In this document: positions 1 to 64,000 of the stretch, piece by piece
Position numbering within the stretch: position 1 is the stretch's first letter
How the letters are laid out: each line of letters begins with the position of its first letter
NCBI RefSeq assembly: GCF_028737215.1
Contig: NZ_JAQZAM010000009.1
Coordinates: 62,001-126,000 of the forward strand
DNA length: 64,000 bases
Direction: 5' to 3'
Source of the DNA: Actinomycetospora chibensis
GTDB taxonomy: Bacteria > Actinomycetota > Actinomycetes > Mycobacteriales > Pseudonocardiaceae
The notes under the pieces: generated by a model
What the model saw: the letters and a program-made list of their open reading frames with translations, nothing else
The model's database searches: none
Told to the model about the DNA's origin: nothing
Translations under genes and position numbers: made by a program

Positions 1-78
1 TGACGGTGACGGTCACCGGTTCGGCCGATCGCTGCAGGACAGACTGCGCCGGACGGGTGAGGGGGGTGGTCAGGGGCG

Positions 79-1788
79 ATGCCGCAGGACGACGGGCAGG
101 TCGGTGACGCCTCCGACCCCGCCGACGGCAGTGCCGACGCCCGTGCGGAGGCCGCTGCCGACGCCGCTGCCGACACCGGCGGACGTCCCGGGGAGGACCT
201 GCGCAGCGACGCCGAGCTCATCGCCCGCCTGCGCGGCCGCGGCGCGGACCGGGACTCGACCGACGCCTTCGCGACGCTCTACGGGCGCCACCAGGAGGCC
301 GCGCGCGCCCTGGCCCGCCAGCTCGCCCGCTCCCCCGCGGACGCCGACGACCTCGTGGCGGGCGCGTTCACACGCCTGCTCGAGATCCTGCGCGCCGGCC
401 GCGGGCCCACCGAGGCGTTCCGGGCGTACCTGTTGACCTCGGTGCGGCACCTCGCCTACGACCGCAGCCGCGCCGAGCGTCGCCTGGACCTCACCGACGA
501 CATCGCCGACGTCCACGGCATCGACCCCGACGGCACGATCGTCCCGTTCACCGACCCCGCGCTCGCGGGGTTCGAGCGGACCCTCGCCGCGCGGGCGTTC
601 ACGACGCTGCCCGAGCGCTGGCAGGCGGTGCTCTGGCACATCGAGGTCGAGGGCGACAGCCCGGCCGACATCGCGCCGCTGTTCGGCCTGACCCCCAACG
701 CCGTCTCCGCGCTGGGCTACCGCGCGCGGGAGGGGCTGCGGCAGGCCTACCTGCAGGAGCACCTCGCGTCCGGTTCCGGGCGGTGGGACCGGCGGCACCG
801 CGAGACCGGCGAGAAGCTCGGCGCCTACACCCGCGGCGGGCTCGCCCGCCGGGAGGCGCAGCGGGTCGAGGCGCACCTGGCCGAGTGCGACGAGTGCCGC
901 GCGCTCGCCGACGAGCTGCGCGACGTCAACGCCGGCATGATCCGCTCCGTCGTGGCGCCGCTCGTGCTCGGCGCCGGGCTCGTCGGCTACCTGGCCTCCC
1001 GCGGCTCCACCGGCCCCCTGGCCTTCGACGCGAGCACGGGCGAGCTCGCCGTCGCCGGGGGTGGCGCGCTGGGCGTGCTCGGGGCGCTCACCGGGATCAC
1101 CGCCGCGCCGCGCCCGGCCGCGCCGACCCGGATCGGTGTCGCCGGCGCCCTCGGCCTCGCGGGCGTGGTGAGCGTCGCCGCGTTCGTCGTCGGCGACGTC
1201 GTCGAGCCACCGGCGTCGCCGCCGCAGGCCGCCCCCGGCCTCGCCCTGCCGCCGCTCGCGCTGCTGCCGCCGCGGCTGCCCGGGGTGCCGGTCGCGCCCC
1301 CGGTGTCCCCGCCGCCAGCCCCCCACGATCCCGCCCTGGCCGTGCCCGATCTCGCCGACCCCGGGGCCGGTGCCGGCGCCGGGGAGGCGGGGGGCGCCGG
1401 GGAGGCGGGGGGCGCCGGGGGCACCGGGGGCCGGGTCACGGCGATGGTCTCCGCGGGAGCCGTGTCCCCGGGGTCGGGACGCGCCACTGCGAGGTCGTCG
1501 TCGGACCCGACCCCGAGGGCCGCCGAGCGGACTCCGACGCGTTCCTCGGACCGGATCCCAGCGCGCTCCCCCGCTCGGTCCGCGCCGGCGATGGCGGCAG
1601 GGCCGGACGGGGAGTCCGCGGCGCGCGCCTCCGGCGCGGCACTGGTGGTCCCCGCCCCGGAGCGCAGCCGCCGGGCGGACGCGCCCGACTGCACCGTGAC
1701 GACCCGCCTGCCGGTGCTGGGATCCGCGGGCCTGGTCTGCCCGATCGGCCGTGCGGAGCGGGAGGCGTCACTAGACTCGCGTCGATGA
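79..1788 (+). CDS. ECF-type sigma factor fused to zinc-finger (anti-sigma-like) and membrane domain
   Basis: A 569-residue RNA polymerase sigma-70 family protein. After an Ala/Asp-rich disordered start (1-45), region 2 lies at about 65-130 (motif ADADDLVAGAF) and region 4 at about 170-222 (FTTLPERWQAVLW, LFGLTPNAVSALGYRARE). A zf-HC2-like zinc finger follows, with H266, C270 and C273 in HLAECDEC. Three hydrophobic stretches at about 287-305, 324-342 and 352-374 suggest membrane anchoring, followed by a 190-residue Pro/Ala/Ser-rich tail ending with two cysteines. The family initiates transcription at alternative promoters; having sigma and an anti-sigma-like module in one chain suggests self-inhibition at the membrane (inference). 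The stop overlaps the next start (ATGA), so gtrA is translationally coupled. The start follows a weak AGGGG ribosome-binding site. Confidence 0.88.
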   Translation: MPQDDGQVGDASDPADGSADARAEAAADAAADTGGRPGEDLRSDAELIARLRGRGADRDSTDAFATLYGRHQEAARALARQLARSPADADDLVAGAFTRLLEILRAGRGPTEAFRAYLLTSVRHLAYDRSRAERRLDLTDDIADVHGIDPDGTIVPFTDPALAGFERTLAARAFTTLPERWQAVLWHIEVEGDSPADIAPLFGLTPNAVSALGYRAREGLRQAYLQEHLASGSGRWDRRHRETGEKLGAYTRGGLARREAQRVEAHLAECDECRALADELRDVNAGMIRSVVAPLVLGAGLVGYLASRGSTGPLAFDASTGELAVAGGGALGVLGALTGITAAPRPAAPTRIGVAGALGLAGVVSVAAFVVGDVVEPPASPPQAAPGLALPPLALLPPRLPGVPVAPPVSPPPAPHDPALAVPDLADPGAGAGAGEAGGAGEAGGAGGTGGRVTAMVSAGAVSPGSGRATARSSSDPTPRAAERTPTRSSDRIPARSPARSAPAMAAGPDGESAARASGAALVVPAPERSRRADAPDCTVTTRLPVLGSAGLVCPIGRAEREASLDSRR

Positions 1789-2300
1789 CCGAGCACCGGA
1801 CGCGCGGCGTGCCGCTGCTGCGGGCATGGCCACGACAGGGGTGGCTCGGCCGGCTCGCGGAGCGTCACGGCGAGCTCTTCAAGTTCGCGGCCGTCGGGGC
1901 GATCACGTTCGTCGTGGACACCGCGGTGTTCGTCACCGCCAAGTCGACGGTGCTCGAGCCCAAGCCCGTCACCGCCAAGGTCGTCGCGGTGCTCGTGGCG
2001 ACGATCGTCGGGTACGTCCTCAACCGCGAGTGGTCGTTCCGCCTCCGCGGGGGCCGCGGCCGCCCGCACGAGGCCCTCCTCTACTTCGCGGTGGCCGGCG
2101 TGGCGCTGGGCATCAACGCCGCCCCGCTCGGGGTCTCCCGCTACGTGCTCGACCTCGCGCAGCCCGCAGTGTCGGCGCTCACCGAGCACGTGGCCGACCT
2201 GGTCAGTGCCCAGATCATCGGCACCCTGCTCGCCATGGTCTTCCGGTGGTGGGCGTTCCGGCGCTGGGTGTTCCCCGACGAGGTCGGCCCGCTGCGCTGA
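1785..2300 (+). CDS. GtrA family membrane protein
   Basis: A 171-residue polytopic membrane protein of the GtrA/DPMS_TMD family, with four hydrophobic helices and the typical opening motif LFKFAAVGAITFVVDTAVF followed by VGYVLNREWSF. GtrA proteins are thought to move or present lipid-linked sugars (polyprenyl-phosphate glucose or decaprenyl-phosphate arabinose) across the membrane; the substrate cannot be read here. The ATG overlaps the stop of the upstream sigma-factor gene by four bases. A GtrA-like gene at this position relative to the PH-domain protein, birA and accD also fits the mycobacterial Rv3277-Rv3280 neighbourhood. The stop codon lies inside a 19-bp tandem duplication. Confidence 0.88.
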   Translation: MTEHRTRGVPLLRAWPRQGWLGRLAERHGELFKFAAVGAITFVVDTAVFVTAKSTVLEPKPVTAKVVAVLVATIVGYVLNREWSFRLRGGRGRPHEALLYFAVAGVALGINAAPLGVSRYVLDLAQPAVSALTEHVADLVSAQIIGTLLAMVFRWWAFRRWVFPDEVGPLR

Positions 2301-2319
2301 GGTCGGCCCGCTGCGCTGA
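2282..2319. repeat. 19-bp tandem duplication over the gtrA stop codon
   Basis: Two exact 19-bp copies (GGTCGGCCCGCTGCGCTGA) lie at 2282-2300 and 2301-2319, followed by a 7-bp partial third copy. The first copy contains the TGA stop of gtrA and the second repeats it. The pattern fits a recent replication-slippage duplication; no function is evident. Confidence 0.9.
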
Positions 2320-2564
2320 GGTCGGGCTGGGCCCGGGGCCTCGCCCGTCGTGATCGCCCCGGGGCCCGATCGGGGCACCGGGCTGGCCCCGACGGAGGCG
2401 CCGGTCATCGCACGGTCGCCACTCGACGACCGTCGGTCTCCGACCAGGGGCCGGTCACCGCCCGATCGCGGAAGGAAACGCAAGGTTCTTGATACCTTCG
2501 GTACCGCGCTCCCGACCGGTCGGTCGGGTGGTTCGGGACACCAGGACGCGGAGGAGGACCTGCT

Positions 2565-2822
2565 GTGCCCAGACTGCCGTGCCCCCGTCGGCCCGCCGGC
2601 CGGCCCGCGACCACGGATCCTCTGTTCGAACCCGACGAGCTCGAACACTGCGACGGCCTCATGGTCCTCGTCCTCGATCCCGTCACCGGCGCCGCCGACA
2701 CCTACGGCCCGTACCCCGCCGGACGGGCGCGCGCCGAGGCCGACGGCCGACGCCAGGAGCTCGACGCGGAGGACCTCACCGAGGTCACCGTGGCGCTCGT
2801 GCGCCACCACCGCCCCCGCTGA
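2565..2822 (+). CDS. small hypothetical protein
   Basis: An 85-residue acidic protein starting at GTG, downstream of an AGGAGG ribosome-binding site (GCGGAGGAGGACCTGCT). The segment LEHCDGLMVLVLDPVTG followed by TYGPYPAGRARAEADGRRQ looks like a compact beta-beta-alpha fold: a variable value ending in a GPY turn, then a helix. There is no signal peptide or membrane segment. I do not recognise a characterised family. The strong ribosome-binding site and clean coding pattern support a real gene. It stands alone, with a 264-bp spacer upstream and a convergent two-component operon downstream. Confidence 0.6.
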   Translation: MPRLPCPRRPAGRPATTDPLFEPDELEHCDGLMVLVLDPVTGAADTYGPYPAGRARAEADGRRQELDAEDLTEVTVALVRHHRPR

Positions 2823-2982
2823 AGCCCCTCCGGCGCGTGCCGGGAGGTCCTCGCGGCTCGGGCTGACGCCGTCCCGGGGGCGCCGCCGGGGATCAGCCAC
2901 GCCCGGAGGTCACCGGGGCGAAGGACACGCGAGATCCGCCTCGTACGTGCCTGCCGGCCTGCGGATCTCCCGGCCGGGCCCT

Positions 2983-4263
2983 CTACCGCGGTCCCGTCGT
3001 GGGCAGCGGGCGCGGGGCGGCGACGGTGCGGTCGGTGCGCGGTACGGGCAGGAACACGGCGAAGGTCGCCGGCCTGGTGCGCGCGAGCTCGAGGCGCCCG
3101 CCATCGGCCTCGACGAGCGCGCGGGCCAGCGCGAGTCCCACCCCCGTGGACGCCGCCCCCGAGACCCCGCGGTCGAAGACGTGCGGGGCGAGCTCCGGCG
3201 GGACGCCGTCCCCGTGGTCGCCGACCTCGACGACGATCATGTCGTTGTCCGAGAGCCGCGCCGCGAGCGTGACCGTCCCCCGCCCGTGGCGCAGGGCGTT
3301 GTCGACGAGCACCCCCAGCGCCTCACGCAGCCGCCCGGACGTGGCGCGCGCGACCAGCCCCTCCGGCGCCCGCACCCGCACCGTGCGGCTCTCGGCGCGC
3401 AGCGGGTCGCGCCACTCGGCGGCCACCGCCTCCAGCTCGCCCGACACCTCGACCGGCGCCGCCCCCGCGGCGCGCGCCTCGCGGGCGGACGCGAGCAGCT
3501 CGTCGAGCACCTCGGCGAGACGTTCGGCCTGCTCGAGGGCCGCCGCCCCCTCGCCGGCCACGTCGTCGTCGGGGTGGGCGGCGAGCTCGTCGAGGCGCAG
3601 CTGCAGCGCGGTCAACCGGCTGCGGAGCTGGTGGGACACGTCGCCCACGAGCTCGCGCTCGCGCTGGAGGAGCTCGGCGAGCGCGGTGGCCGAGGAGTCC
3701 AGGACGTCGGAGACCCGGTCCAGCTCGGGGATGCCGTGGCGGTGGGGCGCGGGCCGGAAGTCGCCCGCACCGAGCCGGGCCGCCCGTCCCGCCACCTGCT
3801 GCAGCGGGTCCGCGAGACGCCGGGCGGTCAGCGTCGCGACGACCGCACCCACGCCCACCGACAGCAGCACCGCGGCCAGCACCAGCGCCGTCGCCTGCAG
3901 CTGGCGGTTGCGCATCTCCGTGATCGGCTCCGAGAGCACCGCCGAGCCGGACAGGCCGAACGGCAGCGTCTCGCTGACCGTGGCGCCGGGCTCGAGAACG
4001 CCCAGCGTGCTGACCCCGCGCGGCGTGCGCACCACCAGCGACCCGCCCGGCGGCACCGCGATGCCCACCGCGCTGAGGTCCACCGGCCGGTCGGCCGAGA
4101 CCTGCGTGTCCAGCGTCGCGACCACCTGGCGCAGCCGGGAGTTGATGTCCGCGCGGGTGAAGTCCTCCACCAGCCGCCACGTGGTGAGCGCCAGCGGCCC
4201 GCCCAGCACCGCCACCGTGATGGTGACGACGATGAGCGTGGAGATCAGGATCCGACGGCGCAC
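2983..4263 (-). CDS. sensor histidine kinase
   Basis: A 426-residue membrane sensor kinase and partner of the response regulator encoded 10 bases upstream. The N-terminal membrane helix (about 5-27), a short extracytoplasmic sensor (28-122), a second helix (about 123-146) and a HAMP linker precede the H-box at H211 (GDVSHQLRSRLTAL). The N-box is VDNALRHG (N322), and a G-box (GDHGDG) and C-terminal ATPase follow. The usual proline of the H-box (LRTPLT) is replaced by arginine (LRSRLT), which in other kinases can alter phosphatase or kinase balance. It starts at GTG directly after the regulator's stop, so the two are one operon. The signal sensed is unknown. Confidence 0.9.
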   Translation of the reverse strand: MRRRILISTLIVVTITVAVLGGPLALTTWRLVEDFTRADINSRLRQVVATLDTQVSADRPVDLSAVGIAVPPGGSLVVRTPRGVSTLGVLEPGATVSETLPFGLSGSAVLSEPITEMRNRQLQATALVLAAVLLSVGVGAVVATLTARRLADPLQQVAGRAARLGAGDFRPAPHRHGIPELDRVSDVLDSSATALAELLQRERELVGDVSHQLRSRLTALQLRLDELAAHPDDDVAGEGAAALEQAERLAEVLDELLASAREARAAGAAPVEVSGELEAVAAEWRDPLRAESRTVRVRAPEGLVARATSGRLREALGVLVDNALRHGRGTVTLAARLSDNDMIVVEVGDHGDGVPPELAPHVFDRGVSGAASTGVGLALARALVEADGGRLELARTRPATFAVFLPVPRTDRTVAAPRPLPTTGPR

Positions 4264-4273
4264 GCGGGACGAC

Positions 4274-4951
4274 CTAGGTGTTGAAGCGGAACCCGACGCC
4301 GCGCACCGTGCTGATGCGACGGCCGCCGCCCGCCCCGGTGCCGCCCTCGTCGGCGAGCTTGCGCCGCAGCCACGACATGTGCATGTCGAGGGTCTTCGAG
4401 GTCTTCATCTCCGGGTCGTTCCACACCTCGCGCAGGATCTCCTCGCGGGTGACCACCTGTCCGGCGTGCGCCATGAGCACCCGCAGGAGCTCGAACTCCT
4501 TGTTCGCGAGCCCGACCTCGACCCCGTCGACGGTGACCCGGCGCGCCGACGGCTCGAGCCGCACCCCGCCAGCGTCCAGCACCTCCGGGGCCCGGCGTCG
4601 CAGCAGCGCCCGCACCCGGGCCAGCAGCTCGGCCAACCGGAAGGGCTTGCCCACGTAGTCGTCCGCGCCCGCGTCGAGCCCGACGACGAAGTCGACCTCG
4701 TCGGTGCGCGCCGTGAGCATGAGGACCGGGAGATCCGGCTGGTCGACGCGCACGCGCCGGCAGACCTCGAGGCCGTCCATGCCGGGCAGGCCGAGGTCGA
4801 GCACCATCAGGTCCGGCCCCGCCGCACCCGCGCGGTGGAGCGCGGCCTGACCGTCGCCGACGACGTCGACCTCGTAGCCCTCGCGCTGCAGCGCCCGGGA
4901 CAGGGGTCCGGCGATCGCCGCGTCGTCCTCGACGAGCAGCACCGTGGTCAC
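4274..4951 (-). CDS. OmpR-family response regulator
   Basis: A 225-residue DNA-binding response regulator. The receiver domain (1-115) has the acidic pair in VEDD, the phosphoacceptor D52 (VLDLGLPGMDG), T80 and K102 (ADDYVGKPF). A winged-helix effector (about 125-223) ends in the family signature TVRGVGFRFNT. It is expected to be phosphorylated by the kinase encoded immediately downstream. The GTG start at 4951 is preceded by TACTGT six bases upstream, with no ribosome-binding site, which suggests a leaderless transcript; an ATG further upstream would add a non-conserved extension. Confidence 0.93.
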   Translation of the reverse strand: MTTVLLVEDDAAIAGPLSRALQREGYEVDVVGDGQAALHRAGAAGPDLMVLDLGLPGMDGLEVCRRVRVDQPDLPVLMLTARTDEVDFVVGLDAGADDYVGKPFRLAELLARVRALLRRRAPEVLDAGGVRLEPSARRVTVDGVEVGLANKEFELLRVLMAHAGQVVTREEILREVWNDPEMKTSKTLDMHMSWLRRKLADEGGTGAGGGRRISTVRGVGFRFNT

Positions 4952-4957
4952 GTCGCC

Positions 4958-4963
4958 ACAGTA
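4958..4963 (-). promoter_or_regulatory. -10 element (TACTGT), leaderless two-component operon
   Basis: On the minus strand TACTGT lies six bases before the GTG start of the response regulator. With no Shine-Dalgarno sequence between them, transcription probably begins at or next to the start codon. Confidence 0.5.
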
Positions 4964-5000
4964 GACCGGTGGTCGGCGTCTGCTGGCACGATCGCCCGCC

Positions 5001-5840
5001 ATGAGCCCCACGGACGGACGAGGCGGACGAGGCGGACGAGGCGGACGAGGCGGACATTCCGACGACCTCGCCCTCGCCCTGGCCCTCGCCGACACCGCCG
5101 ACGCGGTGACCCTGCCGCGCTTCCGGGCGGCCGACCTGCGCGTCGAGCGCAAGCCCGACCGCACGCCCGTCACCGACGCCGACACCGCGTGCGAGGACCG
5201 CCTGCGGTCGGTGATCGCCGACCACCGCCCCGACGACGCCGTGCTGGGCGAGGAACGCGGTGGCGAGCTCGGGGCGGGCCGCGTGTGGGTGCTCGACCCG
5301 ATCGACGGCACCAAGAACTTCTCCCGCGGCGTGCCGGTGTGGGCGACACTCATCGGCCTCGTCGAGGACGGCCGTCCCACCGTCGGCGTCGTGTCCGCGC
5401 CGGCCCTCGGGCGGCGGTGGTGGGCCGCCACCGGCGCCGGCGCCCACACCGCCGACCCCGCCCGCGGGGTGGAGGACGAGCGCATCCGGGTGTCCGGCGT
5501 CGGCGACCTCGCCGACGCCTACGCGTCCACCACCGACCTCGACCACTGGCGCACCATCGGACTCCAGGACCGCTGGCTCGCCCTGACGCAGGCGTGCTGG
5601 GAGAGCCGCGCTTTCGGCGACTTCTGGCACCACTGCCTGGTGGCCGAGGGCCTGATCGACGTCGCCGTGGACCCCGGGGCCAACACCTGGGACCTCGCCG
5701 CCGCCCAGGTGATCGTCGAGGAGGCCGGCGGGCGCCTGACCGATCTCACCGGCGCCGTCCGCTGCGACGGCGGCGACGCCCTGGTGACCAACGGGCACCT
5801 GCACGAGGCGGCCCTCGCGATCCTGACGCCGGACCGTTAG
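5001..5840 (+). CDS. hisN: inositol-monophosphatase family, probable histidinol-phosphatase
   Basis: A 279-residue Mg-dependent phosphatase of the FIG/IMPase superfamily, most like actinobacterial HisN, which dephosphorylates histidinol phosphate in histidine synthesis. Metal ligands are visible: E84/E85 in GEERGG, D99 and D102 in VLDPIDGTKNF, and the late aspartate in NTWDLAAAQVIVEEAGG. The long central stretch (ESRAFGDFWHHCLVAEG) matches the HisN subgroup better than inositol phosphatases. Residues 6-18 are a Gly/Arg repeat encoded by a 9-bp tandem repeat and are probably dispensable. It is divergent from the two-component operon. Its stop overlaps the stop of the minus-strand neighbour. 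Other IMPase substrates cannot be excluded. Confidence 0.85.
   Translation: MSPTDGRGGRGGRGGRGGHSDDLALALALADTADAVTLPRFRAADLRVERKPDRTPVTDADTACEDRLRSVIADHRPDDAVLGEERGGELGAGRVWVLDPIDGTKNFSRGVPVWATLIGLVEDGRPTVGVVSAPALGRRWWAATGAGAHTADPARGVEDERIRVSGVGDLADAYASTTDLDHWRTIGLQDRWLALTQACWESRAFGDFWHHCLVAEGLIDVAVDPGANTWDLAAAQVIVEEAGGRLTDLTGAVRCDGGDALVTNGHLHEAALAILTPDR
5016..5051. repeat. 9-bp microsatellite in the hisN start region
   Basis: Four consecutive copies of GGACGAGGC lie just after the hisN start codon, coding for a Gly-Gly-Arg run. Length changes would stay in frame, so the N-terminus may vary between strains. Confidence 0.9.
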
Positions 5841-6106
5841 CCGGACGCGGCGAGCCGCGCCCACACCAGCCGCCCGAACAGCGAGAAGCAGGCGGCCGAC
5901 TCGTCGTCGAACCGCGTCCACTCGAACCGTCCACCCCGTTCGCACCAGAACACCTCCCAGGTCCCGTCCGCGGTCCCGTCCGCGGTCCCGTCCTCGGCGG
6001 CCACGGCGCGCACGCACCACGCCCGATCGGCCTCCGCGTCCACGCTGACGGCCGCGTCGGCCACCCCGGCCGCGGCCAGCCACCCCGCCAGCTCACCGGC
6101 TCGCAC
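5837..6106 (-). CDS. small hypothetical protein (89 aa)
   Basis: An 89-residue protein starting at GTG. The C-terminal half has a recognisable pattern (TWEVFWCERGGRFEWTRF, then a cysteine-containing helix CFSLFGRLVWARL) seen in small actinobacterial proteins of unknown function. The middle holds an imperfect triplication coding TADGTADGT. Its stop codon overlaps the hisN stop, so the two genes converge with no spacer. No signal peptide or membrane segment is seen. Other frames over this interval give only Arg/Pro-rich shadows. Function unknown. Confidence 0.6.
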   Translation of the reverse strand: MRAGELAGWLAAAGVADAAVSVDAEADRAWCVRAVAAEDGTADGTADGTWEVFWCERGGRFEWTRFDDESAACFSLFGRLVWARLAASG

Positions 6107-6179
6107 ACGGGGTCCGACGCAGCCGGGGCCCGAACGGTTCCGTCGGGTCGTCGCGGACGTCCGGTGGCACCATCCCCCC

Positions 6180-6653
6180 GTGCCCGACCCCGAGGTGTAC
6201 TTCGAGGACCTGCCCGCCGGTCGGCGCATCGCGCTGGGCTCGGTGGTCGTCGACCGCGACGAGATGCTCGCGTTCAACCGCCGCTTCGACCCACAGCCCT
6301 TCCACGTCGACGAGGACGCCGCGACGGCGTCGTTGTTCGGCGGGCTGTGCGCTTCGGGCTGGTTCACCGCCTCGCTGTGGATGCGGTGCTACGTCGACGC
6401 CCTGCTGTCCCGGTCGGCGTCGCTGGGCTCCCCGGGCGGCGACGAGATCGCCTGGCCGGCGCCGGTGTTCCCGGGCGACCGGCTGGACGCGACGATGGAG
6501 GTGGTCGCCGCCCGCGTGTCGGCGAGTCGCCCGCAGCTCGGGCTCATCACCCTCACGGGCACGCTGACCAGGGCCGAGCCGGAGGCCGTCGTCTTCCGCT
6601 CCCGCTTCACCGGGATGTTCGGGCGGCGCGACGGCGCCACCGACCCCGCCTGA
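6180..6653 (+). CDS. MaoC-like hot-dog dehydratase
   Basis: A 157-residue single hot-dog-fold protein with the hydratase-2 style motif FDPQPFHVDEDAA and the following FGGLCASGWFTASLWMR. MaoC enzymes hydrate enoyl thioesters in fatty-acid and polyketide metabolism; the acyl substrate is unknown. The Asp and His of DPQPFHVD are the expected catalytic pair. It starts at GTG right after a GC-rich leader, divergent from the small gene at 5837. Its last 47 bases overlap the convergent PH-domain gene. Confidence 0.85.
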   Translation: MPDPEVYFEDLPAGRRIALGSVVVDRDEMLAFNRRFDPQPFHVDEDAATASLFGGLCASGWFTASLWMRCYVDALLSRSASLGSPGGDEIAWPAPVFPGDRLDATMEVVAARVSASRPQLGLITLTGTLTRAEPEAVVFRSRFTGMFGRRDGATDPA

Positions 6654-7290
6654 CCGGCGCGGCCTCCCCGGCCGGCTCCTCGAGGTCGTCGTCGCTCCCG
6701 TCCTCGAGAGCCTCCGGACCGTCCGTGTCCTCCGTGTCCCCCGGGTCCTCCGGGTCCGACGGCCAGGACCCCCAGTCGTCGTCCGCCTCGGCCAGGGCCA
6801 GGCCGCCCCGCTCGTCGGCGACGCCCTCGACGAGCGAGGCCAGACGCTCGACGTCGCCCAGACCGACGAACTCCCAGGGCTCCCGGGTCCCCGCCGTGGA
6901 CACGATCAGCGTGCCCGCCCCCAGGACCGAGGTCCGGCGGGTGCGCACGTCGGTGATCGTCGCGCCGGGCACGACCACGCTCTCCCGGGAGAGCACGCCC
7001 TCCCGCACGAGCAGCCGCCGGTCGGTGACGACGAGGTGCGTGCAGCGCCAGCGCACCAGCGGGAGCACCGCGAGCCAGACGATGGCGATCACCGCGAGCA
7101 GCACGAGCGCCAGGCGCACGGCGGTGCGGGTGGATCCGGTGGGGATCGATCCCGCGAGCGCGGCGAGGAACGCGGCGAGGAACACCGCGACGGGCGGGAC
7201 CACCGCGGGCACGAGCAGCATGCGCCAGTGCGGCCGACGGTGGGCGAGCACGTGCTCGCCACGGCGCAGCACCGCGTCGGGGTAGGCCAC
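6607..7290 (-). CDS. membrane PH-domain protein (bPH2)
   Basis: A 227-residue membrane protein with two helices at about 24-47 and 57-78, followed by a bacterial PH-like domain (about 80-155; THLVVTDRRLLVREG, VPGATITDV, GAGTLIVSTAG) and an acidic tail that turns basic at the very end. It corresponds in position and domain content to M. tuberculosis Rv3278c beside birA. The function is unknown; bacterial PH domains are assumed to bind lipids or proteins. The GTG at 7290 is chosen because GAGGGGG lies five bases upstream. The 3' end overlaps the convergent MaoC gene by 47 bases. Confidence 0.82.
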   Translation of the reverse strand: MAYPDAVLRRGEHVLAHRRPHWRMLLVPAVVPPVAVFLAAFLAALAGSIPTGSTRTAVRLALVLLAVIAIVWLAVLPLVRWRCTHLVVTDRRLLVREGVLSRESVVVPGATITDVRTRRTSVLGAGTLIVSTAGTREPWEFVGLGDVERLASLVEGVADERGGLALAEADDDWGSWPSDPEDPGDTEDTDGPEALEDGSDDDLEEPAGEAAPVRRGRWRRRAARTSR

Positions 7291-7337
7291 GCGCACCCCC
7301 TCGACCCGCCCGGCCGTCGCCGGGGATGCGCCAGAGG

Positions 7338-8174
7338 CTAACGAGCCGCGGGCCGCACGTGGACCACGTCGCCCGCCGACACCACGGTCGTGTCGCCCCC
7401 GGGCTCCCTCACGGCCAGGCGCCCGTCGCGGTCGACGTCGACGGCCCGGCCGTCGAGGACCCGCCCGCCGGGCAGCGTCACGGTCACCTCGCGCCCGAGC
7501 GTCGCGCACCGCGCCCGGTAGTCCTCGACGATGCCGGCCGCGACGACGTCGCCGTGCGCACCGCGCCAGCGGGCGTCGAGGTCGGCCAGCGCGCGCAGGA
7601 CCGCGACGAGCACGGCCTCCCGGTCGAGGTGCCCGAAGCCCTCCGCGGCCAACGACGTCGCCCCGGCGGGCAGATCGGCGACCGCGGTGCCGACGTTGAG
7701 CCCGATGCCCACGACGAGCGTCCGGTCGTCGTCCCGTCCCCCGCCGACCTCGGCGAGGATCCCGGCGCCCTTCGCGGCGTCGGTGCCGAGCAGCAGGTCG
7801 TTGGGCCACTTCAGCGCCGCGGGCACCTCCCCGCCCGTGACCCGGTCGACCGCCTCGACGAGCGCGAGCCCGGCCAGCAGCGGCGCCCAGCCCCACCGCT
7901 CGACGGCCACCTCGCGCGGGCGCAGCAGGATCGAGAAGGTCAGACCCTCCCCCGCGCGGTCGGACCACACGCGGTCGCGCCGACCACGTCCCGCGTCCTG
8001 GTGCTCGGCGACCAGCACGGTGCGGTCGGGAGCCGCGTCCGGGCCGGAGGCGCGCGCGAGCAGGTCGGCGTTCGTCGAGCCGGTGCGCGCGACGACGTCG
8101 AGCGACGCCCACGGCCCGGTGGGCGGGCCCACGGCGTGACGCAGCGCGTCCTGGTCCAGCGGTCCGGGTGCCAC
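7338..8174 (-). CDS. birA: biotin--[acetyl-CoA-carboxylase] ligase
   Basis: A 278-residue ligase that makes biotinyl-AMP and attaches biotin to the carrier lysine of acyl-CoA carboxylases, here most likely AccA3 encoded about 7.5 kb downstream. It shows the ATP/biotin-binding loop GRGRRDRVW, the substrate-contact motif ALKWPNDLLLG, VVGIGLNV and a C-terminal SH3-like domain (about 225-278). It lacks the N-terminal helix-turn-helix of E. coli BirA, so it should be a ligase without repressor activity. It is divergent from accD, an arrangement common in actinobacteria. Confidence 0.95.
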   Translation of the reverse strand: MAPGPLDQDALRHAVGPPTGPWASLDVVARTGSTNADLLARASGPDAAPDRTVLVAEHQDAGRGRRDRVWSDRAGEGLTFSILLRPREVAVERWGWAPLLAGLALVEAVDRVTGGEVPAALKWPNDLLLGTDAAKGAGILAEVGGGRDDDRTLVVGIGLNVGTAVADLPAGATSLAAEGFGHLDREAVLVAVLRALADLDARWRGAHGDVVAAGIVEDYRARCATLGREVTVTLPGGRVLDGRAVDVDRDGRLAVREPGGDTTVVSAGDVVHVRPAAR

Positions 8175-8239
8175 GCGCGCACCGTAGTGCCGCTGATCAC
8201 CTCAACGGCACGAAGCCGGGCCGTGTCGGAGCCGGTCGC

Positions 8240-8245
8240 TACAGT
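8240..8245 (+). promoter_or_regulatory. -10 element (TACAGT) of accD
   Basis: TACAGT lies eight bases before the accD ATG with no ribosome-binding site between, which suggests a leaderless transcript. Confidence 0.5.
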
Positions 8246-8253
8246 GCCGGGCC

Positions 8254-9897
8254 ATGACCGCCGCGACGGAGCCGCTGCCGGAGCCGGATGACGCCTCGGG
8301 CGAGCCGGACATCCACACCTCGGCGGGCAAGCTCGCCGACTGGCACCGGCGCCAGGACGACGTCATCCACGCCGGCAGCGAGCGCGCCGTCGAGCGTCAG
8401 CACGCCAAGGGCCGCAAGACGGCCCGCGAGCGACTCGACCTGCTGCTCGACGAGGGCTCGTTCCTCGAGTTCGACGCGATGGCCCGGCACCGGTCCACCA
8501 ACTTCGGCCTCGAGCAGAACCGCCCCTACGGCGACGGGGTCGTCACCGGCCAGGGCACCATCGACGGCCGCCCGGTGTGCGTGTTCTCCCAGGACGCCAC
8601 CGTCTTCGGCGGGGCGCTCGGCGAGGTCTACGGCGAGAAGATCGTCAAGGTCATGGACGTCGCCATGAAGATCGGCTGCCCCGTCGTCGGCATCAACGAC
8701 GGCGGCGGCGCGCGCATCCAGGAGGGCGTCGTCGCCCTCGGGCTCTACGGCGAGATCTTCCGGCGCAACGTGCACGCCTCGGGGGTCATCCCCCAGATCT
8801 CGCTCGTCATGGGCCCGGCGGCCGGTGGCGCGGTGTACTCCCCGGCGCTCACCGACTTCACGATCATGGTCGACGAGACGTCCTTCATGTTCATCACCGG
8901 CCCGGACGTGATCAAGACCGTGACGGGCGAGGACGTGGGGTTCGAGGAGCTCGGCGGCGCCCGCACCCACAACGCCACCTCGGGCAACGCGCACTACCTG
9001 GCCTCCGACGAGGACGACGCGATCTCCTACGTCCAGGAGCTGCTCAGCTACCTGCCGTCGAACAACCTCACCGACCCGCCGCGCATCGCGGGCGAGGAGG
9101 AGTCGGGCTCGGTCCCGGACGGGATCACCGAGACCGACCTCGAGCTCGACACGCTGGTGCCCGACTCGCCCAACCAGCCCTACGACATCCGCGAGGCGAT
9201 CACCCGCGTCGTCGACGACGGCGACTTCCTCGAGGTCCAGGCGCTCTACGCGGCCAACATGGTCACCGGCTACGGGCGCGTCGAGGGCCGCCCCGTGGGC
9301 ATCGTCGCCAACCAGCCGACGCAGCTCGCCGGCTGCCTCGACATCGGGGCCAGCGAGAAGGCCGCGCGGTTCGTGCGCACCTGCGACACGTTCAACATCC
9401 CGGTGCTCACCTTCGTCGACGTCCCGGGATTCCTGCCCGGCACCGACCAGGAGTACAACGGGATCATCCGGCGCGGCGCGAAGCTGATCTACGCGTACGC
9501 CGAGGCGACGGTCCCGCTGGTCACGGTCATCTGCCGCAAGGCCTACGGCGGCGCCTACGACGTCATGGGCTCCAAGCACCTCGGCGCCGACGTCAACATC
9601 GCCTGGCCCACCGCGCAGATCGCGGTCACCGGGGCGTCCGGCGCGGTCAGCATCCTGTACCGCAAGGAGCTTTCGAAGGTGGCCGACTCCGGCGGCGACG
9701 TCGAGGCCCGCCGCGCCGAGCTCCAGCAGGAGTACGAGGACACGCTGGCCAACCCGTACGTCGCGGCCGAGCGCGGGTACGTCGACGCCGTCGTGCCCCC
9801 GTCGCACACCCGCGGGTACGTGGCCCGCTCGCTGCGGATGCTCGAGACCAAGCGCGAGACGCTGCCGCCGCGCAAGCACGGGAACGTGCCCCTGTGA
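8254..9897 (+). CDS. accD: acyl-CoA carboxylase beta (carboxyltransferase) subunit
   Basis: A 547-residue carboxyltransferase of the PccB/AccD5 type. It transfers the carboxyl group from carboxybiotin to acetyl- or propionyl-CoA, feeding fatty-acid and methylmalonyl-CoA synthesis. Both crotonase-like halves are intact, with oxyanion-hole glycines in [12 protein letters not shown] and [13 protein letters not shown] in the N-half, and [20 protein letters not shown] and [11 protein letters not shown] in the C-half. The residue that distinguishes acetyl- from propionyl-specific enzymes sits near the latter motif; D in AYDVMG resembles the propionyl-type group (family knowledge). It forms a complex with AccE (next gene) and AccA3 (15666). 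Confidence 0.96.
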
Positions 9898-9978
9898 GCG
9901 CAGCGAACGCGGAGGTGTGGCTGTGAGCGCAGCGAACGTGGAGATGTGGCTGTGAGCGCAGCGAACGCGGAGGTGTGG
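9892..9978 (+). repeat. three 29-bp direct repeats, each a start-codon/RBS module
   Basis: Three contiguous 29-bp units (9892-9920, 9921-9949, 9950-9978) differ at only two positions in the middle copy, and a partial fourth begins the accE start. Each unit contains GTGAGCGCAGCGAAC, then GGAGGTG six bases before the next GTG. Read from its own GTG, each copy encodes the same ten-residue peptide [10 protein letters not shown] and stops at TGA overlapping the next GTG. The array therefore places three coupled mini-ORFs between accD and accE. Confidence 0.92.
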
Positions 9979-9980
9979 CT

Positions 9981-10208
9981 GTGAGCGACGACGACGCTCC
10001 GTCCCGTCCGACCCTGCGGATCGTGCGCGGCGAGCCCGACGCGGCGGAGCTGGCGGCGCTGACGGCCGTGCTGGCCGCGGCGGGCGGCGGGGGCGACGAG
10101 CCCCCGGAGCCCACCCCGACCTCGGGATGGGCGCGTCGCGTCGACCTCGTCCGCGGCTCCGTCCACCCCGGCCCCGGCGGCTGGCGCGCCTCCGCCCGGC
10201 CCCGATGA
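9981..10208 (+). CDS. accE: acyl-CoA carboxylase epsilon subunit
   Basis: A 75-residue AccE-type protein with the family N-terminal motif LRIVRGEPDAAELAALTAVL and a short C-terminal basic segment containing the conserved tryptophan (GWARR). In actinobacteria epsilon subunits bind the carboxyltransferase core and raise activity of the holo-carboxylase. The GTG at 9981 is the fourth start-like site of the tandem repeat array and has GGAGGTG six bases upstream; an in-frame GTG at 9975 would add two residues. It is cotranscribed with accD. Confidence 0.85.
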   Translation: MSDDDAPSRPTLRIVRGEPDAAELAALTAVLAAAGGGGDEPPEPTPTSGWARRVDLVRGSVHPGPGGWRASARPR

Positions 10209-10226
10209 GAGCGGGCCGGTGACCTG

Positions 10227-11117
10227 ATGGCCCTGCTGCGCCGACGACGTCGCACACCGATCGGGGGCGAGTCGTATCGCGACTCCGACCACGCCCTCAT
10301 GCCGATCCCGCCCACCGGCGGGCTCGTCAGCCTCCAGCTGCGCAACGTCGAGGGCCGCCCCCTCCCGGGGGTGACGGTCACGATCGTCGAGAGCGAAGGC
10401 CTGCGACGGGTGGTCACCGAGTCGCCCACCGATCCGTTCGGCTTCTACACCGCCGCCGTCCCCAGCGGCTCGTACACGCTGCGCGCGAGCCTCGGCGGCT
10501 ACAGCGCCCTGACCCGCGACCTCATCGTCGGGCGTGGTGAGCACGCCGCGCTCGGCGCCCTGATCCTCAACGCCGACCAGGGCAGCACGCGCCCGTCACC
10601 CGGCGAGTGGGTGATCGACGACGCCCACAGCCGGCTCGGGTTCGTGGCGCGCCATATCGCGCTCTCCCGCGTCTACGGGCAGTTCACGCGGTTCCGCGGG
10701 TCGATCCAGATCGCCGAGGCCATCGAGGACTCGAGCATCGACGTCGTCATCGACGCGGCCAGCATCGAGACCCACAATCCCCAGCGCGACGCCCACCTGC
10801 GCTCCCAGGACTTCCTCGCCGTCGACGAGCACCCGCAGCTGCAGTTCTCCAGCACACGCTTCGTCGTGCGATCGGGCAACTCCTGGACCATCGACGGCGA
10901 CCTGACGATCCGTGGGCGCACCAACGACGTGCGGCTCGACACGACCTATCTGGGCACCCAGACCTGGAACGGCACACGGATCGGCGCCACGGCCAGCACC
11001 TCGCTGCACCGTGAGCACTTCACCCTGAACTGGCAGCAGATGGTCGCCCGCGGCGTGCCCGTCGTCGGCTCGACGATCCAGATCCACCTCGACGTCCAGG
11101 CGGTCCTGCAGCTCTAG
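10227..11117 (+). CDS. YceI-family protein with N-terminal carboxypeptidase-regulatory-like domain
   Basis: A 296-residue two-domain protein. Residues about 33-110 form a beta-sandwich of the CarboxypepD_reg/CnaB type (GRPLPGVTVTIVES, FGFYTAAVPSGSYTLRA). Residues about 125-296 form a YceI lipocalin-like barrel (GEWVIDDAHSRLGFVARHI, DAHLRSQDFLAVDEHPQLQF, GDLTIRGRTNDV). YceI domains bind polyisoprenoids or similar lipids. There is no signal peptide: the start is MALLRRRRRTP, so it is probably cytoplasmic or non-classically exported. It sits 18 bases after accE in the same direction and may be cotranscribed with it. The role in carboxylase context is unknown. Confidence 0.88.
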   Translation: MALLRRRRRTPIGGESYRDSDHALMPIPPTGGLVSLQLRNVEGRPLPGVTVTIVESEGLRRVVTESPTDPFGFYTAAVPSGSYTLRASLGGYSALTRDLIVGRGEHAALGALILNADQGSTRPSPGEWVIDDAHSRLGFVARHIALSRVYGQFTRFRGSIQIAEAIEDSSIDVVIDAASIETHNPQRDAHLRSQDFLAVDEHPQLQFSSTRFVVRSGNSWTIDGDLTIRGRTNDVRLDTTYLGTQTWNGTRIGATASTSLHREHFTLNWQQMVARGVPVVGSTIQIHLDVQAVLQL

Positions 11118-11119
11118 CG

Positions 11120-11165
11120 CTTGCGTGATGCAAGTCGCGCCCCTACCGTCGTTGCGTCACGCAAC
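11120..11165 (+). promoter_or_regulatory. paired palindromic operators across the DUF899 promoter
   Basis: Two near-identical 15-bp palindromes, CTTGCGTGATGCAAG (11120-11134) and GTTGCGTCACGCAAC (11151-11165), are centred 31 bp apart, close to three helical turns. TACCGT, a plausible -10 element, lies between them at 11145-11150. The shared consensus TTGCGTnAyGCAA is typical in size for TetR- or MarR-family repressors; the regulator is not encoded next to it. Confidence 0.7.
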
Positions 11166-11187
11166 TCGATCGGACGAGGTGGGCACG

Positions 11188-11931
11188 ATGGCGTTTCCAC
11201 AGGTGGTCTCCCGCGACGAGTGGGTGGCCGCGCGCCGGTCGCTGCTGGAGCGGGAGAAGGAGCTCAGCCGGGCGCGGGACGCGCTGCACGCCGACCGGCG
11301 GGCGCTGCCGATGGTCCGCGTCGAGGAGGACTACCGCTTCATGGGCGCCGAGGGCGAGGTCGGACTGCTCGACCTGTTCGCGGGCCACCGCCAGCTCGTG
11401 CTCCAGCACCTCATGTTCGCCCCGGACTGGGACGCGCCCTGCGGCAGCTGCAGCGGGATGGCCCGCGACACGAGTGCGGGCACCCGCGACCACCTCGCCC
11501 GGCGCGACACCGCGTTCGCCGCCGTGTCGCGGGCGCCCTACCCGATGCTCGAGGACGTCGCCGCGGCCCGGGGCTGGACGTTCCCCTGGTTCTCGTCCGA
11601 GGGCAGCACCTTCAACTACGACTTCCACGTCTCCTTCGACCCGGCCGTCGCGCCCGCGCACTACAACTACCGGGACGCCGACGAGCTGGCCGCCACCGAC
11701 GAGTGGGCCTGGCTGGTCGACCACGTGGGCGAGCAGCCCGGGATCAGCACGTTCCTGCGCGAGGGCGACGAGGTGTTCCACACCTACTCGACCTACGGGC
11801 GCGGGGTCGAGGTGATGATGCAGGCCTACGACCTGCTCGACCTCACCGCTCTCGGCCGCCAGGAGGACTGGGAGCAGCCGGCGGGTCGCGCACCCGTGAT
11901 CCACTCGGCCGCGCCGGGGTACATGGCCTGA
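11188..11931 (+). CDS. DUF899 (thioredoxin-like) family protein
   Basis: A 247-residue DUF899 protein, a family with a thioredoxin-like fold and unknown function. Diagnostic stretches are FPQVVSRDEWVAARR at the start, EKELSRARDAL, PMVRVEEDYRF, the cysteine pair in DAPCGSCSGMARD, RGWTFPWFSS, FNYDFHVSF and VFHTYSTYGRG. The ATG at 11188 follows GAGGTGGG by about eight bases; an upstream in-frame ATG would start inside the first operator. Two palindromic operators in the promoter suggest tight repression and induction by an unknown signal. The gene separates accD-accE from maf. Confidence 0.88.
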   Translation: MAFPQVVSRDEWVAARRSLLEREKELSRARDALHADRRALPMVRVEEDYRFMGAEGEVGLLDLFAGHRQLVLQHLMFAPDWDAPCGSCSGMARDTSAGTRDHLARRDTAFAAVSRAPYPMLEDVAAARGWTFPWFSSEGSTFNYDFHVSFDPAVAPAHYNYRDADELAATDEWAWLVDHVGEQPGISTFLREGDEVFHTYSTYGRGVEVMMQAYDLLDLTALGRQEDWEQPAGRAPVIHSAAPGYMA

Positions 11932-11990
11932 CGCCGGCCGTCTTCCCGGAACGGGCCGTCGGTGTCGGGGGTCCCCGCTAGTGTCGGAGC

Positions 11991-13859
11991 ATGGTCGAAC
12001 AGGTGTTCGCATCGCTGCCGGAGGGGATCGCCACGACCCCACCCGGCGCGACGCTGGGCGTCCTGTTGGAGCAGGTCGATCCGCGGGCCGTGTCGCCGCA
12101 CGACGCCGTGACGCTCGCGCTCGCATGGCGCCGCCAGCTCTCGCACCACGAGGCCCGGTACGCCCGCGCCGCCCGCGAGGCGGCGCTCGCCGATCCCGAT
12201 CTGCCGGGCGGCCGCCGCGAGGGCTACGGCGAGTTCGGCGGCGACGAACTGCGGGTCGCGCTGGTCGAGTCGCGCACGCGGGTGTCGAAGCTCCTGGGCC
12301 AGGCCCAGACCGCGATCGAGGCGATCCCCGAGCTCTGGGCCGCCTGGGACGCGGGGCTGATCGACACCGACCGGGTACGCCTCTGCGTCACCTGGACGTC
12401 CTCGCTCTCGGCGGAGCACGCCGCGAGCGTGGTGCGCCGGGTGCTGCCCGAGGCGCCCCGGCTGACGCTCGCGGGTCTGATCGAGCGCCTGCAGCAGCTG
12501 GCCACCGCGCTCGACCCCCTCTGGGCGGAGCGACTCTACGAGAACTCGCGCCGTCAGCGGCGGGTGCGGGCGCGGCGCACCGAGTCGGGCACGGTCAACC
12601 TCTCGGGGCTCGACCTGCCGCTCGACGCAGGGGCGCTCTCCACCGCGCACGTCGAGGCGCTCGCCCTGCGCGCCAAGGCCCTCGGACACCCGGGGCTGAT
12701 CGACACGATCCGCGCCGACATCTACCTCGCGCTGCTGAGCCCCCGCCCCGAGGGGTGGGACGACGACGCCCTCGTGGCCCACGTCGCGGCGAACGCGTGC
12801 CCCACCGATCCCCGCGGTCGGCGGGCCCCGGTGCACGTCGGCGGCCCCCCGCCCGCCGGCGACCCCACCGACGACCGCGCCGACGCCCAACCCCGAGGTG
12901 CCGAGCCGGACCACGCGAAGCCGGACGCCACCGCGACGGACGGCACCGCGACGGCCCCCTCCCTCCCCCGGGGCGGCGGCACGCGGCGGTCGCGCATCGA
13001 GCTCCGGGTCGGCCTGCTGACCCTGCTCGGCGCCGACGAGAAGCCCGGGTTCCTGCCCGGCTACGGGGTCGTCCACGCGCCGTTCGCGCGGAACTTCGCT
13101 CGGCAGCTGTGCGGAGCGGAGTGGCGGGTGGCGGTCACCGACGAGGAGGGCCGATTGACCGCCGCGCTCCTCACCCCGCGCCGCCCCCCGGGGTACGCGA
13201 CGACACCGAGCGACGTTCCACCGACCCTGCCGCGCCCGGTCGTCGAGCTGCACGTCCGCGAGTCCGAGCTCCGCGCGCTGCGCCTTCGTGATCATCCAGC
13301 CTGGGTCCCGATGCTGACCGATCTCCAGGAGCAACTCGGGGCGTGGCGACCACCTGAGCCCCGCACGCCCGACGAGGCGCGACGACGCGTCCCTCCCGCC
13401 GCGCTGGCCCGGTGGATCCAGATGCGGGACCGCACGTGCGTGTTCCCGCCCTGTCGGGCGTCGGCGCTGACCTCGGACATCGACCACACGGTCGCCGTCG
13501 TCGACGACGGGCTCACGGTCGGCGCGAACCTCGACCCGGCCTGCCGGCACGACCACCGCGTCAAGCACGAGGCCGGCTGGCACCTCGCCCAGCCCGAGGC
13601 GGGGACCTTCGTCTGGACCAGCCCCACCGGCCACTCCTACGAGCGTCCGCCCCGCCGCGTCGTTCCCGACGTCCCGGACCCGGCGCCGGGCCGGTACCGC
13701 TCGAGCACCGCCCCGGAGGGGCTGGCGTCGGACGAGCCGATCTGGACCGACGATCCGTACCCGGATGACGCCCGCACCGGCCGGCCCACGCCTGGCCGAC
13801 CCCCGCCCGGTCGCGCGCCGCCCCGCACCAGCCGCCTGCCCGACAACCCGACGTTCTGA
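11991..13859 (+). CDS. DUF222/HNH endonuclease domain protein (13E12-like)
   Basis: A 622-residue protein with an N-terminal DUF222 region (about 20-300) and a C-terminal HNH nuclease-like domain (about 485-560) containing RDRTCVFPPCRASALTSDID, the HNH histidine in DIDH, and CRHDHRVKHEAGW. A Pro/Asp-rich linker (about 275-330) separates them. The family is highly expanded and mobile in actinobacterial genomes (the mycobacterial 13E12 group); its activity is not established. TAGTGT six bases before ATG suggests a leaderless transcript. Its presence between accE and maf is part of an insertion relative to the mycobacterial gene order. Confidence 0.85.
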   Translation: MVEQVFASLPEGIATTPPGATLGVLLEQVDPRAVSPHDAVTLALAWRRQLSHHEARYARAAREAALADPDLPGGRREGYGEFGGDELRVALVESRTRVSKLLGQAQTAIEAIPELWAAWDAGLIDTDRVRLCVTWTSSLSAEHAASVVRRVLPEAPRLTLAGLIERLQQLATALDPLWAERLYENSRRQRRVRARRTESGTVNLSGLDLPLDAGALSTAHVEALALRAKALGHPGLIDTIRADIYLALLSPRPEGWDDDALVAHVAANACPTDPRGRRAPVHVGGPPPAGDPTDDRADAQPRGAEPDHAKPDATATDGTATAPSLPRGGGTRRSRIELRVGLLTLLGADEKPGFLPGYGVVHAPFARNFARQLCGAEWRVAVTDEEGRLTAALLTPRRPPGYATTPSDVPPTLPRPVVELHVRESELRALRLRDHPAWVPMLTDLQEQLGAWRPPEPRTPDEARRRVPPAALARWIQMRDRTCVFPPCRASALTSDIDHTVAVVDDGLTVGANLDPACRHDHRVKHEAGWHLAQPEAGTFVWTSPTGHSYERPPRRVVPDVPDPAPGRYRSSTAPEGLASDEPIWTDDPYPDDARTGRPTPGRPPPGRAPPRTSRLPDNPTF

Positions 13860-14015
13860 GCCGATCCGCCGACCTGATCAGTGCTGGGCGTCGTCGTGGC
13901 GGGCCGTCCTTGCACGGGTGTCCGACGACGACCTCGGCGGCCGGGACGACTCGCCGACGCCACCCGCGGACCGCACCGCAGCCGGCCCCCAGGGCGCGAC
14001 GTAGGGTTCCGCGAC

Positions 14016-14645
14016 GTGCGTCTGGTCCTCGCTTCCGCGTCCCCCGCCCGTCTCGCGATCCTGCGGGCGGCCGGTGTGGAACCCCTGGTCGAGGTGTCCG
14101 ACGTCGACGAGGACGCGCTCCTCGCCGAGTTGGGCGCGGACGCCGAGCCGGTCGACACCGTCACCGCGCTGGCGCTCGCGAAGGCCCGCAGCGTGGCCGC
14201 CCGGGTCGGCGCGACCGAGCGGGAGTGCGTCGTGATCGGCGCCGACTCGATGCTGTTCCTCGAGGGCGAGCTCGTCGGCAAGCCGCGCGACCTCGACGCC
14301 GCCCGCGGGCGCTGGGACCAGATGGCCGGCCGCAGCGCCGAGCTGTTCACGGGCCACGCCCTGGTCGCGGTCGGCGGCGGCGAGCTCGGGCGGGAGGTCA
14401 TCGGTCACGCCCGGACGGCCGTCGCCTTCGGGGTGCCGACCACCGGCGAGCTGGAGGCCTACCTCGCCACCGGCGAGCCGCTGGCCGTGGCGGGCGCGTT
14501 CACGCTCGACGGGCGCGGCGGCTGGTTCGTCGAGGGCGTGGAGGGCGACCCCTCGAACGTGATCGGCCTGAGCCTGCCGCTGACCCGGCGCCTGCTCGCC
14601 GAGATCGGCATCGGCGTCGACGCCCTCTGGGCTCGCACCGGTTAG
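14016..14645 (+). CDS. maf: Maf-family nucleoside triphosphate pyrophosphatase
   Basis: A 209-residue Maf protein that hydrolyses non-canonical or methylated nucleoside triphosphates to monophosphates, a house-cleaning activity also linked to septum control. It has the N-terminal phosphate loop LVLASASPARLAIL, GADSMLFLEGELVGKP, a lysine in VTALALAKA, and the closing GDPSNVIGLSLPLTRRLL. The GTG start is preceded by TAGGGT at 14002-14007, eight bases upstream. The position downstream of accD-accE and upstream of accA3 is conserved in mycobacteria, where a thiosulfate sulfurtransferase usually follows; that gene is missing here. Confidence 0.92.
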   Translation: MRLVLASASPARLAILRAAGVEPLVEVSDVDEDALLAELGADAEPVDTVTALALAKARSVAARVGATERECVVIGADSMLFLEGELVGKPRDLDAARGRWDQMAGRSAELFTGHALVAVGGGELGREVIGHARTAVAFGVPTTGELEAYLATGEPLAVAGAFTLDGRGGWFVEGVEGDPSNVIGLSLPLTRRLLAEIGIGVDALWARTG

Positions 14646-14657
14646 AACTCGGACCGG

Positions 14658-15449
14658 TCAGGGCGCGGGCGCCGGATCCTCGAGGCGCAGGGAGCGCACC
14701 ACCTCGTCGGCGGCGTCGCCCTCGGCGTCGATGTCCGGCGCCGGCCGCGCGACCGCCAGCACCGTCACGGTGCGGCCCGGCGCGGCGAGGGTGCTGACGC
14801 GCACCAGGGCGCCGTCGAGCGCACCGCCCTCGACGCGGCGCACCGAGGTGCGGGTGGGCAGGTCCGCGATCGACGTGTCGTTGTCGGTGAGGGCGCCGGT
14901 CTCGGCACCCGGCGCGAGCAGGTCGGCGTACGCGTCGGCCAGCCGGCCCGCCTCGGCGGCAAGGGCCTCCTCCTGGGCGGGGTCGGGCCGCGCCGGGTCG
15001 ACCCGCGCCGGCACCCGCTCGGGGTCGGCCAGGCCGACGAGGACCACGGTGCCCGCGCCGCGCTGCAGGATCGTCGCGCCCTCGAAGCGCCCGGGCGGCA
15101 CCTCGACGACGTCCTGGGTCGGCGTCACCCGCCAGCCGGGCAGGACCGCCAGGGTCGTGGTGGTGCCCGCGTCGGGGACGCGCCCGGGCCCAGGTCCGGC
15201 GACCGGCTCGGCCGGGGGCTCGGAAGGCTCAGGAGGAGCATCGGTCGGCTCGGTGGGCTCCTCGGCACCGGTCGCCGCGGCCGGGGAGGGCGGGGCGTCG
15301 CTCTCCGACGTCCCCGCACCGTCCTCCGCGGCGAGGCGCGAGGCGGTCGAGCGGTCGGCCCCGACGGCGCCCGCGATCACCGCGACGAGGCCCGCGAGGA
15401 CCAGCACGGACACGCACGCGGCCACGGACCGCCACCACCAAGGCCTCAT
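14658..15449 (-). CDS. hypothetical membrane-anchored secreted protein
   Basis: A 263-residue protein with one N-terminal membrane helix (MRPWWWRSVAACVSVLVL onward, about 8-32), a Pro/Glu/Ala-rich stalk (about 45-95), and an extracytoplasmic domain (about 100-263) containing LPGWRVTPTQDVVEVP and a repeated-beta pattern ending VVRSLRLED. The topology is a type II anchored domain. No characterised family is recognised; the stalk-plus-domain layout resembles secreted actinobacterial sensor or lipoprotein-like proteins. The ATG at 15449 is chosen because it begins the positively charged leader; an upstream in-frame start at 15497 adds 16 unconserved residues. It converges on maf. Confidence 0.7.
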   Translation of the reverse strand: MRPWWWRSVAACVSVLVLAGLVAVIAGAVGADRSTASRLAAEDGAGTSESDAPPSPAAATGAEEPTEPTDAPPEPSEPPAEPVAGPGPGRVPDAGTTTTLAVLPGWRVTPTQDVVEVPPGRFEGATILQRGAGTVVLVGLADPERVPARVDPARPDPAQEEALAAEAGRLADAYADLLAPGAETGALTDNDTSIADLPTRTSVRRVEGGALDGALVRVSTLAAPGRTVTVLAVARPAPDIDAEGDAADEVVRSLRLEDPAPAP

Positions 15450-15665
15450 CGATCGCCGACGGTATCCGCGCGACCGGTGTGATCCGCACCCGGGCACCGG
15501 GAACAGAGGGTCACCCCGCGGTCACGCATGTGGTCATGACCACGCCCGGCGGCGCCACGGAGGCGAGTGGAGTACGAGAGAGTGACCCCGGCGGGCGACC
15601 GTCCGGCCGCCCCTACACTGCCCCGACCGCCCCCGGCTCAGCGACGATCCCCAGGAGGTCTCTCG

Positions 15666-17477
15666 ATGGCCGCGTCCGCCCCCTCGGGGTTCGACCCGCT
15701 GCACACCGTCCTCGTCGCCAACCGTGGCGAGATCGCGGTGCGGGTGGTGCGCGCGTGCGCCGATGCGGGACTGGTCAGCGTGGCCGTCTACGCCGACCCG
15801 GACCGCGACGCCCCGCACGTGAGGATGGCCGACCAGGCGTTCGCGCTCGGCGGCGAGACCGCGGCGGACTCCTACCTGGACGTCGAGAAGCTGCTGAAGG
15901 CCGCGCGCGACTCGGGCGCGAACGCGGTGCACCCCGGCTACGGCTTCCTCTCCGAGAACGCCGACTTCGCGCAGGCCGTGATCGACGCCGGGCTGATCTG
16001 GATCGGGCCGTCACCGCAGGCGATCCGCGACCTGGGCGACAAGGTCACGGCCCGCAAGATCGCCGAGCGCTCGGGCGCACCGCTCGTACCCGGCACGAAG
16101 GACCCGGTGGCCGACGCCGACGAGGTGATCGCGTTCGCCGACGAACACGGGCTGCCGGTGGCCATCAAGGCCGCGTTCGGTGGCGGCGGGCGCGGCATGC
16201 GTGTGGCGCGCGAGCGCGACGAGATCGCCGAGATGTTCGACGCCGCGGTGCGCGAGGCGGTGTCGGCGTTCGGGCGCGGCGAGTCGTTCGTCGAGCGCTA
16301 CCTCGACCGCCCGCGCCACGTCGAGGCGCAGGTCCTCGCCGACCAGCACGGGCACTGCATCGTCGTCGGCACCCGCGACTGCTCGCTGCAGCGTCGTCAC
16401 CAGAAGCTCGTGGAGGAGGCGCCGGCGCCGTTCCTGTCCGACGAGCAGCGCAAGCGCATCCACACCTCGGCCCGCGACATCTGCGTCGAGGCCGGCTACT
16501 CGGGCGCGGGCACCGTCGAGTTCCTCGTCGGCGAGGACGGGACGATCTCCTTCCTCGAGGTCAACACCCGCCTGCAGGTCGAGCACCCCGTCTCCGAGGA
16601 GACCAGCGGGATCGACCTGGTGCTCGAGCAGTTCCGGATCGCCGCGGGCCAGGAGCTGCGGTTCTCCGAGGACCCGGCGCCGCGCGGGCACTCCATCGAG
16701 TTCCGGATCAACGGCGAGGACGCGGGACGCGGCTTCCTGCCCGCGCCCGGCACGGTCACCCGCTTCGTCGCCCCCGACGGCCCCGGCGTCCGCGTCGACT
16801 CGGGCGTCGAGACCGGCACGGTGATCGGGGGGCAGTTCGACTCGATGGTCGGCAAGCTCATCGTCACCGGCGAGGACCGCGAGCAGGCCATCGCCCGCTC
16901 GCGCCGGGCCCTCGCCGAGCTCGTCGTGGAGGGCCTGCCGACGGTCATCCCGTTCCACCGCGTGGTGCTGGAGGACCCGGCGTTCACGGCTCCCGAGGGC
17001 ACCGAGTCGTTCGTGGTCCACACCCGCTGGATCGAGACCGAGTTCGACAACCGGATCGAGCCCTTCGCAGCCGCCGAGCCGGCCGAGGACGACGAGAGCG
17101 CGCCGCGACAGACGGTCGTCGTCGAGGTCGGCGGCAAGCGTCTCGAGGTCTCGCTCCCCGGCGATCTCGCCATCGGCGGGGGCGGGGGCGTCGGCCGCGG
17201 CGCGGCGCCGAAGAAGAAGTCGCGCAAGCGCTCCGGCGGCGGCGCGAAGGTCTCCGGCGACGCGGTCACCGCCCCGATGCAGGGCACCGTCGTCAAGGTC
17301 GCGGTCTCCGAGGGCGACACGGTCGCCGCCGGTGACCTGGTCGTGGTCGTCGAGGCCATGAAGATGGAGAACCCGGTCACCGCCCACAAGGACGGCGTCG
17401 TCACCGGCCTCACCCTCGAGGCCGGCGCCAGCGTCAACCAGGGTGTCGTCATCTGCGAGATTCCCGACGCGGGCTGA
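15666..17477 (+). CDS. accA3: acetyl/propionyl-CoA carboxylase alpha subunit (biotin carboxylase + BCCP)
   Basis: A 603-residue subunit with a biotin carboxylase N-domain ([16 protein letters not shown]), an ATP-grasp domain ([13 protein letters not shown], the active-site region IEFRINGED), a variable linker (about 460-525, acidic then Lys/Gly-rich), and a biotinyl carrier domain with the biotinylation lysine at K566 in VEAMKMENP. It carboxylates biotin with ATP and bicarbonate, passing CO2 to AccD subunits. AGGAGG lies eight bases before the ATG, one of the best ribosome-binding sites in the window. It should be the substrate of BirA (7338) and pair with AccD (8254) and AccE (9981). Confidence 0.96.
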
Positions 17478-17505
17478 TCCTTCTCGCCCGGCGCATACTG
17501 GCTCC

Positions 17506-17931
17506 ATGGCCGATGTCGGGGCGCACGAGCGCGAGCTCGCCATGGAGGCCCTGGACGCGCACCGACGCGCCGGTCGCCTCGAGCGCGAGGAGCACGCCAG
17601 CCGCTGCGCCGCGGCCTCGCGGGCCGCCTCGCGCTCCCAGCTCGACGCCCTGTTCCGGGACCTGCCCGAGCCGCACCCGGCCTACCCGTCCGGCGCCCCC
17701 ACCGCGCCGGCCCCGACGCCGACCGGCCCACCCGCGGCCCCGGACCTGCCCGAGCTGGTGGCGCCGACCGGGGCCGCCGTCGCCCGGCACGCGGGCATGA
17801 TCTCGATGCTGACGCCGGTCGCCGCCGCGCTGCTCTTCGCGGCGAGCGGCGGGCGGTTCCCGTGGGTCTTCCTCCTCGTCCCGATCGTCATCGCCGCCGT
17901 GGCGTTCGTCTCCCACCGCCACCAGCAGTGA
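17506..17931 (+). CDS. DUF1707-like small membrane protein
   Basis: A 141-residue protein. Residues 1-60 (HERELAMEALDAHRRAGRLE, then EEHASRCAAASRAASRSQLDALFRDLP) match the DUF1707 helix pair; a Pro/Ala linker follows, then two membrane helices (about 92-110 and 115-134) ending HRHQQ. DUF1707 proteins often accompany envelope-stress or membrane regulators but lack a defined activity. It lies 28 bases after accA3, with CATACT upstream and little room for a leader. Confidence 0.75.
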   Translation: MADVGAHERELAMEALDAHRRAGRLEREEHASRCAAASRAASRSQLDALFRDLPEPHPAYPSGAPTAPAPTPTGPPAAPDLPELVAPTGAAVARHAGMISMLTPVAAALLFAASGGRFPWVFLLVPIVIAAVAFVSHRHQQ

Positions 17932-18129
17932 GGCGTTCGCGCTCGGCGCAATCTCCCCCGATCCCGGAACACGATCGTCCGACCAGGCGTTGACGCCGTC
18001 GTTCGCCGGGGGCCGGGTGGCTGCGCGCCCGGCCACCGCCCGTCCGTAAACCGCTCGCCTGTCGGGGGTCCGTGTGATGCTCTTCCAGACCGGCCGTGAC
18101 CGCCACGGCCGTCGCCCCGAGGGGGAACG

Positions 18130-19623
18130 ATGACCGGCCAGACCCCAGCCGGGTCCGACACCGCAGGACCCAGCACCACCGGTGGGTCCGCGCGGCCGAT
18201 GGTGATCATCATGACGCTCGTCGTCTCGGCGTTCGTGATGATCCTCAACGAGACCATCCTCAGCGTGGCGCTGCCGCACCTCACCGGTGACCTCGGCGTC
18301 TCGGCCACGACGGTGCAGTGGCTGACCAGCGGGTTCCTGCTCACGATGGGCGTGGTCATCCCGACCACCGGCTACATCCTGCAGCGGTTCACGCCGCGCC
18401 AGGTGTTCCTCGCCGCGATGACCCTGTTCAGCCTCGGCACGCTGATCTGTGCGCTGTCGCCCGGCTTCCCGCTGCTGCTCGCCGGCCGCATCGTCCAGGC
18501 CACCGGCACGGCGGTGATGATCCCGCTGCTCATGACCTCGGTCATGAAGCTGATCCCGGCCGACCGCCGCGGCGCGACGATGGGCACGATCTCGATCGTC
18601 ATCGCCGTCGCGCCCGCGATCGGGCCGACCATCGGCGGGCTGATCCTCACCTCGCTCGACTGGCGCTGGATGTTCTGGAGCGTCCTGCCCCTCTCGGTGG
18701 CCGCGCTCGTCGTCGGCTTCGTGATCTTCAGGTTGTCCAGCGAGACCCGGTCGACGCCGCTCGACCTGCTCTCGGTGGCCCTGTCGGCGGTGGGCTTCGG
18801 CGGCATCGTCTACGGGTTCTCGACGCTCGGGCACGGCGGTGACGCCGCGCTCCCGCCGTGGGCGGCCCTGCTCATCGGCTCCGTGGCGCTGGTCGTCTTC
18901 GTCCTGCGCCAGATGAGGCTGCAGCGGACGGAGTCGGCGCTGCTCGACCTGCGGCCGTTCGGCCACAAGCCCTTCGTCGTCGCGATCATCCTGTCGGCCC
19001 TGCTGTTCATGACGCTGCTGGGCGCGGGCGCGATCCTGCTGCCGATCTACCTGCAGAACGTCCTCGGGGTGAGCGCGGCCGTCACGGGTCTCGCCGTCCT
19101 GCCGGGCGGTCTGCTGCTCGGCTTCATGGGCCGTCCGGTCGGCCGGCTGTTCGACCGTGTCGGCGCCCGACCGCTCGTCATCCCGGGCGCCATCGGGCTC
19201 GCGGTGTCGATGTGGCTGTTCGCCGCGCTGGGTGCCTCGGCGTCGCTGTGGATGGTCATCGCCGGGCACCTGGTGCTCATGGGGTCGCTGGGCCTGATGA
19301 TGACGCCGCTGCTCACCGAGGGGCTCTCGGTGCTGCCGGAGCACCTCTATTCGCACGGCAGCGCGATCCTCACGACGCTCCAGCAGGTCGCGGGCGCGGC
19401 GGGCACGGCCGGCTTCGTCACCATCGCGGCCATCGGGTCGACGGCGGCCACCGGATCGCCGGACGCGGCCGGCCTCCGGCTCGCGTTCATGGCCGCCGGG
19501 GTCATCGGCCTGATCGCCGTCGGCGTCTCGTTCATGGTGCGGCCCAAATCGGAGCGGACCGACGCCGACATCGAGAGCGTCGGCACCGACGAGACGACGC
19601 CGGCGCCGGTGGCGGGGCACTGA
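18130..19623 (+). CDS. MFS drug-efflux transporter, DHA2 (14-TMS) family
   Basis: A 497-residue major-facilitator transporter of the EmrB/QacA subfamily with about 14 hydrophobic helices. The motif A region (GYILQRFTPRQVFLAAM), the motif C region GTISIVIAVAPAIGPTIGGL and the opening motif LNETILSVALPHLTGDLG support proton-driven export of amphipathic compounds; the substrate is unknown. GAGGGGG lies five bases before the ATG. It is a single gene between a spacer of 198 bp and a convergent small membrane gene; no adjacent TetR or MarR regulator is seen. Confidence 0.92.
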   Translation: MTGQTPAGSDTAGPSTTGGSARPMVIIMTLVVSAFVMILNETILSVALPHLTGDLGVSATTVQWLTSGFLLTMGVVIPTTGYILQRFTPRQVFLAAMTLFSLGTLICALSPGFPLLLAGRIVQATGTAVMIPLLMTSVMKLIPADRRGATMGTISIVIAVAPAIGPTIGGLILTSLDWRWMFWSVLPLSVAALVVGFVIFRLSSETRSTPLDLLSVALSAVGFGGIVYGFSTLGHGGDAALPPWAALLIGSVALVVFVLRQMRLQRTESALLDLRPFGHKPFVVAIILSALLFMTLLGAGAILLPIYLQNVLGVSAAVTGLAVLPGGLLLGFMGRPVGRLFDRVGARPLVIPGAIGLAVSMWLFAALGASASLWMVIAGHLVLMGSLGLMMTPLLTEGLSVLPEHLYSHGSAILTTLQQVAGAAGTAGFVTIAAIGSTAATGSPDAAGLRLAFMAAGVIGLIAVGVSFMVRPKSERTDADIESVGTDETTPAPVAGH

Positions 19624-19653
19624 GCCCCTCCGGTCCGCCGGAGTCCGTATCCG

Positions 19654-20115
19654 TCAGAGCAGGAGCGCCGCCGCGCCGACGGTGGTGAACGCCGTGCGCA
19701 CGAGGTGGGCGCGCACCCACGGACGCTCGAAGGCCTCGCGGGCCCGGACGATGTCGCCGGCATCGTCGGGGTCCGCGCGGTCGAGGGCGGTGTTGAGCGG
19801 GATGTTCACCGCCACCGTCGTCACGATCGACGCGACCTGCCCGGCGGCGCCCACGGCGACGGCGAGCACCGGCGCGCCGGTCACCAGGGCCGACACCAGG
19901 GCCACGATCGCCACCCCGGGCGCGCCGAGGAACAGCACCACGAACGCCGGCCGGACGATGACCCGGTTGATCGTCTGCATCACCGACACGAGCACGCGGT
20001 CGGGCAGGCGGGCGAGGGACGGCATGATCACCACGCTGAACGCGAGGTAGAACCCCGCGAGCAGCGCGGAGAGCACACCCGCGAGCAGGGTCACGGCGGG
20101 GTTCGCGATCGTCAT
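19654..20115 (-). CDS. DUF1772-like (anthrone-oxygenase-family) membrane protein
   Basis: A 153-residue protein with four hydrophobic helices (about 7-30, 52-75, 80-103 and 133-152). The pattern NPAVTLLAGVLSALLAGFYLAFSV, MPSLARLPDRV, MQTINRVI and VNIPLNTAL is characteristic of DUF1772, also annotated anthrone-oxygenase-like; catalytic activity for this subgroup is unproven. It converges on the MFS gene 30 bases away. There is no clear ribosome-binding site. Confidence 0.75.
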   Translation of the reverse strand: MTIANPAVTLLAGVLSALLAGFYLAFSVVIMPSLARLPDRVLVSVMQTINRVIVRPAFVVLFLGAPGVAIVALVSALVTGAPVLAVAVGAAGQVASIVTTVAVNIPLNTALDRADPDDAGDIVRAREAFERPWVRAHLVRTAFTTVGAAALLL

Positions 20116-20171
20116 AACGACAGCTCAGCGCCCGGCACCGGCCGCAGCCAGTGCCGGGCGTCCGGGGTCCG

Positions 20172-20237
20172 TGCCCGCCCGTCCGGAGCGAGGGGCCCGC
20201 CCGTCCGGAGCGAGGGGCCCGCCCGTCCGGAGCGAGG
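20172..20237. repeat. three 22-bp tandem repeats
   Basis: Three contiguous 22-bp units (consensus core GCCCGCCCGTCCGGAGCGAG) lie between the DUF1772-like gene and glpD. Copies differ only at the first base. The unit ends in GCGAGG, echoed in the adjacent hairpin at 20261. No coding role is seen. Confidence 0.9.
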
Positions 20238-20260
20238 GCGTCCTCGACTGCGCAGGACGC

Positions 20261-20279
20261 AGCGAGGGTGACCCTCGCT
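20261..20279 (-). terminator. hairpin after glpD
   Basis: AGCGAGGGTGACCCTCGCT is a perfect palindrome with nine-base arms and a single central base, 16 bases past the glpD stop. It lacks a T-run, as is usual for actinobacterial hairpin terminators, and could equally act on either strand. Confidence 0.5.
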
Positions 20280-20295
20280 CCCCCGGGGGGCGGGC

Positions 20296-22098
20296 TCAGC
20301 CGGTGCCGAGCGCCGCGAGCCTCGGGGCCCGCGGGTCCGGGGCGGCGACGCGCAGCTTGTCGGCCTCGACGTCGGTGTCGACCGACTGCGACTCGCGCTC
20401 GGCCTGCACGCGCTCGATGTACGAGCTCACCTCGAGGTCGCGCTGCTCGTCGGACCAGCCCAGCAGGGTCGCCATCTGCGCCCCGACGGCCTCGGCCGAG
20501 TCGACGCCGCGGTGGGCGTACTCGATGGAGATGCGGGTGCGGCGGGTGAGGACGTCGTCGAGGTGTATGGCGCCCTCGTAGGCGACCGCGTAGGCGATCT
20601 CCACGCGCAGGTAGTCCGGCGACGCCTTTACCGGCTCGAGCAGCGTCGGGTCGTCGTCGCCCATGGCCAGCAGGCCGTGCAGCAGCGAGCCGTAGCGGTC
20701 GAGCAGGTGGCGCACGCGGTGCGGGTGCAGCCCGTGCTGCTGACCGAGCTGCTCGGCCTGGTTGACCAGCGCGAAGTAGCCGTCCGCGCCGATGAGCGGC
20801 ACGCGGTCGGTGACCGAGGGCGCGACCCGGCTCGGGATGTCCTCGGCTGCGGCGTCGATCGCGTCGGCGGCCATCACGCGGTAGGTCGTGTACTTGCCGC
20901 CCGCGATCGCGACGAGACCGGGCATGACCCGGGAGACGGCGTGCTCGCGGGAGAGCTTCGAGGTCTCCTCGCTCTCCCCGGCCAGCAGCGGCCGCAGACC
21001 CGCGTAGACGCCCTCGATGTCGTCGTGCGACAGGGGCGTCACGAGCACGGAGTTGACGTGCTCGAGCAGGTAGTCGAGGTCCTTGCGCGTCGCCGCGGGG
21101 TGGGCCAGGTCGAGGTTCCAGTCGGTGTCGGTGGTGCCGACGATCCAGTGGTTGCGCCACGGGATGACGAACAGCACCGACTTCTCGGTGCGCAGGATCA
21201 TCCCGGTGTCCGACGGGATCTTGTCGCGGGCGACGAGGAAGTGCACGCCCTTCGAGGCCTTGACCCGGAAGCGGCCGCGGGTCCCCGCGGCGTGCTGCAT
21301 CTGGTCGGTCCACACGCCGGTGCAGTTGACCACCACGGACGCTCGGACGTCGGTCTCGCGACCGGTCTCGACGTCGCGCACCCGGACGCCGGCGACCCGG
21401 TCGACCTCGTGGAGGAACTCGACGACCTGGGTGGAGGTGCGGACGACGGCGCCGTACTGGGCGGCGGTGCGGCCCACCATCATCGTGTGGCGGGCGTCGT
21501 CGGCCTGGGCGTCGAAGTAGCGGATCGCCCCGACCAGCGCGCTGCGCTTGAGCGCCGGCGCCATCCGCAGCGCCCCGGACCGGGTCAGCTGCTTCTGGTG
21601 CGGCAGCGAGCTCTTGCCGCCGATCGTGTCGTAGAGCGTGACGCCCGCGGTGACGTACGGACGCTCCCAGTGCTTGGTCAGCGGGTACAGGAAGCTGACC
21701 GGCTTGATCAGGTGCGGGGCGAGGCGGGTCAGGCTCAGCTCGCGCTCCCGCAGGGCCTCGCGCACCAGCGCGAAGTCCAGCTGTTCCAGGTAGCGCAGCC
21801 CGCCGTGGAAGAGCTTCGACGACCGGCTCGACGTGCCCGAGGCGAGGTCACGGGCCTCGACGAGGGCGACCTTCAGCCCGCGGGTCGCGGCGTCGAGCGC
21901 CGCCCCGGTGCCGACCACCCCGCCGCCGACGACGACGACGTCGAACTGCTCGGAGGCGAGACGGTCCCACGACCGCGCGCGATCCCCCGGTCCCAGACGG
22001 GCGGGCTCCGCCGCCGCGTCCAGCTCCTCGGCCGGCGCGGCCGTCCCGGCGTCCGGGCCCGCCGCGCTGCCGTCCTGCGTGCCTCGTCCAGCGTCCAC
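20296..22098 (-). CDS. glpD: aerobic glycerol-3-phosphate dehydrogenase
   Basis: A 600-residue FAD enzyme that oxidises glycerol-3-phosphate to dihydroxyacetone phosphate and feeds electrons to the respiratory chain at the membrane surface. It has the Rossmann FAD motif VVVVGGGVVGTGAALDAA (about residues 54-71), the GlpD signature SSRSSKLFHGGLRYLEQLDF, IVGTTDTDWN, and the C-terminal DAO_C domain. The first 45 residues are a non-conserved acidic/Ala extension, so the true start may be slightly downstream. It is divergent from glpFK and shares an operator-like sequence with them. It corresponds to GlpD2 beside lpdA in mycobacteria. Confidence 0.95.
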   Translation of the reverse strand: MDAGRGTQDGSAAGPDAGTAAPAEELDAAAEPARLGPGDRARSWDRLASEQFDVVVVGGGVVGTGAALDAATRGLKVALVEARDLASGTSSRSSKLFHGGLRYLEQLDFALVREALRERELSLTRLAPHLIKPVSFLYPLTKHWERPYVTAGVTLYDTIGGKSSLPHQKQLTRSGALRMAPALKRSALVGAIRYFDAQADDARHTMMVGRTAAQYGAVVRTSTQVVEFLHEVDRVAGVRVRDVETGRETDVRASVVVNCTGVWTDQMQHAAGTRGRFRVKASKGVHFLVARDKIPSDTGMILRTEKSVLFVIPWRNHWIVGTTDTDWNLDLAHPAATRKDLDYLLEHVNSVLVTPLSHDDIEGVYAGLRPLLAGESEETSKLSREHAVSRVMPGLVAIAGGKYTTYRVMAADAIDAAAEDIPSRVAPSVTDRVPLIGADGYFALVNQAEQLGQQHGLHPHRVRHLLDRYGSLLHGLLAMGDDDPTLLEPVKASPDYLRVEIAYAVAYEGAIHLDDVLTRRTRISIEYAHRGVDSAEAVGAQMATLLGWSDEQRDLEVSSYIERVQAERESQSVDTDVEADKLRVAAPDPRAPRLAALGTG

Positions 22099-22431
22099 GT
22101 CCGACCCCTCTCTGCCGTCACTGTCTCCGAGGTGGCACAGGGCCCGACCGCGCGCCGCGACGAACCGCGGGCGCCGGCGCCCCCGAGGACGCTCTCGTGT
22201 TCCACGCTAACGCGCCGTCGCCGCCGCAGCACCGTGCAGCCGGATCAGCTCCCTGCTCCTTCCCCCACATGGAGTGCCCCGAGTCGGACGACGCCACCCT
22301 GGGATCGGCCGCAAGCGTTTACACGTGTGGAACACGCCACTAGCGTCCTGACGATCACGTCCGACCTCGACTCCCACTGGGTCGGGTCCACGGGCGCGTC
22401 AACTGGCCGGTCGCCGTCGACGGGGGTCTTC
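22099..22431. promoter_or_regulatory. divergent glpD / glpF control region
   Basis: This 333-bp spacer holds no gene. For glpF it contains TTTACA (22318-22323), a 17-bp spacer and TAGCGT (22341-22346). For glpD it contains TAGCGT on the minus strand (22204-22209), about 105 bases before the ATG. Both promoters carry a copy of the same sequence: CGTGTTCCACG at 22196-22206 and CGTGTGGAACACG at 22324-22336, the latter filling the -35/-10 spacer of glpF and the former overlapping the glpD -10. This is the expected layout for one repressor of glycerol genes (IclR/GylR or DeoR type; inference). Confidence 0.65.
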
Positions 22432-23157
22432 GTGAGCGCAGGAAGCATCATCTTGTCCGAGGGCCTCGGCACCATGGTGCTGATCCTCTTCGGTGCCGGT
22501 GTCGTGGCCAACGTGCTGCTGACACGAACGAATGCCGACGGGGACACCGCATCGTGGGTGCTCATCACCCTCGGGTGGGGGTTCGCCGTCTTCGCCGGCG
22601 CCAGCATCGCCGACGCCTCGGGCGGCGCGATCAATCCCGCCGTCACCCTGGGCAGCGCGATCAGCGGCGGCACGCCGTGGTCGCAGGTGCCCTGGTACCT
22701 GATCGGCCAGTTCCTCGGCGCCTTCGTCGGCGCGGTCCTCGCCTGGCTCGTCTACAAGGCGCAGTTCGACGCCAACGAGGACAACTCCGGCACCCTGAAC
22801 ATCTTCTCGACCAACCCGCCGATCAAGAGCCCGGTGTGGAACGTGGTCACCGAGATCATCGCGACGTTCGCGCTGGTCCTCTTCCTACTGGTCGCGCCCT
22901 ACGGCGACAGCCCCGCGATCTACGCCTGTGCGGCCGCGGTCGTCGTCGGTATCGGGCAGTCGCTCGGCGGGCCGACCGGCTACGCGATCAACCCGGCCCG
23001 TGACCTCGGTCCGCGCATCGCCTACGCGGTCCTGCCGATCCGTGGCAAGGGCAAGCCGGACTGGGGCTATTCCTGGGTGCCCGTCGTCGCCCCCCTCATC
23101 GGCGCGACGCTCGCCGCCCTCGTCGCCATGATCGCGCCCGTCAAGACCGGGGGCTGA
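22432..23157 (+). CDS. glpF: glycerol uptake facilitator (aquaglyceroporin)
   Basis: A 241-residue MIP-family channel with six membrane helices and the two pore motifs, NPAVTLG after ASGGAI and NPARDLGPRIAYAV near the C-terminus. The aspartate after the second NPAR is typical of glycerol rather than water channels. It should admit glycerol for GlpK, encoded 84 bases downstream. The GTG start follows GGGGGTC; the first helix begins almost at once, which supports this start. Confidence 0.93.
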   Translation: MSAGSIILSEGLGTMVLILFGAGVVANVLLTRTNADGDTASWVLITLGWGFAVFAGASIADASGGAINPAVTLGSAISGGTPWSQVPWYLIGQFLGAFVGAVLAWLVYKAQFDANEDNSGTLNIFSTNPPIKSPVWNVVTEIIATFALVLFLLVAPYGDSPAIYACAAAVVVGIGQSLGGPTGYAINPARDLGPRIAYAVLPIRGKGKPDWGYSWVPVVAPLIGATLAALVAMIAPVKTGG

Positions 23158-23241
23158 CGGCCCGTCGCGACCACGCGGCGGGCACCTTCCGAGACATCGT
23201 CCTCACGACATCGTCCTCCCGACATCGCCAGGAGTGCTCGC

Positions 23242-24744
23242 ATGACCCAGTACGTCGCAGCGATCGACCAGGGCACGACGTCGACCCGCTGCATGATCTT
23301 CGATCACTCGGGCCAGGTCGTCGCGGTCGACCAGCTCGAACACCAGCAGATCTTCCCCAAGGCGGGGTGGGTGGAGCACGACGCCGCGGAGATCTGGGTC
23401 AACACCCGGCAGGTCTGCGGCGGGGCGCTCGCTCGTGCCGACCTCGACGCCTCCTCGATCGCCGCGGTCGGCATCACCAACCAGCGCGAGACCACGGTCA
23501 TCTGGGACAAGGCGACCGGCGAGCCCATCCACAACGCCATCGTCTGGCAGGACACGCGCACCCAGGCCATCTGCGAGGAGCTCGGCGCCCTCGGCGGCGG
23601 TGCCGAGCGCTACCGCGCGAAGACGGGCCTGCCCCTGGCCACCTACTTCGCCGGGCCCAAGGCGCGGTGGATCCTCGACAACGTCGACGGCGCCCGCGAG
23701 CGGGCCGAGCGCGGCGAGCTCGCGTTCGGGACGATGGACACCTGGGTGCTGTGGAACGCCACGGGCGGTGCCGAGGGCGGGCTGCACGTCACCGACCCGA
23801 CCAACGCGTCGCGCACGCTGCTGATGAACATCGACACCCTGGAGTGGGACCCGCAGCTCTGCGAGGAGATCGGGGTGCCGATGGCGATGCTCCCCGAGAT
23901 CCGGTCCTCCTCGGAGAACTACGCCCCCATCCGGGCGCGCGGCACGTTCCGCGACGTCCCCGTCGCCGGCATCCTCGGCGACCAGCAGGCGGCGACGTTC
24001 GGGCAGGCCTGCCTGGCCGTCGGCGAGGCCAAGAACACCTACGGCACCGGCAACTTCGTGCTGCTCAACACCGGCACCGAGAAGGTCGAGTCGAAGAACG
24101 GCCTGCTCACCACCGTCTGCTACAAGATCGGCGACGCCCCCCAGATCTACGCGCTCGAGGGCTCGATCGCCGTCACCGGCTCGCTGGTGCAGTGGATGCG
24201 CGACAACCTCGGGATCATCGGCTCGGCGCCGGAGATCGAGGAGCTCGCCAAGACCGTCGACGACAACGGCGGCGCCTACTTCGTGCCGGCGTTCTCGGGT
24301 CTGTTCGCGCCGTACTGGCGCGCCGACGCCCGCGGCGCGATCGTCGGGCTCACCCGCTACGTCAACAAGGGCCACCTCGCCCGCGCGGTGCTCGAGGCGA
24401 CGGCGTTCCAGACCCGCGAGGTCATCGACGCCATGAACGCCGACTCGGGCGTGCCCCTCACGACGCTCAAGGTCGACGGCGGCATGGTCGGCAACGAGGT
24501 GCTCATGCAGTTCCAGGCCGACCTCCTCGGCGTCGAGGTCATCCGGCCCCAGGTGGCCGAGACCACGGCGCTCGGTGCTGCGTACGCGGCCGGGCTCGCC
24601 GTCGGCTTCTGGGACTCCGAGCAGGACATCCGCGACAACTGGGCCCAGGACAAGGTCTGGAACCCGCAGATGGACCCGGCGCTGCGCGACGAGACCTATG
24701 CGCAGTGGAAGAAGGCGGTCACCCGCACCTTCGACTGGGTCTGA
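23242..24744 (+). CDS. glpK: glycerol kinase
   Basis: A 500-residue FGGY-family kinase that phosphorylates glycerol to glycerol-3-phosphate with ATP. It has the N-terminal phosphate loop [43 protein letters not shown], the ATP-site stretch [12 protein letters not shown] and the FGGY-like [19 protein letters not shown]. Length and motifs are full. GCCAGGAG precedes the ATG. With glpF (same strand) and glpD (divergent) it completes a glycerol catabolic set. Confidence 0.97.
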
Positions 24745-24862
24745 CGGCAGGTCGCCCGAGCGGCCGGTCCCGGCACGCAGGCGCCGACACGGCACGCCGC
24801 ACCGGCGCCCGTGTCGGTGCCGGTGCCGGTGCGACCTCCCCGGCCCGCCCGGTCCAGGTCGT

Positions 24863-26260
24863 CTAGTCCAGGTCGTCGTGCTGCATGAGGCGACGGCCCG
24901 CCTCGGTGACCGAGCCCGAGAGCGACGGGTAGATCGAGAACGTGTGAGCGAGGTCGTTCACCGTCAGGTTGTTCTGCACGGCCATGGCCAGCGGCAGGAT
25001 CAGCTCGCTGGCCACCGGCGCGACGATCACCCCGCCGATGACCACGCCCGTCGCCGGCCGGCAGAACACCTTGACGAAGCCCTCGCGCAGGCCCGACATC
25101 TTCGCGCGGGGGTTCGTGCCCAGCGGCATGATGACCTCGCGGGCGTGGAACTCCCCGCTCTCCACCTGGGCGTGGCTGATGCCGACGGTGGCCACCTCCG
25201 GGCGGGTGAACACCGCCGAGGCGACGGTCTTGAGCCGCAGCGGGGCGACCCCCTCGCCCAGCGCGTGCCACATGGCGATCCGGCCCTGCATGGCGGCCAC
25301 CGACGCGAGCGGCAGCAGGCCGGTGCAGTCGCCGGCGGCGTACACACCGGGGATCGCGGTGCGGGAGACGCGGTCGACGGTGATGTGGCCGGTCTCGCGC
25401 AGTTCGAGGCCGATGTTGGCCAGGCCGAGGTCGGCGGTGTTGGGCACCGAGCCGACGGTCATCAGGGCGTGCGAGCCCTCGACCTCGCGGCCGTCGGACA
25501 GCGTCACCCGCACGCCGTCGGCGGTGGCGACGACCTTGTCGGCCCGCGAGCGCGGCTCGATGGTGACCCCGCGCTCGGTGAACACGGCCTCGAGCGTCGT
25601 CGCGGCGTCCGGGTCCTCGTGCGGCAGGACGCGGTCGCGGCTCGAGATCAGCGTCACCGGCACGCCCAGCTCGGCGTACGCGGAGACGAACTCGGCACCG
25701 GTGACCCCGGAGCCGACCACGATGAGGTGCTCGGGCAGCGCGTCGAGGTCGTAGATCTGGCGCCAGGTCAGGATCCGCTTCCCGTCCGGCTGCGCGTCGG
25801 GCAGCACGCGCGGGGACGCCCCGGTGGCGACGAGGGCGACGTCGGCGGTGACCGTCTCGGTGGAGCCGTCGGGGTATGCGATGCACACGTCGTGGGTGGC
25901 GCTGCTGCGGTCGCTCTCCTCGAACCACGCGCGGCCCTGCACGACGCGCACGCCCTCGGCCTGCAGCTTCGTGCGCACGTCGGCGGACTGGGCGAGGGCG
26001 AGCCCGCGCACGCGGGCGTTGACGCGCGGCAGGTCGACGCGCGGGTCGTCGACGTCGACACCCATCTCGGCCGTCGCGCGGAACCCGGCACGGACCCCCG
26101 CCGAGGCGATGAAGGTCTTGGAGGGCACGCAGTCGTAGGCCACGCAGTTGCCGCCGAGGCTGTCCTCCTCGACGACGGTGACGTCGGCCTCGTGCTGGGC
26201 GGCGACGAGGGCCGCCTCGTACCCGGCCGGCCCTCCACCGAGGATGACGATGCGGGTCAT
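24863..26260 (-). CDS. lpdA: NAD(P)H-quinone dehydrogenase, LpdA type
   Basis: A 465-residue flavoprotein disulfide reductase family member. It has an FAD-binding GGGPAGYEAALVA, the disulfide-like segment GGNCVAYDCVPSKTFIAS and a second dinucleotide motif VVGSGVTGAEF. Unlike lipoamide dehydrogenase, the C-terminal catalytic histidine motif (HPT-E) is replaced by IYPSLSGSVTEA. In M. tuberculosis the homologue Rv3303c reduces quinones and not lipoamide, and it also adjoins glpD2, so quinone reduction is preferred here. Both cysteines of the CxxxxC pair are present in this copy. The ATG at 26260 is chosen because the FAD motif begins four residues later. Confidence 0.9.
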   Translation of the reverse strand: MTRIVILGGGPAGYEAALVAAQHEADVTVVEEDSLGGNCVAYDCVPSKTFIASAGVRAGFRATAEMGVDVDDPRVDLPRVNARVRGLALAQSADVRTKLQAEGVRVVQGRAWFEESDRSSATHDVCIAYPDGSTETVTADVALVATGASPRVLPDAQPDGKRILTWRQIYDLDALPEHLIVVGSGVTGAEFVSAYAELGVPVTLISSRDRVLPHEDPDAATTLEAVFTERGVTIEPRSRADKVVATADGVRVTLSDGREVEGSHALMTVGSVPNTADLGLANIGLELRETGHITVDRVSRTAIPGVYAAGDCTGLLPLASVAAMQGRIAMWHALGEGVAPLRLKTVASAVFTRPEVATVGISHAQVESGEFHAREVIMPLGTNPRAKMSGLREGFVKVFCRPATGVVIGGVIVAPVASELILPLAMAVQNNLTVNDLAHTFSIYPSLSGSVTEAGRRLMQHDDLD

Positions 26261-26396
26261 GCGGTGAATCCCTCCTGCAACCGGTGGTGACTCCCAGTGT
26301 CCCCCACCCCGATGTCCGGCACGCACCGATCATGTTCCGGGACTCGACGGGCCGGGTCACGGCCGGAGCACGCCCCAGCTGACTACCCTGTCCGCC

Positions 26397-26867
26397 GTGC
26401 CGCTCTATGCCGCGTACGGATCCAACATGGACCCCGAGCAGATGATGCAACGGGCGCCCCATTCCCCGATGTCGGGAACGGGGTGGCTCGAGGGGTGGCG
26501 CCTGACCTTCGGCGGTGAGGACCTCGGCTGGGAGGGCGCCCTCTCCACCGTCGTCGAGGAGCCCGACTCCCGCGTGTTCGTCGTGCTCTACGACGTCAGC
26601 CCGCTCGACGTCGACCAGCTCGACCGCTGGGAGGGGGGCGAGCTGGGGATGCACAAGAAGCTCCGGCTGCGCATCCAGACGATGGACGGGCCGCAGCTCG
26701 CCTGGGTCTACGTCCTCGACGCCTACGAGGGCGGCCTGCCGTCGGCGCGCTACATCGGGGTGCTCTCCGACGCCGCCGAGGGCGCCGGGGCCCCCGACGA
26801 CTACGTGCGCGCCCTGCGCGAGCGCCCCTGCCGCTCCGTCGGACCGGGGCCCGGCTCGGACCTCTAG
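26397..26867 (+). CDS. gamma-glutamylcyclotransferase-fold protein
   Basis: A 156-residue GGCT/AIG2-like protein with the diagnostic N-terminal YAAYGSNMDPEQMMQRAP and a cyclotransferase-like core (LYDVSPLDVDQLDRWEG, with its acidic catalytic-region residues, and AWVYVLDAYEGG). The fold can form 5-oxoproline from gamma-glutamyl substrates, but the substrate is unknown. TACCCT lies seven bases before the GTG start, so the transcript is probably leaderless. It is divergent from lpdA, as in mycobacteria (Rv3303c/Rv3304 neighbourhood). Confidence 0.85.
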   Translation: MPLYAAYGSNMDPEQMMQRAPHSPMSGTGWLEGWRLTFGGEDLGWEGALSTVVEEPDSRVFVVLYDVSPLDVDQLDRWEGGELGMHKKLRLRIQTMDGPQLAWVYVLDAYEGGLPSARYIGVLSDAAEGAGAPDDYVRALRERPCRSVGPGPGSDL

Positions 26868-26926
26868 ACCCCCGACCTCGGTGACGAGACCCGCGCTCAG
26901 CGCGGGAGACGCCACCGAAGCCGGCG

Positions 26927-29731
<2,805 letters not shown>

Positions 29732-29775
29732 CGTGCCCGACCGTTCGCCGGGCGCGCCAAGCAGATGCGTCCGGG

Positions 29776-30999
29776 TCAGCCCGCGAGGGTGGCCAGCGCG
29801 GCGTGCGCCAGCGTCCGCACACCGACCGGCAGGGCACGCTCGTCGAGGTCGAACGTGGGCTGGTGCAGGTCGGACATGTCGCCCGACCCCGACCAGACCC
29901 CGAGACGGCCCATCGCACCCGGGACGTGCTCGAGGTACCAGCCGAAGTCCTCGCCACCGCTGGACTGCTCGGTGCCGACTGCGGCGTCGAGCCCGACGGC
30001 CCGCTCGGCCGCGCGGGCCAGCAGGTCGGCCGAGACGGCGTCGTTGACCACCGGCGGGACCCCGCGGCGGTGCTCGAGCACGTAGCCGACGCCGGTGGGT
30101 GCGAGCAGCGCGGTGACCAGCGACCGGACCAGCGGCTCGAGCTCGTTCCACGTCGCGTGCTGGGCGGTGCGCAGCGTGCCGCCGAGCACGCCCTGTTGCG
30201 GGACGGCGTTCGTGGCGTTGCCGGCCTGGACGGTGCCCCAGACCAGGACGGTGCCCGAGCGCGGGTCGACCCGGCGGGACAGCAGGTCGGGCAGGCCGGT
30301 GATCACGGTGCCGAGCGCGTGCACGAGGTCCGCGGTCAGGTGCGGGCGCGAGGTGTGCCCGCCCGGCGAGGTGAGGCGAAGCTCGAGCATGTCGCACGCC
30401 GAGGTGATCGCCCCGGTGCGCGTGCCGACCTTGCCGACCTCGAGACGCGGGTCGCAGTGCAGCGCGAAGATGCGGTCGACCCCGTCGAGCCCGTCGGCGG
30501 CGATGACGTCGAGCGCACCCCCGGGCTGCACCTCCTCGGCGGGCTGGAAGATCAGCCTCACCCGGCCGGGCAGCTCCTCCGGGGACGCGGCGAGCGCGAG
30601 CCCCGCGCCGAGCACCATGGCGGTGTGCGCGTCGTGGCCGCACATGTGCGCGACACCCGGCACCTGGGAGGCCCAGGGCACCTCGACCTGCTCGGTCAGC
30701 GGCAGGGCGTCGATATCGGCGCGCAGGGCCACCGTGCGCGGGCCCTGGCCGATGTCGCAGACCAGGCCGGTGCCGGGCAGGAGCCGGGGGCGCAGGCCCG
30801 CGCCGGCCAGGGTCTCGGCCACGAGACGGGTGGTCTCGTGCTCGCGACGGGCCAGCTCGGGGCGGGCGTGGATCGCCCGGCGCCAGGAGACGACGTCGTC
30901 GGCGTGCGCGGCGAGCCAGCGATCGATCCACTCCGGGCCGTGGCCCGCGCCGAGATCGGCCACGGGGGCCGTCACCGGGCGTGGCTGTGCCAGAGTCAT
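29776..30999 (-). CDS. M20 family metallo-amidohydrolase
   Basis: A 407-residue peptidase/aminoacylase-family hydrolase. Metal ligands are visible in HMCGHDAHTAMVLG, the catalytic glutamate pair in IFQPAEEVQPGG, a histidine in LHCDPRLEVGKVG, SPGGHTSRPH in the lid domain and SSGGEDFGWYLEH near the C-terminus. Family members deacylate N-acyl amino acids or similar amides. The layout matches mycobacterial AmiA1/AmiB1 (Rv3305c/Rv3306c) next to purine nucleoside phosphorylase. GGGAGGTG lies eight bases before the ATG. The substrate cannot be assigned from sequence. Confidence 0.9.
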   Translation of the reverse strand: MTLAQPRPVTAPVADLGAGHGPEWIDRWLAAHADDVVSWRRAIHARPELARREHETTRLVAETLAGAGLRPRLLPGTGLVCDIGQGPRTVALRADIDALPLTEQVEVPWASQVPGVAHMCGHDAHTAMVLGAGLALAASPEELPGRVRLIFQPAEEVQPGGALDVIAADGLDGVDRIFALHCDPRLEVGKVGTRTGAITSACDMLELRLTSPGGHTSRPHLTADLVHALGTVITGLPDLLSRRVDPRSGTVLVWGTVQAGNATNAVPQQGVLGGTLRTAQHATWNELEPLVRSLVTALLAPTGVGYVLEHRRGVPPVVNDAVSADLLARAAERAVGLDAAVGTEQSSGGEDFGWYLEHVPGAMGRLGVWSGSGDMSDLHQPTFDLDERALPVGVRTLAHAALATLAG

Positions 31000-31286
31000 C
31001 GAACACACCTCCCTGCCGAACCCGTTGCCAGTCCGACTGTCCGGCCCAGCATGCCTGCGCCGGACGGCGGTTGTGGGCAACGAGACCGCCCTCGCGCCGA
31101 GGGGTCGCGACCGCGCTGTGTGCGGTGTACCACCCCCCGGGACAGTCCGACGAGCGGACGGACGGTGCTGGTCACCGGTGTCCCGGGCCGCTGCCCGGCG
31201 GTCGCCGCCCGTCCGTCGCACATCGCTCACAAGGGGGGTACCCCGGGGGCGGTCCGCCCAACGGTCGGCGTTGCCATGATGGAGAC

Positions 31287-34211
31287 GTGACCCCCGCACC
31301 CGCCGACGCCCCCGGTCCGCGCCGGCTCGTCGGGCGCTACCGCCTCGAGCACGAGCTCGGACGCGGCGCCATGGGCACCGTGTGGTCGGCGTACGACGAG
31401 GTCCTGCACCGCGCCGTCGCGGTCAAGGAGGTGCGGCTGTCGTCCGTGCCCGTCAACGAGCGCGGCATCGTCCGGGAGCGGACGCTGCGCGAGGCCCGGG
31501 CCACGGCCATGCTCAGCCACCCCAACGTCGTCACCCTCTACGACGTCGTCGAGGTCAACTCCGAGCCCTACGTCGTCATGGAGCTGCTGCCCTCGCGCAG
31601 CCTCGCGAGCTACATCGGCGAGCGCGGCACGCTCACCCAGCCCGAGGCGGCCGAGATCGGTTCCGCGGTGGCGTCGGCCCTGACGACGGCCCACCGGGCG
31701 GGCATCACGCACCGCGACGTCAAGCCCGGCAACGTGCTCATCGGCGAGAACGGGCAGATCAAGCTCACCGACTTCGGGATCGCCCGCAACGCGGCCGAGC
31801 AGTCGATGACGCAGACCGGCACCGTGCTCGGCTCCCCGCCCTACATCGCGCCCGAGGTCGCGATGGGGCGCGCGGTCGGGCCGGCCGCCGACCTCTGGGG
31901 GCTCGGCGCCACCCTCTTCGCCTGCCTCGAGGGACGCCCGCCCTACGACGCGGGCGACCCCGTCGGCACCGTCACCGAGGTCGTGCACGGCGACGTGCCC
32001 GTGCCCACCGGGCGCGGACCCGTCGTCGACGTCATCCGGGGCCTGATGGTCAAGGATCCCGCCCTGCGTATGCCGCTCGCCGCGGTCCGCCGGCGCCTGC
32101 GCCCGCTGCTGTCCGACCCGGAGGGTCCCGTCCTCGCCGCCCCGTCCGCGCCGCGCACCGCGGCGTTCCGGGTGCCGCGGGCGGGCGAGGTCAGCGACCA
32201 GGCCGGGATCATGCCGGTCCCGGCGTCCTCCTCGCGGGGGCCGGCCGGGACGCTGGTCGAGGGGTCGCCGGACGCCCCGGGCGAGGTGCCGGCGAGCCCG
32301 CCCCCGACGCCGGACGCCAAGCCCTCCCCCACCCCACGGTCCGGGACCGACGCCGCGAGCGGGCCCGCGGGAGCCGTGGGCCCCGCGGTCGACGAGGCCC
32401 GCGTCACCGACCCGCCGCAGGAGGCGCCCGAGAAGAAGGACGAGGCCGTCCCGGGCGAGCAGGCGGCCGCCGGCGCGGCGGTGGCGGCGGGCGCGGCGGT
32501 CGCGGCGGGTGCGGCGGCGGGCGAGGACGGGGACGACGAGAAGGCCGAGGCAGCGTCCGAGGTCGAGGAGTCCACGAAGTCCGGGGAGTCCGGGGAGTCC
32601 ACGAAGTCCGGGGAGTCCGCGGAGTCCGAGGACGCGGCGGGCGACGCGGAGCTCGCCGAGGCACCGGAAGCGTCCGAGGCACCCGAGGCCGCCGAGGCGT
32701 CCGAGGGCAAGGCTGCCGAGGTCACGGCTGCCGAGGTCACGGCTGCCGGGGTCACGGCTGCCGGGGACGCCGAGGTCGCGTCCGACCCCGAGGCGTCCGA
32801 GGGCGAGGTCGTCGAGGCCGCCGAGGTCGGGGCGGGCACGGACGAAGAGGACGAGCCGGCCGAGGCGGCGTCCACCGGGGAGAAGACCGAGGGGAAGACC
32901 GAGGGCGAGGCGGCGGACGCCGCGGCACTCGAGGAGGCCGACGCCCCGGAGGCCACGGGAGCGGCGGCCGACGAGGCCCCCGCGAGCACGAACACCGAGG
33001 CGCCGGAGCCGGTGCGCGCCGACGACGACGCGTCGCCCGCAGCGGTGCCGGCGGTCACCGACGCCGAGGCGAAGGGACCCGCCGAGGCCCGGTCCGGGGC
33101 CCAGCCGGAAGCGCCGTCGACGGCCGAGTCCACGTCGGACGGGAAGACGGACGGGAAGACGGATTCGCCCGCGCCCGCCGAGAAGCCGGCCGACGAGCCC
33201 GCCGCCGGGCCCACGGACAAGCCTGCGCCCGCCGCCCCGGGCAACGGCCGGGCCCGGCCGGCGGCAGCGCGGGCCGCGGCGTCGGCACCGGGCGACGCCG
33301 AGACCACGATGGTCGGCCCGCGGGTGCCGCGCTCCGAGGACGTCACGCGGGCGGTGCGCCGCCCTCCGGCTCCGCCGCCGCGCACCGTCGGCCCGCCGAC
33401 GCCCGGGCGCTGGACCCCACCCGGCGGTGCCCCGGCCCCGGGATGGCGGCCCCCGCCGCAGAGGCCCGCCGCGGCGGCTCCGGGCGGTCCGGGCGCCACC
33501 GGGCAGCGGCTCGCCGCCGACCCGGGCCCACTGCCGTTCACGCCGTCGGCGCGGCCCGCACCGGCGCCGCGCCGGTCGCCCTGGGCCGTGGCCGGGGTCG
33601 TCGCGCTGCTCGTGCTGATGGCCGCGCTCGGGGCGGTCGGGGCGTACGCCCTGACCCGCTCGCTGGCCGGCCAGGGGCCGCTGTCGACGGATCTCACGCC
33701 CGCCGGCCCCGAGGTCGCGGGCACGGTGCTCGTCGCGCACGCCGACACCGACCAGCGCTACGCGGGCACCGGCCTGGACTTCAGCGCGCTGGTGCCCGCC
33801 GGCTGGCAGCAGTTCCGGCTCGAGCAGCCCGGCGGCGACGTCACGGTGCGCTTCGTGTCGCCCGACGCGGGCCGCGAGCTGCGGATCGACCGCGTCACCG
33901 GCTTCTACCCGTCCCAGCGCGCCGCGGACTACATCGCGCTGCTCTCCCGGCCGGACAGCCTCGGCGTGGACGGCTCGTCGGTCGGCCCGGTGGAGACGGT
34001 CGGCGCGGGCACCCCCGGCGGGGAGTCGCCCCAGCAGACCGTCTACCGCACCACCTCCGGGCCGACCGACGACCGCACGACCTGGACGCGCCTCGTGCCC
34101 TCGGGCACCAGCCTGTGGGTGATCCGGCTGACCGCCACGAGCACCGACGTCGTCGGGGCGCCCGACCAGTTCCAGGCCGTCGCCGACAGCTTCGCCGCAC
34201 CGCCCCCCTAG
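31287..34211 (+). CDS. membrane Ser/Thr protein kinase with long acidic linker
   Basis: A 974-residue eukaryotic-like kinase. The kinase domain (about 17-275) has the glycine loop [11 protein letters not shown]47 (VAVKEVRL), the catalytic loop HRDVKPGN with D144, DFG at 162-164 and the activation segment [15 protein letters not shown] 480-residue disordered linker follows, first Glu/Ala/Ser-rich with internal repeats ([18 protein letters not shown]), then Pro-rich. One membrane helix lies at about 764-791. An extracytoplasmic domain (about 800-974; [15 protein letters not shown]) resembles the APA/lipid-binding style domains of other actinobacterial sensors, not PASTA. GGAGAC precedes the GTG. 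Confidence 0.93.
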
Positions 34212-34222
34212 GCTCGCCGCCG

Positions 34223-35056
34223 ATGACCGAGATCGAGCCGCTCGCGCCGCCCCGTCCCTCCGCCGAGGAGGCCGCGTCCGAGCTGGCCCGGCGCACGGGC
34301 GCCCTGACCCACGACGTCGCCGTGGTGCTCGGCTCCGGCTGGGGGCCCGCGGCCGACGCGTTCGGCCCGCCCGTCGCCGAGGTCCCGTTCTCCGAGCTGC
34401 CCGGCTTCACCCCGCCCGGCGCGCCCGACCACGCCGGGGTGGCGCGCTCGGTGGAGCTCGGCGGTCGGCGGGTGCTGGTACTCCTGGGGCGCACGCACCT
34501 CTACGAGGGCCACGGCCCGGAGCAGGTCGTGCACCCGGTGCGGACGGCCTGCGCGGCCGGCGCCACGAGCGTCGTCCTGACGAACGCCGCCGGCGGGATC
34601 GACCCGTCGTACGCGGTCGGCCAGCCGGTCCTGATCGCCGACCACCTGAACCTCACGGGCCGCTCGCCGCTCGTCGGACCCGAGTTCGTCGACCTCACCG
34701 GCGCCTACGACCCGGGGCTGCGCGCCCTGGCCCGCGCGATCGACCCGGAGCTCGCCGAGGGCGTGTACGCGGGGCTGCCCGGTCCGCACTTCGAGACCCC
34801 GGCCGAGATCCGCATGCTGGCCACCCTGGGCGCCGACCTCGTCGGGATGTCGACGGTGCTCGAGACGATCGCCGCGCGGGCCGCCGGGGTGCGGGTCGCG
34901 GGGGTCGCGCTGGTGAGCAACCCGGCGGCGGGGACCACCGACGCGGCCGTCGACCACCTCGCCGTCATCGACGCCGTGCACGCCTCCGCCGCGCGCACCG
35001 GCGCGCTCCTGGTGCGGCTCGTCGAGGCCGCGCTGCGGGAGAGCCCGACCCCGTGA
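34223..35056 (+). CDS. punA: purine nucleoside phosphorylase
   Basis: A 277-residue trimeric-type PNP that cleaves guanosine, inosine and deoxy forms with phosphate. It shows the N-terminal GSGWGPAAD, the signature [62 protein letters not shown] and [20 protein letters not shown]. All are canonical, including the Glu and Asn region for 6-oxopurines (ALVSNPAAG). It lies 11 bases after the kinase gene. Its stop codon is inside the tandem repeat that precedes the next gene. Confidence 0.94.
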
Positions 35057-35108
35057 CCCCGACACCATGACCCCGACACCATGACCCCGACACCATGACC
35101 CCGACACC
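35053..35108 (+). repeat. four 14-bp tandem repeats ending at a start codon
   Basis: Four contiguous copies of a 14-bp unit, ATGACCCCGACACC (the first beginning GTG and carrying the punA stop), end exactly at the ATG of the flavodoxin-like gene, whose first bases ATGACC are a fifth partial copy. Since 14 is not a multiple of three, each upstream ATG lies in a different frame, giving competing starts. No standard ribosome-binding site is present. Confidence 0.93.
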
Positions 35109-35585
35109 ATGACCACGGTGCTGGTCGTCCACCACACCCCGTCGCCGAGCCTGCACGAGCTGCTGGGCGCCGTCGTCGAGGGCGCGGGGACCGAGGAGAT
35201 CGAGGCCGAGGTGGAGGTCGTCCGCCGGCCGGCCCTCACCGCAGGCGCGGCGGATGCGCTGGCCTGCGACGGCATCGTGCTCGGCACGCCGGCGAACATC
35301 GGGACGATGTCGGGCGCGCTCAAGCACTTCTTCGACCAGATCTACTACCCGTGCCTGGACGCGACCGCGGGGCGACCGTTCGGGCTGTACGTGCACGGCG
35401 GGTCGGACGTCGCCGGTGCCGTCCGTGACGTCCTGCGGATCACCGGCGCGCTCGGCTGGGAGCAGGTCGCCGAGGTCTGCGCGTCCACCGGCGAGATCGG
35501 CAGCGCCGAGCGCGAGGCGGCGTGGGAGCTCGGCGCCACGGTGGCGCTCCGGGCGGCCGAGCGCACGGGGACGTCGGGCGCATAG
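35109..35585 (+). CDS. flavodoxin-like / NAD(P)H-dependent FMN reductase
   Basis: A 158-residue flavodoxin-fold protein. The phosphate-binding opening VLVVHHTPSPSLHELL, the mid-strand GIVLGTPANIGTMSGALKHF followed by FDQIYY, and PFGLYVHGGSD match small WrbA-like or FMN-reductase proteins. A redox partner role is probable but unproven; the neighbouring quinone-oxidoreductase-like gene suggests a shared theme. The start lies at the end of a 14-bp tandem repeat array that lacks a ribosome-binding site. Confidence 0.82.
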   Translation: MTTVLVVHHTPSPSLHELLGAVVEGAGTEEIEAEVEVVRRPALTAGAADALACDGIVLGTPANIGTMSGALKHFFDQIYYPCLDATAGRPFGLYVHGGSDVAGAVRDVLRITGALGWEQVAEVCASTGEIGSAEREAAWELGATVALRAAERTGTSGA

Positions 35586-35645
35586 GGGCGGCGCGTGCGC
35601 TGCGGAACCGGGCATGCGGTGGCGGTCGCGGGCGTTGCGCGGGAC

Positions 35646-36581
35646 ATGACATCGAAGGTCGTGCAGTACCGCCGCTACGGCGGTCCCGAGGTCCTCGAGC
35701 TCGTCGACCGTGAGGACCCGACGCCCGGCCCGGGCCAGGTCCGCCTGGCCGTGCGCGCCGCCGCCGTGAACCCCTTGGACTGGAAGCTCCGTGGTGGCGC
35801 GATGGCGTCCGGGGACGCACCGGGCGCACCCCAGGTGCCCGGGTACGACGTCGCCGGGACCGTCGACGCGCTCGGTGAGGGGGTCACCGCATTCGCCGTG
35901 GGCGACGAGGTCGTCGGCAAGGCCACCGGCGGCGGCTACGCCGAGGAGGCCGTGGCCGATGTCCGGGCACTCGTGCGCAAGCCCGCCGAGGTGGGGTGGG
36001 AGACCGCTGCGGCGCTGCCGGTGGTCGCGACCACGGCGTACCGCGCGCTCGCCCTGCTGGGCCTCGGCGAGGGCGACCACACCGGCACCACGATCGTCAT
36101 CGACGGCGCGTCCGGGGCCGTGGGCGTCGTCGCGGTGCAGCTCGCGGTGGCACGCGGGGCGACGGTGATCGGCAGTGCGGGCGAGGCCCACCAGGACGAG
36201 GTGCGCGCGCTCGGCGCCACTCCGGTGGTCTACGGCGAGGGCCTCGCCGACCGGGTCCGGGCCGTCGCCCCGGACGGCGTCGACCTCGGCTTCGACACCT
36301 CGGGCTACGGCGGGCTCCGCGACCTCGTCGCGCTGACGGGCTCCCCGGAGAAGGCGATCACGATCGCCGACTACGCCGGCGCGCAGGAGCTCGGCGTGAC
36401 CTTCACCTCCGGCGGCGACCCGGACGACGAGAGCCGCGCCCTGGCCGAGGCCCTCGGCCTGCTCGCCGAGGGGCGGCTGCGGGCCCCGACCGTCGTCACC
36501 TACCCGCTCGCCGAGGCGGGCAGGGCCCAGGACGACAACCGGACCCGCCGCGTGGCGGGCAAGCTCGTCCTACTTCCGTAG
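35646..36581 (+). CDS. MDR-family NADPH:quinone reductase-like oxidoreductase
   Basis: A 311-residue medium-chain dehydrogenase of the zinc-free quinone reductase group: YGGPEVLELVD, PGPGQVRLAVRAAAVNPLDW, PGYDVAGTVDALGEGV and the cofactor loop IDGASGAVGVVAVQLA. No structural or catalytic zinc cysteines are seen. The partner compound is unknown. The ATG at 35646 is placed before MTSKVVQYRRYGGPEV. Its 3' end overlaps the convergent rsmI gene by 12 bases. Confidence 0.88.
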   Translation: MTSKVVQYRRYGGPEVLELVDREDPTPGPGQVRLAVRAAAVNPLDWKLRGGAMASGDAPGAPQVPGYDVAGTVDALGEGVTAFAVGDEVVGKATGGGYAEEAVADVRALVRKPAEVGWETAAALPVVATTAYRALALLGLGEGDHTGTTIVIDGASGAVGVVAVQLAVARGATVIGSAGEAHQDEVRALGATPVVYGEGLADRVRAVAPDGVDLGFDTSGYGGLRDLVALTGSPEKAITIADYAGAQELGVTFTSGGDPDDESRALAEALGLLAEGRLRAPTVVTYPLAEAGRAQDDNRTRRVAGKLVLLP

Positions 36582-37439
36582 CTGCACCGTCGCGTCGTAG
36601 AGCGCCTTCGTCGAGACGCCGTGGACGGTCGCGACGTCGCGGGCGGCGTCCTTGAGGCGCCGGCCGTCGGCGACGAGCCCGAGGACCTCCTCCGCGAGGT
36701 CCTCGGGCTCCGGCGTCACCACGACCGCGGGACCGAGCACCACGGTGACCTCCCCCAGCACGTCCCGGGCGCCCGCCCACGCCGCGAGGTCGGCGAGCGG
36801 GCCGCGCACGACCTCCTCGTGGGTCTTGGTCAGCTCCCGGCAGATCGCGCCCGCGCGGTCTCCTCCCAGCACCTCCACGGCCACGGCCAGCAGCGACGCG
36901 AGCCGGCGTGGGGACTCGAAGAACACCGCGGTGCGCGACTCGGTCGCCAGGGACCGCAGCCAGGTGCGGCGACGTCCGTCGGCGCGGGGCGCGAAACCCT
37001 CGAAGCAGAAGCGGTCGGTCGGCAGCCCCGAGACCGCGAGCGCGGCGAGCACCGCCGACGGGCCGGGCAGGCAGCGCACGGCGAGACCGGCCTCCACACA
37101 GGCGGTGACGAGCCGGTAGCCGGGGTCGGAGACCGTGGGCATGCCGGCGTCGCTGACCACCAGCACCGTGCTGCCGTCGCGCACCGCCGCGACGAGCCCG
37201 GGGACGCGCGAGGCCTCGACGTCCTCGTAGAAGCTGACGACACGCCCGCCGACCGTCACCCCGAGCGCGGAGGCGAGACGGGCCAGCCGGCGGGTGTCCT
37301 CCGCGGCGACGACGTCGGCCGTGGCCAGCGCGTCGCGCAGCCGCGCGGAGGCGTCCGCGGGATCGCCCAGCGGGACGCCCGCCAGGAGGAGCACCCCGTC
37401 GGGGGCCCCGTGTGATGCTCCGGCCATCTCCGAGACCAT
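36570..37439 (-). CDS. rsmI: 16S rRNA 2'-O-methyltransferase RsmI
   Basis: A 289-residue SAM-dependent enzyme that 2'-O-methylates C1402 of 16S rRNA. It has the tetrapyrrole-methylase-like fold with LLLAGVPLGDPADASARL, AAEDTRRLARL, LVVSDAGMPTVSDPGYRLV, CLPGPSAVLAALAVSGLP, FFESPRRL, the lysine motif CRELTKTHEEVVRGPL and a C-terminal GVSTKALYDATVQLRK. Length is typical. Two starts (37439 and 37427) are possible. It is divergent from pmt, 13 bases apart, as Rv1003 and Rv1002c are in mycobacteria. Confidence 0.95.
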   Translation of the reverse strand: MVSEMAGASHGAPDGVLLLAGVPLGDPADASARLRDALATADVVAAEDTRRLARLASALGVTVGGRVVSFYEDVEASRVPGLVAAVRDGSTVLVVSDAGMPTVSDPGYRLVTACVEAGLAVRCLPGPSAVLAALAVSGLPTDRFCFEGFAPRADGRRRTWLRSLATESRTAVFFESPRRLASLLAVAVEVLGGDRAGAICRELTKTHEEVVRGPLADLAAWAGARDVLGEVTVVLGPAVVVTPEPEDLAEEVLGLVADGRRLKDAARDVATVHGVSTKALYDATVQLRK

Positions 37440-37452
37440 ACGATCGGCAGCC

Positions 37453-39018
37453 GTGACGGCCACCATCGCGCGCCCGGCGCCGGACGCGGCGAGCGTGCTC
37501 CCGTCGCCGAAGGACGCGCCGGCCGTCGCCCAGCTGCTCGGGCGACCGATGCCCACCGACCGCCTGCGCGGCTGGATCGTGGCGCTCGTCCTCACCGTCG
37601 TCGGCGGGATCGTGCGGTTCTGGGACGTCGGGTGGCCCACCGACCAGGGCACCCCGATCTTCGACGAGAAGCACTACGTGCCGCAGGCGTGGCAGGTCCT
37701 GCGCAACGGCGGGTACGAGGACAACCCGGGCTACGAGCTGGTGGTCCACCCGCCGCTGTCGAAGCAGCTCATGGCGGTCGGCCAGTGGGTGTTCGGGTAC
37801 GACCCGGTGGGCTGGCGCGCCGCGTCGGCGCTCGCCGGCACGATCGCGATCCTGGCGATCGTCCGGGTGGCCCGGCGCCTGACCCGCTCCACGCTGCTCG
37901 GCGCCCTCGCCGGTGTCCTGCTGATCGCCGACGGCGTCAGCCACGTGTCGGCGCGCGTCGGCATGATCGACATCTTCCCGGCGCTGTTCGTGCTGCTCGC
38001 GTTCGCGGCGATCCTGGTCGACCGCGACGACGTGCGGGCCCGGCTCGCGGTCGTCGTCGCGGAGGGCCGGATCGCGCAGACGGTGTACGGGCCGCGTCTC
38101 GGCGTGCGGTGGTGGCGCCTGGCCGCCGGCGCGTGCCTCGGGCTGTCGCTCGCCGCGAAGTGGTCGGGCCTGTACTACATCGTCTTCTTCGGCGCCCTGC
38201 TGATCGGCTTCGACATGGCCGCCCGGCGGGCCGCGGGCGTCGCGCGCCCGTTCGTCGGCACCCTCGTCCGCGACGTCGCGCCGGCGGTGTGGGCGTTCCT
38301 CGCCGTCCCGGTGCTGTGCTACCTCGCGAGCTGGCTGCCCTGGATCGCCAGCGAGACCGGCACCGATCGGCACGCCGTCGGCCAGCAGCTGCCCGTGGGC
38401 GGGGCGGCGGCTTTCCTGCCCGACTGGCTGCGCGGGCTGGCCTACTACAGCACCAAGGTGCTGGAGTTCCACGCCACGCTCGACACCCCGCGGGGGTCGC
38501 CGCACCCCTGGGAGTCCAAGCCGTGGACGTGGCCGATGGGGCTGCGCCCGATGCTGTACTCCTACGAGTCCGGCACCGCCGAGGCCGGCTGCGGCGGCCC
38601 GTCCTGCGTGTCCGCGGTGATGCTGATCGGGACGCCCGCCCTGTGGTGGGCGTCGGTGCCGGCGCTCGGCTGGTCGATCTGGCGCGTCGTGACGACGTTC
38701 GACTGGCGCCACGCCGCCGTGCTCGTGGGCTACGGCGCGGGCTTCCTGCCGTGGTTCACCAACCTCGACCGCCAGATGTACTTCTTCTACATGACGCCCG
38801 TGGCGCCGTTCCTGGTGCTGGCGGTGGTGCTGGCCCTCGGGGAGTTCCTCGGACGGCGGGAGCAGGGGCTCGAACGTCGTCGGGTCGGGACGCTCGTGGT
38901 CGGCATCTACACCGGCCTCGTCGTCGCCAACTTCGCGTGGCTGTGGCCGATCCTCGTCGGCGCCTGGGTCACCGCCGACCGCTGGAACGCGGAGCTGTGG
39001 CTACCGTCCTGGCGCTGA
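37453..39018 (+). CDS. pmt: protein O-mannosyltransferase (PMT family)
   Basis: A 521-residue polytopic membrane enzyme that transfers mannose from polyprenyl-phosphate mannose to secreted Ser/Thr-rich proteins. The catalytic acidic motif FDEKHYVPQAW follows the first helix, with VVHPPLSKQLMAVGQWVFGY, GVSHVSARVGMIDIFPALF, LAAKWSGLYYIVFF and SGTAEAGCGG. Around eleven hydrophobic helices are visible. The long Pro-rich secreted regions in this window (14658 product, PepD, the kinase ectodomain) are candidate acceptors (inference). TACGAT nine bases before GTG suggests a leaderless or near-leaderless transcript. Confidence 0.93.
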   Translation: MTATIARPAPDAASVLPSPKDAPAVAQLLGRPMPTDRLRGWIVALVLTVVGGIVRFWDVGWPTDQGTPIFDEKHYVPQAWQVLRNGGYEDNPGYELVVHPPLSKQLMAVGQWVFGYDPVGWRAASALAGTIAILAIVRVARRLTRSTLLGALAGVLLIADGVSHVSARVGMIDIFPALFVLLAFAAILVDRDDVRARLAVVVAEGRIAQTVYGPRLGVRWWRLAAGACLGLSLAAKWSGLYYIVFFGALLIGFDMAARRAAGVARPFVGTLVRDVAPAVWAFLAVPVLCYLASWLPWIASETGTDRHAVGQQLPVGGAAAFLPDWLRGLAYYSTKVLEFHATLDTPRGSPHPWESKPWTWPMGLRPMLYSYESGTAEAGCGGPSCVSAVMLIGTPALWWASVPALGWSIWRVVTTFDWRHAAVLVGYGAGFLPWFTNLDRQMYFFYMTPVAPFLVLAVVLALGEFLGRREQGLERRRVGTLVVGIYTGLVVANFAWLWPILVGAWVTADRWNAELWLPSWR

Positions 39019-39612
39019 GCGCGAGCTCATGCCGTCACCCCGCCGGGCGAGCATCGCGGGCAGGACCAGCGTCAGCGCGGTGACCGTCAGCGCCCCGCTG
39101 GAGCCGAACACCGTGTAGCCGGCCTCGACGTCGACGCCGATCACGGTCGTCACCGTCCACCCGAGGGCCCACGCGGCGCCGAGCAGGAGAGGCCAGGCCG
39201 CGGCGACGGCCCCGAGCCGCCGGACGAGCACGAGCGCCTGCGCGAGTCCGACCGCGGCGCCGCACACGGCGCCCTGGATCGCGAGGTCGGCGAGCCCCAC
39301 CCGGTAGGAGACCGCGTCGGCACCGACCGCCAGGCCCGCGGCGAGCCCGACGCCGGTCGCGAGGGTCCAGGTGACCACCGGGACCCGTGGCGCCCCGAAG
39401 CCCACCCGCAGCCCGAGGGCCTGGACGGCACCGAGGACCGCGCCCGTCAGCAGCCCGCCGAGCAGGGCCGGGACCGGCCCCTGCACGGGGCCGGCGAGCT
39501 CGGCGACCAGCCCGCCGAGCGGGAAGCCGAGGAACGTGGCGAGCCAGGCGAGCGTGCGTCGCCGGGTTGTCGTGCGCACCGGCACGCGGCTGGCGGTGTG
39601 GAGATCGGTCAT
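39001..39612 (-). CDS. hypothetical polytopic membrane protein
   Basis: A 203-residue protein with about five or six hydrophobic helices and glycine-rich loops (GFPLGGLVAELAGPVQGP, GALLTGAVLGAVQALGLR-like second helix, GLAQALVLVRRLG). The repeat-like VQALGLRVGF pattern resembles small membrane proteins of unknown function in actinobacteria. GGGAGC lies four bases before the ATG. It is divergent from the SARP gene, so it is a candidate target of that regulator. The last 18 bases overlap pmt. Confidence 0.72.
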   Translation of the reverse strand: MTDLHTASRVPVRTTTRRRTLAWLATFLGFPLGGLVAELAGPVQGPVPALLGGLLTGAVLGAVQALGLRVGFGAPRVPVVTWTLATGVGLAAGLAVGADAVSYRVGLADLAIQGAVCGAAVGLAQALVLVRRLGAVAAAWPLLLGAAWALGWTVTTVIGVDVEAGYTVFGSSGALTVTALTLVLPAMLARRGDGMSSRSAPGR

Positions 39613-39657
39613 CGTCGCTCCCGGGGTTCGGTGGGGATGCGCCGAGGGTCGCGGGAG

Positions 39658-39701
39658 GCGCTGACGGAACGCTGACGGTGCGCTGAGGCCGGTCCTAGGC
39701 T
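39658..39701 (+). promoter_or_regulatory. three 11-bp SARP-type direct repeats and -10 element
   Basis: Three direct repeats at 11-bp spacing, GCGCTGACGGA (39658), ACGCTGACGGT (39669) and GCGCTGAGGCC (39680), share the heptamer GCTGAnG. The last heptamer ends seven bases before TAGGCT (39696-39701), a -10 element seven bases before the GTG of the SARP gene. SARP activators are known to bind such heptamer repeats at 11-bp period about eight bases upstream of -10, in place of a -35 element. The same repeats lie 45-70 bp upstream of the divergent membrane gene. Confidence 0.72.
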
Positions 39702-39708
39702 CGCTGGC

Positions 39709-42700
39709 GTGCTGACCGTCGCCCTGCTCGGACCCGTGGAGGTCCGGCGCGACGACGAGCCGGTGCCCGTGCCGTCCGGACGCACCACCGAGGTGCTGGT
39801 CCGGCTCGCCCTCGAGGCCGGGCGCAGCGTGCGGGCGGAGCAGATCCTCGACGAGCTGTGGGCGGGGAGCGAGGGCCGCAACACGCTGCAGTCGAAGGTG
39901 TCGCAGCTGCGTCGCGCGCTCGGCGGGCCCGCGCCGGTGTCGTTCGGCCACGGTGGCTACCGCCTCGACGTCGACGACGTCGACCTGCTCGCGGTCGAGC
40001 GGCTGGCCGGGCAGGTCACGGAGGCCCGGCGAGCCGGGGACCTCGAGCTGGTCCGGGACCGCGCCGCGGCGGCGCTCGCGCACTTCCGCGGGGACGTCCT
40101 GCAGGGCGCCGGGGACGGCGCCTGGCTCGAGCCGCACCGGCGTCGCTGGGAGGAGGTCCGGCTGGGGCTGGTCGAGGACCACCTGGCCGCCCGGGTCGCC
40201 CTGGGCGCCGGCGGGGACGTCGTCGGCGAGCTCGAGGAGCTCACCGAGCGCCACCCGCTGCGCGAGGGACTGTGGTCGTCGCTGGTCACCGCGCTGTACC
40301 GCGCCGGTCGGCAGGCCGACGCGCTGGCGGCCTACGCCCGCGTCCGCCGCCGTCTCCTCGAGGACCTCGGCGTGGATCCCGGCCCCGGTCTGCGCCGGCT
40401 CGAGGAGGAGATCCTCGCCCAGAGCGCCTCGCTGGCCGGACTCGGACCCGCCCCCGACCGCCGGCCCGGCAACCTCCCGCCGGTGGCGCCCGGCCTCGTC
40501 GGCCGCGCGACGGAGTCGGCCGCGCTCCACGCGCTGCTCACCGAGCACCGGGTGGTCACCGTCGTCGGCCCGGCCGGCGTCGGCAAGAGCCGCACGGCGC
40601 TCGCCGTCGCGCACGGCCGCGACGAACCCGGCGGCGCGTGGCTGGTGCGCCTCGACGGCGTGAGCGACCCGTCGTCGGTCCCGCGCGCCGTGGCCGAGGC
40701 GCTGCACGTCCCCGCGGGCGAGCTCGCCGCGCGCTTCGCCGGGCCCGCGTCGGTGCTGCTGCTCGACAACGCCGAGCACCTCCGCGACGCCGTGGCCGAC
40801 CTCGTCGAGCTCCTGCTCGTCGGCGCACCCCGGCTGCGGATCCTCGTCACGAGCCAGGTGCCGCTGGCGCTCGACGCCGAGGCCGCGTTCACCCTCGCGC
40901 CGCTCGCGCCGGACGACGCGTCCGCCCTGTTCGCGGCCCGGGCCGCGCGCCTGCCGCGTCCCGTCACCCTCACCGACGAGACCGCCGACGCCGTCGATCA
41001 GCTCTGCCGGCGCCTCGACGGGCTGCCGCTGGCCCTCGAGCTCGCGGCGGCCCGGCTGGCGTCGCTGTCGGTGCCCGAGCTCACCCGTCGGCTGGACGAC
41101 CGGTTCGCGCTGCTCCACGACCCGACCAGGCGGGGCCCCGCCCGGCGTCGCGGTCTGCAGGCCGCGATCGGCTGGAGCCACGACCTCCTGGAACCCGACG
41201 ACCGTCGCGGGCTGTGGGCGCTCGCGGTGTTCGCCGAGGGCGCGCCCCTGTCCGCCGCCGAGCACGTGATCGGCGCGCTCGGGATCCCCGCACCGGCGGC
41301 CCTCGACGTCGTCGGACGCCTCGTCGACCGCTCGCTGGTCACCGTCGACGTCTCCGGGCACGGCGCGGTCCGCTACCGCCTGCTCGACAGCATCCGGGCC
41401 TTCGCCCGCGACCGGCTCGCCGAGGCCGGGCTGGCGGACGTCGCGGGCGCGGCGCACGCGGCGTGGTTCGCCGAGGTCGCGGACCATCACGCCCTCACCG
41501 TCCGCGGCCCCGAGCAGGTCGCGTGCCTCGAGACCGTCCGGGTCGACCGCGCCAACATCGACGCCGCGCTCGCGTGGTGCGCCGTCCACGACCCGCCGCA
41601 GGGCCTGCGGACGGCCGTCGGCTTCGGGTGGACGTGGGTGGTGCTGGGCGACGGCGAGGCCGGGGCCGCGCGGGTCCGGCGCGCCCTCATGGCGACGCCC
41701 GAGGCCGACACCTCGACGTCCGCCACCGCGCTCCTGCTCGCCGGCTGGCTCGAGGCCTCCGCCGGGGACCTGGAGCTCGCGGCCGGCGACCTCGACCGCG
41801 CCGAGGTGCTGGTCGACGACGACCGGCTGCGGCCCGACCTCCACCGCCACCGGGCGTTCCTGCGCATCCAGCAGGGCCGTCCCACCGACGTCGTCGCCGA
41901 GGCGGAGGCCGCCGTCGCCGCGTACCGCGATCAGGGACGGGCCTGGGAGACCGCGGCGGCACTGCTCCTGGCCTCCTACGGCGCGGTCATGCTCGGTGAC
42001 ACGAGGACGGCCGGCCGGTCGGCCGCCGACGCCGTCGCGCTGCTCGAGCCCCTCGGCGACCCGTGGGGGCTCGTCCACGCCCGCGGCATGCTCGGCGCGA
42101 TCGCGCAGGCCGAGGGACGGTTCGACGCGGCTGCGACGGAGCTCGCGGGCGCCGCGGCCGAGTCCGAACGACTCGGTTTCCGGGGACAGGCCGCCTTGCA
42201 CCTGTCGCGGCTCGGGCGGGTCGAGCAGCAGCGCGGCGACCGCGCCGCCGCCGTCGCCACCCTCGACCGGGCCCTCGCCGCCGCACGACGGAGCGGCGAC
42301 CCGCGGATCGCGGCGACGATCCGGACGACGCTCGCCCGCGTCCTGCGCACGTCCGGCGACGACGTCGTCGCGCTCGCGCTGATCGAGCAGAACGACCGCT
42401 GGTACCGCGACGCGGGCGGGGGCGACGGCGCTCTGCTCACCCGGTGCCTCCTCGCGGCCCTGGCCGCGGCCGAGGACCCGGAGACGTCGTGGTGGCTGCT
42501 CGGTGGTCTGCGCACCGAGGCGCGGGAGGCGGGTGACGACGAGGCCGAGCTCGCCGCGGTGGACGCCCTGGCGCTCCTCACCGCGCAGCGGGGCGAGGCC
42601 GAGCGCGCCGCCGACCTCCTCGCGGACGCCGACGCCCTCGCCGCGCGCGTCCACGCCGTGATCGACGCCGACCGGGTGGACGCGCAGCGGGCCCGTCGGC

Positions 42701-42753
42701 TGATCGGTGAGCGTCCGGCGCACCCCGCGGCCGAACCGCGGATACCGGGCTGA
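39709..42753 (+). CDS. SARP/AfsR-family transcriptional activator with STAND ATPase and TPR
   Basis: A 1,014-residue regulator. A winged-helix DNA-binding domain (about 1-95; LLGPVEVRRDDEPVPVP, LDELWAG), a bacterial transcription activation domain (about 96-245; LGVDPGPGLRRLEEEIL), a NB-ARC-like ATPase (about 265-560; Walker A VVGPAGVGKSRTALAVA, Walker B LLLDNAEHL, sensor DGLPLALELAAARLASLS) and a TPR-rich C-terminus (about 600-1014) are in order. Such proteins activate secondary-metabolite or nutrient genes. TAGGCT and three direct repeats upstream suggest autoregulation. No biosynthetic cluster follows, so targets are elsewhere or the divergent membrane gene. Confidence 0.93.
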   Translation: MLTVALLGPVEVRRDDEPVPVPSGRTTEVLVRLALEAGRSVRAEQILDELWAGSEGRNTLQSKVSQLRRALGGPAPVSFGHGGYRLDVDDVDLLAVERLAGQVTEARRAGDLELVRDRAAAALAHFRGDVLQGAGDGAWLEPHRRRWEEVRLGLVEDHLAARVALGAGGDVVGELEELTERHPLREGLWSSLVTALYRAGRQADALAAYARVRRRLLEDLGVDPGPGLRRLEEEILAQSASLAGLGPAPDRRPGNLPPVAPGLVGRATESAALHALLTEHRVVTVVGPAGVGKSRTALAVAHGRDEPGGAWLVRLDGVSDPSSVPRAVAEALHVPAGELAARFAGPASVLLLDNAEHLRDAVADLVELLLVGAPRLRILVTSQVPLALDAEAAFTLAPLAPDDASALFAARAARLPRPVTLTDETADAVDQLCRRLDGLPLALELAAARLASLSVPELTRRLDDRFALLHDPTRRGPARRRGLQAAIGWSHDLLEPDDRRGLWALAVFAEGAPLSAAEHVIGALGIPAPAALDVVGRLVDRSLVTVDVSGHGAVRYRLLDSIRAFARDRLAEAGLADVAGAAHAAWFAEVADHHALTVRGPEQVACLETVRVDRANIDAALAWCAVHDPPQGLRTAVGFGWTWVVLGDGEAGAARVRRALMATPEADTSTSATALLLAGWLEASAGDLELAAGDLDRAEVLVDDDRLRPDLHRHRAFLRIQQGRPTDVVAEAEAAVAAYRDQGRAWETAAALLLASYGAVMLGDTRTAGRSAADAVALLEPLGDPWGLVHARGMLGAIAQAEGRFDAAATELAGAAAESERLGFRGQAALHLSRLGRVEQQRGDRAAAVATLDRALAAARRSGDPRIAATIRTTLARVLRTSGDDVVALALIEQNDRWYRDAGGGDGALLTRCLLAALAAAEDPETSWWLLGGLRTEAREAGDDEAELAAVDALALLTAQRGEAERAADLLADADALAARVHAVIDADRVDAQRARRLIGERPAHPAAEPRIPG

Positions 42754-42806
42754 ACCGTCCGGTGGAGCTCGCGGCGATCGCCCGGCGAGCGGAGATGGTG
42801 AAAGGG

Positions 42807-42879
42807 TGGAGCTGAGGGGAATCGAACCCCTGACCTACTCGATGCGAACGAGTCGCGCTACCAACTGCGCCACAGCCCC
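42807..42879 (-). tRNA. tRNA-Ala (anticodon CGC)
   Basis: A complete 73-base cloverleaf on the minus strand. The acceptor arms are GGGGCTG and CAGCTCC with one G-U pair and discriminator A73. The D arm is GCGCAGTTGGTAGCGC, the anticodon stem ACTCG/CGAGT holds loop TTCGCAT with anticodon CGC (Ala codon GCG), and the T arm is AGGGGTTCGATTCCCCT. No CCA is encoded after A73. It reads GCG, a frequent codon in this genome. Confidence 0.96.
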
Positions 42880-42929
42880 TGGTGCGTCGCCAACTCTAGC
42901 AACGCCGTCGATCGCGACCGGATGCCGGG

Positions 42930-44063
42930 TCAGGCCCCGGCCGCCCGCCGGTAGCCGTAGGAGCGCTCGCCGTCGAGGTCGTGGAAGGCCGGGTCGTCGT
43001 CGGTGTCGTCGACCAGCTCGAGATCGTCGGGCACCGGCGGAGCCGGCGTGCGCGGGGCCGCCCAGCGGGGCGAGGACGCGGCGCGGAGCTCCTCGTCCTC
43101 GAACCGGACCTGCTCGTCGTCGAGGTCGTCGGCCTCGTACTCCCCGTCGATCCAGTCCCGCTCGCCCCAGCCCTGACCATGCAGCGCGGCCATCCGCGCC
43201 TCGTGCTCGGCCTGGCGGGCACGGCGGGCCTCCAGCGCGCGCCGCTCCCCGGACAGGCGGGCGGCCCGGCGGACACGCACCTCCTCCTCGATGCGCGTCT
43301 GGCGGCGCAGGAAGGCGAGGTAGCCGACCAGGATGACGTCGGCGGCCACGTGCAGCCACCACATGGCGCTCGAGACGACCAGCGCGGCGAGCGCCGAGAG
43401 CACCGCCACCGCGATCAGGCCGAGCGCGACGCGCTGACGGAACGTGTAGCGGGCGCGCGCCGCGGCGGCCGCGGCGTCCGGGTCGAAGCCGCCCCGTCCC
43501 GGCCGGTAGGTGCGCAGGGCGCGCTCGGCGACCGGCTCGTCGTCCTCGAGGTCGTCCTCGAGGTCGTCCTCGAGGTACTCGTCGTCGAGGTACTCGTCAT
43601 CGAGGTACTCGTCGTCCGGGTGCGGGGCCCGGCGCAGGACCCGCTCGCGCCCGGCGGGGCGGGGGTCGTCGTCGCGGTCGTCGAACTCGTCGAGCTCGGC
43701 CCGCTCGTCCTCGAGCTCGTCGTCGAGGTCCTCGTCGTGCTGGGCGTCGAGGTCGAGCTCCGCGTCGAGGGCCTCGGGGGTCTCGTCCGCGCGCTCGGCC
43801 AGCACGGTGCCGGTCGCGGTACCGCCCGTGCCCCCCGTCCCGCCGCCTCCCGCCGCCACCGTGCGTCCGGTGCGTGCGTCCGCCTGCGCAGTGGTCACGG
43901 GGACCTCCTCGATCAGGGGTGCGCCCGCCGTCCGCGGCAGCACCCGGGCACTCAGGTCGGCCTCGGCGGGGCGGGGAACCATCTGGCGACGCCGGGCCAC
44001 GACCGGGACGAGGACCACCAGCCACGCCAGGACCAGGGCCGCGAACACGACCGAGCTCGGCAC
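42930..44063 (-). CDS. sepX: divisome membrane protein SepX/GlpR
   Basis: A 377-residue membrane protein with an N-terminal helix (MPSSVVFAALVLAWLVVLV, 1-19), a long acidic disordered segment (about 110-195) with a DDEYL repeat and DEEL-type runs, two hydrophobic helices (about 222-262), and a basic C-terminal region (RRQTRIEEEVRVRRAAR). This matches SepX of Streptomyces and GlpR of Corynebacterium, the membrane receptor for the Glp gephyrin-like protein; both act in cell division and polar growth. glp/moeA and rimJ follow on the same strand, the known arrangement. The GTG at 44063 begins the first helix. Confidence 0.85.
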   Translation of the reverse strand: MPSSVVFAALVLAWLVVLVPVVARRRQMVPRPAEADLSARVLPRTAGAPLIEEVPVTTAQADARTGRTVAAGGGGTGGTGGTATGTVLAERADETPEALDAELDLDAQHDEDLDDELEDERAELDEFDDRDDDPRPAGRERVLRRAPHPDDEYLDDEYLDDEYLEDDLEDDLEDDEPVAERALRTYRPGRGGFDPDAAAAAARARYTFRQRVALGLIAVAVLSALAALVVSSAMWWLHVAADVILVGYLAFLRRQTRIEEEVRVRRAARLSGERRALEARRARQAEHEARMAALHGQGWGERDWIDGEYEADDLDDEQVRFEDEELRAASSPRWAAPRTPAPPVPDDLELVDDTDDDPAFHDLDGERSYGYRRAAGA

Positions 44064-44286
44064 CGCACACCCCCCACCTCGGACGACCGCGACGGGCCGG
44101 ATCCGGTTCGTCGCAGGCGCCACGCTAGTCACACGAGTCCCGTGGGCCTCGCAGCCGACGCGGCGTGTCGTGTGCGAGCGGTGACGAGATCCCTCCAGTA
44201 GGGGAACCAGACGCCAGCAGGTTTGGGTCCCTTAGCACTCGACCGGATGGTCGGGAAGGCTCAACCCCTGCGCCATGTGGGTGTAA
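44064..44286. promoter_or_regulatory. rimJ-sepX spacer with lower GC and sepX promoter candidate
   Basis: This 223-bp spacer is less GC-rich than its flanks. TAGCGT on the minus strand (44122-44127) is a candidate sepX -10 element, about 60 bases before the start. Near the rimJ end, GTTACACCCACAT on the minus strand (44275-44287) and the downstream GTTGAGCC stand out; no known operator is recognised. No RNA fold or ORF is convincing. Confidence 0.4.
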
Positions 44287-44961
44287 CTATCGATCTCGCT
44301 CGGCGAGGCCGGCCCGGAGCACCCGGGCGACCAGGCCGTCGGGCAGCACGTCCTCCTCGGTGACCGCCAGGACGAGGTGGTCGCGCCAGTCGCCGTCGAC
44401 CTCCAGGTACCGGCGCAGCAGCCCCTCCTCGCGGAAACCGAGCTTCGCGAGCACCCGCCGGCTGCGCACGTTCTCCGGCCGCACCGTCGCCTCGATGCGG
44501 TGCAGGCCCACCCGGGCGAAGCAGTGGTCGACGGCCAGGGCGACGGCCGCCGTCGCGACACCGCCACCCGCGACCTGCGCGCTGACCCAGTAGCCGACGT
44601 ACGCCGAGAGCAACGGCTCGCGCACCACGTTGCCGACCACGACCTGGCCTGCGAACTCGCCGTCGACGAGCAGCGTGAACGGCAGTGCCTGCCCCGCGCG
44701 GCCCATCGCGCGCAGCGCGCTCCATCGCGTGGGCCACTCCGAGAGCGCGTTCCGCTCCGCCCACGGGCCGGGCAGGGTCGGCTCCCACGGCGCGAGGTGC
44801 TCCTCGTCCCGCTGCCGGATGCGCGACCAGGCCCGGCCGTCCCGCAGGCGCACCGGGCGCAGCTCGACGACGCCCGCCGGCACCCTCAGGGCCCGGGTGC
44901 GCGCGGGCCAGCCGGGGTGACGCCCGGTCGGCCGGGGCCCGCCCCACGGGGGTCGGGACAC
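44287..44961 (-). CDS. rimJ: GNAT acetyltransferase, RimJ/RimL type
   Basis: A 224-residue N-acetyltransferase with the RimJ layout: VVELRPVRLRDGRAWSRIR, FTLLVDGEFAGQVVVGNV, YWVSAQVAGGGVATAAVALA (acetyl-CoA loop) and LGFREEGLLRRYLEVDGDWRDH. RimJ-like enzymes acetylate protein N-termini, and in mycobacteria rimJ sits between moeA1 and sepX as here. Five bases after the glp/moeA stop, it is cotranscribed. The GTG at 44961 is used. The target protein is unknown. Confidence 0.9.
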   Translation of the reverse strand: MSRPPWGGPRPTGRHPGWPARTRALRVPAGVVELRPVRLRDGRAWSRIRQRDEEHLAPWEPTLPGPWAERNALSEWPTRWSALRAMGRAGQALPFTLLVDGEFAGQVVVGNVVREPLLSAYVGYWVSAQVAGGGVATAAVALAVDHCFARVGLHRIEATVRPENVRSRRVLAKLGFREEGLLRRYLEVDGDWRDHLVLAVTEEDVLPDGLVARVLRAGLAERDR

Positions 44962-44966
44962 GAGCG

Positions 44967-46220
44967 TCAGGTGCGCGGCGCGAGGAACGACACCCGCACC
45001 GGGGCGTCCATGCCGACCTCGGTCGTGTCCTCGTCGATCACGATGAGCGCGTTGGCCTCCGCCAGGGAGGACAGCAGGTGGGAGCCGGAGCCGCCCAGCG
45101 GCTGGGCGAGGTAGTCGGCGGTGCCGCGGTCGCGCAGCAGGCGCCCGCGCACGTAGCTGCGGCGCCCGGGCGGGGACGACACCGGCGAGAGCAGCGAGGC
45201 CATGACCTCGCGGCGGTGCAGCTCCTGGCGGCCCAGCGCCAGCCGGATCAGCGGGCGCACGAGCACCTCGAACGCGACGAGGGCCGACACCGGGTTCGCG
45301 GGGAGCAGGAACGTCGGGATCTCCTCGGCGCCGAGGCGGCCGAAGCCCTGGACGGAGCCGGGGTGCATGGCCACCCGCGAGATGTCGACGGGGCCGAGGG
45401 CGGACAGCGTGTCCTGGACGTCCTCCCCCAGGCGCCCGCCGACGCCGCCCGCGAGGACGACGATCTCGGAGCGCGCGAGCGCCGACTCGACGGCCTCGCG
45501 CAGGGCCGTCGCATCGGCGGAGACGAGGGGCAGGCGCGTCACCTCCGCGCCGGCGTCCGCGGCCGCGGCGGCCAGTGCGTAGGAGTTGACGTCGACGACC
45601 TGGCCGGTGCCCGGCGTGCGGTCGAGGTCGACCAGCTCGTCGCCGACGGCGAGCACCGACACGCGCGGGCGCGGATGCACGAGCACCTTGGTGCGCCCGA
45701 CCGCGGCCAGCAGGCCCACCTGGGCGGGGCCGACGGTGGCGCCGCGACGGACGGCGACGTCCCCGGGGGCGACGTCCTCGCCGACGCGGCGGACCCACGC
45801 CGCCGACGGCACGGGCGTCTTGACGGTGAGCCGGGCGCGGTGCCCGGTGCCCTTGCTGCCCGGGTCGTCGGCCGCGTCGGTGTGGTCGTGCGGGGCGACG
45901 GCGTCGGCGAGCGTCGGCAGGGGCGCGCCGGTGGCGACCCGCACGGCCTGGCCGGGCTGCAGGCGGTGCGCCTGCCGGGAGCCGACCGCCACCTCGCCCA
46001 CCACGGGCAGCTCGACCGGCTCCTCGGCCGCGGCGCGCACGTCGACGCTGCGCACGGCGAAGCCGTCGACGGCCGCCTGGTCGAACCCGGGCAGCGCCCG
46101 GTCGGCGACGACCTCCTCGGCGCACAGCAGGCCCTGCGCGGAGGAGATGTCGACCCGGATCGGCGCGGGGCGGACCGCGGCGTCGAGCACACGGCGCAGC
46201 TGGGCCTCGACCGTCCTCAC
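44967..46220 (-). CDS. glp: gephyrin-like Glp / MoeA molybdotransferase-family protein
   Basis: A 417-residue MoeA-fold protein. The N-domain has DRALPGFDQAAVDGFAVR, the MoCF domain has VGDELVDLDRTPGTGQVVDVN and VVLAGGVGGRLGEDVQDTL, followed by GFGRLGAEEIPTFLLPANPVSALVAF and a C-terminal beta-barrel. The catalytic GxPG/MoeA-like loop appears as VGGRLGED rather than the canonical SxGD-DxxK enzyme motif, so it may have left cofactor synthesis. In corynebacteria the MoeA-like Glp binds GlpR/SepX and Wag31/FtsZ. The position just upstream of rimJ and sepX supports that role. Confidence 0.85.
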   Translation of the reverse strand: MRTVEAQLRRVLDAAVRPAPIRVDISSAQGLLCAEEVVADRALPGFDQAAVDGFAVRSVDVRAAAEEPVELPVVGEVAVGSRQAHRLQPGQAVRVATGAPLPTLADAVAPHDHTDAADDPGSKGTGHRARLTVKTPVPSAAWVRRVGEDVAPGDVAVRRGATVGPAQVGLLAAVGRTKVLVHPRPRVSVLAVGDELVDLDRTPGTGQVVDVNSYALAAAAADAGAEVTRLPLVSADATALREAVESALARSEIVVLAGGVGGRLGEDVQDTLSALGPVDISRVAMHPGSVQGFGRLGAEEIPTFLLPANPVSALVAFEVLVRPLIRLALGRQELHRREVMASLLSPVSSPPGRRSYVRGRLLRDRGTADYLAQPLGGSGSHLLSSLAEANALIVIDEDTTEVGMDAPVRVSFLAPRT

Positions 46221-46345
46221 CGCCTGCCCCTTCCCTCTGGCCGGCTCCTCATGGGCCCATCGTCCTACGCCGGGCGTCGGGCGGAGGGGACCGACGCGCC
46301 CGATATCGTGGGACGGGTCCCGCGCCCCGTTGGTGAGAGAGCCGC

Positions 46346-47707
46346 ATGACCTACGTCGACGCCGCCCTGGCGACCCTGACCGAGCGTGACGCGCACCCCG
46401 CGGAGGTCGAGGCCTTCCGCCGTCGCCTCGAGCAGCTGGCGAAGCCGGAGAGCGCCGTCGTCCCCGGTGAGGAGCTCGCCGAGGTGGGCGAGCTGCCTGC
46501 GCTCGACGACCTCGGCGAGCCCGACGACGCCGCGGCGCGCGCCGCGCTGGACCGCCTCGCCGTGATCAAGCTCAACGGCGGGCTCGGCACGAGCATGGGC
46601 CTCGCGGGCCCGAAGTCGCTGCTGGAGATCAAGCCCGGCACGAGCTTCCTCGACGCCGTCGCCCGCCAGACCCTCGCGCTGCGCGAGCGCCACGGCGCGC
46701 GCCTGCCCCTGCTGGTGATGAACTCCGAGGGCACCCGCGAGCCCTCGCTCGCCGCGCTGCGCCGGCACGAGGGCCTCGAGGATCCCGAGCTGCCGCTGGA
46801 CTTCCTTCAGGGCTCCGAGCCCAAGCTGCGTGCCGACGACTGGCACCCCGTCTCGTGGCCGGCCGACCCGCGCCTGGAGTGGTGCCCGCCGGGGCACGGC
46901 GACCTCTACACCGCGCTGGCCGCGTCCGGGACCCTCGAGGCGCTGCTCGCCGCCGGGGTGCGCTGGTGCTTCGTGTCGAACTCCGACAACCTCGGCGCGA
47001 TCCCCGACGTACGGATCGCGGCATGGATGGCCGAGCAGGGCGTGCCGTTCGCGCTCGAGGTCGCCCGCCGCACCCCGATGGACCGCAAGGGCGGGCACCT
47101 GGCCCGCCGGGCCGACGCCCTGGTGCTGCGCGAGACCGCCCAGGTGCCCGACGGCGACGACTCGTTCACCGACATCGAGCGGTTCTGCTTCTTCAACACC
47201 AACAACCTGTGGTTCGACCTCGAGCACCTGCGCACGCTCCAGCAGGCCGACCCGGCGGCGCCGTTCCTGCCACTGATCGTCAACAAGAAGACCGTCGACC
47301 CGACGGACACGGCGTCGACCGCCGTGCTGCAGCTCGAAACCGCGATGGGCGCGGCGATCGGGTCGATCGAGGACGCGCGGGCGATCGAGGTGCCGCGCAG
47401 CCGATTCGCGCCGGTCAAGACCACCGACGACCTGCTCGTCGCGCGCTCGGACCTCTACGACCTCACCGACGACGGCCGGATGGTGCCCACGCGCGCCGAG
47501 TTCCCGGTCGTCGGCCTGGAGAAGGCCCGGTTCGGGATGCTCGACGACTTCGAGCGCCGCTTCGCGGCCGGGGCGCCGTCGCTGGCGCGGGCGTCGTCGC
47601 TCACCGTCTCGGGGGACGTCACCTTCGGGGCCGACGTCGCCGTCGAGGGCGACGTGACGGTCGAGGGGCCGCGCCACGTCGGCGACGGCGAGACGCTGCG
47701 GGGGTGA
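46346..47707 (+). CDS. UTP--glucose-1-phosphate uridylyltransferase, eukaryotic (UDPGP) type
   Basis: A 453-residue pyrophosphorylase of the UDPGP family (PF01704), making UDP-glucose for envelope and trehalose synthesis. The catalytic loop VIKLNGGLGTSMG, GPKSLLEI, QGSEPKLRADDWHPVSWP, CPPGHGDLYTALA, the lysine motif RRTPMDRKGGHLA and FNTNNLWFDLEHL are diagnostic. A short left-handed beta-helix-like C-terminus (VSGDVTFGADVAVEGDVTV) follows. Bacterial-type GalU (about 300 residues) normally sits at this locus in mycobacteria and Streptomyces, so a non-homologous enzyme occupies it here. GAGAGAG is nine bases before the ATG. Confidence 0.93.
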   Translation: MTYVDAALATLTERDAHPAEVEAFRRRLEQLAKPESAVVPGEELAEVGELPALDDLGEPDDAAARAALDRLAVIKLNGGLGTSMGLAGPKSLLEIKPGTSFLDAVARQTLALRERHGARLPLLVMNSEGTREPSLAALRRHEGLEDPELPLDFLQGSEPKLRADDWHPVSWPADPRLEWCPPGHGDLYTALAASGTLEALLAAGVRWCFVSNSDNLGAIPDVRIAAWMAEQGVPFALEVARRTPMDRKGGHLARRADALVLRETAQVPDGDDSFTDIERFCFFNTNNLWFDLEHLRTLQQADPAAPFLPLIVNKKTVDPTDTASTAVLQLETAMGAAIGSIEDARAIEVPRSRFAPVKTTDDLLVARSDLYDLTDDGRMVPTRAEFPVVGLEKARFGMLDDFERRFAAGAPSLARASSLTVSGDVTFGADVAVEGDVTVEGPRHVGDGETLRG

Positions 47708-48342
47708 CCCGCTCGAAGGCCGAGTGGCGCCGCCCGCTGCTGGAGGCACGGCGCGGCCGGTCCGACGAGGCACGCCGGGCCGACGCGGCGGCGCTGGCGG
47801 CCGGCCTGCCGGCGGTGCTCGACGGCGTCGGCGACCCGGTCTGCCTGTTCGTCGCCGTGCGCGGCGAGCCGGGCGCGACCCCCGACGGCGCGCTGCCCGT
47901 GCTCGACGTCGCCCGCGCGCTGGGACGTCGCGTGCTCCTGCCCGTGACGGTCGGCGGGGCGCCGCTGGACTGGGCGTCGTACGACGGCCCCGACGCCCTC
48001 GGTCCCGGGCCCCACGGGGTGCTCGAGCCGACCGGCCCGCGGCTCGGGCCGTCCGCCGTCGCCGGGGCCGGCCTGGTCGTCGTCCCGGCGCTCGCCGTCG
48101 ACCACCGTGGCGTGCGCCTCGGCCGGGGCGGCGGGCACTACGACCGCACGCTGCCCCTCGCGGGCGCGGCGACCCGCCTGGTGGCCCTCGTGGGCGACGA
48201 CGAGCTCGTCGAGGGCCCCCTGCCCGCCGAGCCCCACGACGTCGCCGTCCACGCCGTCTGGCGCCCCCGCACGGGCGTGACCCCGCTCCCGCTCTCGTCG
48301 GCCCGTCGCCGGCCCCGTGGTCCAGCCTGGGGACCACGCTGA
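47704..48342 (+). CDS. 5-formyltetrahydrofolate cyclo-ligase
   Basis: A 212-residue enzyme that converts 5-formyl-THF to 5,10-methenyl-THF using ATP. It shows the N-terminal arginine helix (TRSKAEWRRPLLEARRGRS), LLPVTVGGAPLDWASYDG and the signature ALAVDHRGVRLGRGGGHYDRTL with the ATP/phosphate glycines, then VHAVWRPR. GTGA overlap with the upstream pyrophosphorylase stop gives translational coupling. The same neighbour (Rv0992c next to galU) occurs in mycobacteria, there on opposite strands. Confidence 0.92.
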   Translation: MTRSKAEWRRPLLEARRGRSDEARRADAAALAAGLPAVLDGVGDPVCLFVAVRGEPGATPDGALPVLDVARALGRRVLLPVTVGGAPLDWASYDGPDALGPGPHGVLEPTGPRLGPSAVAGAGLVVVPALAVDHRGVRLGRGGGHYDRTLPLAGAATRLVALVGDDELVEGPLPAEPHDVAVHAVWRPRTGVTPLPLSSARRRPRGPAWGPR

Positions 48343-48353
48343 CGATCCAGCAC

Positions 48354-48369
48354 AGCACGCCGATAGGGC
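48354..48369. repeat. dispersed 16-bp repeat, copy A
   Basis: AGCACGCCGATAGGGC, followed by RTTC, occurs here and again at 52800-52815. Both copies lie just 3' of a plus-strand gene. The short unit may be a dispersed intergenic element of the genus (inference). Confidence 0.7.
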
Positions 48370-48451
48370 ATTCCCCTCTCGACGGCGACGAGCTCTCGGT
48401 GACGGCGAGGCGGCGCCCACCCCCCACGGAACAGCCGTGACTCTCGCGGCG

Positions 48452-48485
48452 TTGGCACTCGGGTAGCGCGAGTGCCATCTACACT
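48452..48485 (+). promoter_or_regulatory. CIRCE element (HrcA operator) and -10
   Basis: TTGGCACTC, nine bases (GGGTAGCGC), then GAGTGCCAT: the CIRCE layout TTnGCACTC-N9-GAGTGCnAA with one mismatch in the right arm. TACACT (48480-48485) follows immediately and serves as a -10. CIRCE is bound by the heat-shock repressor HrcA. The FmdB/Ruc-like gene starts 59 bases downstream. In M. tuberculosis Rv0991c, its counterpart, belongs to the HrcA regulon. Confidence 0.88.
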
Positions 48486-48544
48486 GCGCGCGGACATCAC
48501 CACCCCCGCCCGTCCCGCGGGGGCGGACGAGAACGGGAGTGCAC

Positions 48545-48937
48545 GTGCCGACCTACCCCTACGCCTGCACCGCTTGCGATCACCGCTTCGAGCAGGTCCA
48601 GGCGTTCTCCGACCCCTCGCTGACCGAGTGCCCCGAGTGCGGCGGACGCTTGCGCAAGGTGTTCTCGTCGGTCGGGATCGTCTTCAAGGGCAGCGGCTTC
48701 TACCGCAACGACGCCCGCGCCGGCTCCGGCGCGAGCTCGGAGAAGGCCTCGGCGTCGGCGGAGTCCGGCTCGGGCGACCCGAAGGGCTCGGGCGAGTCGA
48801 CGAGCACCAAGACCGAGACGAAGAGCGCGTCGGACTCCGGCAGCAGCTCCGGCTCGAGCTCCTCGACCGCCGGGTCGAGCTCGTCCGGGTCGTCGGGCTC
48901 CTCGAGCTCCTCGGGATCGTCCGCGAAGTCGGCCTGA
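48545..48937 (+). CDS. FmdB-family zinc-ribbon protein, Ruc-like chaperone
   Basis: A 130-residue protein with an N-terminal zinc ribbon (YPYACTACDHRFEQVQ and ECPECGGRLRKVF, two CxxC pairs), the family GFYRND, and a 75-residue Ser/Gly/Lys disordered tail. The M. tuberculosis homologue Rv0991c (Ruc) is a zinc-binding chaperone activated by oxidation of these cysteines, cooperating with DnaK. All four cysteines are present here. A CIRCE operator precedes it. The start is the GTG at 48545 after GGGAGTGCAC; an in-frame GTG at 48539 would add two residues. Confidence 0.88.
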   Translation: MPTYPYACTACDHRFEQVQAFSDPSLTECPECGGRLRKVFSSVGIVFKGSGFYRNDARAGSGASSEKASASAESGSGDPKGSGESTSTKTETKSASDSGSSSGSSSSTAGSSSSGSSGSSSSSGSSAKSA

Positions 48938-48952
48938 GAGGGCCGAGGGGTG

Positions 48953-48987
48953 GTCCGGGACGTCGGCCCCGAGCCGACGTCCCGGAC
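48953..48987 (+). terminator. 15-bp-stem hairpin terminator
   Basis: A perfect 15-bp stem (48953-48967 with 48973-48987; core GTCCGGGACGTCGGC) with a five-base loop, 15 bases after the Ruc-like gene. It has no T-tract, as is usual in high-GC actinobacteria. Confidence 0.8.
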
Positions 48988-49134
48988 CTGCCTGACGCCC
49001 ACCCGCTCCCCAGCGGCCGGCATCGGGGTCCTCGCACCCTGTATGACGGCCGACACGCCTCGATGGTTCCCCTGATCGAGCAGGACCACCCTTTCGGGTG
49101 ACGGTCTCGAGGTTTCGGGGCTGGTCCAGAAGGC

Positions 49135-50037
49135 TCAGAGGGGGCGGCGACGGGACCCGGGGCTCGTCCCCGACCTGTCCCGCGGACCGCCCTCCTGGGC
49201 GGCCAGCAGCGGCGAGCGCGACAGCAGGAACACGCCCACCGTCATCAGCCCGGCGCCGATGAACCCGCCGAGCAGGGCCGCGCCGCCGTTGACCTCCTCG
49301 CCCAGCAGCCCGATGCCCCACGTCGACGAGAGCAGCGGGTTGCCGAGGATCAGGCCCGGCTGGGAGGCGAGCAGACGCCCCGCCCGCAGCGCGTACTGGA
49401 GCGTCAGGAACGCCGCCGGCGCGACGGGCAGGAGCAGGTAGCTCTGCCAGGTCGTCAGCACCCCGGCGATCCCGCCCTCCGCCAGCGCCTCGGACATCGC
49501 CTTGACGATCACCGCCACGAAGCCCGAGCCGATGCCGGCGGCGATCCCGTACCACGCGGCGCGCGCCACGGGACGCGACCGCTCGGCGATCGCGCTGGCC
49601 CCGCCGAGCAGGCCCAGGGTCACGATCGTGCCGAGGATCCACGTCACGGCCCCGGCGCCCAGGGCGTCGCCGCCGCTGGGCTGCAGGCTGACCAGCAGGA
49701 CGACGAGTCCGACCGACATGATCGCGACGGCGATCCACTCGCGTCGCCGCAGCGCACCCCCGAGCACGAACCAGCCGAGCAGCAGCGTGAACGGCAGCTC
49801 CATGACCAGCACCGGCTGCACCAGGGCGATCGACCCGAGGCTCAGCGCCACGGCCTGCAGCGCGACGGCGACGCAGAAGATCGAGGTCCCGATCAGCCAC
49901 GCCGGCCGCTGGACCATGTCGCGCAGGGTGCCGGCGCTGATGCCGCGGGAGCGGGCGCTGTCCTGCGCGGCCTTGCGCTGCAGGACGAGGGCCATCGCGT
50001 TGGCGATCGTGGCCAGCAGCACGAGCACCACGGCCAT
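49135..50037 (-). CDS. DMT/EamA-like transporter
   Basis: A 300-residue membrane protein with ten hydrophobic helices arranged as two EamA-like halves (VALQAVALSLGSIALVQPVLVMELPF in the first, IAAGIGSGFVAVIVKAMSEAL in the second, noted by position only). The family exports or exchanges small metabolites; the substrate is unknown. The start is ATG after a weak ribosome-binding site. It is convergent with the Ruc-like gene. Confidence 0.85.
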   Translation of the reverse strand: MAVVLVLLATIANAMALVLQRKAAQDSARSRGISAGTLRDMVQRPAWLIGTSIFCVAVALQAVALSLGSIALVQPVLVMELPFTLLLGWFVLGGALRRREWIAVAIMSVGLVVLLVSLQPSGGDALGAGAVTWILGTIVTLGLLGGASAIAERSRPVARAAWYGIAAGIGSGFVAVIVKAMSEALAEGGIAGVLTTWQSYLLLPVAPAAFLTLQYALRAGRLLASQPGLILGNPLLSSTWGIGLLGEEVNGGAALLGGFIGAGLMTVGVFLLSRSPLLAAQEGGPRDRSGTSPGSRRRPL

Positions 50038-50268
50038 GCCAGCGCCCGCCTCTTCCCGCTCCCGGCCCCCGTGGACGGGTCGCCCTCGGCCGCAAACTAC
50101 CGCCCGGTCCGGTGCGCCCGCCGCGCCGGGCCGGTGGACGGGATGATCACTGCCGCGTCGATGGTCGCGGGCGGTTTGGTCCCGTTCGCCGTCCCCATCG
50201 TCCGGATGCGTCCACAGGCCCGGAGACAGGACTGGGTGTCCACCGCGAGCCCGTCCTAGCGTCGGGGT

Positions 50269-50925
50269 GTGGCGGACGAGACCAGGCGGGGCCCTCGACG
50301 GTGGCGGCTCCCGCCGCCGGGATGGCGACGGACCGTGGCGCTGCGGCGCGCCGCCGCCGGGCTGCTCGTGGTGCTCGCGCTCGGGCTGCTCGCGGCGCCG
50401 TCGGTCGCGCCGGCCGGCACGCCGGTGCTCGTCGCCGCCCGCGACCTCGCACCGGGGGTCGCGCTCGGTCCGGCGGACGTGACGGTGCGGCTGCTCCCGG
50501 GTGAGCTGGTCCCGGCCGGGGCGTTCACCGAGCCGGGCGCGGTCGCCGGGCGTCAGGTGGTCGGCGGGGTCCGGGCCGGCGAGGCGCTGACCGACGTGCG
50601 GCTCCTGGGCCCGGTCGCCGCCGTCGCCGCGGCCGGGGTGCCCGACGCCGCCGGTGTGCCGGTGCGCCTCGCGGACGCGGGCGTGGCCGCGCTGCTCACG
50701 CCGGGGACGCGCGTCGATCTGGTGGCGGCGGGCGCGGACGACGCCGGGCTCGTGCCTGCCGACCCCGCTCTCCTCGCCCCCGGCGCGGTGGTGCTCGCCG
50801 TGCTCCCCGCGCCGGAGCGCACCGCGGGGTCGGCGCCCGTGGTGGTGGTCGCCCTCCCGGCGGCGCTCGCCGCGCGGGTGGCGACGGTGTCACTCCGGGA
50901 GGAGGTCACCGTGACCCTGCGATGA
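50269..50925 (+). CDS. SAF-domain (CpaB/RcpC-like) membrane protein
   Basis: A 218-residue protein with an N-terminal basic leader, one membrane helix (about 26-48) and a SAF domain (about 50-115; VLVAARDLAPGVALGPADVTV, GRQVVGGVRAGEAL). RcpC-like folds occur in Flp-pilus assembly proteins CpaB, but no pilus genes are nearby. Actinobacterial genomes often have a SAF gene near the FmdB/Ruc gene. GGGGT and GTG are directly adjacent, so the start is uncertain by a few residues. Confidence 0.82.
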   Translation: MADETRRGPRRWRLPPPGWRRTVALRRAAAGLLVVLALGLLAAPSVAPAGTPVLVAARDLAPGVALGPADVTVRLLPGELVPAGAFTEPGAVAGRQVVGGVRAGEALTDVRLLGPVAAVAAAGVPDAAGVPVRLADAGVAALLTPGTRVDLVAAGADDAGLVPADPALLAPGAVVLAVLPAPERTAGSAPVVVVALPAALAARVATVSLREEVTVTLR

Positions 50926-50929
50926 GCGC

Positions 50930-51112
50930 TCAGGGCCGGTCGTGGTGCGGCGGGCGCTCGGCGTCGTAGCGGCGGCGGTCCTCGTCGCCCGCGGGGACGT
51001 CCGAGGGGTCGCGCTCGTCGGTCGACGACACCGGGTCGTCGCCGAAGATCGCCGCCCGGCGGGCGGCGCGCCGCCGGGCCTCCTCCGCGTCCTCGTGCCC
51101 GCCGGAGCTCAG
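50930..51112 (-). CDS. small acidic protein (60 aa) with CTG start, coupled to mogA
   Basis: An open frame on the minus strand after mogA codes for 60 residues with a helix HEDAEEARRRAARRAAIF, then the conserved-looking DERDPSDVPAGDEDRRRY and a terminal ERPPHHDRP. Small proteins ending this way follow mogA genes in other actinobacteria (as I recall, not verified). There is no ATG, GTG or TTG in frame anywhere upstream; the only usable codon is CTG at 51112, which overlaps the mogA TGA (CTGA) and has GGAAGAG upstream. The mid-frame GTG would delete the helix. Confidence 0.55.
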   Translation of the reverse strand: MSSGGHEDAEEARRRAARRAAIFGDDPVSSTDERDPSDVPAGDEDRRRYDAERPPHHDRP

Positions 51113-51627
51113 TGCTCTTCCATCCCGGAGAGCTCGGCGACGACGTGCGAGATCAGCGGCGTGAGCGTGGCCATGCCGTCGCGCACCGCCGCGCGCGACG
51201 ACGCGAGGTTCACCACGAGGGTGCTGCCCGACACGCCGACCAGCCCGCGCGAGAGCCCGGCGTCGACGGCGCCGGCGGCGAGGCCGGACGCGCGGATGGC
51301 CTCGGCGATGCCGGGGATGGGGCGGTCGAGCACGCCGGCGGTCGCGTCGGCGGTCACCGCGCGCGGCGACACCCCGGTGCCGCCGACGGTGACGACGAGG
51401 TCGACGCCGCCGATCACCGCGGTGTTGAGCGCGTTGCGGATGGCGACCGACTCCCCGGGCACCACGATCGTCCCGTCCACCACCAGGCCGGCCTCACCGA
51501 GCAGCTCGGTGACCAGCGGACCGATCGAGTCCGAGCTCTCCCCCCGGCTGACCCGGTCGTCGACGACGACCACGAGGGCCCGCCCCAGCAACTCCTCCGT
51601 GCCGCCGTGCAGCGGCTGGTTCTCCAT
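51109..51627 (-). CDS. mogA: MogA/MoaB-family molybdenum cofactor protein
   Basis: A 172-residue MoCF-domain protein (adenylates molybdopterin before molybdate insertion). Motifs: VVVVDDRVSRGESSDSIGPL, VVTVGGTGVSPRAVTADAT (the nucleotide-binding GGTG loop), PGIAEAIRASGLAAG, GVSGSTLVVNLASSRAAV. It matches moaB2, next to pepD in mycobacteria. TACGTT seven bases before the ATG suggests a leaderless transcript. Its TGA overlaps the CTG of the small gene, so they are coupled. Confidence 0.92.
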   Translation of the reverse strand: MENQPLHGGTEELLGRALVVVVDDRVSRGESSDSIGPLVTELLGEAGLVVDGTIVVPGESVAIRNALNTAVIGGVDLVVTVGGTGVSPRAVTADATAGVLDRPIPGIAEAIRASGLAAGAVDAGLSRGLVGVSGSTLVVNLASSRAAVRDGMATLTPLISHVVAELSGMEEH

Positions 51628-51686
51628 GGCGCCCAACGTAGTAGGGGTGGATCCGGTGCCGCCGGGTGGTCGTTAGCGTTTCCGGG

Positions 51687-52745
51687 GTGCGCGTACTCCT
51701 GACGGGCGGTGCCGGGTTCATCGGCTCGCACATCGCCGATCTCCTGGTCGAGCGGGGTCACACCCCGGTGCTGCTCGACGCCCTGCTCCCCCAGGCGCAC
51801 ACGGAGGGCAAGGCGCCCGCCTGGCTCGACCGCCACGAGGTCGTGCACGGCGACGTCCGCGACGCGGGACTGCTCGACCGGCTGCTCCCCCGGGTCGACA
51901 CCGTGTGCCACCAGGCCGCGATGGTCGGCCACGGCGTCGACCCCAACGACGGGCCGGACTTCACCCAGAACAACGACGTCGCCACCTCGGTCCTGCTCGC
52001 GGCCATGTTCCGGTCCGGGCACCGCGACCTGGTGATGGCGAGCTCGATGGTCGTCTACGGCGAGGGCCGCTACTCGTGCCCCGAGCACGGGATCGTCCCG
52101 GCACCCGCGCGCACCCAGGCCGACGTCGACGCGGGCCGCTACGACCTCCCGTGCCCGCACTGCGGCCGCGACCTCGGCGGCGAGCTGATCCCCGAGGACG
52201 CCCCGCTCGAGCCCCGCAGCACGTACGCGGCCACGAAGCTCGCCCAGGAGCACCTCGCCGTCGCCTGGGCGCGCGCCACCGGCGGGCGGGTCTGGGCGAT
52301 GCGCTACCACAACGTCTACGGCCCGCGGATGCCGCAGAACACGCCGTACGCGGGCGTCGCGTCGATCTTCCGGTCGTCCCTCGAGCGCGGCGAGGCCCCG
52401 CGCGTGATGGAGGACGGCCGCCAGCGCCGGGACTTCGTGCACGTCGGCGACGTCGCCGCGGCCAATCTCGCCGCGCTGGAGACCCCGGCGGAGGAGGGAC
52501 GCTGCGTCCCGCTCAACGTGTGCTCGGGCGAGGCGCGCACCATCGGCGACCTGGCGACGACCCTCGCCGCCGCCATGGACGGGCCGGCGCCGCAGGTGGT
52601 CGGCGGGGCGCGGCCCGGCGACGTCCGCCACGTCACCGCCGACCCGGCGCGCGCCGCCGCGCTGCTCGGCTACCGCGCGCGCACCCGCTTCGCCGACGGG
52701 ATCGCGGCCTTCGCGACGGACCCTCTGCGCGACGCCGTCGGCTGA
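51687..52745 (+). CDS. NAD-dependent sugar epimerase/dehydratase with zinc-ribbon insert
   Basis: A 352-residue extended SDR. The N-terminal TGGAGFIGSHIADLLVERG, the catalytic tyrosine and lysine in SSTYAATKLAQE-like STYAATKLAQE, and NVYGPRMPQN place it with nucleotide-sugar epimerases. Between strands an insert carries two cysteine pairs, YSCPEHG and LPCPHCGRDL, a small zinc ribbon known in dTDP-L-rhamnose 4-epimerase-like enzymes. The sugar cannot be fixed. TAGCGT seven bases before the GTG indicates a leaderless transcript. It opens a glyco-cluster that runs to 56567. Confidence 0.88.
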   Translation: MRVLLTGGAGFIGSHIADLLVERGHTPVLLDALLPQAHTEGKAPAWLDRHEVVHGDVRDAGLLDRLLPRVDTVCHQAAMVGHGVDPNDGPDFTQNNDVATSVLLAAMFRSGHRDLVMASSMVVYGEGRYSCPEHGIVPAPARTQADVDAGRYDLPCPHCGRDLGGELIPEDAPLEPRSTYAATKLAQEHLAVAWARATGGRVWAMRYHNVYGPRMPQNTPYAGVASIFRSSLERGEAPRVMEDGRQRRDFVHVGDVAAANLAALETPAEEGRCVPLNVCSGEARTIGDLATTLAAAMDGPAPQVVGGARPGDVRHVTADPARAAALLGYRARTRFADGIAAFATDPLRDAVG

Positions 52746-52754
52746 CCACCGGGA

Positions 52755-52777
52755 CGCGCGAACGGGGAGTTCGCGCG
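52755..52777. terminator. bidirectional hairpin between convergent genes
   Basis: A nine-bp stem (CGCGCGAAC with GTTCGCGCG) around loop GGGGA lies ten bases after the epimerase gene and before the end of the convergent membrane gene. Its symmetry suggests it serves both. Confidence 0.65.
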
Positions 52778-52799
52778 CAGAGGAGCAGCGAGTCGGGGG

Positions 52800-52815
52800 A
52801 GCACGCCGATAGGGC
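52800..52815. repeat. dispersed 16-bp repeat, copy B
   Basis: The second copy of the 16-bp unit also found at 48354, again downstream of a plus-strand gene and next to a hairpin. Confidence 0.7.
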
Positions 52816-52841
52816 GTTCGTTGCACCGACCCGGCGAGCAG

Positions 52842-54221
52842 CTACCAGACCGTCAGCAGCAGGTGGTTGATCACGAGCGCGAGGGTCGCCTGGGCGAGCA
52901 GCCACCAACGTGCCGACGGGCGCGGTAGGAGGGCGGCGAGGGGCACGATCCAGACCGCGAAGGGCAGCCAGATCCGCTCGACCTCGGACTTCGAGAGCCC
53001 CGACAGATCGGCGACGGCGATGGCGATCAGCCCCGCCGCGGCGAGGGCCAGCAGGGCGTGCGGCACCGCGCGCGGACGCCAGGCCGCGCGGCGCAGACCC
53101 GCGACGACGGCCGGACCGAGCACCAGCAGCAGGGCGGCGATGTTCCCCCAGACCCAGTACTCGTACGGGCGCAGGAGGCCGTACTCGCCCTCCTGGTAGT
53201 ACCGGACCGTCACCTGCTCGTAGCCCTCGTACCACCAGAACCCGGCGGCGGCGAAGGCGGCGACCACGGCCGCGGCGCCGATCCCGCCGGTGACCAGCGG
53301 GAGGATCCGGCGGCTGCACAGCGCGACGGCGACGGGCAGGAGCCCGGCGAGCACGAGCCCGTAGGAGAAGAACAGCGAGAGCCCGAGGACGACGCCGGCG
53401 AGCAGGCACAGGGCGTGCCCCCCGAGGCCACGGCGCACCGCGCCGAGCGCGAGCAGCGCGACGCCCCAGGCCAGGATCGCCGCGAACATCCCGTCCGCCG
53501 AGACACCCACCCACACCGCGCCCGGGAAGAGCACGCCGAAGGGCAGGTAGGTGCGGGCGAGGTCGCGGTCGCCGAGCGCGGCGAGGGTGATCGCCACCGC
53601 GACCACCGCGGACGCCCCGATCGCCGCCGTGACGACACCGGCGTACTCCCCGCCGGGGAGGCCCGCGCGGTCGAGCAGGACGTAGAAGATCGTCGCGGCG
53701 GGCGGGTGGCCCGACGAGTGCGTCACCAGCGTGTCCGGGGTCTGCCCCGCGATCCGCTCGGCGAACGTCTGCAGGAAGACCGCGATGTCCGGCGTGCGCG
53801 GGATCTCGGCGAGGTACTCGGTCGGCGTCGCCAGCCGCTCGGCGACCCCGACGAACCACCCGTCGATCGTCGCGAGGGCGAAGGTCCACGCCAGGGACGC
53901 GACGTAGGCCACGGCGAGGAGCGGGCCCCAGCGGCACGACCGGGCGACCGCGGGGCCACCGAGGGCGACGACGAGGGCCACCAGGACCGCCGGGACGGTG
54001 CCCGGACCGACGTGCGGGAGCCACTGCGCCAGCAGCGGGGGCCAGCCGACGAGGACGGGGACGCCGGCGTCGATGAGGGCCCAGCCCGCGAGCGCCGCGC
54101 CCGTGACCAGCAGCGATGCCACGGCGACCGCGAGGAGGTCGCCGCGCAGGCGGAACGGGCGGCGGGGCGTGGACGAGGGCTCGTCGGCAGCGCCGGGGCG
54201 GTCCCGCAACACGGTCGTCAT
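52842..54221 (-). CDS. polytopic membrane protein, glycosyltransferase-like (GT-C style)
   Basis: A 459-residue membrane protein with ten or more hydrophobic helices. The first extracytoplasmic loop is long (about 80-190) and contains WTFALATIDGWFVGVAERL, PRTPDIAVFLQTF and THSSGHPPAATIFY; GHPP resembles the HPP-type donor-loop motif of PMT/GT-C enzymes (HPPLSK in pmt). A later loop has YYQEGEYGLLRPYEYWVWG. These features fit a GT-C glycosyltransferase, but no acidic catalytic motif is certain, so function is inferred only. It is divergent from the GT2 gene. Confidence 0.7.
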   Translation of the reverse strand: MTTVLRDRPGAADEPSSTPRRPFRLRGDLLAVAVASLLVTGAALAGWALIDAGVPVLVGWPPLLAQWLPHVGPGTVPAVLVALVVALGGPAVARSCRWGPLLAVAYVASLAWTFALATIDGWFVGVAERLATPTEYLAEIPRTPDIAVFLQTFAERIAGQTPDTLVTHSSGHPPAATIFYVLLDRAGLPGGEYAGVVTAAIGASAVVAVAITLAALGDRDLARTYLPFGVLFPGAVWVGVSADGMFAAILAWGVALLALGAVRRGLGGHALCLLAGVVLGLSLFFSYGLVLAGLLPVAVALCSRRILPLVTGGIGAAAVVAAFAAAGFWWYEGYEQVTVRYYQEGEYGLLRPYEYWVWGNIAALLLVLGPAVVAGLRRAAWRPRAVPHALLALAAAGLIAIAVADLSGLSKSEVERIWLPFAVWIVPLAALLPRPSARWWLLAQATLALVINHLLLTVW

Positions 54222-54379
54222 CACCGGCGGACAGTACGGACGCGCCGTGACCCCCCGGTGAGGAGGGCCGCACGGGCGCCCCGGGTCACCCGTCCGGGGG
54301 TGGACGGCGTGCTCTCGATCGGTAGTGGGCGACCGGACCCCGAACGGCGGGCTCACCAGCGACCTCATAGCGTGACCGG

Positions 54380-55084
54380 GTGGATGGTCGCGTGGACGTG
54401 GTGCTGCCCTGTCTCGACGAGGTCGAAGCGCTGCCGGGGGTCCTCGCCGCCCTGCCCGAGGGGTTCGACGCGGTGGTCTGCGACAACGGCTCGGCCGACG
54501 GCACCCCCGAGCTCGCCGAGCGCCTCGGCGCCCTCGTCGTCCGGGAGGCCCGCAAGGGCTACGGCGCCGCGGTGCACACCGGCCTGGAGGCGACGCGCAC
54601 CGACGTGGTCGCCGTGATCGACGCCGACGGCTCCCTCGACCCGGCCGAGCTCCCGGCGATGGTGCGCCTGCTGCTCGACACCGACGCCGACCTCGTCGTC
54701 GGGCGTCGCGTCCCCTCGTCGCGCGGGGTCTGGCCCTGGCACGCGCGCGCCGGGAACCTCGTGCTCTCCGGTCTCATGCGGGCCCGCGGCGTCGGAGTGC
54801 GCGACATCGCCCCCATCCGCGTCGCCCGCCGGCAGGCTCTGCTCGACCTCGGGATCACCGACCGCGCGTTCGGCTACCCCCTCGAGCTGCTCATCCGCGC
54901 CGGCGCCGCCCGCTGGCGCATCCGCGAGGTCGACGTCGCCTACCGGCCGCGGGCGGGCGGGCGGTCGAAGGTCTCCGGTTCGGTGCGCGGCACCGTGCGC
55001 GCGGTGCGGGACATGGCCCGGGCGGTCGCTCGCACCCGCCCGACGACCGCCGGGCGCACCGACGGCCGGACCACCGCCCGATGA
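54380..55084 (+). CDS. family 2 glycosyltransferase
   Basis: A 234-residue GT-A fold enzyme with DVVLPCLDEVEALPGVLAAL, DNGSADGTPELAERLGA, the DxD region VIDADGSLDPAEL, VGRRVPSSRGVWPWHARAGN and RIREVDVAYRPRAGGRSKVSG. It resembles polyprenyl-phosphate sugar synthases that load a lipid carrier, though it has no membrane helix. TAGCGT six bases before GTG suggests a leaderless transcript. Its stop overlaps the next start (ATGA), the first gene of a three-gene operon. Confidence 0.9.
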   Translation: MDGRVDVVLPCLDEVEALPGVLAALPEGFDAVVCDNGSADGTPELAERLGALVVREARKGYGAAVHTGLEATRTDVVAVIDADGSLDPAELPAMVRLLLDTDADLVVGRRVPSSRGVWPWHARAGNLVLSGLMRARGVGVRDIAPIRVARRQALLDLGITDRAFGYPLELLIRAGAARWRIREVDVAYRPRAGGRSKVSGSVRGTVRAVRDMARAVARTRPTTAGRTDGRTTAR

Positions 55085-55848
55085 GGGGGACGGTCGAACC
55101 GCTGACGAGCCCGCGCACGAACGCGCCCACCATGCGGACCAGTGCGCCGGTGACGAGGGTCGTCCTCGTGCTCGCGAAGGCCCCCGTGGCCGGCCGGGCG
55201 AAGACCAGGCTCATGCCCGCGGCGACCCCGGCCGGAGCGGCCGGCATCGCCGCGGCGGCCCTGCTCGACACCCTCGACGCCGCCCGCTCGGTGCCCGACG
55301 CCCGTGTCGTCGTGGCCCTCGAGGGCGACGTCGCCCGGGCGGAGCGCCACGCCGAGCTGGCCGACGCGCTGGCCGGCACCGTCGTCGTCCCCCAACGCGG
55401 CGACACCCTGGGGCCGCGGATCACGGCGGCGCACGGCGACGTCGCCGAGCTCTTCCCCGCCGCGGTGAGCGTGCAGATCGGGATGGACACCCCTCAGGTC
55501 GACGCCGCGCTGCTCACCGACGCACTCGACCTCGTCACCGCCGACGCGGACGCCGCCCTGGGCCTCGCCCTCGACGGCGGGTGGTGGGCCCTGGCCCTGG
55601 CCGATCCACGTCGGGCCCGTCACATCGCCGACGTCCCCACCTCGCGGGACGACACCGGCGTGGCCACCCTCTCGGCGCTCCGCGCGGGCCACCCGGGGCT
55701 CTCACCCGCCCGGGTGCTCGAGCTGCCGCCGCTCTCGGACGTCGACACCCCTGACGACGCCGTCGCCGTCGCCGACCTCGTCCCCTCCGGCCGCTTCGCC
55801 CGTGCGGTCTCGGACCTGCTCCCCCTTTCCGGAGGCCTCCCACGATGA
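55081..55848 (+). CDS. DUF2064 / TIGR04282-type transferase
   Basis: A 255-residue protein of the DUF2064 family (often named TIGR04282 glycosyltransferase or nucleotidyltransferase-like). Signature: VVLVLAKAPVAGRAKTRLMP, LLDTLDAARSVPDARVVVAL, QRGDTLGPRITAAHGDV, SVQIGMDTPQVDAALL, ALGLALDGGWWALALADPRR. The fold is GT-A-like; the actual reaction is unknown. It is translationally coupled on both sides (ATGA overlaps), which shows it works with the GT2 and methyltransferase genes. Confidence 0.88.
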   Translation: MRGTVEPLTSPRTNAPTMRTSAPVTRVVLVLAKAPVAGRAKTRLMPAATPAGAAGIAAAALLDTLDAARSVPDARVVVALEGDVARAERHAELADALAGTVVVPQRGDTLGPRITAAHGDVAELFPAAVSVQIGMDTPQVDAALLTDALDLVTADADAALGLALDGGWWALALADPRRARHIADVPTSRDDTGVATLSALRAGHPGLSPARVLELPPLSDVDTPDDAVAVADLVPSGRFARAVSDLLPLSGGLPR

Positions 55849-56567
55849 CCCGCGTGACGTCCGCTCCCGACGAGGCCGCCCTGTTCCTCCAGGAGCGCCC
55901 GGCCGACGTGGGCTCGGTGTTCGACGCCGCCCTCGCGGGCCACTGCCAGCGCCTGGTGCGGGGCGACGGGGTCGTGCTGCCGCTCGCCGTGCAGCGCTGG
56001 CACGACGACGCCGACGACGACGACGCCTGGCTGCTCGGACGGTGTACCGGCCCGACGCTCGACCTCGGGTGCGGCCCCGGCCGCCTGGTGGTGGCGCTCG
56101 CGGACCGCGGCGTGCCGGCCCTGGGCGTCGACGTGTCCGTGCAGGCCATCCAGCGCTGCCTCGAGCGCGGCGCCGCCGTGCTGCACCGCGACGCGTTCGA
56201 GCGCCTGCCGGGCGAGGGCCGCTGGCAGCACGTCGTGCTTGCCGACGGCAACATCGGCATCGGCGGGGACCCGGTCACGCTCTTGCGCCGCTGCCGCGCC
56301 CTGCTCGCCGACGGCGGCAGTGTGCTCCTCGAGCTCACGGCGGGCGCCGCTCTCTGGTGCGGCACTGCCTACCTCGAGACCACCGAGGCCGCCGAGACCT
56401 CGGCGGACCCGCTGACCGTCCTCGACCCCTTCGTCGACGGCGGCCCCTGGTTCCCCTGGGCCGTGCTCGGACCGCTCGCGGTGGACGACGTGGCGGCCGA
56501 GGCCGGCCTCGTCGTCGTCGCGCGCGCCGAGGGCGAGCGGTGCTTCGTGGAGCTCGTCCCCGCCTGA
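55845..56567 (+). CDS. class I SAM-dependent methyltransferase
   Basis: A 240-residue methyltransferase. The SAM motif is GPTLDLGCGPGRLVVALADRGVPALGVDV, split here as LDLGCGPGRLVVALAD and ALGVDVSVQAIQRC; motif-IV-like HVVLADGNIGIGGDPVTLLRRCR follows, including the GNIGIGGDP stretch typical of the group that accompanies DUF2064. Substrate unknown; a sugar or lipid acceptor is likely from context. ATGA overlap with the preceding gene. Confidence 0.88.
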   Translation: MTRVTSAPDEAALFLQERPADVGSVFDAALAGHCQRLVRGDGVVLPLAVQRWHDDADDDDAWLLGRCTGPTLDLGCGPGRLVVALADRGVPALGVDVSVQAIQRCLERGAAVLHRDAFERLPGEGRWQHVVLADGNIGIGGDPVTLLRRCRALLADGGSVLLELTAGAALWCGTAYLETTEAAETSADPLTVLDPFVDGGPWFPWAVLGPLAVDDVAAEAGLVVVARAEGERCFVELVPA

Positions 56568-56605
56568 CAGCCGGGTGGCGGGCCGCTGGAGGCCCCTGCG
56601 GGGCG

Positions 56606-58336
56606 TCAGCGCCCGCCGATCAACCGGCTCCCGAGCGTGACGGTGACCTGCCGCGGGGCACCGCCGGGCGTCTGCAGGGCGAGGGTGACGGTCTGACCCG
56701 GCGGCCGCGACTGGATGGCCGCGACGAACGCGTTGGCGTCCTCGATCACCCGGTTGTCCACACGGACGACGACGTCGCCGGCGACGATGCCCGCCGTCTG
56801 GGCGGGCGATCCCGGCTGCACGTCGGCCATGGCGGCGCCGCGCGGCTGGGCGTCGGCCACCCCGACGCCGATGACGGCCTGGGTGGCCTGGCCGGTGTCG
56901 ACGAGCTCGGTGGCCAGGCGGCGGGCCTGGTTGATCGGGATCGCGAATCCGAGACCGATCGAGCCCGCCTCCTGGCCCGTGCCGCCCGTGACGCTGGCGA
57001 TCGCGGTGTTGACCCCGATCACGCGGCCCTGGTCGTCGACGAGCGGGCCGCCGGAGTTGCCGGGGTTGATGGCCGCGTCGGTCTGGATCGCGTCGAGGAC
57101 GCTGCTCTGGCCCGACCCGGAGCCGCCGGCCTGCACGGGGCGCTGGAGCGCGCTGACGATGCCGGTGGTCACCGTGCCGGAGAGCCCCAGCGGGGAGCCG
57201 ACCGCGATGACGGTCTGGCCCTGCACGAGCTCGTCGGAGTTGCCGAGGCTCGCGGCCCGCAGGTTGGTCACGCCGCTCGCCCGCACGACGGCGATGTCCG
57301 CCGCCGGCGCGGTGCCGACGATCTGGACGGGCGCGGCGCGGCCGTCGGAGAAGATCGCCTCCAACCCCCCGCCCTGGCCGGCCTGCAGGACGTGGTTGTT
57401 GGTCATGATCAGGCCGTCGGCGGAGAGCACGACCCCCGAGCCCTCGCCGGCCGCGCCGCGGATCTGCACGGCGCTGGGCAGCACGTTCGCCGCCACCGCC
57501 TCGATCGATCCGGGCGCCGCGTCGGTGGGCCCCTCGTTCGGCACGGGCTCGTCGAGCGCGGTGCCCTGCGAGGAGCTCGACGAGCTGCCGATGCCGCCGA
57601 TGGCCACGGCCGACAGGGCCCCACCGATGAGGCCCGCGACGAGCGCCAGGGCGACGAGCGCGAGGGTCCCGAGCCGCCGCCGGGGCGGGGTCGATCCACC
57701 GCCGCCCCCGGGGGCCGCGCCGCCGCCCCAGCCGCCGCCCGGGTCGCGGGGGTGGCCGCCGGGCGGGGTGACGGGCCCGGCGCCCACCGCGCCCCAGCCG
57801 TAGCCACCCTGCTCGGTCGGGGGGCCCTGCGCGGGGCCGCCGTACCCGCCCGGGCTGCCCACCGGCCCGCCACCCTGCCCGCCACCCTGCCCGCCGTAGC
57901 CACCGGGGCCGTCGTAGGTGCCGACGGGCGCCTCACGGGTCTGCGGCGCGGTCGCGGGGTAGGACGGCATCGGACCGAAGGCCGTCGCGCCGGCCGCGCC
58001 GGAGGGGTTCCCGAGGCCCTGGGGCTGCTGGGTGACCTGGGTGGGCGCGCTGTAGGGCGAGGCACCGCCGGTGGGCTGCGCCCCGGGCTGGGCGTCGTAC
58101 TCGCGACCCGTGCCCTCGGCCCAGCGCACACCGCCGGGCCCGGCCGGGCGGCCGGTCGGGCCGTCGCCACCGTCCGGACCCGGCGCCGCCGGACCGGTGG
58201 CCGTCGGGCCCATGGCCGTGGACGACGTCGGCGACGAGGGACCCGTGGGAGCGGTGGACGTCGGTCCGGGCGGCACGTCGGATCCCGACGGGCCGGACCC
58301 GTTCGGGGCGGCGGACGCGGCGTCGTTCTCGCTCAT
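56606..58336 (-). CDS. pepD: HtrA-family membrane serine protease with PDZ
   Basis: A 576-residue protease. A 215-residue disordered cytoplasmic Pro/Gly/Thr-rich segment (Gly-Gly-Tyr repeats at about 145-170) precedes a membrane helix (about 221-249), then an extracytoplasmic trypsin-like domain with H315 (MTNNHVL), D347 (ADIAVV) and S428 (PGNSGGPLV), and a PDZ domain at about 475-565 (GSPAQTAGIVAGDVVVRVD). Such PepD/HtrA2 proteins police envelope proteins under MprAB control in mycobacteria. GAGGCTGGGGGG precedes the ATG. Confidence 0.93.
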   Translation of the reverse strand: MSENDAASAAPNGSGPSGSDVPPGPTSTAPTGPSSPTSSTAMGPTATGPAAPGPDGGDGPTGRPAGPGGVRWAEGTGREYDAQPGAQPTGGASPYSAPTQVTQQPQGLGNPSGAAGATAFGPMPSYPATAPQTREAPVGTYDGPGGYGGQGGGQGGGPVGSPGGYGGPAQGPPTEQGGYGWGAVGAGPVTPPGGHPRDPGGGWGGGAAPGGGGGSTPPRRRLGTLALVALALVAGLIGGALSAVAIGGIGSSSSSSQGTALDEPVPNEGPTDAAPGSIEAVAANVLPSAVQIRGAAGEGSGVVLSADGLIMTNNHVLQAGQGGGLEAIFSDGRAAPVQIVGTAPAADIAVVRASGVTNLRAASLGNSDELVQGQTVIAVGSPLGLSGTVTTGIVSALQRPVQAGGSGSGQSSVLDAIQTDAAINPGNSGGPLVDDQGRVIGVNTAIASVTGGTGQEAGSIGLGFAIPINQARRLATELVDTGQATQAVIGVGVADAQPRGAAMADVQPGSPAQTAGIVAGDVVVRVDNRVIEDANAFVAAIQSRPPGQTVTLALQTPGGAPRQVTVTLGSRLIGGR

Positions 58337-58392
58337 CCCCCCAGCCTCTCGCACCGACCCCGTGCTTCGCCCACACGGGCGCCGTCGACCGC

Positions 58393-59955
58393 ATGGGGGA
58401 AGCTGGTGGGGTGGAGCGTCTCGGAGCCGGCCCGACGAGCGGTGGCCGGACGACCCTCGAGGACCCGGCCCACACCTCGGCCGACGGGTCCGTGGCACCC
58501 ACCGGTGCGCCCGGCGAGCGGCGCGACGACGAGGAGGAGGCGGCCCCGCCCGGCCTCATCCGCCACGTCCTGCAGGGCATCCCGTTGCGGCGGCGGGTGG
58601 GCATCCTCGTCTCGGTCGGCGGCGGGCTGCTCGTGGCGCTGATCGCCGCCGCGGTGTTCTTCACCGCGCAGCGCGCGCTCTACGACCAGCTCGACGAGAG
58701 CCTGGTGCAACGCGCGACGGTCGCGGCGTCCGGCGACCTCGCCGATCCCTCGCTGCTTCTGCGGGTCTCGTCCGACGCGCTCGCCGCCGGCGAGGTGCGG
58801 GTGGCGATCGTGACCGCCGGCGGCGAGTTCGTGACGCTCCGGGGCAACAGCCCGCCCCTCGGCGCCGCCGAGGTGTCCGCCGCCCGCCGGAGCCCGCCGA
58901 CGTCGGTGCGCACCGGGGTGATCGACGGCGAGGTCTACCGGGTCGTCGCCGTCTACGCGGGCGAGGACCGGGCGCTCGTGCTGGCCCAGGAGCTCGACCC
59001 GACGCGGCGGACGCTGTCGAAGCTCGCCGTGGTGCTCCTCGTCGCCGGCGCCTCGGGCGTCCTGCTCGCCGCGCTGACCGGCGTGGCCATCGCCCGCGCC
59101 GGGCTCCGGCCCGTCGAGCGGCTGATCTCGGCGACCGAGCGCGTCGCGCGCACCGGCGACCTGCGCCCGATCCCGGTCTCCGGCGGCGACGAGATCGCCC
59201 GCCTGACCAGCAGCTTCAACGCGATGCTCGCGGCGCTCTCGTCGTCCATCGACCGACAACGCCGGCTCGTGGCCGACGCCGGGCACGAGCTGCGCACGCC
59301 GCTGACCTCGCTGCGGACGAACCTCGAGCTGCTCATGGCGTCCGAGCAGGCGTCGCACCGTCCCGACGCGCCCCGGCTCTCCGAGCAGGACCGCGCCGAG
59401 CTGCAGGCCGACCTGCGCGCGCAGGTCGACGAGCTCGCCACCCTCATCGGCGACGTCGTCGAGCTCGCCCGCGACGACCCGCCCGAGGTGGCCGCCGAGC
59501 CCCTCGACCTCGCCGACGTCGTGGAGCGCGCGCTCGACCGCGCGCGGCGCCGCGGGGTGGCCGAGAACGTGACCTTCGACGTCGACCTCGCGTCGTGCGA
59601 GGTCACCGGGGACGCGAACGCCCTCGAGCGGGCGGCCCTCAACCTGCTCGACAACGCCGCCAAGTGGAGCCCGCCGGGCGGGCGGGTGCGGGTGACGCTG
59701 CGCGCCGGCGTCGCTCCGGAACGACCCGGGACGGCGGTGCTCGAGGTGGCCGACGCGGGCCCCGGGATCGCCGACGAGGAGCTCGACCTGGTCTTCGAGC
59801 GCTTCTACCGCTCGTTGGACGCCCGCACGATGAGCGGCTCGGGGCTCGGGCTCTCGATCGTCGCCCAGGTCGCCGAGCGCCACCACGGCGGCGTCTCGGC
59901 CAGCCGTGCCCCCGAGGGCGGCGCGCTCCTGCGCTTCTGGATCCCGCGCAGCTGA
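58393..59955 (+). CDS. mprB: sensor histidine kinase, MprB type
   Basis: A 520-residue kinase: an N-terminal cytoplasmic stretch, a membrane helix at about 72-95, a sensor domain, a second helix (about 213-237), HAMP, the H-box with H298 (ADAGHELRTPLTSLRTNL), N-box LNLLDNAAKWSP, G1 DAGPGI and the SGLGLSI G2 box. It resembles MprB, which answers envelope stress. The cognate regulator (60000) and PepD (56606) are on the other strand, so it has been reoriented relative to the mycobacterial operon. An alternative GTG start lies at 58411. Confidence 0.92.
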   Translation: MGEAGGVERLGAGPTSGGRTTLEDPAHTSADGSVAPTGAPGERRDDEEEAAPPGLIRHVLQGIPLRRRVGILVSVGGGLLVALIAAAVFFTAQRALYDQLDESLVQRATVAASGDLADPSLLLRVSSDALAAGEVRVAIVTAGGEFVTLRGNSPPLGAAEVSAARRSPPTSVRTGVIDGEVYRVVAVYAGEDRALVLAQELDPTRRTLSKLAVVLLVAGASGVLLAALTGVAIARAGLRPVERLISATERVARTGDLRPIPVSGGDEIARLTSSFNAMLAALSSSIDRQRRLVADAGHELRTPLTSLRTNLELLMASEQASHRPDAPRLSEQDRAELQADLRAQVDELATLIGDVVELARDDPPEVAAEPLDLADVVERALDRARRRGVAENVTFDVDLASCEVTGDANALERAALNLLDNAAKWSPPGGRVRVTLRAGVAPERPGTAVLEVADAGPGIADEELDLVFERFYRSLDARTMSGSGLGLSIVAQVAERHHGGVSASRAPEGGALLRFWIPRS

Positions 59956-59956
59956 C

Positions 59957-59996
59957 GTGAGCGAAGTTCGGGGCTATAGGCCCGAACTTCGCTCAC
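59957..59996. terminator. long bidirectional hairpin
   Basis: A perfect 16-bp inverted repeat (GTGAGCGAAGTTCGGG at 59957 and its complement ending at 59996) with an eight-base loop, between the convergent mprB and mprA genes. It is the longest perfect stem in the window and should stop transcription from both sides. Confidence 0.85.
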
Positions 59997-59999
59997 GGG

Positions 60000-60701
60000 T
60001 CAGGGCGGCGTCTCCCGCAGCACGTAGCCGACGCCTCGCACGGTGTGGATGAGGCGGGGCTCGGCCTCCGCCTCGGTCTTCCGGCGCAGGTAGCCGACGT
60101 AGACCTCGAGGGCGTTGCCGGTGGTCGGGAAGTCGTAGCCCCAGACGTCCTCGAGGATGCGGCTGCGCGTCAGCACGCGACGCGGGTTGGCCATGAACAG
60201 CTCGAGCAGCGAGAACTCGGTGCGCGTGAGGCTGATCGGGCGCTCACCGCGGCGGACCTCGCGGGTCACGGGGTCGAGCGAGAGGTCGGCGAAGCGCAGG
60301 GGCTCGGGGTCGGGCGTACCCGGCTCGTCCGGCACCCGGCGACGCAGCAGCGCCCGCAGCCGGGCGAGGAGCTCCTCGAGCGCGAAGGGCTTGGCGAGGT
60401 AGTCGTCGGCGCCGGCGTCGAGACCGGCCACGCGGTCGGAGACCGCCTCGCGCGCCGTGAGCACCAGCACGGGGATGTCGTCGCCGGCGTTGCGCAGCCG
60501 CCGGCACACCTCGAGGCCGTCGACCCGCGGCATCATCACGTCGAGCACGAGGGCGTCGGGGCGCTGTCCCGTCTCGCCGGACATGGCGTCCAGCGCCTGC
60601 TGCCCGTCCGACGCCAGCTCGACCTGGTAGCCGTTGAAGGCGAGCGAGCGACGCAGGGAGTCCCGCACGGCCCGGTCGTCGTCCGCGACGAGGATGCGCA
60701 T
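60000..60701 (-). CDS. mprA: OmpR-family response regulator, MprA type
   Basis: A 233-residue regulator. Receiver: [16 protein letters not shown], phosphoacceptor D54 ([12 protein letters not shown]), T82 region [14 protein letters not shown]104 in ADDYLAKPF. Winged helix: [20 protein letters not shown] and TVRGVGYVL. It is most like MprA, which controls stress sigma factors and pepD in mycobacteria. It ends next to the 40-bp hairpin shared with mprB. Confidence 0.93.
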
Positions 60702-60890
60702 GCCGGACAGTGTGACCGCACGGCCTGAGACGGCCCTGAGACGAGAGCATCAGACTCACCCGTTCGGCGCAGTGTCCGTTCTGCCCGATCCGACACGCGG
60801 TGACGCCACGCCGCGCAGGCCGACCGAGACCGATTCGACACCCGCGACACGCAACCCCCGGAGCGTCCGCGACGTCTCGATCGGGCGAGG

Positions 60891-62141
60891 ATGTCCGGGG
60901 AGAATCTCCCCGGAACGGGATTTGGGGGCGGTGTGGCGAGGACAGAGCGCGCTCGTGGAGCGCGGGGACGTGGGCTCGATCGGGCGTCGACGGGACCGAT
61001 CGTGGTCCTGCTGGCGCTGGTCGCCCTCCTGGGTGGCTGCGCCGGGGTGACGTCGGCCCCGCCGCCACCGCCCGTGCCCCCGGTCGCGCTGGCCGCCTCG
61101 GTGGCGCCGGGCGCGGTGGATGTCGCGCCGGCCGAGCCTCTCGTCGTGTCGGCGGCGGGCGGGCGGCTGACCTCGGTCACCGTCACCCCGGCGGGCGCGC
61201 CCGCGCTCACCGGCACCCTCGACCCCACCGGCACCCGCTGGACCAGCGCCACGCTGGCCTACCGCACCCAGTACCGGGTGCAGGCCGCCGGCGTCGACGA
61301 ACGCGGCGCCCCCGGCGCCCCGCTCGACCAGACCTTCACCACCGTCGAGCCCGAACAGACCCTCGAGATCGCCAGCATCCGGCCCACCGACGGCCAGACC
61401 GTCGGCATCGCCATGCCGATCTCGATCACCTTCGACGCACCCGTCACCGACCGCGCCGCGGTCGAACGGCGCGTCGCGGTCACCACCTCGGTGCCCACCG
61501 AGGGCTCCTTCCGGTGGATGTCCGACGAGCAGCTCAACTGGCGCCCGAAGGACTACTGGCGCCCCGGCACCCAGGTCAGCGTCGACGCGCGCCTGTTCGG
61601 CGTCCACAGCGGCGAGGGCCTGTTCGGCGCCGAGGACCGCTCGTTCTCCTTCACCGTCGGCCGCGACCAGCGCGCCCGCGGCGACGTCAACGCCCACACC
61701 CTCGTGCTCTACCAGGACGGCCAGGAGCTGCGGAGCCTGCCCGCGTCCTACGGCCGCGACATCTACCCCACCCAGTACGGCGTGCACGTGGCGTTCGAGA
61801 AGCACGAGATCAAGCGCATGCGCTCCGACACCTGGGGCGGCCCCGGCGAGGGCCAGCCCGGGTTCTACGACCAGAACCTGCCGCTCGCGGTGCGCATCTC
61901 GAACAACGGCGAGTTCGTGCACGTCAACCCGGACTCGGTCAGCGCCCAGGGTCGGCGCAACGTCTCGCACGGCTGCGTCAACCTGTCCCCGGCCAACGGC
62001 GAGTTCTTCTACAACTGGGTGCAGATGGGCGACCCGGTCGAGATCGTCGGCTCCAGCCGCCCGCTGACCACCCGCGACGGCGACATCGCCGACTGGACCA
62101 TCCCCTGGGAGGAGTACCGCCAGGGGTCGGCGCTGCCGTAG
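60891..62141 (+). CDS. L,D-transpeptidase lipoprotein (YkuD)
   Basis: A 416-residue lipoprotein that makes 3-3 peptidoglycan crosslinks and can anchor proteins. The signal peptide has the lipobox ALLGGC with the lipidated cysteine at C50. Two Ig-like domains (about 60-150 and 155-235) precede the YkuD catalytic domain, whose motif SHGCVNLSPANG holds the nucleophile cysteine and catalytic histidine; the extended C-terminal tail (DWTIPWEEYRQGSALP) is typical of LdtMt2-like enzymes. Either the ATG at 60891 or the GTG at 60933 could be used. It is divergent from mprA. Confidence 0.93.
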   Translation: MSGENLPGTGFGGGVARTERARGARGRGLDRASTGPIVVLLALVALLGGCAGVTSAPPPPPVPPVALAASVAPGAVDVAPAEPLVVSAAGGRLTSVTVTPAGAPALTGTLDPTGTRWTSATLAYRTQYRVQAAGVDERGAPGAPLDQTFTTVEPEQTLEIASIRPTDGQTVGIAMPISITFDAPVTDRAAVERRVAVTTSVPTEGSFRWMSDEQLNWRPKDYWRPGTQVSVDARLFGVHSGEGLFGAEDRSFSFTVGRDQRARGDVNAHTLVLYQDGQELRSLPASYGRDIYPTQYGVHVAFEKHEIKRMRSDTWGGPGEGQPGFYDQNLPLAVRISNNGEFVHVNPDSVSAQGRRNVSHGCVNLSPANGEFFYNWVQMGDPVEIVGSSRPLTTRDGDIADWTIPWEEYRQGSALP

Positions 62142-62180
62142 GCGCCCGGGCTCCGGGTCACCTACGGCTCCGCCCCGAGG

Positions 62181-62756
62181 TCAGAACTCGACCCGCACGA
62201 GCCCGAGGACCTCGGCGCGCCAGTCGGCGTAGGCCTTGCCGATGGCCTGGCGCTCGCCGGTCTGCTCGGCCTCGGACTCGCTCCCGCCGGCGCTGAGGAT
62301 CTTCGCGGCGATGTCCGTCGCGGACCACTCGGGCCCGGCCGTGCGCACCCGCAGGTGGCTCGGGGCGCGCTCGGCGCGCAGTGCGTGGGCGAGCACCCGC
62401 ATCAGCGCGGTCCGCGCCTCCTGGTCGTCGGGCGCGTCGGAGTCGACGTTCGTCTGACCACCCACGAGGAGCACGTTCGCCGACTCCGCCAGCGACGGCA
62501 GTACCGTCTCGGCGGCCCGGAACCTGCTGAGCAGACCCTCGGAGAGGAACTGCTCCACGCGGGAGACGAGGCTGCCGCCGTGCCGCGGCGTCATCGCCAC
62601 CGGCAGCTGCACGTACCCGTCGAACGTCTTCCCGCTGACCGCCTCGCCGAGGCGGTCCAGGGTGTCGACCACCGTGGTCTCCGCCCCGGCCGCCTCGATG
62701 GCCTTCGCCACCTCTGCCAGTCGCTCGCCGCCACCGGTCACCAACACCGTCGTCAT
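62181..62756 (-). CDS. hypothetical Rossmann-like protein
   Basis: A 191-residue protein starting TTVLVTGGGERLAEVAKAIE, a short-chain-dehydrogenase-like cofactor loop, followed by GLVSRVEQFLSEG-like and VLLVGGQTNVDSD and VLAHALRAERAP segments. The catalytic SxnYxxxK is not obvious, so it may bind a nucleotide without being an enzyme. It lies 12 bases after the WYL regulator gene on the same strand and is probably cotranscribed with it. Confidence 0.7.
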   Translation of the reverse strand: MTTVLVTGGGERLAEVAKAIEAAGAETTVVDTLDRLGEAVSGKTFDGYVQLPVAMTPRHGGSLVSRVEQFLSEGLLSRFRAAETVLPSLAESANVLLVGGQTNVDSDAPDDQEARTALMRVLAHALRAERAPSHLRVRTAGPEWSATDIAAKILSAGGSESEAEQTGERQAIGKAYADWRAEVLGLVRVEF

Positions 62757-62767
62757 GGCGTGTGACC

Positions 62768-63775
62768 CTAATCGGCGCCCAGGACATTTCGCAGGGACGA
62801 CTCCGGCACACTTGATCGCGTGTACATCGCCACCACCCGCGCCGCGGCGTCGGCCATCTCCTCGCGCAGCGCCGCCGGCTCGAGCACCTCGACCGCCTCG
62901 CCGTAGCCCAGGAGGCCGGCCCGGGCGCCGATGAGCGACCGGAACGGGGCCACGAGGATCTCCCGCCCGCCGGGGTCGACGCCTTCGGTGCGCCACGGGC
63001 CGGCGAGCACGGCCAGGTGGACGCGACGCAGGGTCGGCGCCCACGCCGGATCGACGAGGAGCCGGACCTCGATCTCGGCGGTCGGCGTCTCGAGGCGCTC
63101 GCGCAGCTCGGTCCACACCTCGGCGAGGTCGCGCTCGTCCGGACGCCGCGCGGGCGTCCCGGTGGCGGCCACCGCACGCACCCGGCTGACGCGGTACATC
63201 TTGGGCCGACCACGGTGAGCCGCGACGAGATACCAGGTGCCGGCCTTGCTGACCAGGCCGTACGGGTCGACGGTGCGCCACGTGGCGTGCGCGGCGTCGC
63301 CCGTCGCGTACTGCAGCCGCACCCGCTCGTCGGCGACGAGCGCGGCGTCCAGCGCCGGCAGGGCGGGCAGGGCCTCGGGCGCGCGCCGCCACCCCTGGTG
63401 CTCGACGAGCAGGCGCCGCCGGGCGCGGTCGACCCCGGCGCGACGGGCCTCGGGCAGCGCGGCCAGCAGCTTGCGCGACGCCGATGCCAGTGACGACCCG
63501 AGCGCGCCCCCGTCGGCCGACGACCCGAGCGCCACCAGGGCGCGCAGCTCCTCGTCGGTCATGCCGGTGACGTCGGTGCGGTAGCCCTCGAGCAGGGCGA
63601 CGCCCCCGTTCCGCCCGCGCTCGCAGTAGACGGGCACCCCCGCCGCCGAGAGCGCCTCGACGTCGCGGGACACCGTGCGCCTCGAGACCTCCAGGCGCCG
63701 CGCGATCTCCGGCGCGGGCAGGCGTCCGTGGCTCTGCAGGAGCAGCAGCGTCGCGAGCAGACGGTCCGAGCGCAC
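62768..63775 (-). CDS. WYL-domain transcriptional regulator (YafY family)
   Basis: A 335-residue regulator with an N-terminal winged helix (RSDRLLATLLLLQ, PAPEIARRLEVSRRTVSRDVE, CERGRNGGVALLEGYR), the WYL domain at about 130-200 (RTVDPYGLVSKAGTWYLVAAHR in two pieces WRTVDPYGLVSK and GTWYLVAAHRG), and the WCX tail. WYL proteins often respond to nucleotides or damage. The GTG at 63775 fits the family opening VRSDRLL; a longer frame exists upstream but is not conserved. It is divergent from the truncated gene. Confidence 0.88.
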   Translation of the reverse strand: MRSDRLLATLLLLQSHGRLPAPEIARRLEVSRRTVSRDVEALSAAGVPVYCERGRNGGVALLEGYRTDVTGMTDEELRALVALGSSADGGALGSSLASASRKLLAALPEARRAGVDRARRRLLVEHQGWRRAPEALPALPALDAALVADERVRLQYATGDAAHATWRTVDPYGLVSKAGTWYLVAAHRGRPKMYRVSRVRAVAATGTPARRPDERDLAEVWTELRERLETPTAEIEVRLLVDPAWAPTLRRVHLAVLAGPWRTEGVDPGGREILVAPFRSLIGARAGLLGYGEAVEVLEPAALREEMADAAARVVAMYTRSSVPESSLRNVLGAD

Positions 63776-63839
63776 GTTCTCGAGAATGCCCGAGAAACAG
63801 GACAGCAGGTGGCGTGTATCGCCGAGCAGCATGCTCCTC

Positions 63840-64000
63840 ATGACCGCCGCCACCACCCCCACCGGCGCCACCGCCGCCGCCACACCCTCCGGCCGCTCGG
63901 GCCGTTCGACCTCGAGCGCACCCGCGACTTCGTCGGACGCTGGGACCCGATCACGCGGCACACGCCCGGACCCGACGAGCCGCTGCGCCTCACCGCCCCG
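63840..64000 (+). CDS. truncated CDS at window edge, possible frameshift near start
   Basis: The plus-strand tail reads well in one frame from about 63890: LGPFDLERTRDFVGRWDPIT, then RHTPGPDEPLRLTAP at the end. That frame has no close start except a weak GTG at 63809 giving a His-rich head. The ATG at 63840, in a different frame, begins with a run of Thr/Ala codons (MTAATTPTGATAAATP) typical of a leader and then loses sense. A one-base loss or gain in the CCG/GCC tract at 63865-63890 would join them. Unrecognised family. Confidence 0.4.
   Translation, partial: MTAATTPTGATAAATPSGRSGRSTSSAPATSSDAGTRSRGTRPDPTSRCASPP

What the first reader, a model, noticed from the sequence alone, without database searches (positions are those of the whole stretch)
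51687..56567. Uncharacterised glyco-cluster inserted between mogA and pepD
A zinc-ribbon epimerase, a GT-C-like membrane protein, GT2, a DUF2064 transferase and a methyltransferase are packed between mogA and pepD, which adjoin in mycobacteria. The last three overlap by ATGA. Together they could make a sugar donor, load it on a lipid carrier, transfer and methylate it: an undescribed glycoconjugate route. DUF2064 has no proven reaction.
Basis: partly seen in the sequence, partly recalled or inferred. Interest (0 to 1): 0.75.

Follow-up and report, generated by a model that had tools for sequence, protein, structure and literature searches.

The report
Actinobacteria-wide surface-sugar gene cluster
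The five genes are the local copy of a gene set found across the actinobacteria that very probably makes an unusual five-carbon sugar, loads it on a membrane lipid and adds it to a surface glycan; its nearest known relative is the pathway that decorates a glycolipid of the tuberculosis bacterium, so it is neither unique to this genome nor a wholly new route.

Summary
All five genes are present as described. They are co-conserved: all five families lie within 9 kb of DUF2064 in 112 of 175 loci, 17 of 17 in the window's genus. In a mycobacterium-like genome the same GT2, DUF2064, epimerase and membrane protein share a locus with MTA phosphorylase between menA and menE, as I recall for the tuberculosis locus of MtxS (Rv0539) and MtxT (Rv0541c), which cap lipoarabinomannan with methylthioxylose. 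So this is an Mtx-type system: make a nucleotide-pentose, load it on polyprenyl phosphate, transfer it outside. New here: the phylum-wide spread; a Tat-type membrane molybdoenzyme confined to genomes with the cluster (102 of 117 with, 0 of 82 without); a Rhodococcus plasmid with eight genes, MTA phosphorylase included, in one run. Against an identical product: no MTA phosphorylase was found in the window genome.

The parts
51687..52745 (+). SDR-type NAD-dependent sugar epimerase (EPI), counterpart of the epimerase of the mycobacterium-like Mtx locus; proposed to epimerise the nucleotide-pentose
   Evidence: PF01370 2e-45; below the curated cut-off of all 20 NCBIfam families listed; conserved in the cluster
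52077..52163 (+). Cys/His ribbon insert inside the epimerase (C131, H134, C156, C159)
   Evidence: alignment A2; full motif in 118 of 144 epimerases
52842..54221 (-). polytopic membrane protein (MEM), counterpart of MtxT (GT-C); proposed extracytoplasmic pentosyltransferase. A GTG at 54224 is an alternative start
   Evidence: no Pfam or NCBIfam match, no PDB match better than E 1; found in 106 of 199 genomes, 105 of them with the cluster DUF2064; same position as the last gene of the mycobacterium-like Mtx locus
54380..55084 (+). GT2 of dolichol-phosphate-mannose-synthase type, counterpart of MtxS; proposed polyprenyl-phosphate pentosyltransferase. Alternative start 54392
   Evidence: PF00535 4.5e-21; PDB 5mlz DPMS 1.5e-8; best match in the cluster of 4 of 4 other genomes, 215-239 bits against 51-68 for the next
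55081..55848 (+). DUF2064 protein, nucleotidyltransferase-like; proposed to make the NDP-pentose. Alternative start 55132
   Evidence: PF09837 1e-18; KxPxGxxKTR[LM] in 164 and GMDTPQ in 162 of 169; profile matches 3cgx 5e-28 and a 2-phospho-L-lactate guanylyltransferase 6bwg 2.6e-4; AlphaFold model pLDDT 93.3
55845..56567 (+). class I SAM-dependent methyltransferase of unknown substrate
   Evidence: PF13649 9e-9; DxGCGPGR in 141 of 142 cluster members
55081..55084 (+). ATGA stop/start overlap GT2/DUF2064
   Evidence: sequence
55845..55848 (+). ATGA stop/start overlap DUF2064/MT
   Evidence: sequence
51109..51636 (-). flanking MogA/MoaB-type gene, not part of the system (ATG start at 51627 possible)
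   Evidence: PF00994 8e-22; flanks the set in part of the family
56606..58336 (-). flanking HtrA/PepD protease, not part of the system
   Evidence: TIGR02037 5e-70

Best explanation
An Mtx-type extracytoplasmic glycosylation system. Proposed steps: (1) a pentose-1-phosphate (in relatives with MTA phosphorylase, 5-methylthioribose-1-phosphate) is activated by the DUF2064 protein to a nucleotide-pentose; (2) the ribbon-bearing epimerase inverts a carbon (ribo to xylo in the Mtx case); (3) the GT2 moves the pentose to polyprenyl phosphate; (4) it is flipped outside by an unidentified carrier; (5) the membrane protein, acting as a GT-C, puts it on a cell-envelope glycan. Companions are the methyltransferase (substrate unknown) and, elsewhere in this genome (contig C14), a Tat-type membrane molybdoenzyme with a small membrane partner, likely doing redox chemistry on the exported product. 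Shown here: genes, motifs, synteny, phylum-wide co-conservation. Reported in print for the tuberculosis relatives, seen by me second-hand: steps 3 and 5. Inferred: steps 1, 2 and 4, the sugar's identity in this organism, and the companions' roles.
For: Five-family co-conservation 112 of 175 loci. GT2 best match at the cluster in 4 of 4 other genomes; MEM one match, E 2e-164, in G087. L167 order fabH-menA | MTAP-EPI-DUF7937-605 aa-GT2-DUF2064-MEM | menE, then a PHO4 transporter. MtxS makes MTX-P-C50 and MtxT transfers it (PMC8780516 legend); Rv0541c is listed as a GT-C (PMC3229680 passage); the donor derives from MTA (PMC11127046 passage). MTAP lies within 9 kb in 29 of 175 loci, in several different arrangements, and inside the eight-gene Rhodococcus plasmid run. 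MEM presence follows DUF2064: 105 of 117 with, 1 of 82 without. Of 12 genomes with DUF2064 but no MEM, 9 loci were looked at and 5 hold a GT87-type protein.
Against: No MTA phosphorylase found in 23 of 27 cluster-bearing genomes of the window's family, G000 among them, so the donor may not be methylthio. MEM's GT-C nature rests on counterpart status, not on a profile or fold match (structure prediction failed or closed). No tuberculosis sequence was compared directly; its gene order is recalled. 63 of 175 loci lack at least one of the five families near DUF2064 (some are cut by contig ends). No flippase was identified; the one candidate tried (GtrA of the Rhodococcus plasmid) has no match in the other loci.
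Confidence: 0.72

Rival explanations
1. Same machinery, and the sugar here is truly 5-methylthio-xylofuranose, supplied without MTAP (for example by the PNP at window 34223-35056 acting on MTA).
For: DUF2064, GT2 and most epimerase motifs are shared by MTAP-bearing and MTAP-lacking lineages; the molybdoenzyme, which would suit a thioether/sulfoxide, is kept in 21 of 27 cluster genomes of this family and in G000.
Against: In G000 the phosphorylase family search found only a PNP and one more member, whose translation I read as an AMP nucleosidase without a family scan; PNP of this type is not known to use MTA (recalled).
Confidence: 0.35
2. Same machinery, but in the window's family it handles another pentose (e.g. 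from ribose-1-phosphate), perhaps O-methylated by the methyltransferase.
For: MTAP not found in 23 of 27 cluster genomes of the family; MT near DUF2064 in 149 of 175 loci.
Against: MT also occurs in loci that have MTAP, so it is not a substitute; the molybdoenzyme is kept without obvious need.
Confidence: 0.4
3. Arsenosugar biosynthesis, as the NCBI family names of the DUF2064 and GT2 relatives suggest.
For: DUF2064 matches TIGR04282 best (93 bits) and GT2 also matches TIGR04283 (34 bits); one plasmid DUF2064 is annotated so; arsenosugars are also 5-substituted pentofuranoses (recalled).
Against: Both scores lie below the curated cut-offs (134, 182); no arsenic gene among the annotated features of the two plasmid stretches apart from that name; the nine lower-scoring DUF2064 loci read do not have the full set.
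Confidence: 0.04
4. Five unrelated housekeeping genes that happen to lie together.
For: MEM is on the opposite strand; gene order varies between taxa.
Against: 112 of 175 loci hold all five; presence/absence of MEM and of the molybdoenzyme follows DUF2064 across 199 genomes.
Confidence: 0.02

Closest known systems
MtxS/MtxT methylthioxylose capping of lipoarabinomannan (Rv0539, Rv0541c)
   Same: Counterpart GT2 and membrane transferase, same neighbours (epimerase, DUF2064, MTAP) in a mycobacterium-like locus
   Different: No MTAP found in the window genome; a methyltransferase lies in the cluster; acceptor unknown; present in taxa such as Streptomyces (L253) where lipoarabinomannan is not expected (recalled)
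Three-component pentofuranose glycosylation (PMC11127046, passages)
   Same: Polyprenyl-phosphate pentose donor plus GT-C, outside the cytoplasm
   Different: That system starts from PRPP with a UbiA-type synthase and a MATE flippase; here a GT2 and, by inference, a nucleotide sugar
CofC/FbiD-type guanylyltransferases and 3cgx (DUF2064 relatives)
   Same: Related profile (3cgx 5e-28, 6bwg 2.6e-4), KTRL and Asp motifs
   Different: Below the CofC cut-off (23 vs 105 bits); own GMDTPQ motif, where of 10 lower-scoring DUF2064 loci 5 read GADxP, 3 GTDxP and 2 gave no match
Sco3746-type membrane molybdoenzyme / MsrPQ (companion, outside the window)
   Same: Twin Arg, invariant Cys of CVEGW (Mo ligand, recalled), invariant His in the membrane part, as described for Sco3746, whose Tat export was shown with fusions (PMC5449189 passages); sequences not compared directly
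   Different: Fused chain, unlike MsrP plus MsrQ; below MsrP/SoxC cut-offs; tied to the sugar cluster; substrate unknown

Membership tests
Mtx (methylthioxylose) system | counterpart of MtxS (polyprenyl-phosphate GT2) | tested here: met
   unique best match at the Mtx-type locus of G087 with synteny matching the recalled gene order; Rv0539 itself not at hand
Mtx (methylthioxylose) system | counterpart of MtxT (membrane transferase) | tested here: met
   one match in G087, E 2e-164, same locus position; Rv0541c itself not at hand
Mtx (methylthioxylose) system | MTA-derived donor: MTA phosphorylase in the genome | tested here: not met
   no TIGR01694 match over cut-off in G000 (assembly 97% complete); the one match is a PNP
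Mtx (methylthioxylose) system | methylthioxylose on the product | not testable with these tools
   needs glycan analysis
TIGR04282/TIGR04283 arsenosugar proteins | score over the curated cut-off | tested here: not met
   93.4 vs 134 and 33.6 vs 182 bits
CofC (2-phospho-L-lactate guanylyltransferase) | score over the curated cut-off | tested here: not met
   23 vs 105 bits
GT-C glycosyltransferase (MEM) | profile or fold match to a known GT-C | tested here: inconclusive
Dolichol-phosphate-sugar-synthase-type GT2 | DPMS similarity and DxD-type motif | tested here: met
   5mlz 1.5e-8; DxD-type motif in 163 of 164
MsrP (companion molybdoenzyme) | score over the MsrP cut-off | tested here: not met
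   20.7 to 31.6 vs 207 bits in three members scanned

The most novel reading that the evidence does not exclude
Actinobacteria widely carry a thio-sugar cap system, and the fused Sco3746/Rv0218-type molybdoenzyme with its small membrane partner is the extracytoplasmic reductase (or oxidase) of the thioether sugar, so that surface glycans carry a renewable sulfur redox group: methylthio-sugar oxidised to the sulfoxide and reduced back with membrane electrons, with a methyltransferase in the same module.
Probability: 0.3. Interest if true: 0.82.

Novelty: new variant of a known kind. Interest (0 to 1): 0.62.

Why it matters
A 2024 paper says it is unclear whether methylthioxylose addition exists outside lipoarabinomannan assembly (PMC11127046, passage). 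The gene set found here is spread through the phylum, including a named Streptomyces and a Rhodococcus plasmid, so that question becomes directly testable in laboratory actinomycetes. It gives a concrete candidate reaction to DUF2064 and ties a membrane molybdoenzyme family without a known substrate, of which Sco3746 and Rv0218 are members by their published descriptions, to surface-glycan chemistry by presence/absence over 199 genomes.

Tried and rejected
Arsenosugar reading of DUF2064/GT2: rejected, below cut-offs and no arsenic genes in the annotated plasmid stretches beyond the family name itself. The window's nucleoside phosphorylase as MTAP: rejected, it is a PNP. The HK/RR pair beyond pepD as the cluster's own two-component system: not adopted; in other taxa a pair sits inside the cluster, here it lies beyond pepD (it is nevertheless what the 13 of 17 own-genus TCS hits count). 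GT87 as a detectable homologue of MEM: hhalign gave no support. GtrA as a regular cluster flippase: phmmer with the Rhodococcus GtrA found 0 matches in the cluster loci. Promoter/terminator scan: nothing, uninformative at 75% GC. GC content shows no island. Paper searches whose listings showed no work linking MTX with DUF2064, with the molybdoenzyme or with actinobacteria outside mycobacteria; I saw listings and some passages, not whole texts, of an open-licence library only, so this absence is weak. Searches matched many unrelated or unlisted papers and add little. The primary MTX paper (Angala 2017) is not held; I know it only from passages in other papers and from recall.
Full report
Observation. 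The epimerase carries a Cys/His ribbon insert. The membrane protein has no Pfam or NCBIfam match.

Survey. A DUF2064 search found it in 49 of 61 genomes, own included. tblastn of the seven window proteins on 51 loci found the other four families in 36 (membrane protein) to 49 (GT2) of 51; mog and pepD both flank the set in 19 of 51. With profile models built from these loci, all five families lie within 9 kb of DUF2064 in 17 of 17 own-genus loci, 15 of 33 further relatives, 20 of 38 from the order-wide set, 47 of 64 named loci outside the genus, and 13 of 23 from the phylum-wide set: 112 of 175; singly, GT2 169, epimerase 151, methyltransferase 149, membrane protein 141 of 175. Loci whose DUF2064 scored 150 bits or less, or was not caught, were left out (34, 40, 64 and 32 loci gave 33, 38, 64 and 23). 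Loci cut by contig ends count as misses. The sets overlap in part (some named loci are the same genomes as unnamed ones) and relatives are not independent. In the phylum-wide search 71 of 246 genomes had a match; the nine lower-scoring loci read for comparison (L234-L242) do not have the full set, though L235 has an epimerase and a GT2 and L236 an MTAP nearby.

What it corresponds to. In genome G087 the locus L167 reads fabH, menA, then MTA phosphorylase, epimerase, a DUF7937 membrane protein, a 605-residue protein without family, GT2, DUF2064, the membrane protein, menE and a PHO4 transporter. This is the order I recall for the Rv0533c to Rv0545c region of M. tuberculosis; no tuberculosis sequence was at hand. 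[quoted passage not shown] The window GT2 finds the cluster GT2 as best match in 4 of 4 other genomes with 215-239 bits against 51-68 bits for the next. The membrane protein has one match, E 2e-164, in G087. So GT2 and MEM are taken as counterparts of MtxS and MtxT.

MTA phosphorylase. It lies within 9 kb of DUF2064 in 29 of 175 loci, in several arrangements: before the epimerase, beyond the molybdoenzyme pair, divergent from the epimerase, after the small membrane gene. On a Rhodococcus plasmid eight genes run in one direction: molybdoenzyme, small membrane protein, methyltransferase, MEM, MTA phosphorylase, epimerase, GT2, DUF2064 (NZ_CP046100.1; the five window proteins 43-54% identical). 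Against a general rule: over 199 genomes of the order MTA phosphorylase (E below 1e-40) goes with DUF2064 only loosely (73 of 117 with, 23 of 82 without), and in the window's family 23 of 27 cluster genomes lack it. G000 has only a PNP (window 34223-35056) and a second family member whose translation I read as an AMP nucleosidase, not confirmed by a family scan.

Companions. A membrane molybdoenzyme (twin Arg, invariant Cys of CVEGW, invariant His in the membrane part; A9; Mo domain related to sulfite oxidases and 1xdq) and a small membrane protein (S10/S22) stand near the cluster together or not at all: 108 both, 67 neither, 0 one alone. Genome-wide, the molybdoenzyme (E up to 1e-60) is in 102 of 117 genomes with the cluster DUF2064 and in 0 of 82 without; within the window's family 21 of 27 against 0 of 13. 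For this table 8 genomes whose DUF2064 match was weak (E 8e-8 or worse) were counted as without. In the window genome it sits on contig C14 with S22 beside it; in G087 a methyltransferase match, the molybdoenzyme and S22 sit together away from the Mtx locus. By description it belongs with Sco3746, shown by fusions to be Tat-exported and compared by its authors with MsrPQ (PMC5449189, passages), and with Rv0218 (PMC5800017, PMC2936551, passages); sequences were not compared. MTX occurs also as its sulfoxide (PMC8531672, passages), and a paper title reports a carbohydrate substrate for a methionine sulfoxide reductase (title only). Hence the guess that the molybdoenzyme works on the sulfur of the sugar; this is inference. 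Of 12 genomes with DUF2064 but no MEM, 9 loci were looked at and 5 hold a GT87-type protein instead.

Enzymes. DUF2064 keeps the K-P-G-KTR and GMDTPQ motifs (164 and 162 of 169); its profile matches 3cgx (5e-28) and a 2-phospho-L-lactate guanylyltransferase (2.6e-4); its model is confident (pLDDT 93.3) but could not be searched against folds. A nucleotidyltransferase role is therefore my choice; a glycosyltransferase role is not excluded. GT2 resembles dolichol-phosphate-mannose synthase. The epimerase resembles GalE-type enzymes. The methyltransferase has no specific relative.

Verdict. An Mtx-type lipid-linked pentose glycosylation system, widespread in its phylum, for which my searches found no description outside mycobacteria. 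The window copy fails one defining feature of the methylthioxylose pathway (MTA phosphorylase), so it is called Mtx-type, not a methylthioxylose pathway.

Noticed in passing
window 34223-35056 (+): Purine-nucleoside phosphorylase gene, the only nucleoside phosphorylase recognised in G000; a possible source of pentose-1-phosphate.
   Followed up: partly
window 58411-59955 (+) and 60000-60701 (-): Histidine kinase and response regulator beside pepD, perhaps relatives of the MprAB pair that adjoins pepD in mycobacteria, in another orientation.
   Followed up: no
L254 6272-13409 (Rhodococcus sp. AQ5-07 plasmid NZ_CP046100.1): All eight genes of the extended system in one co-directional run on a plasmid, with a GtrA-type gene nearby on the other strand.
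   Followed up: partly
L255 (Mycobacteroides abscessus plasmid NC_021278.1) and L253 (Streptomyces sp. NBC_01237 plasmid): Further plasmid-borne copies of the cluster; the system is carried on some large plasmids.
   Followed up: partly
G184 (C1, near 787-790 kb): In one mycobacterium-like genome DUF2064 and the membrane protein match only in pieces; intact copies exist in relatives.
   Followed up: no
L215 (second DUF2064 locus of G391): An extra DUF2064 plus methyltransferase pair without the other cluster genes.
   Followed up: no
L063, L075, L078, L191, L197: A GT87-type membrane protein stands in loci of genomes that lack the usual membrane protein, a possible replacement of the terminal transferase.
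   Followed up: partly
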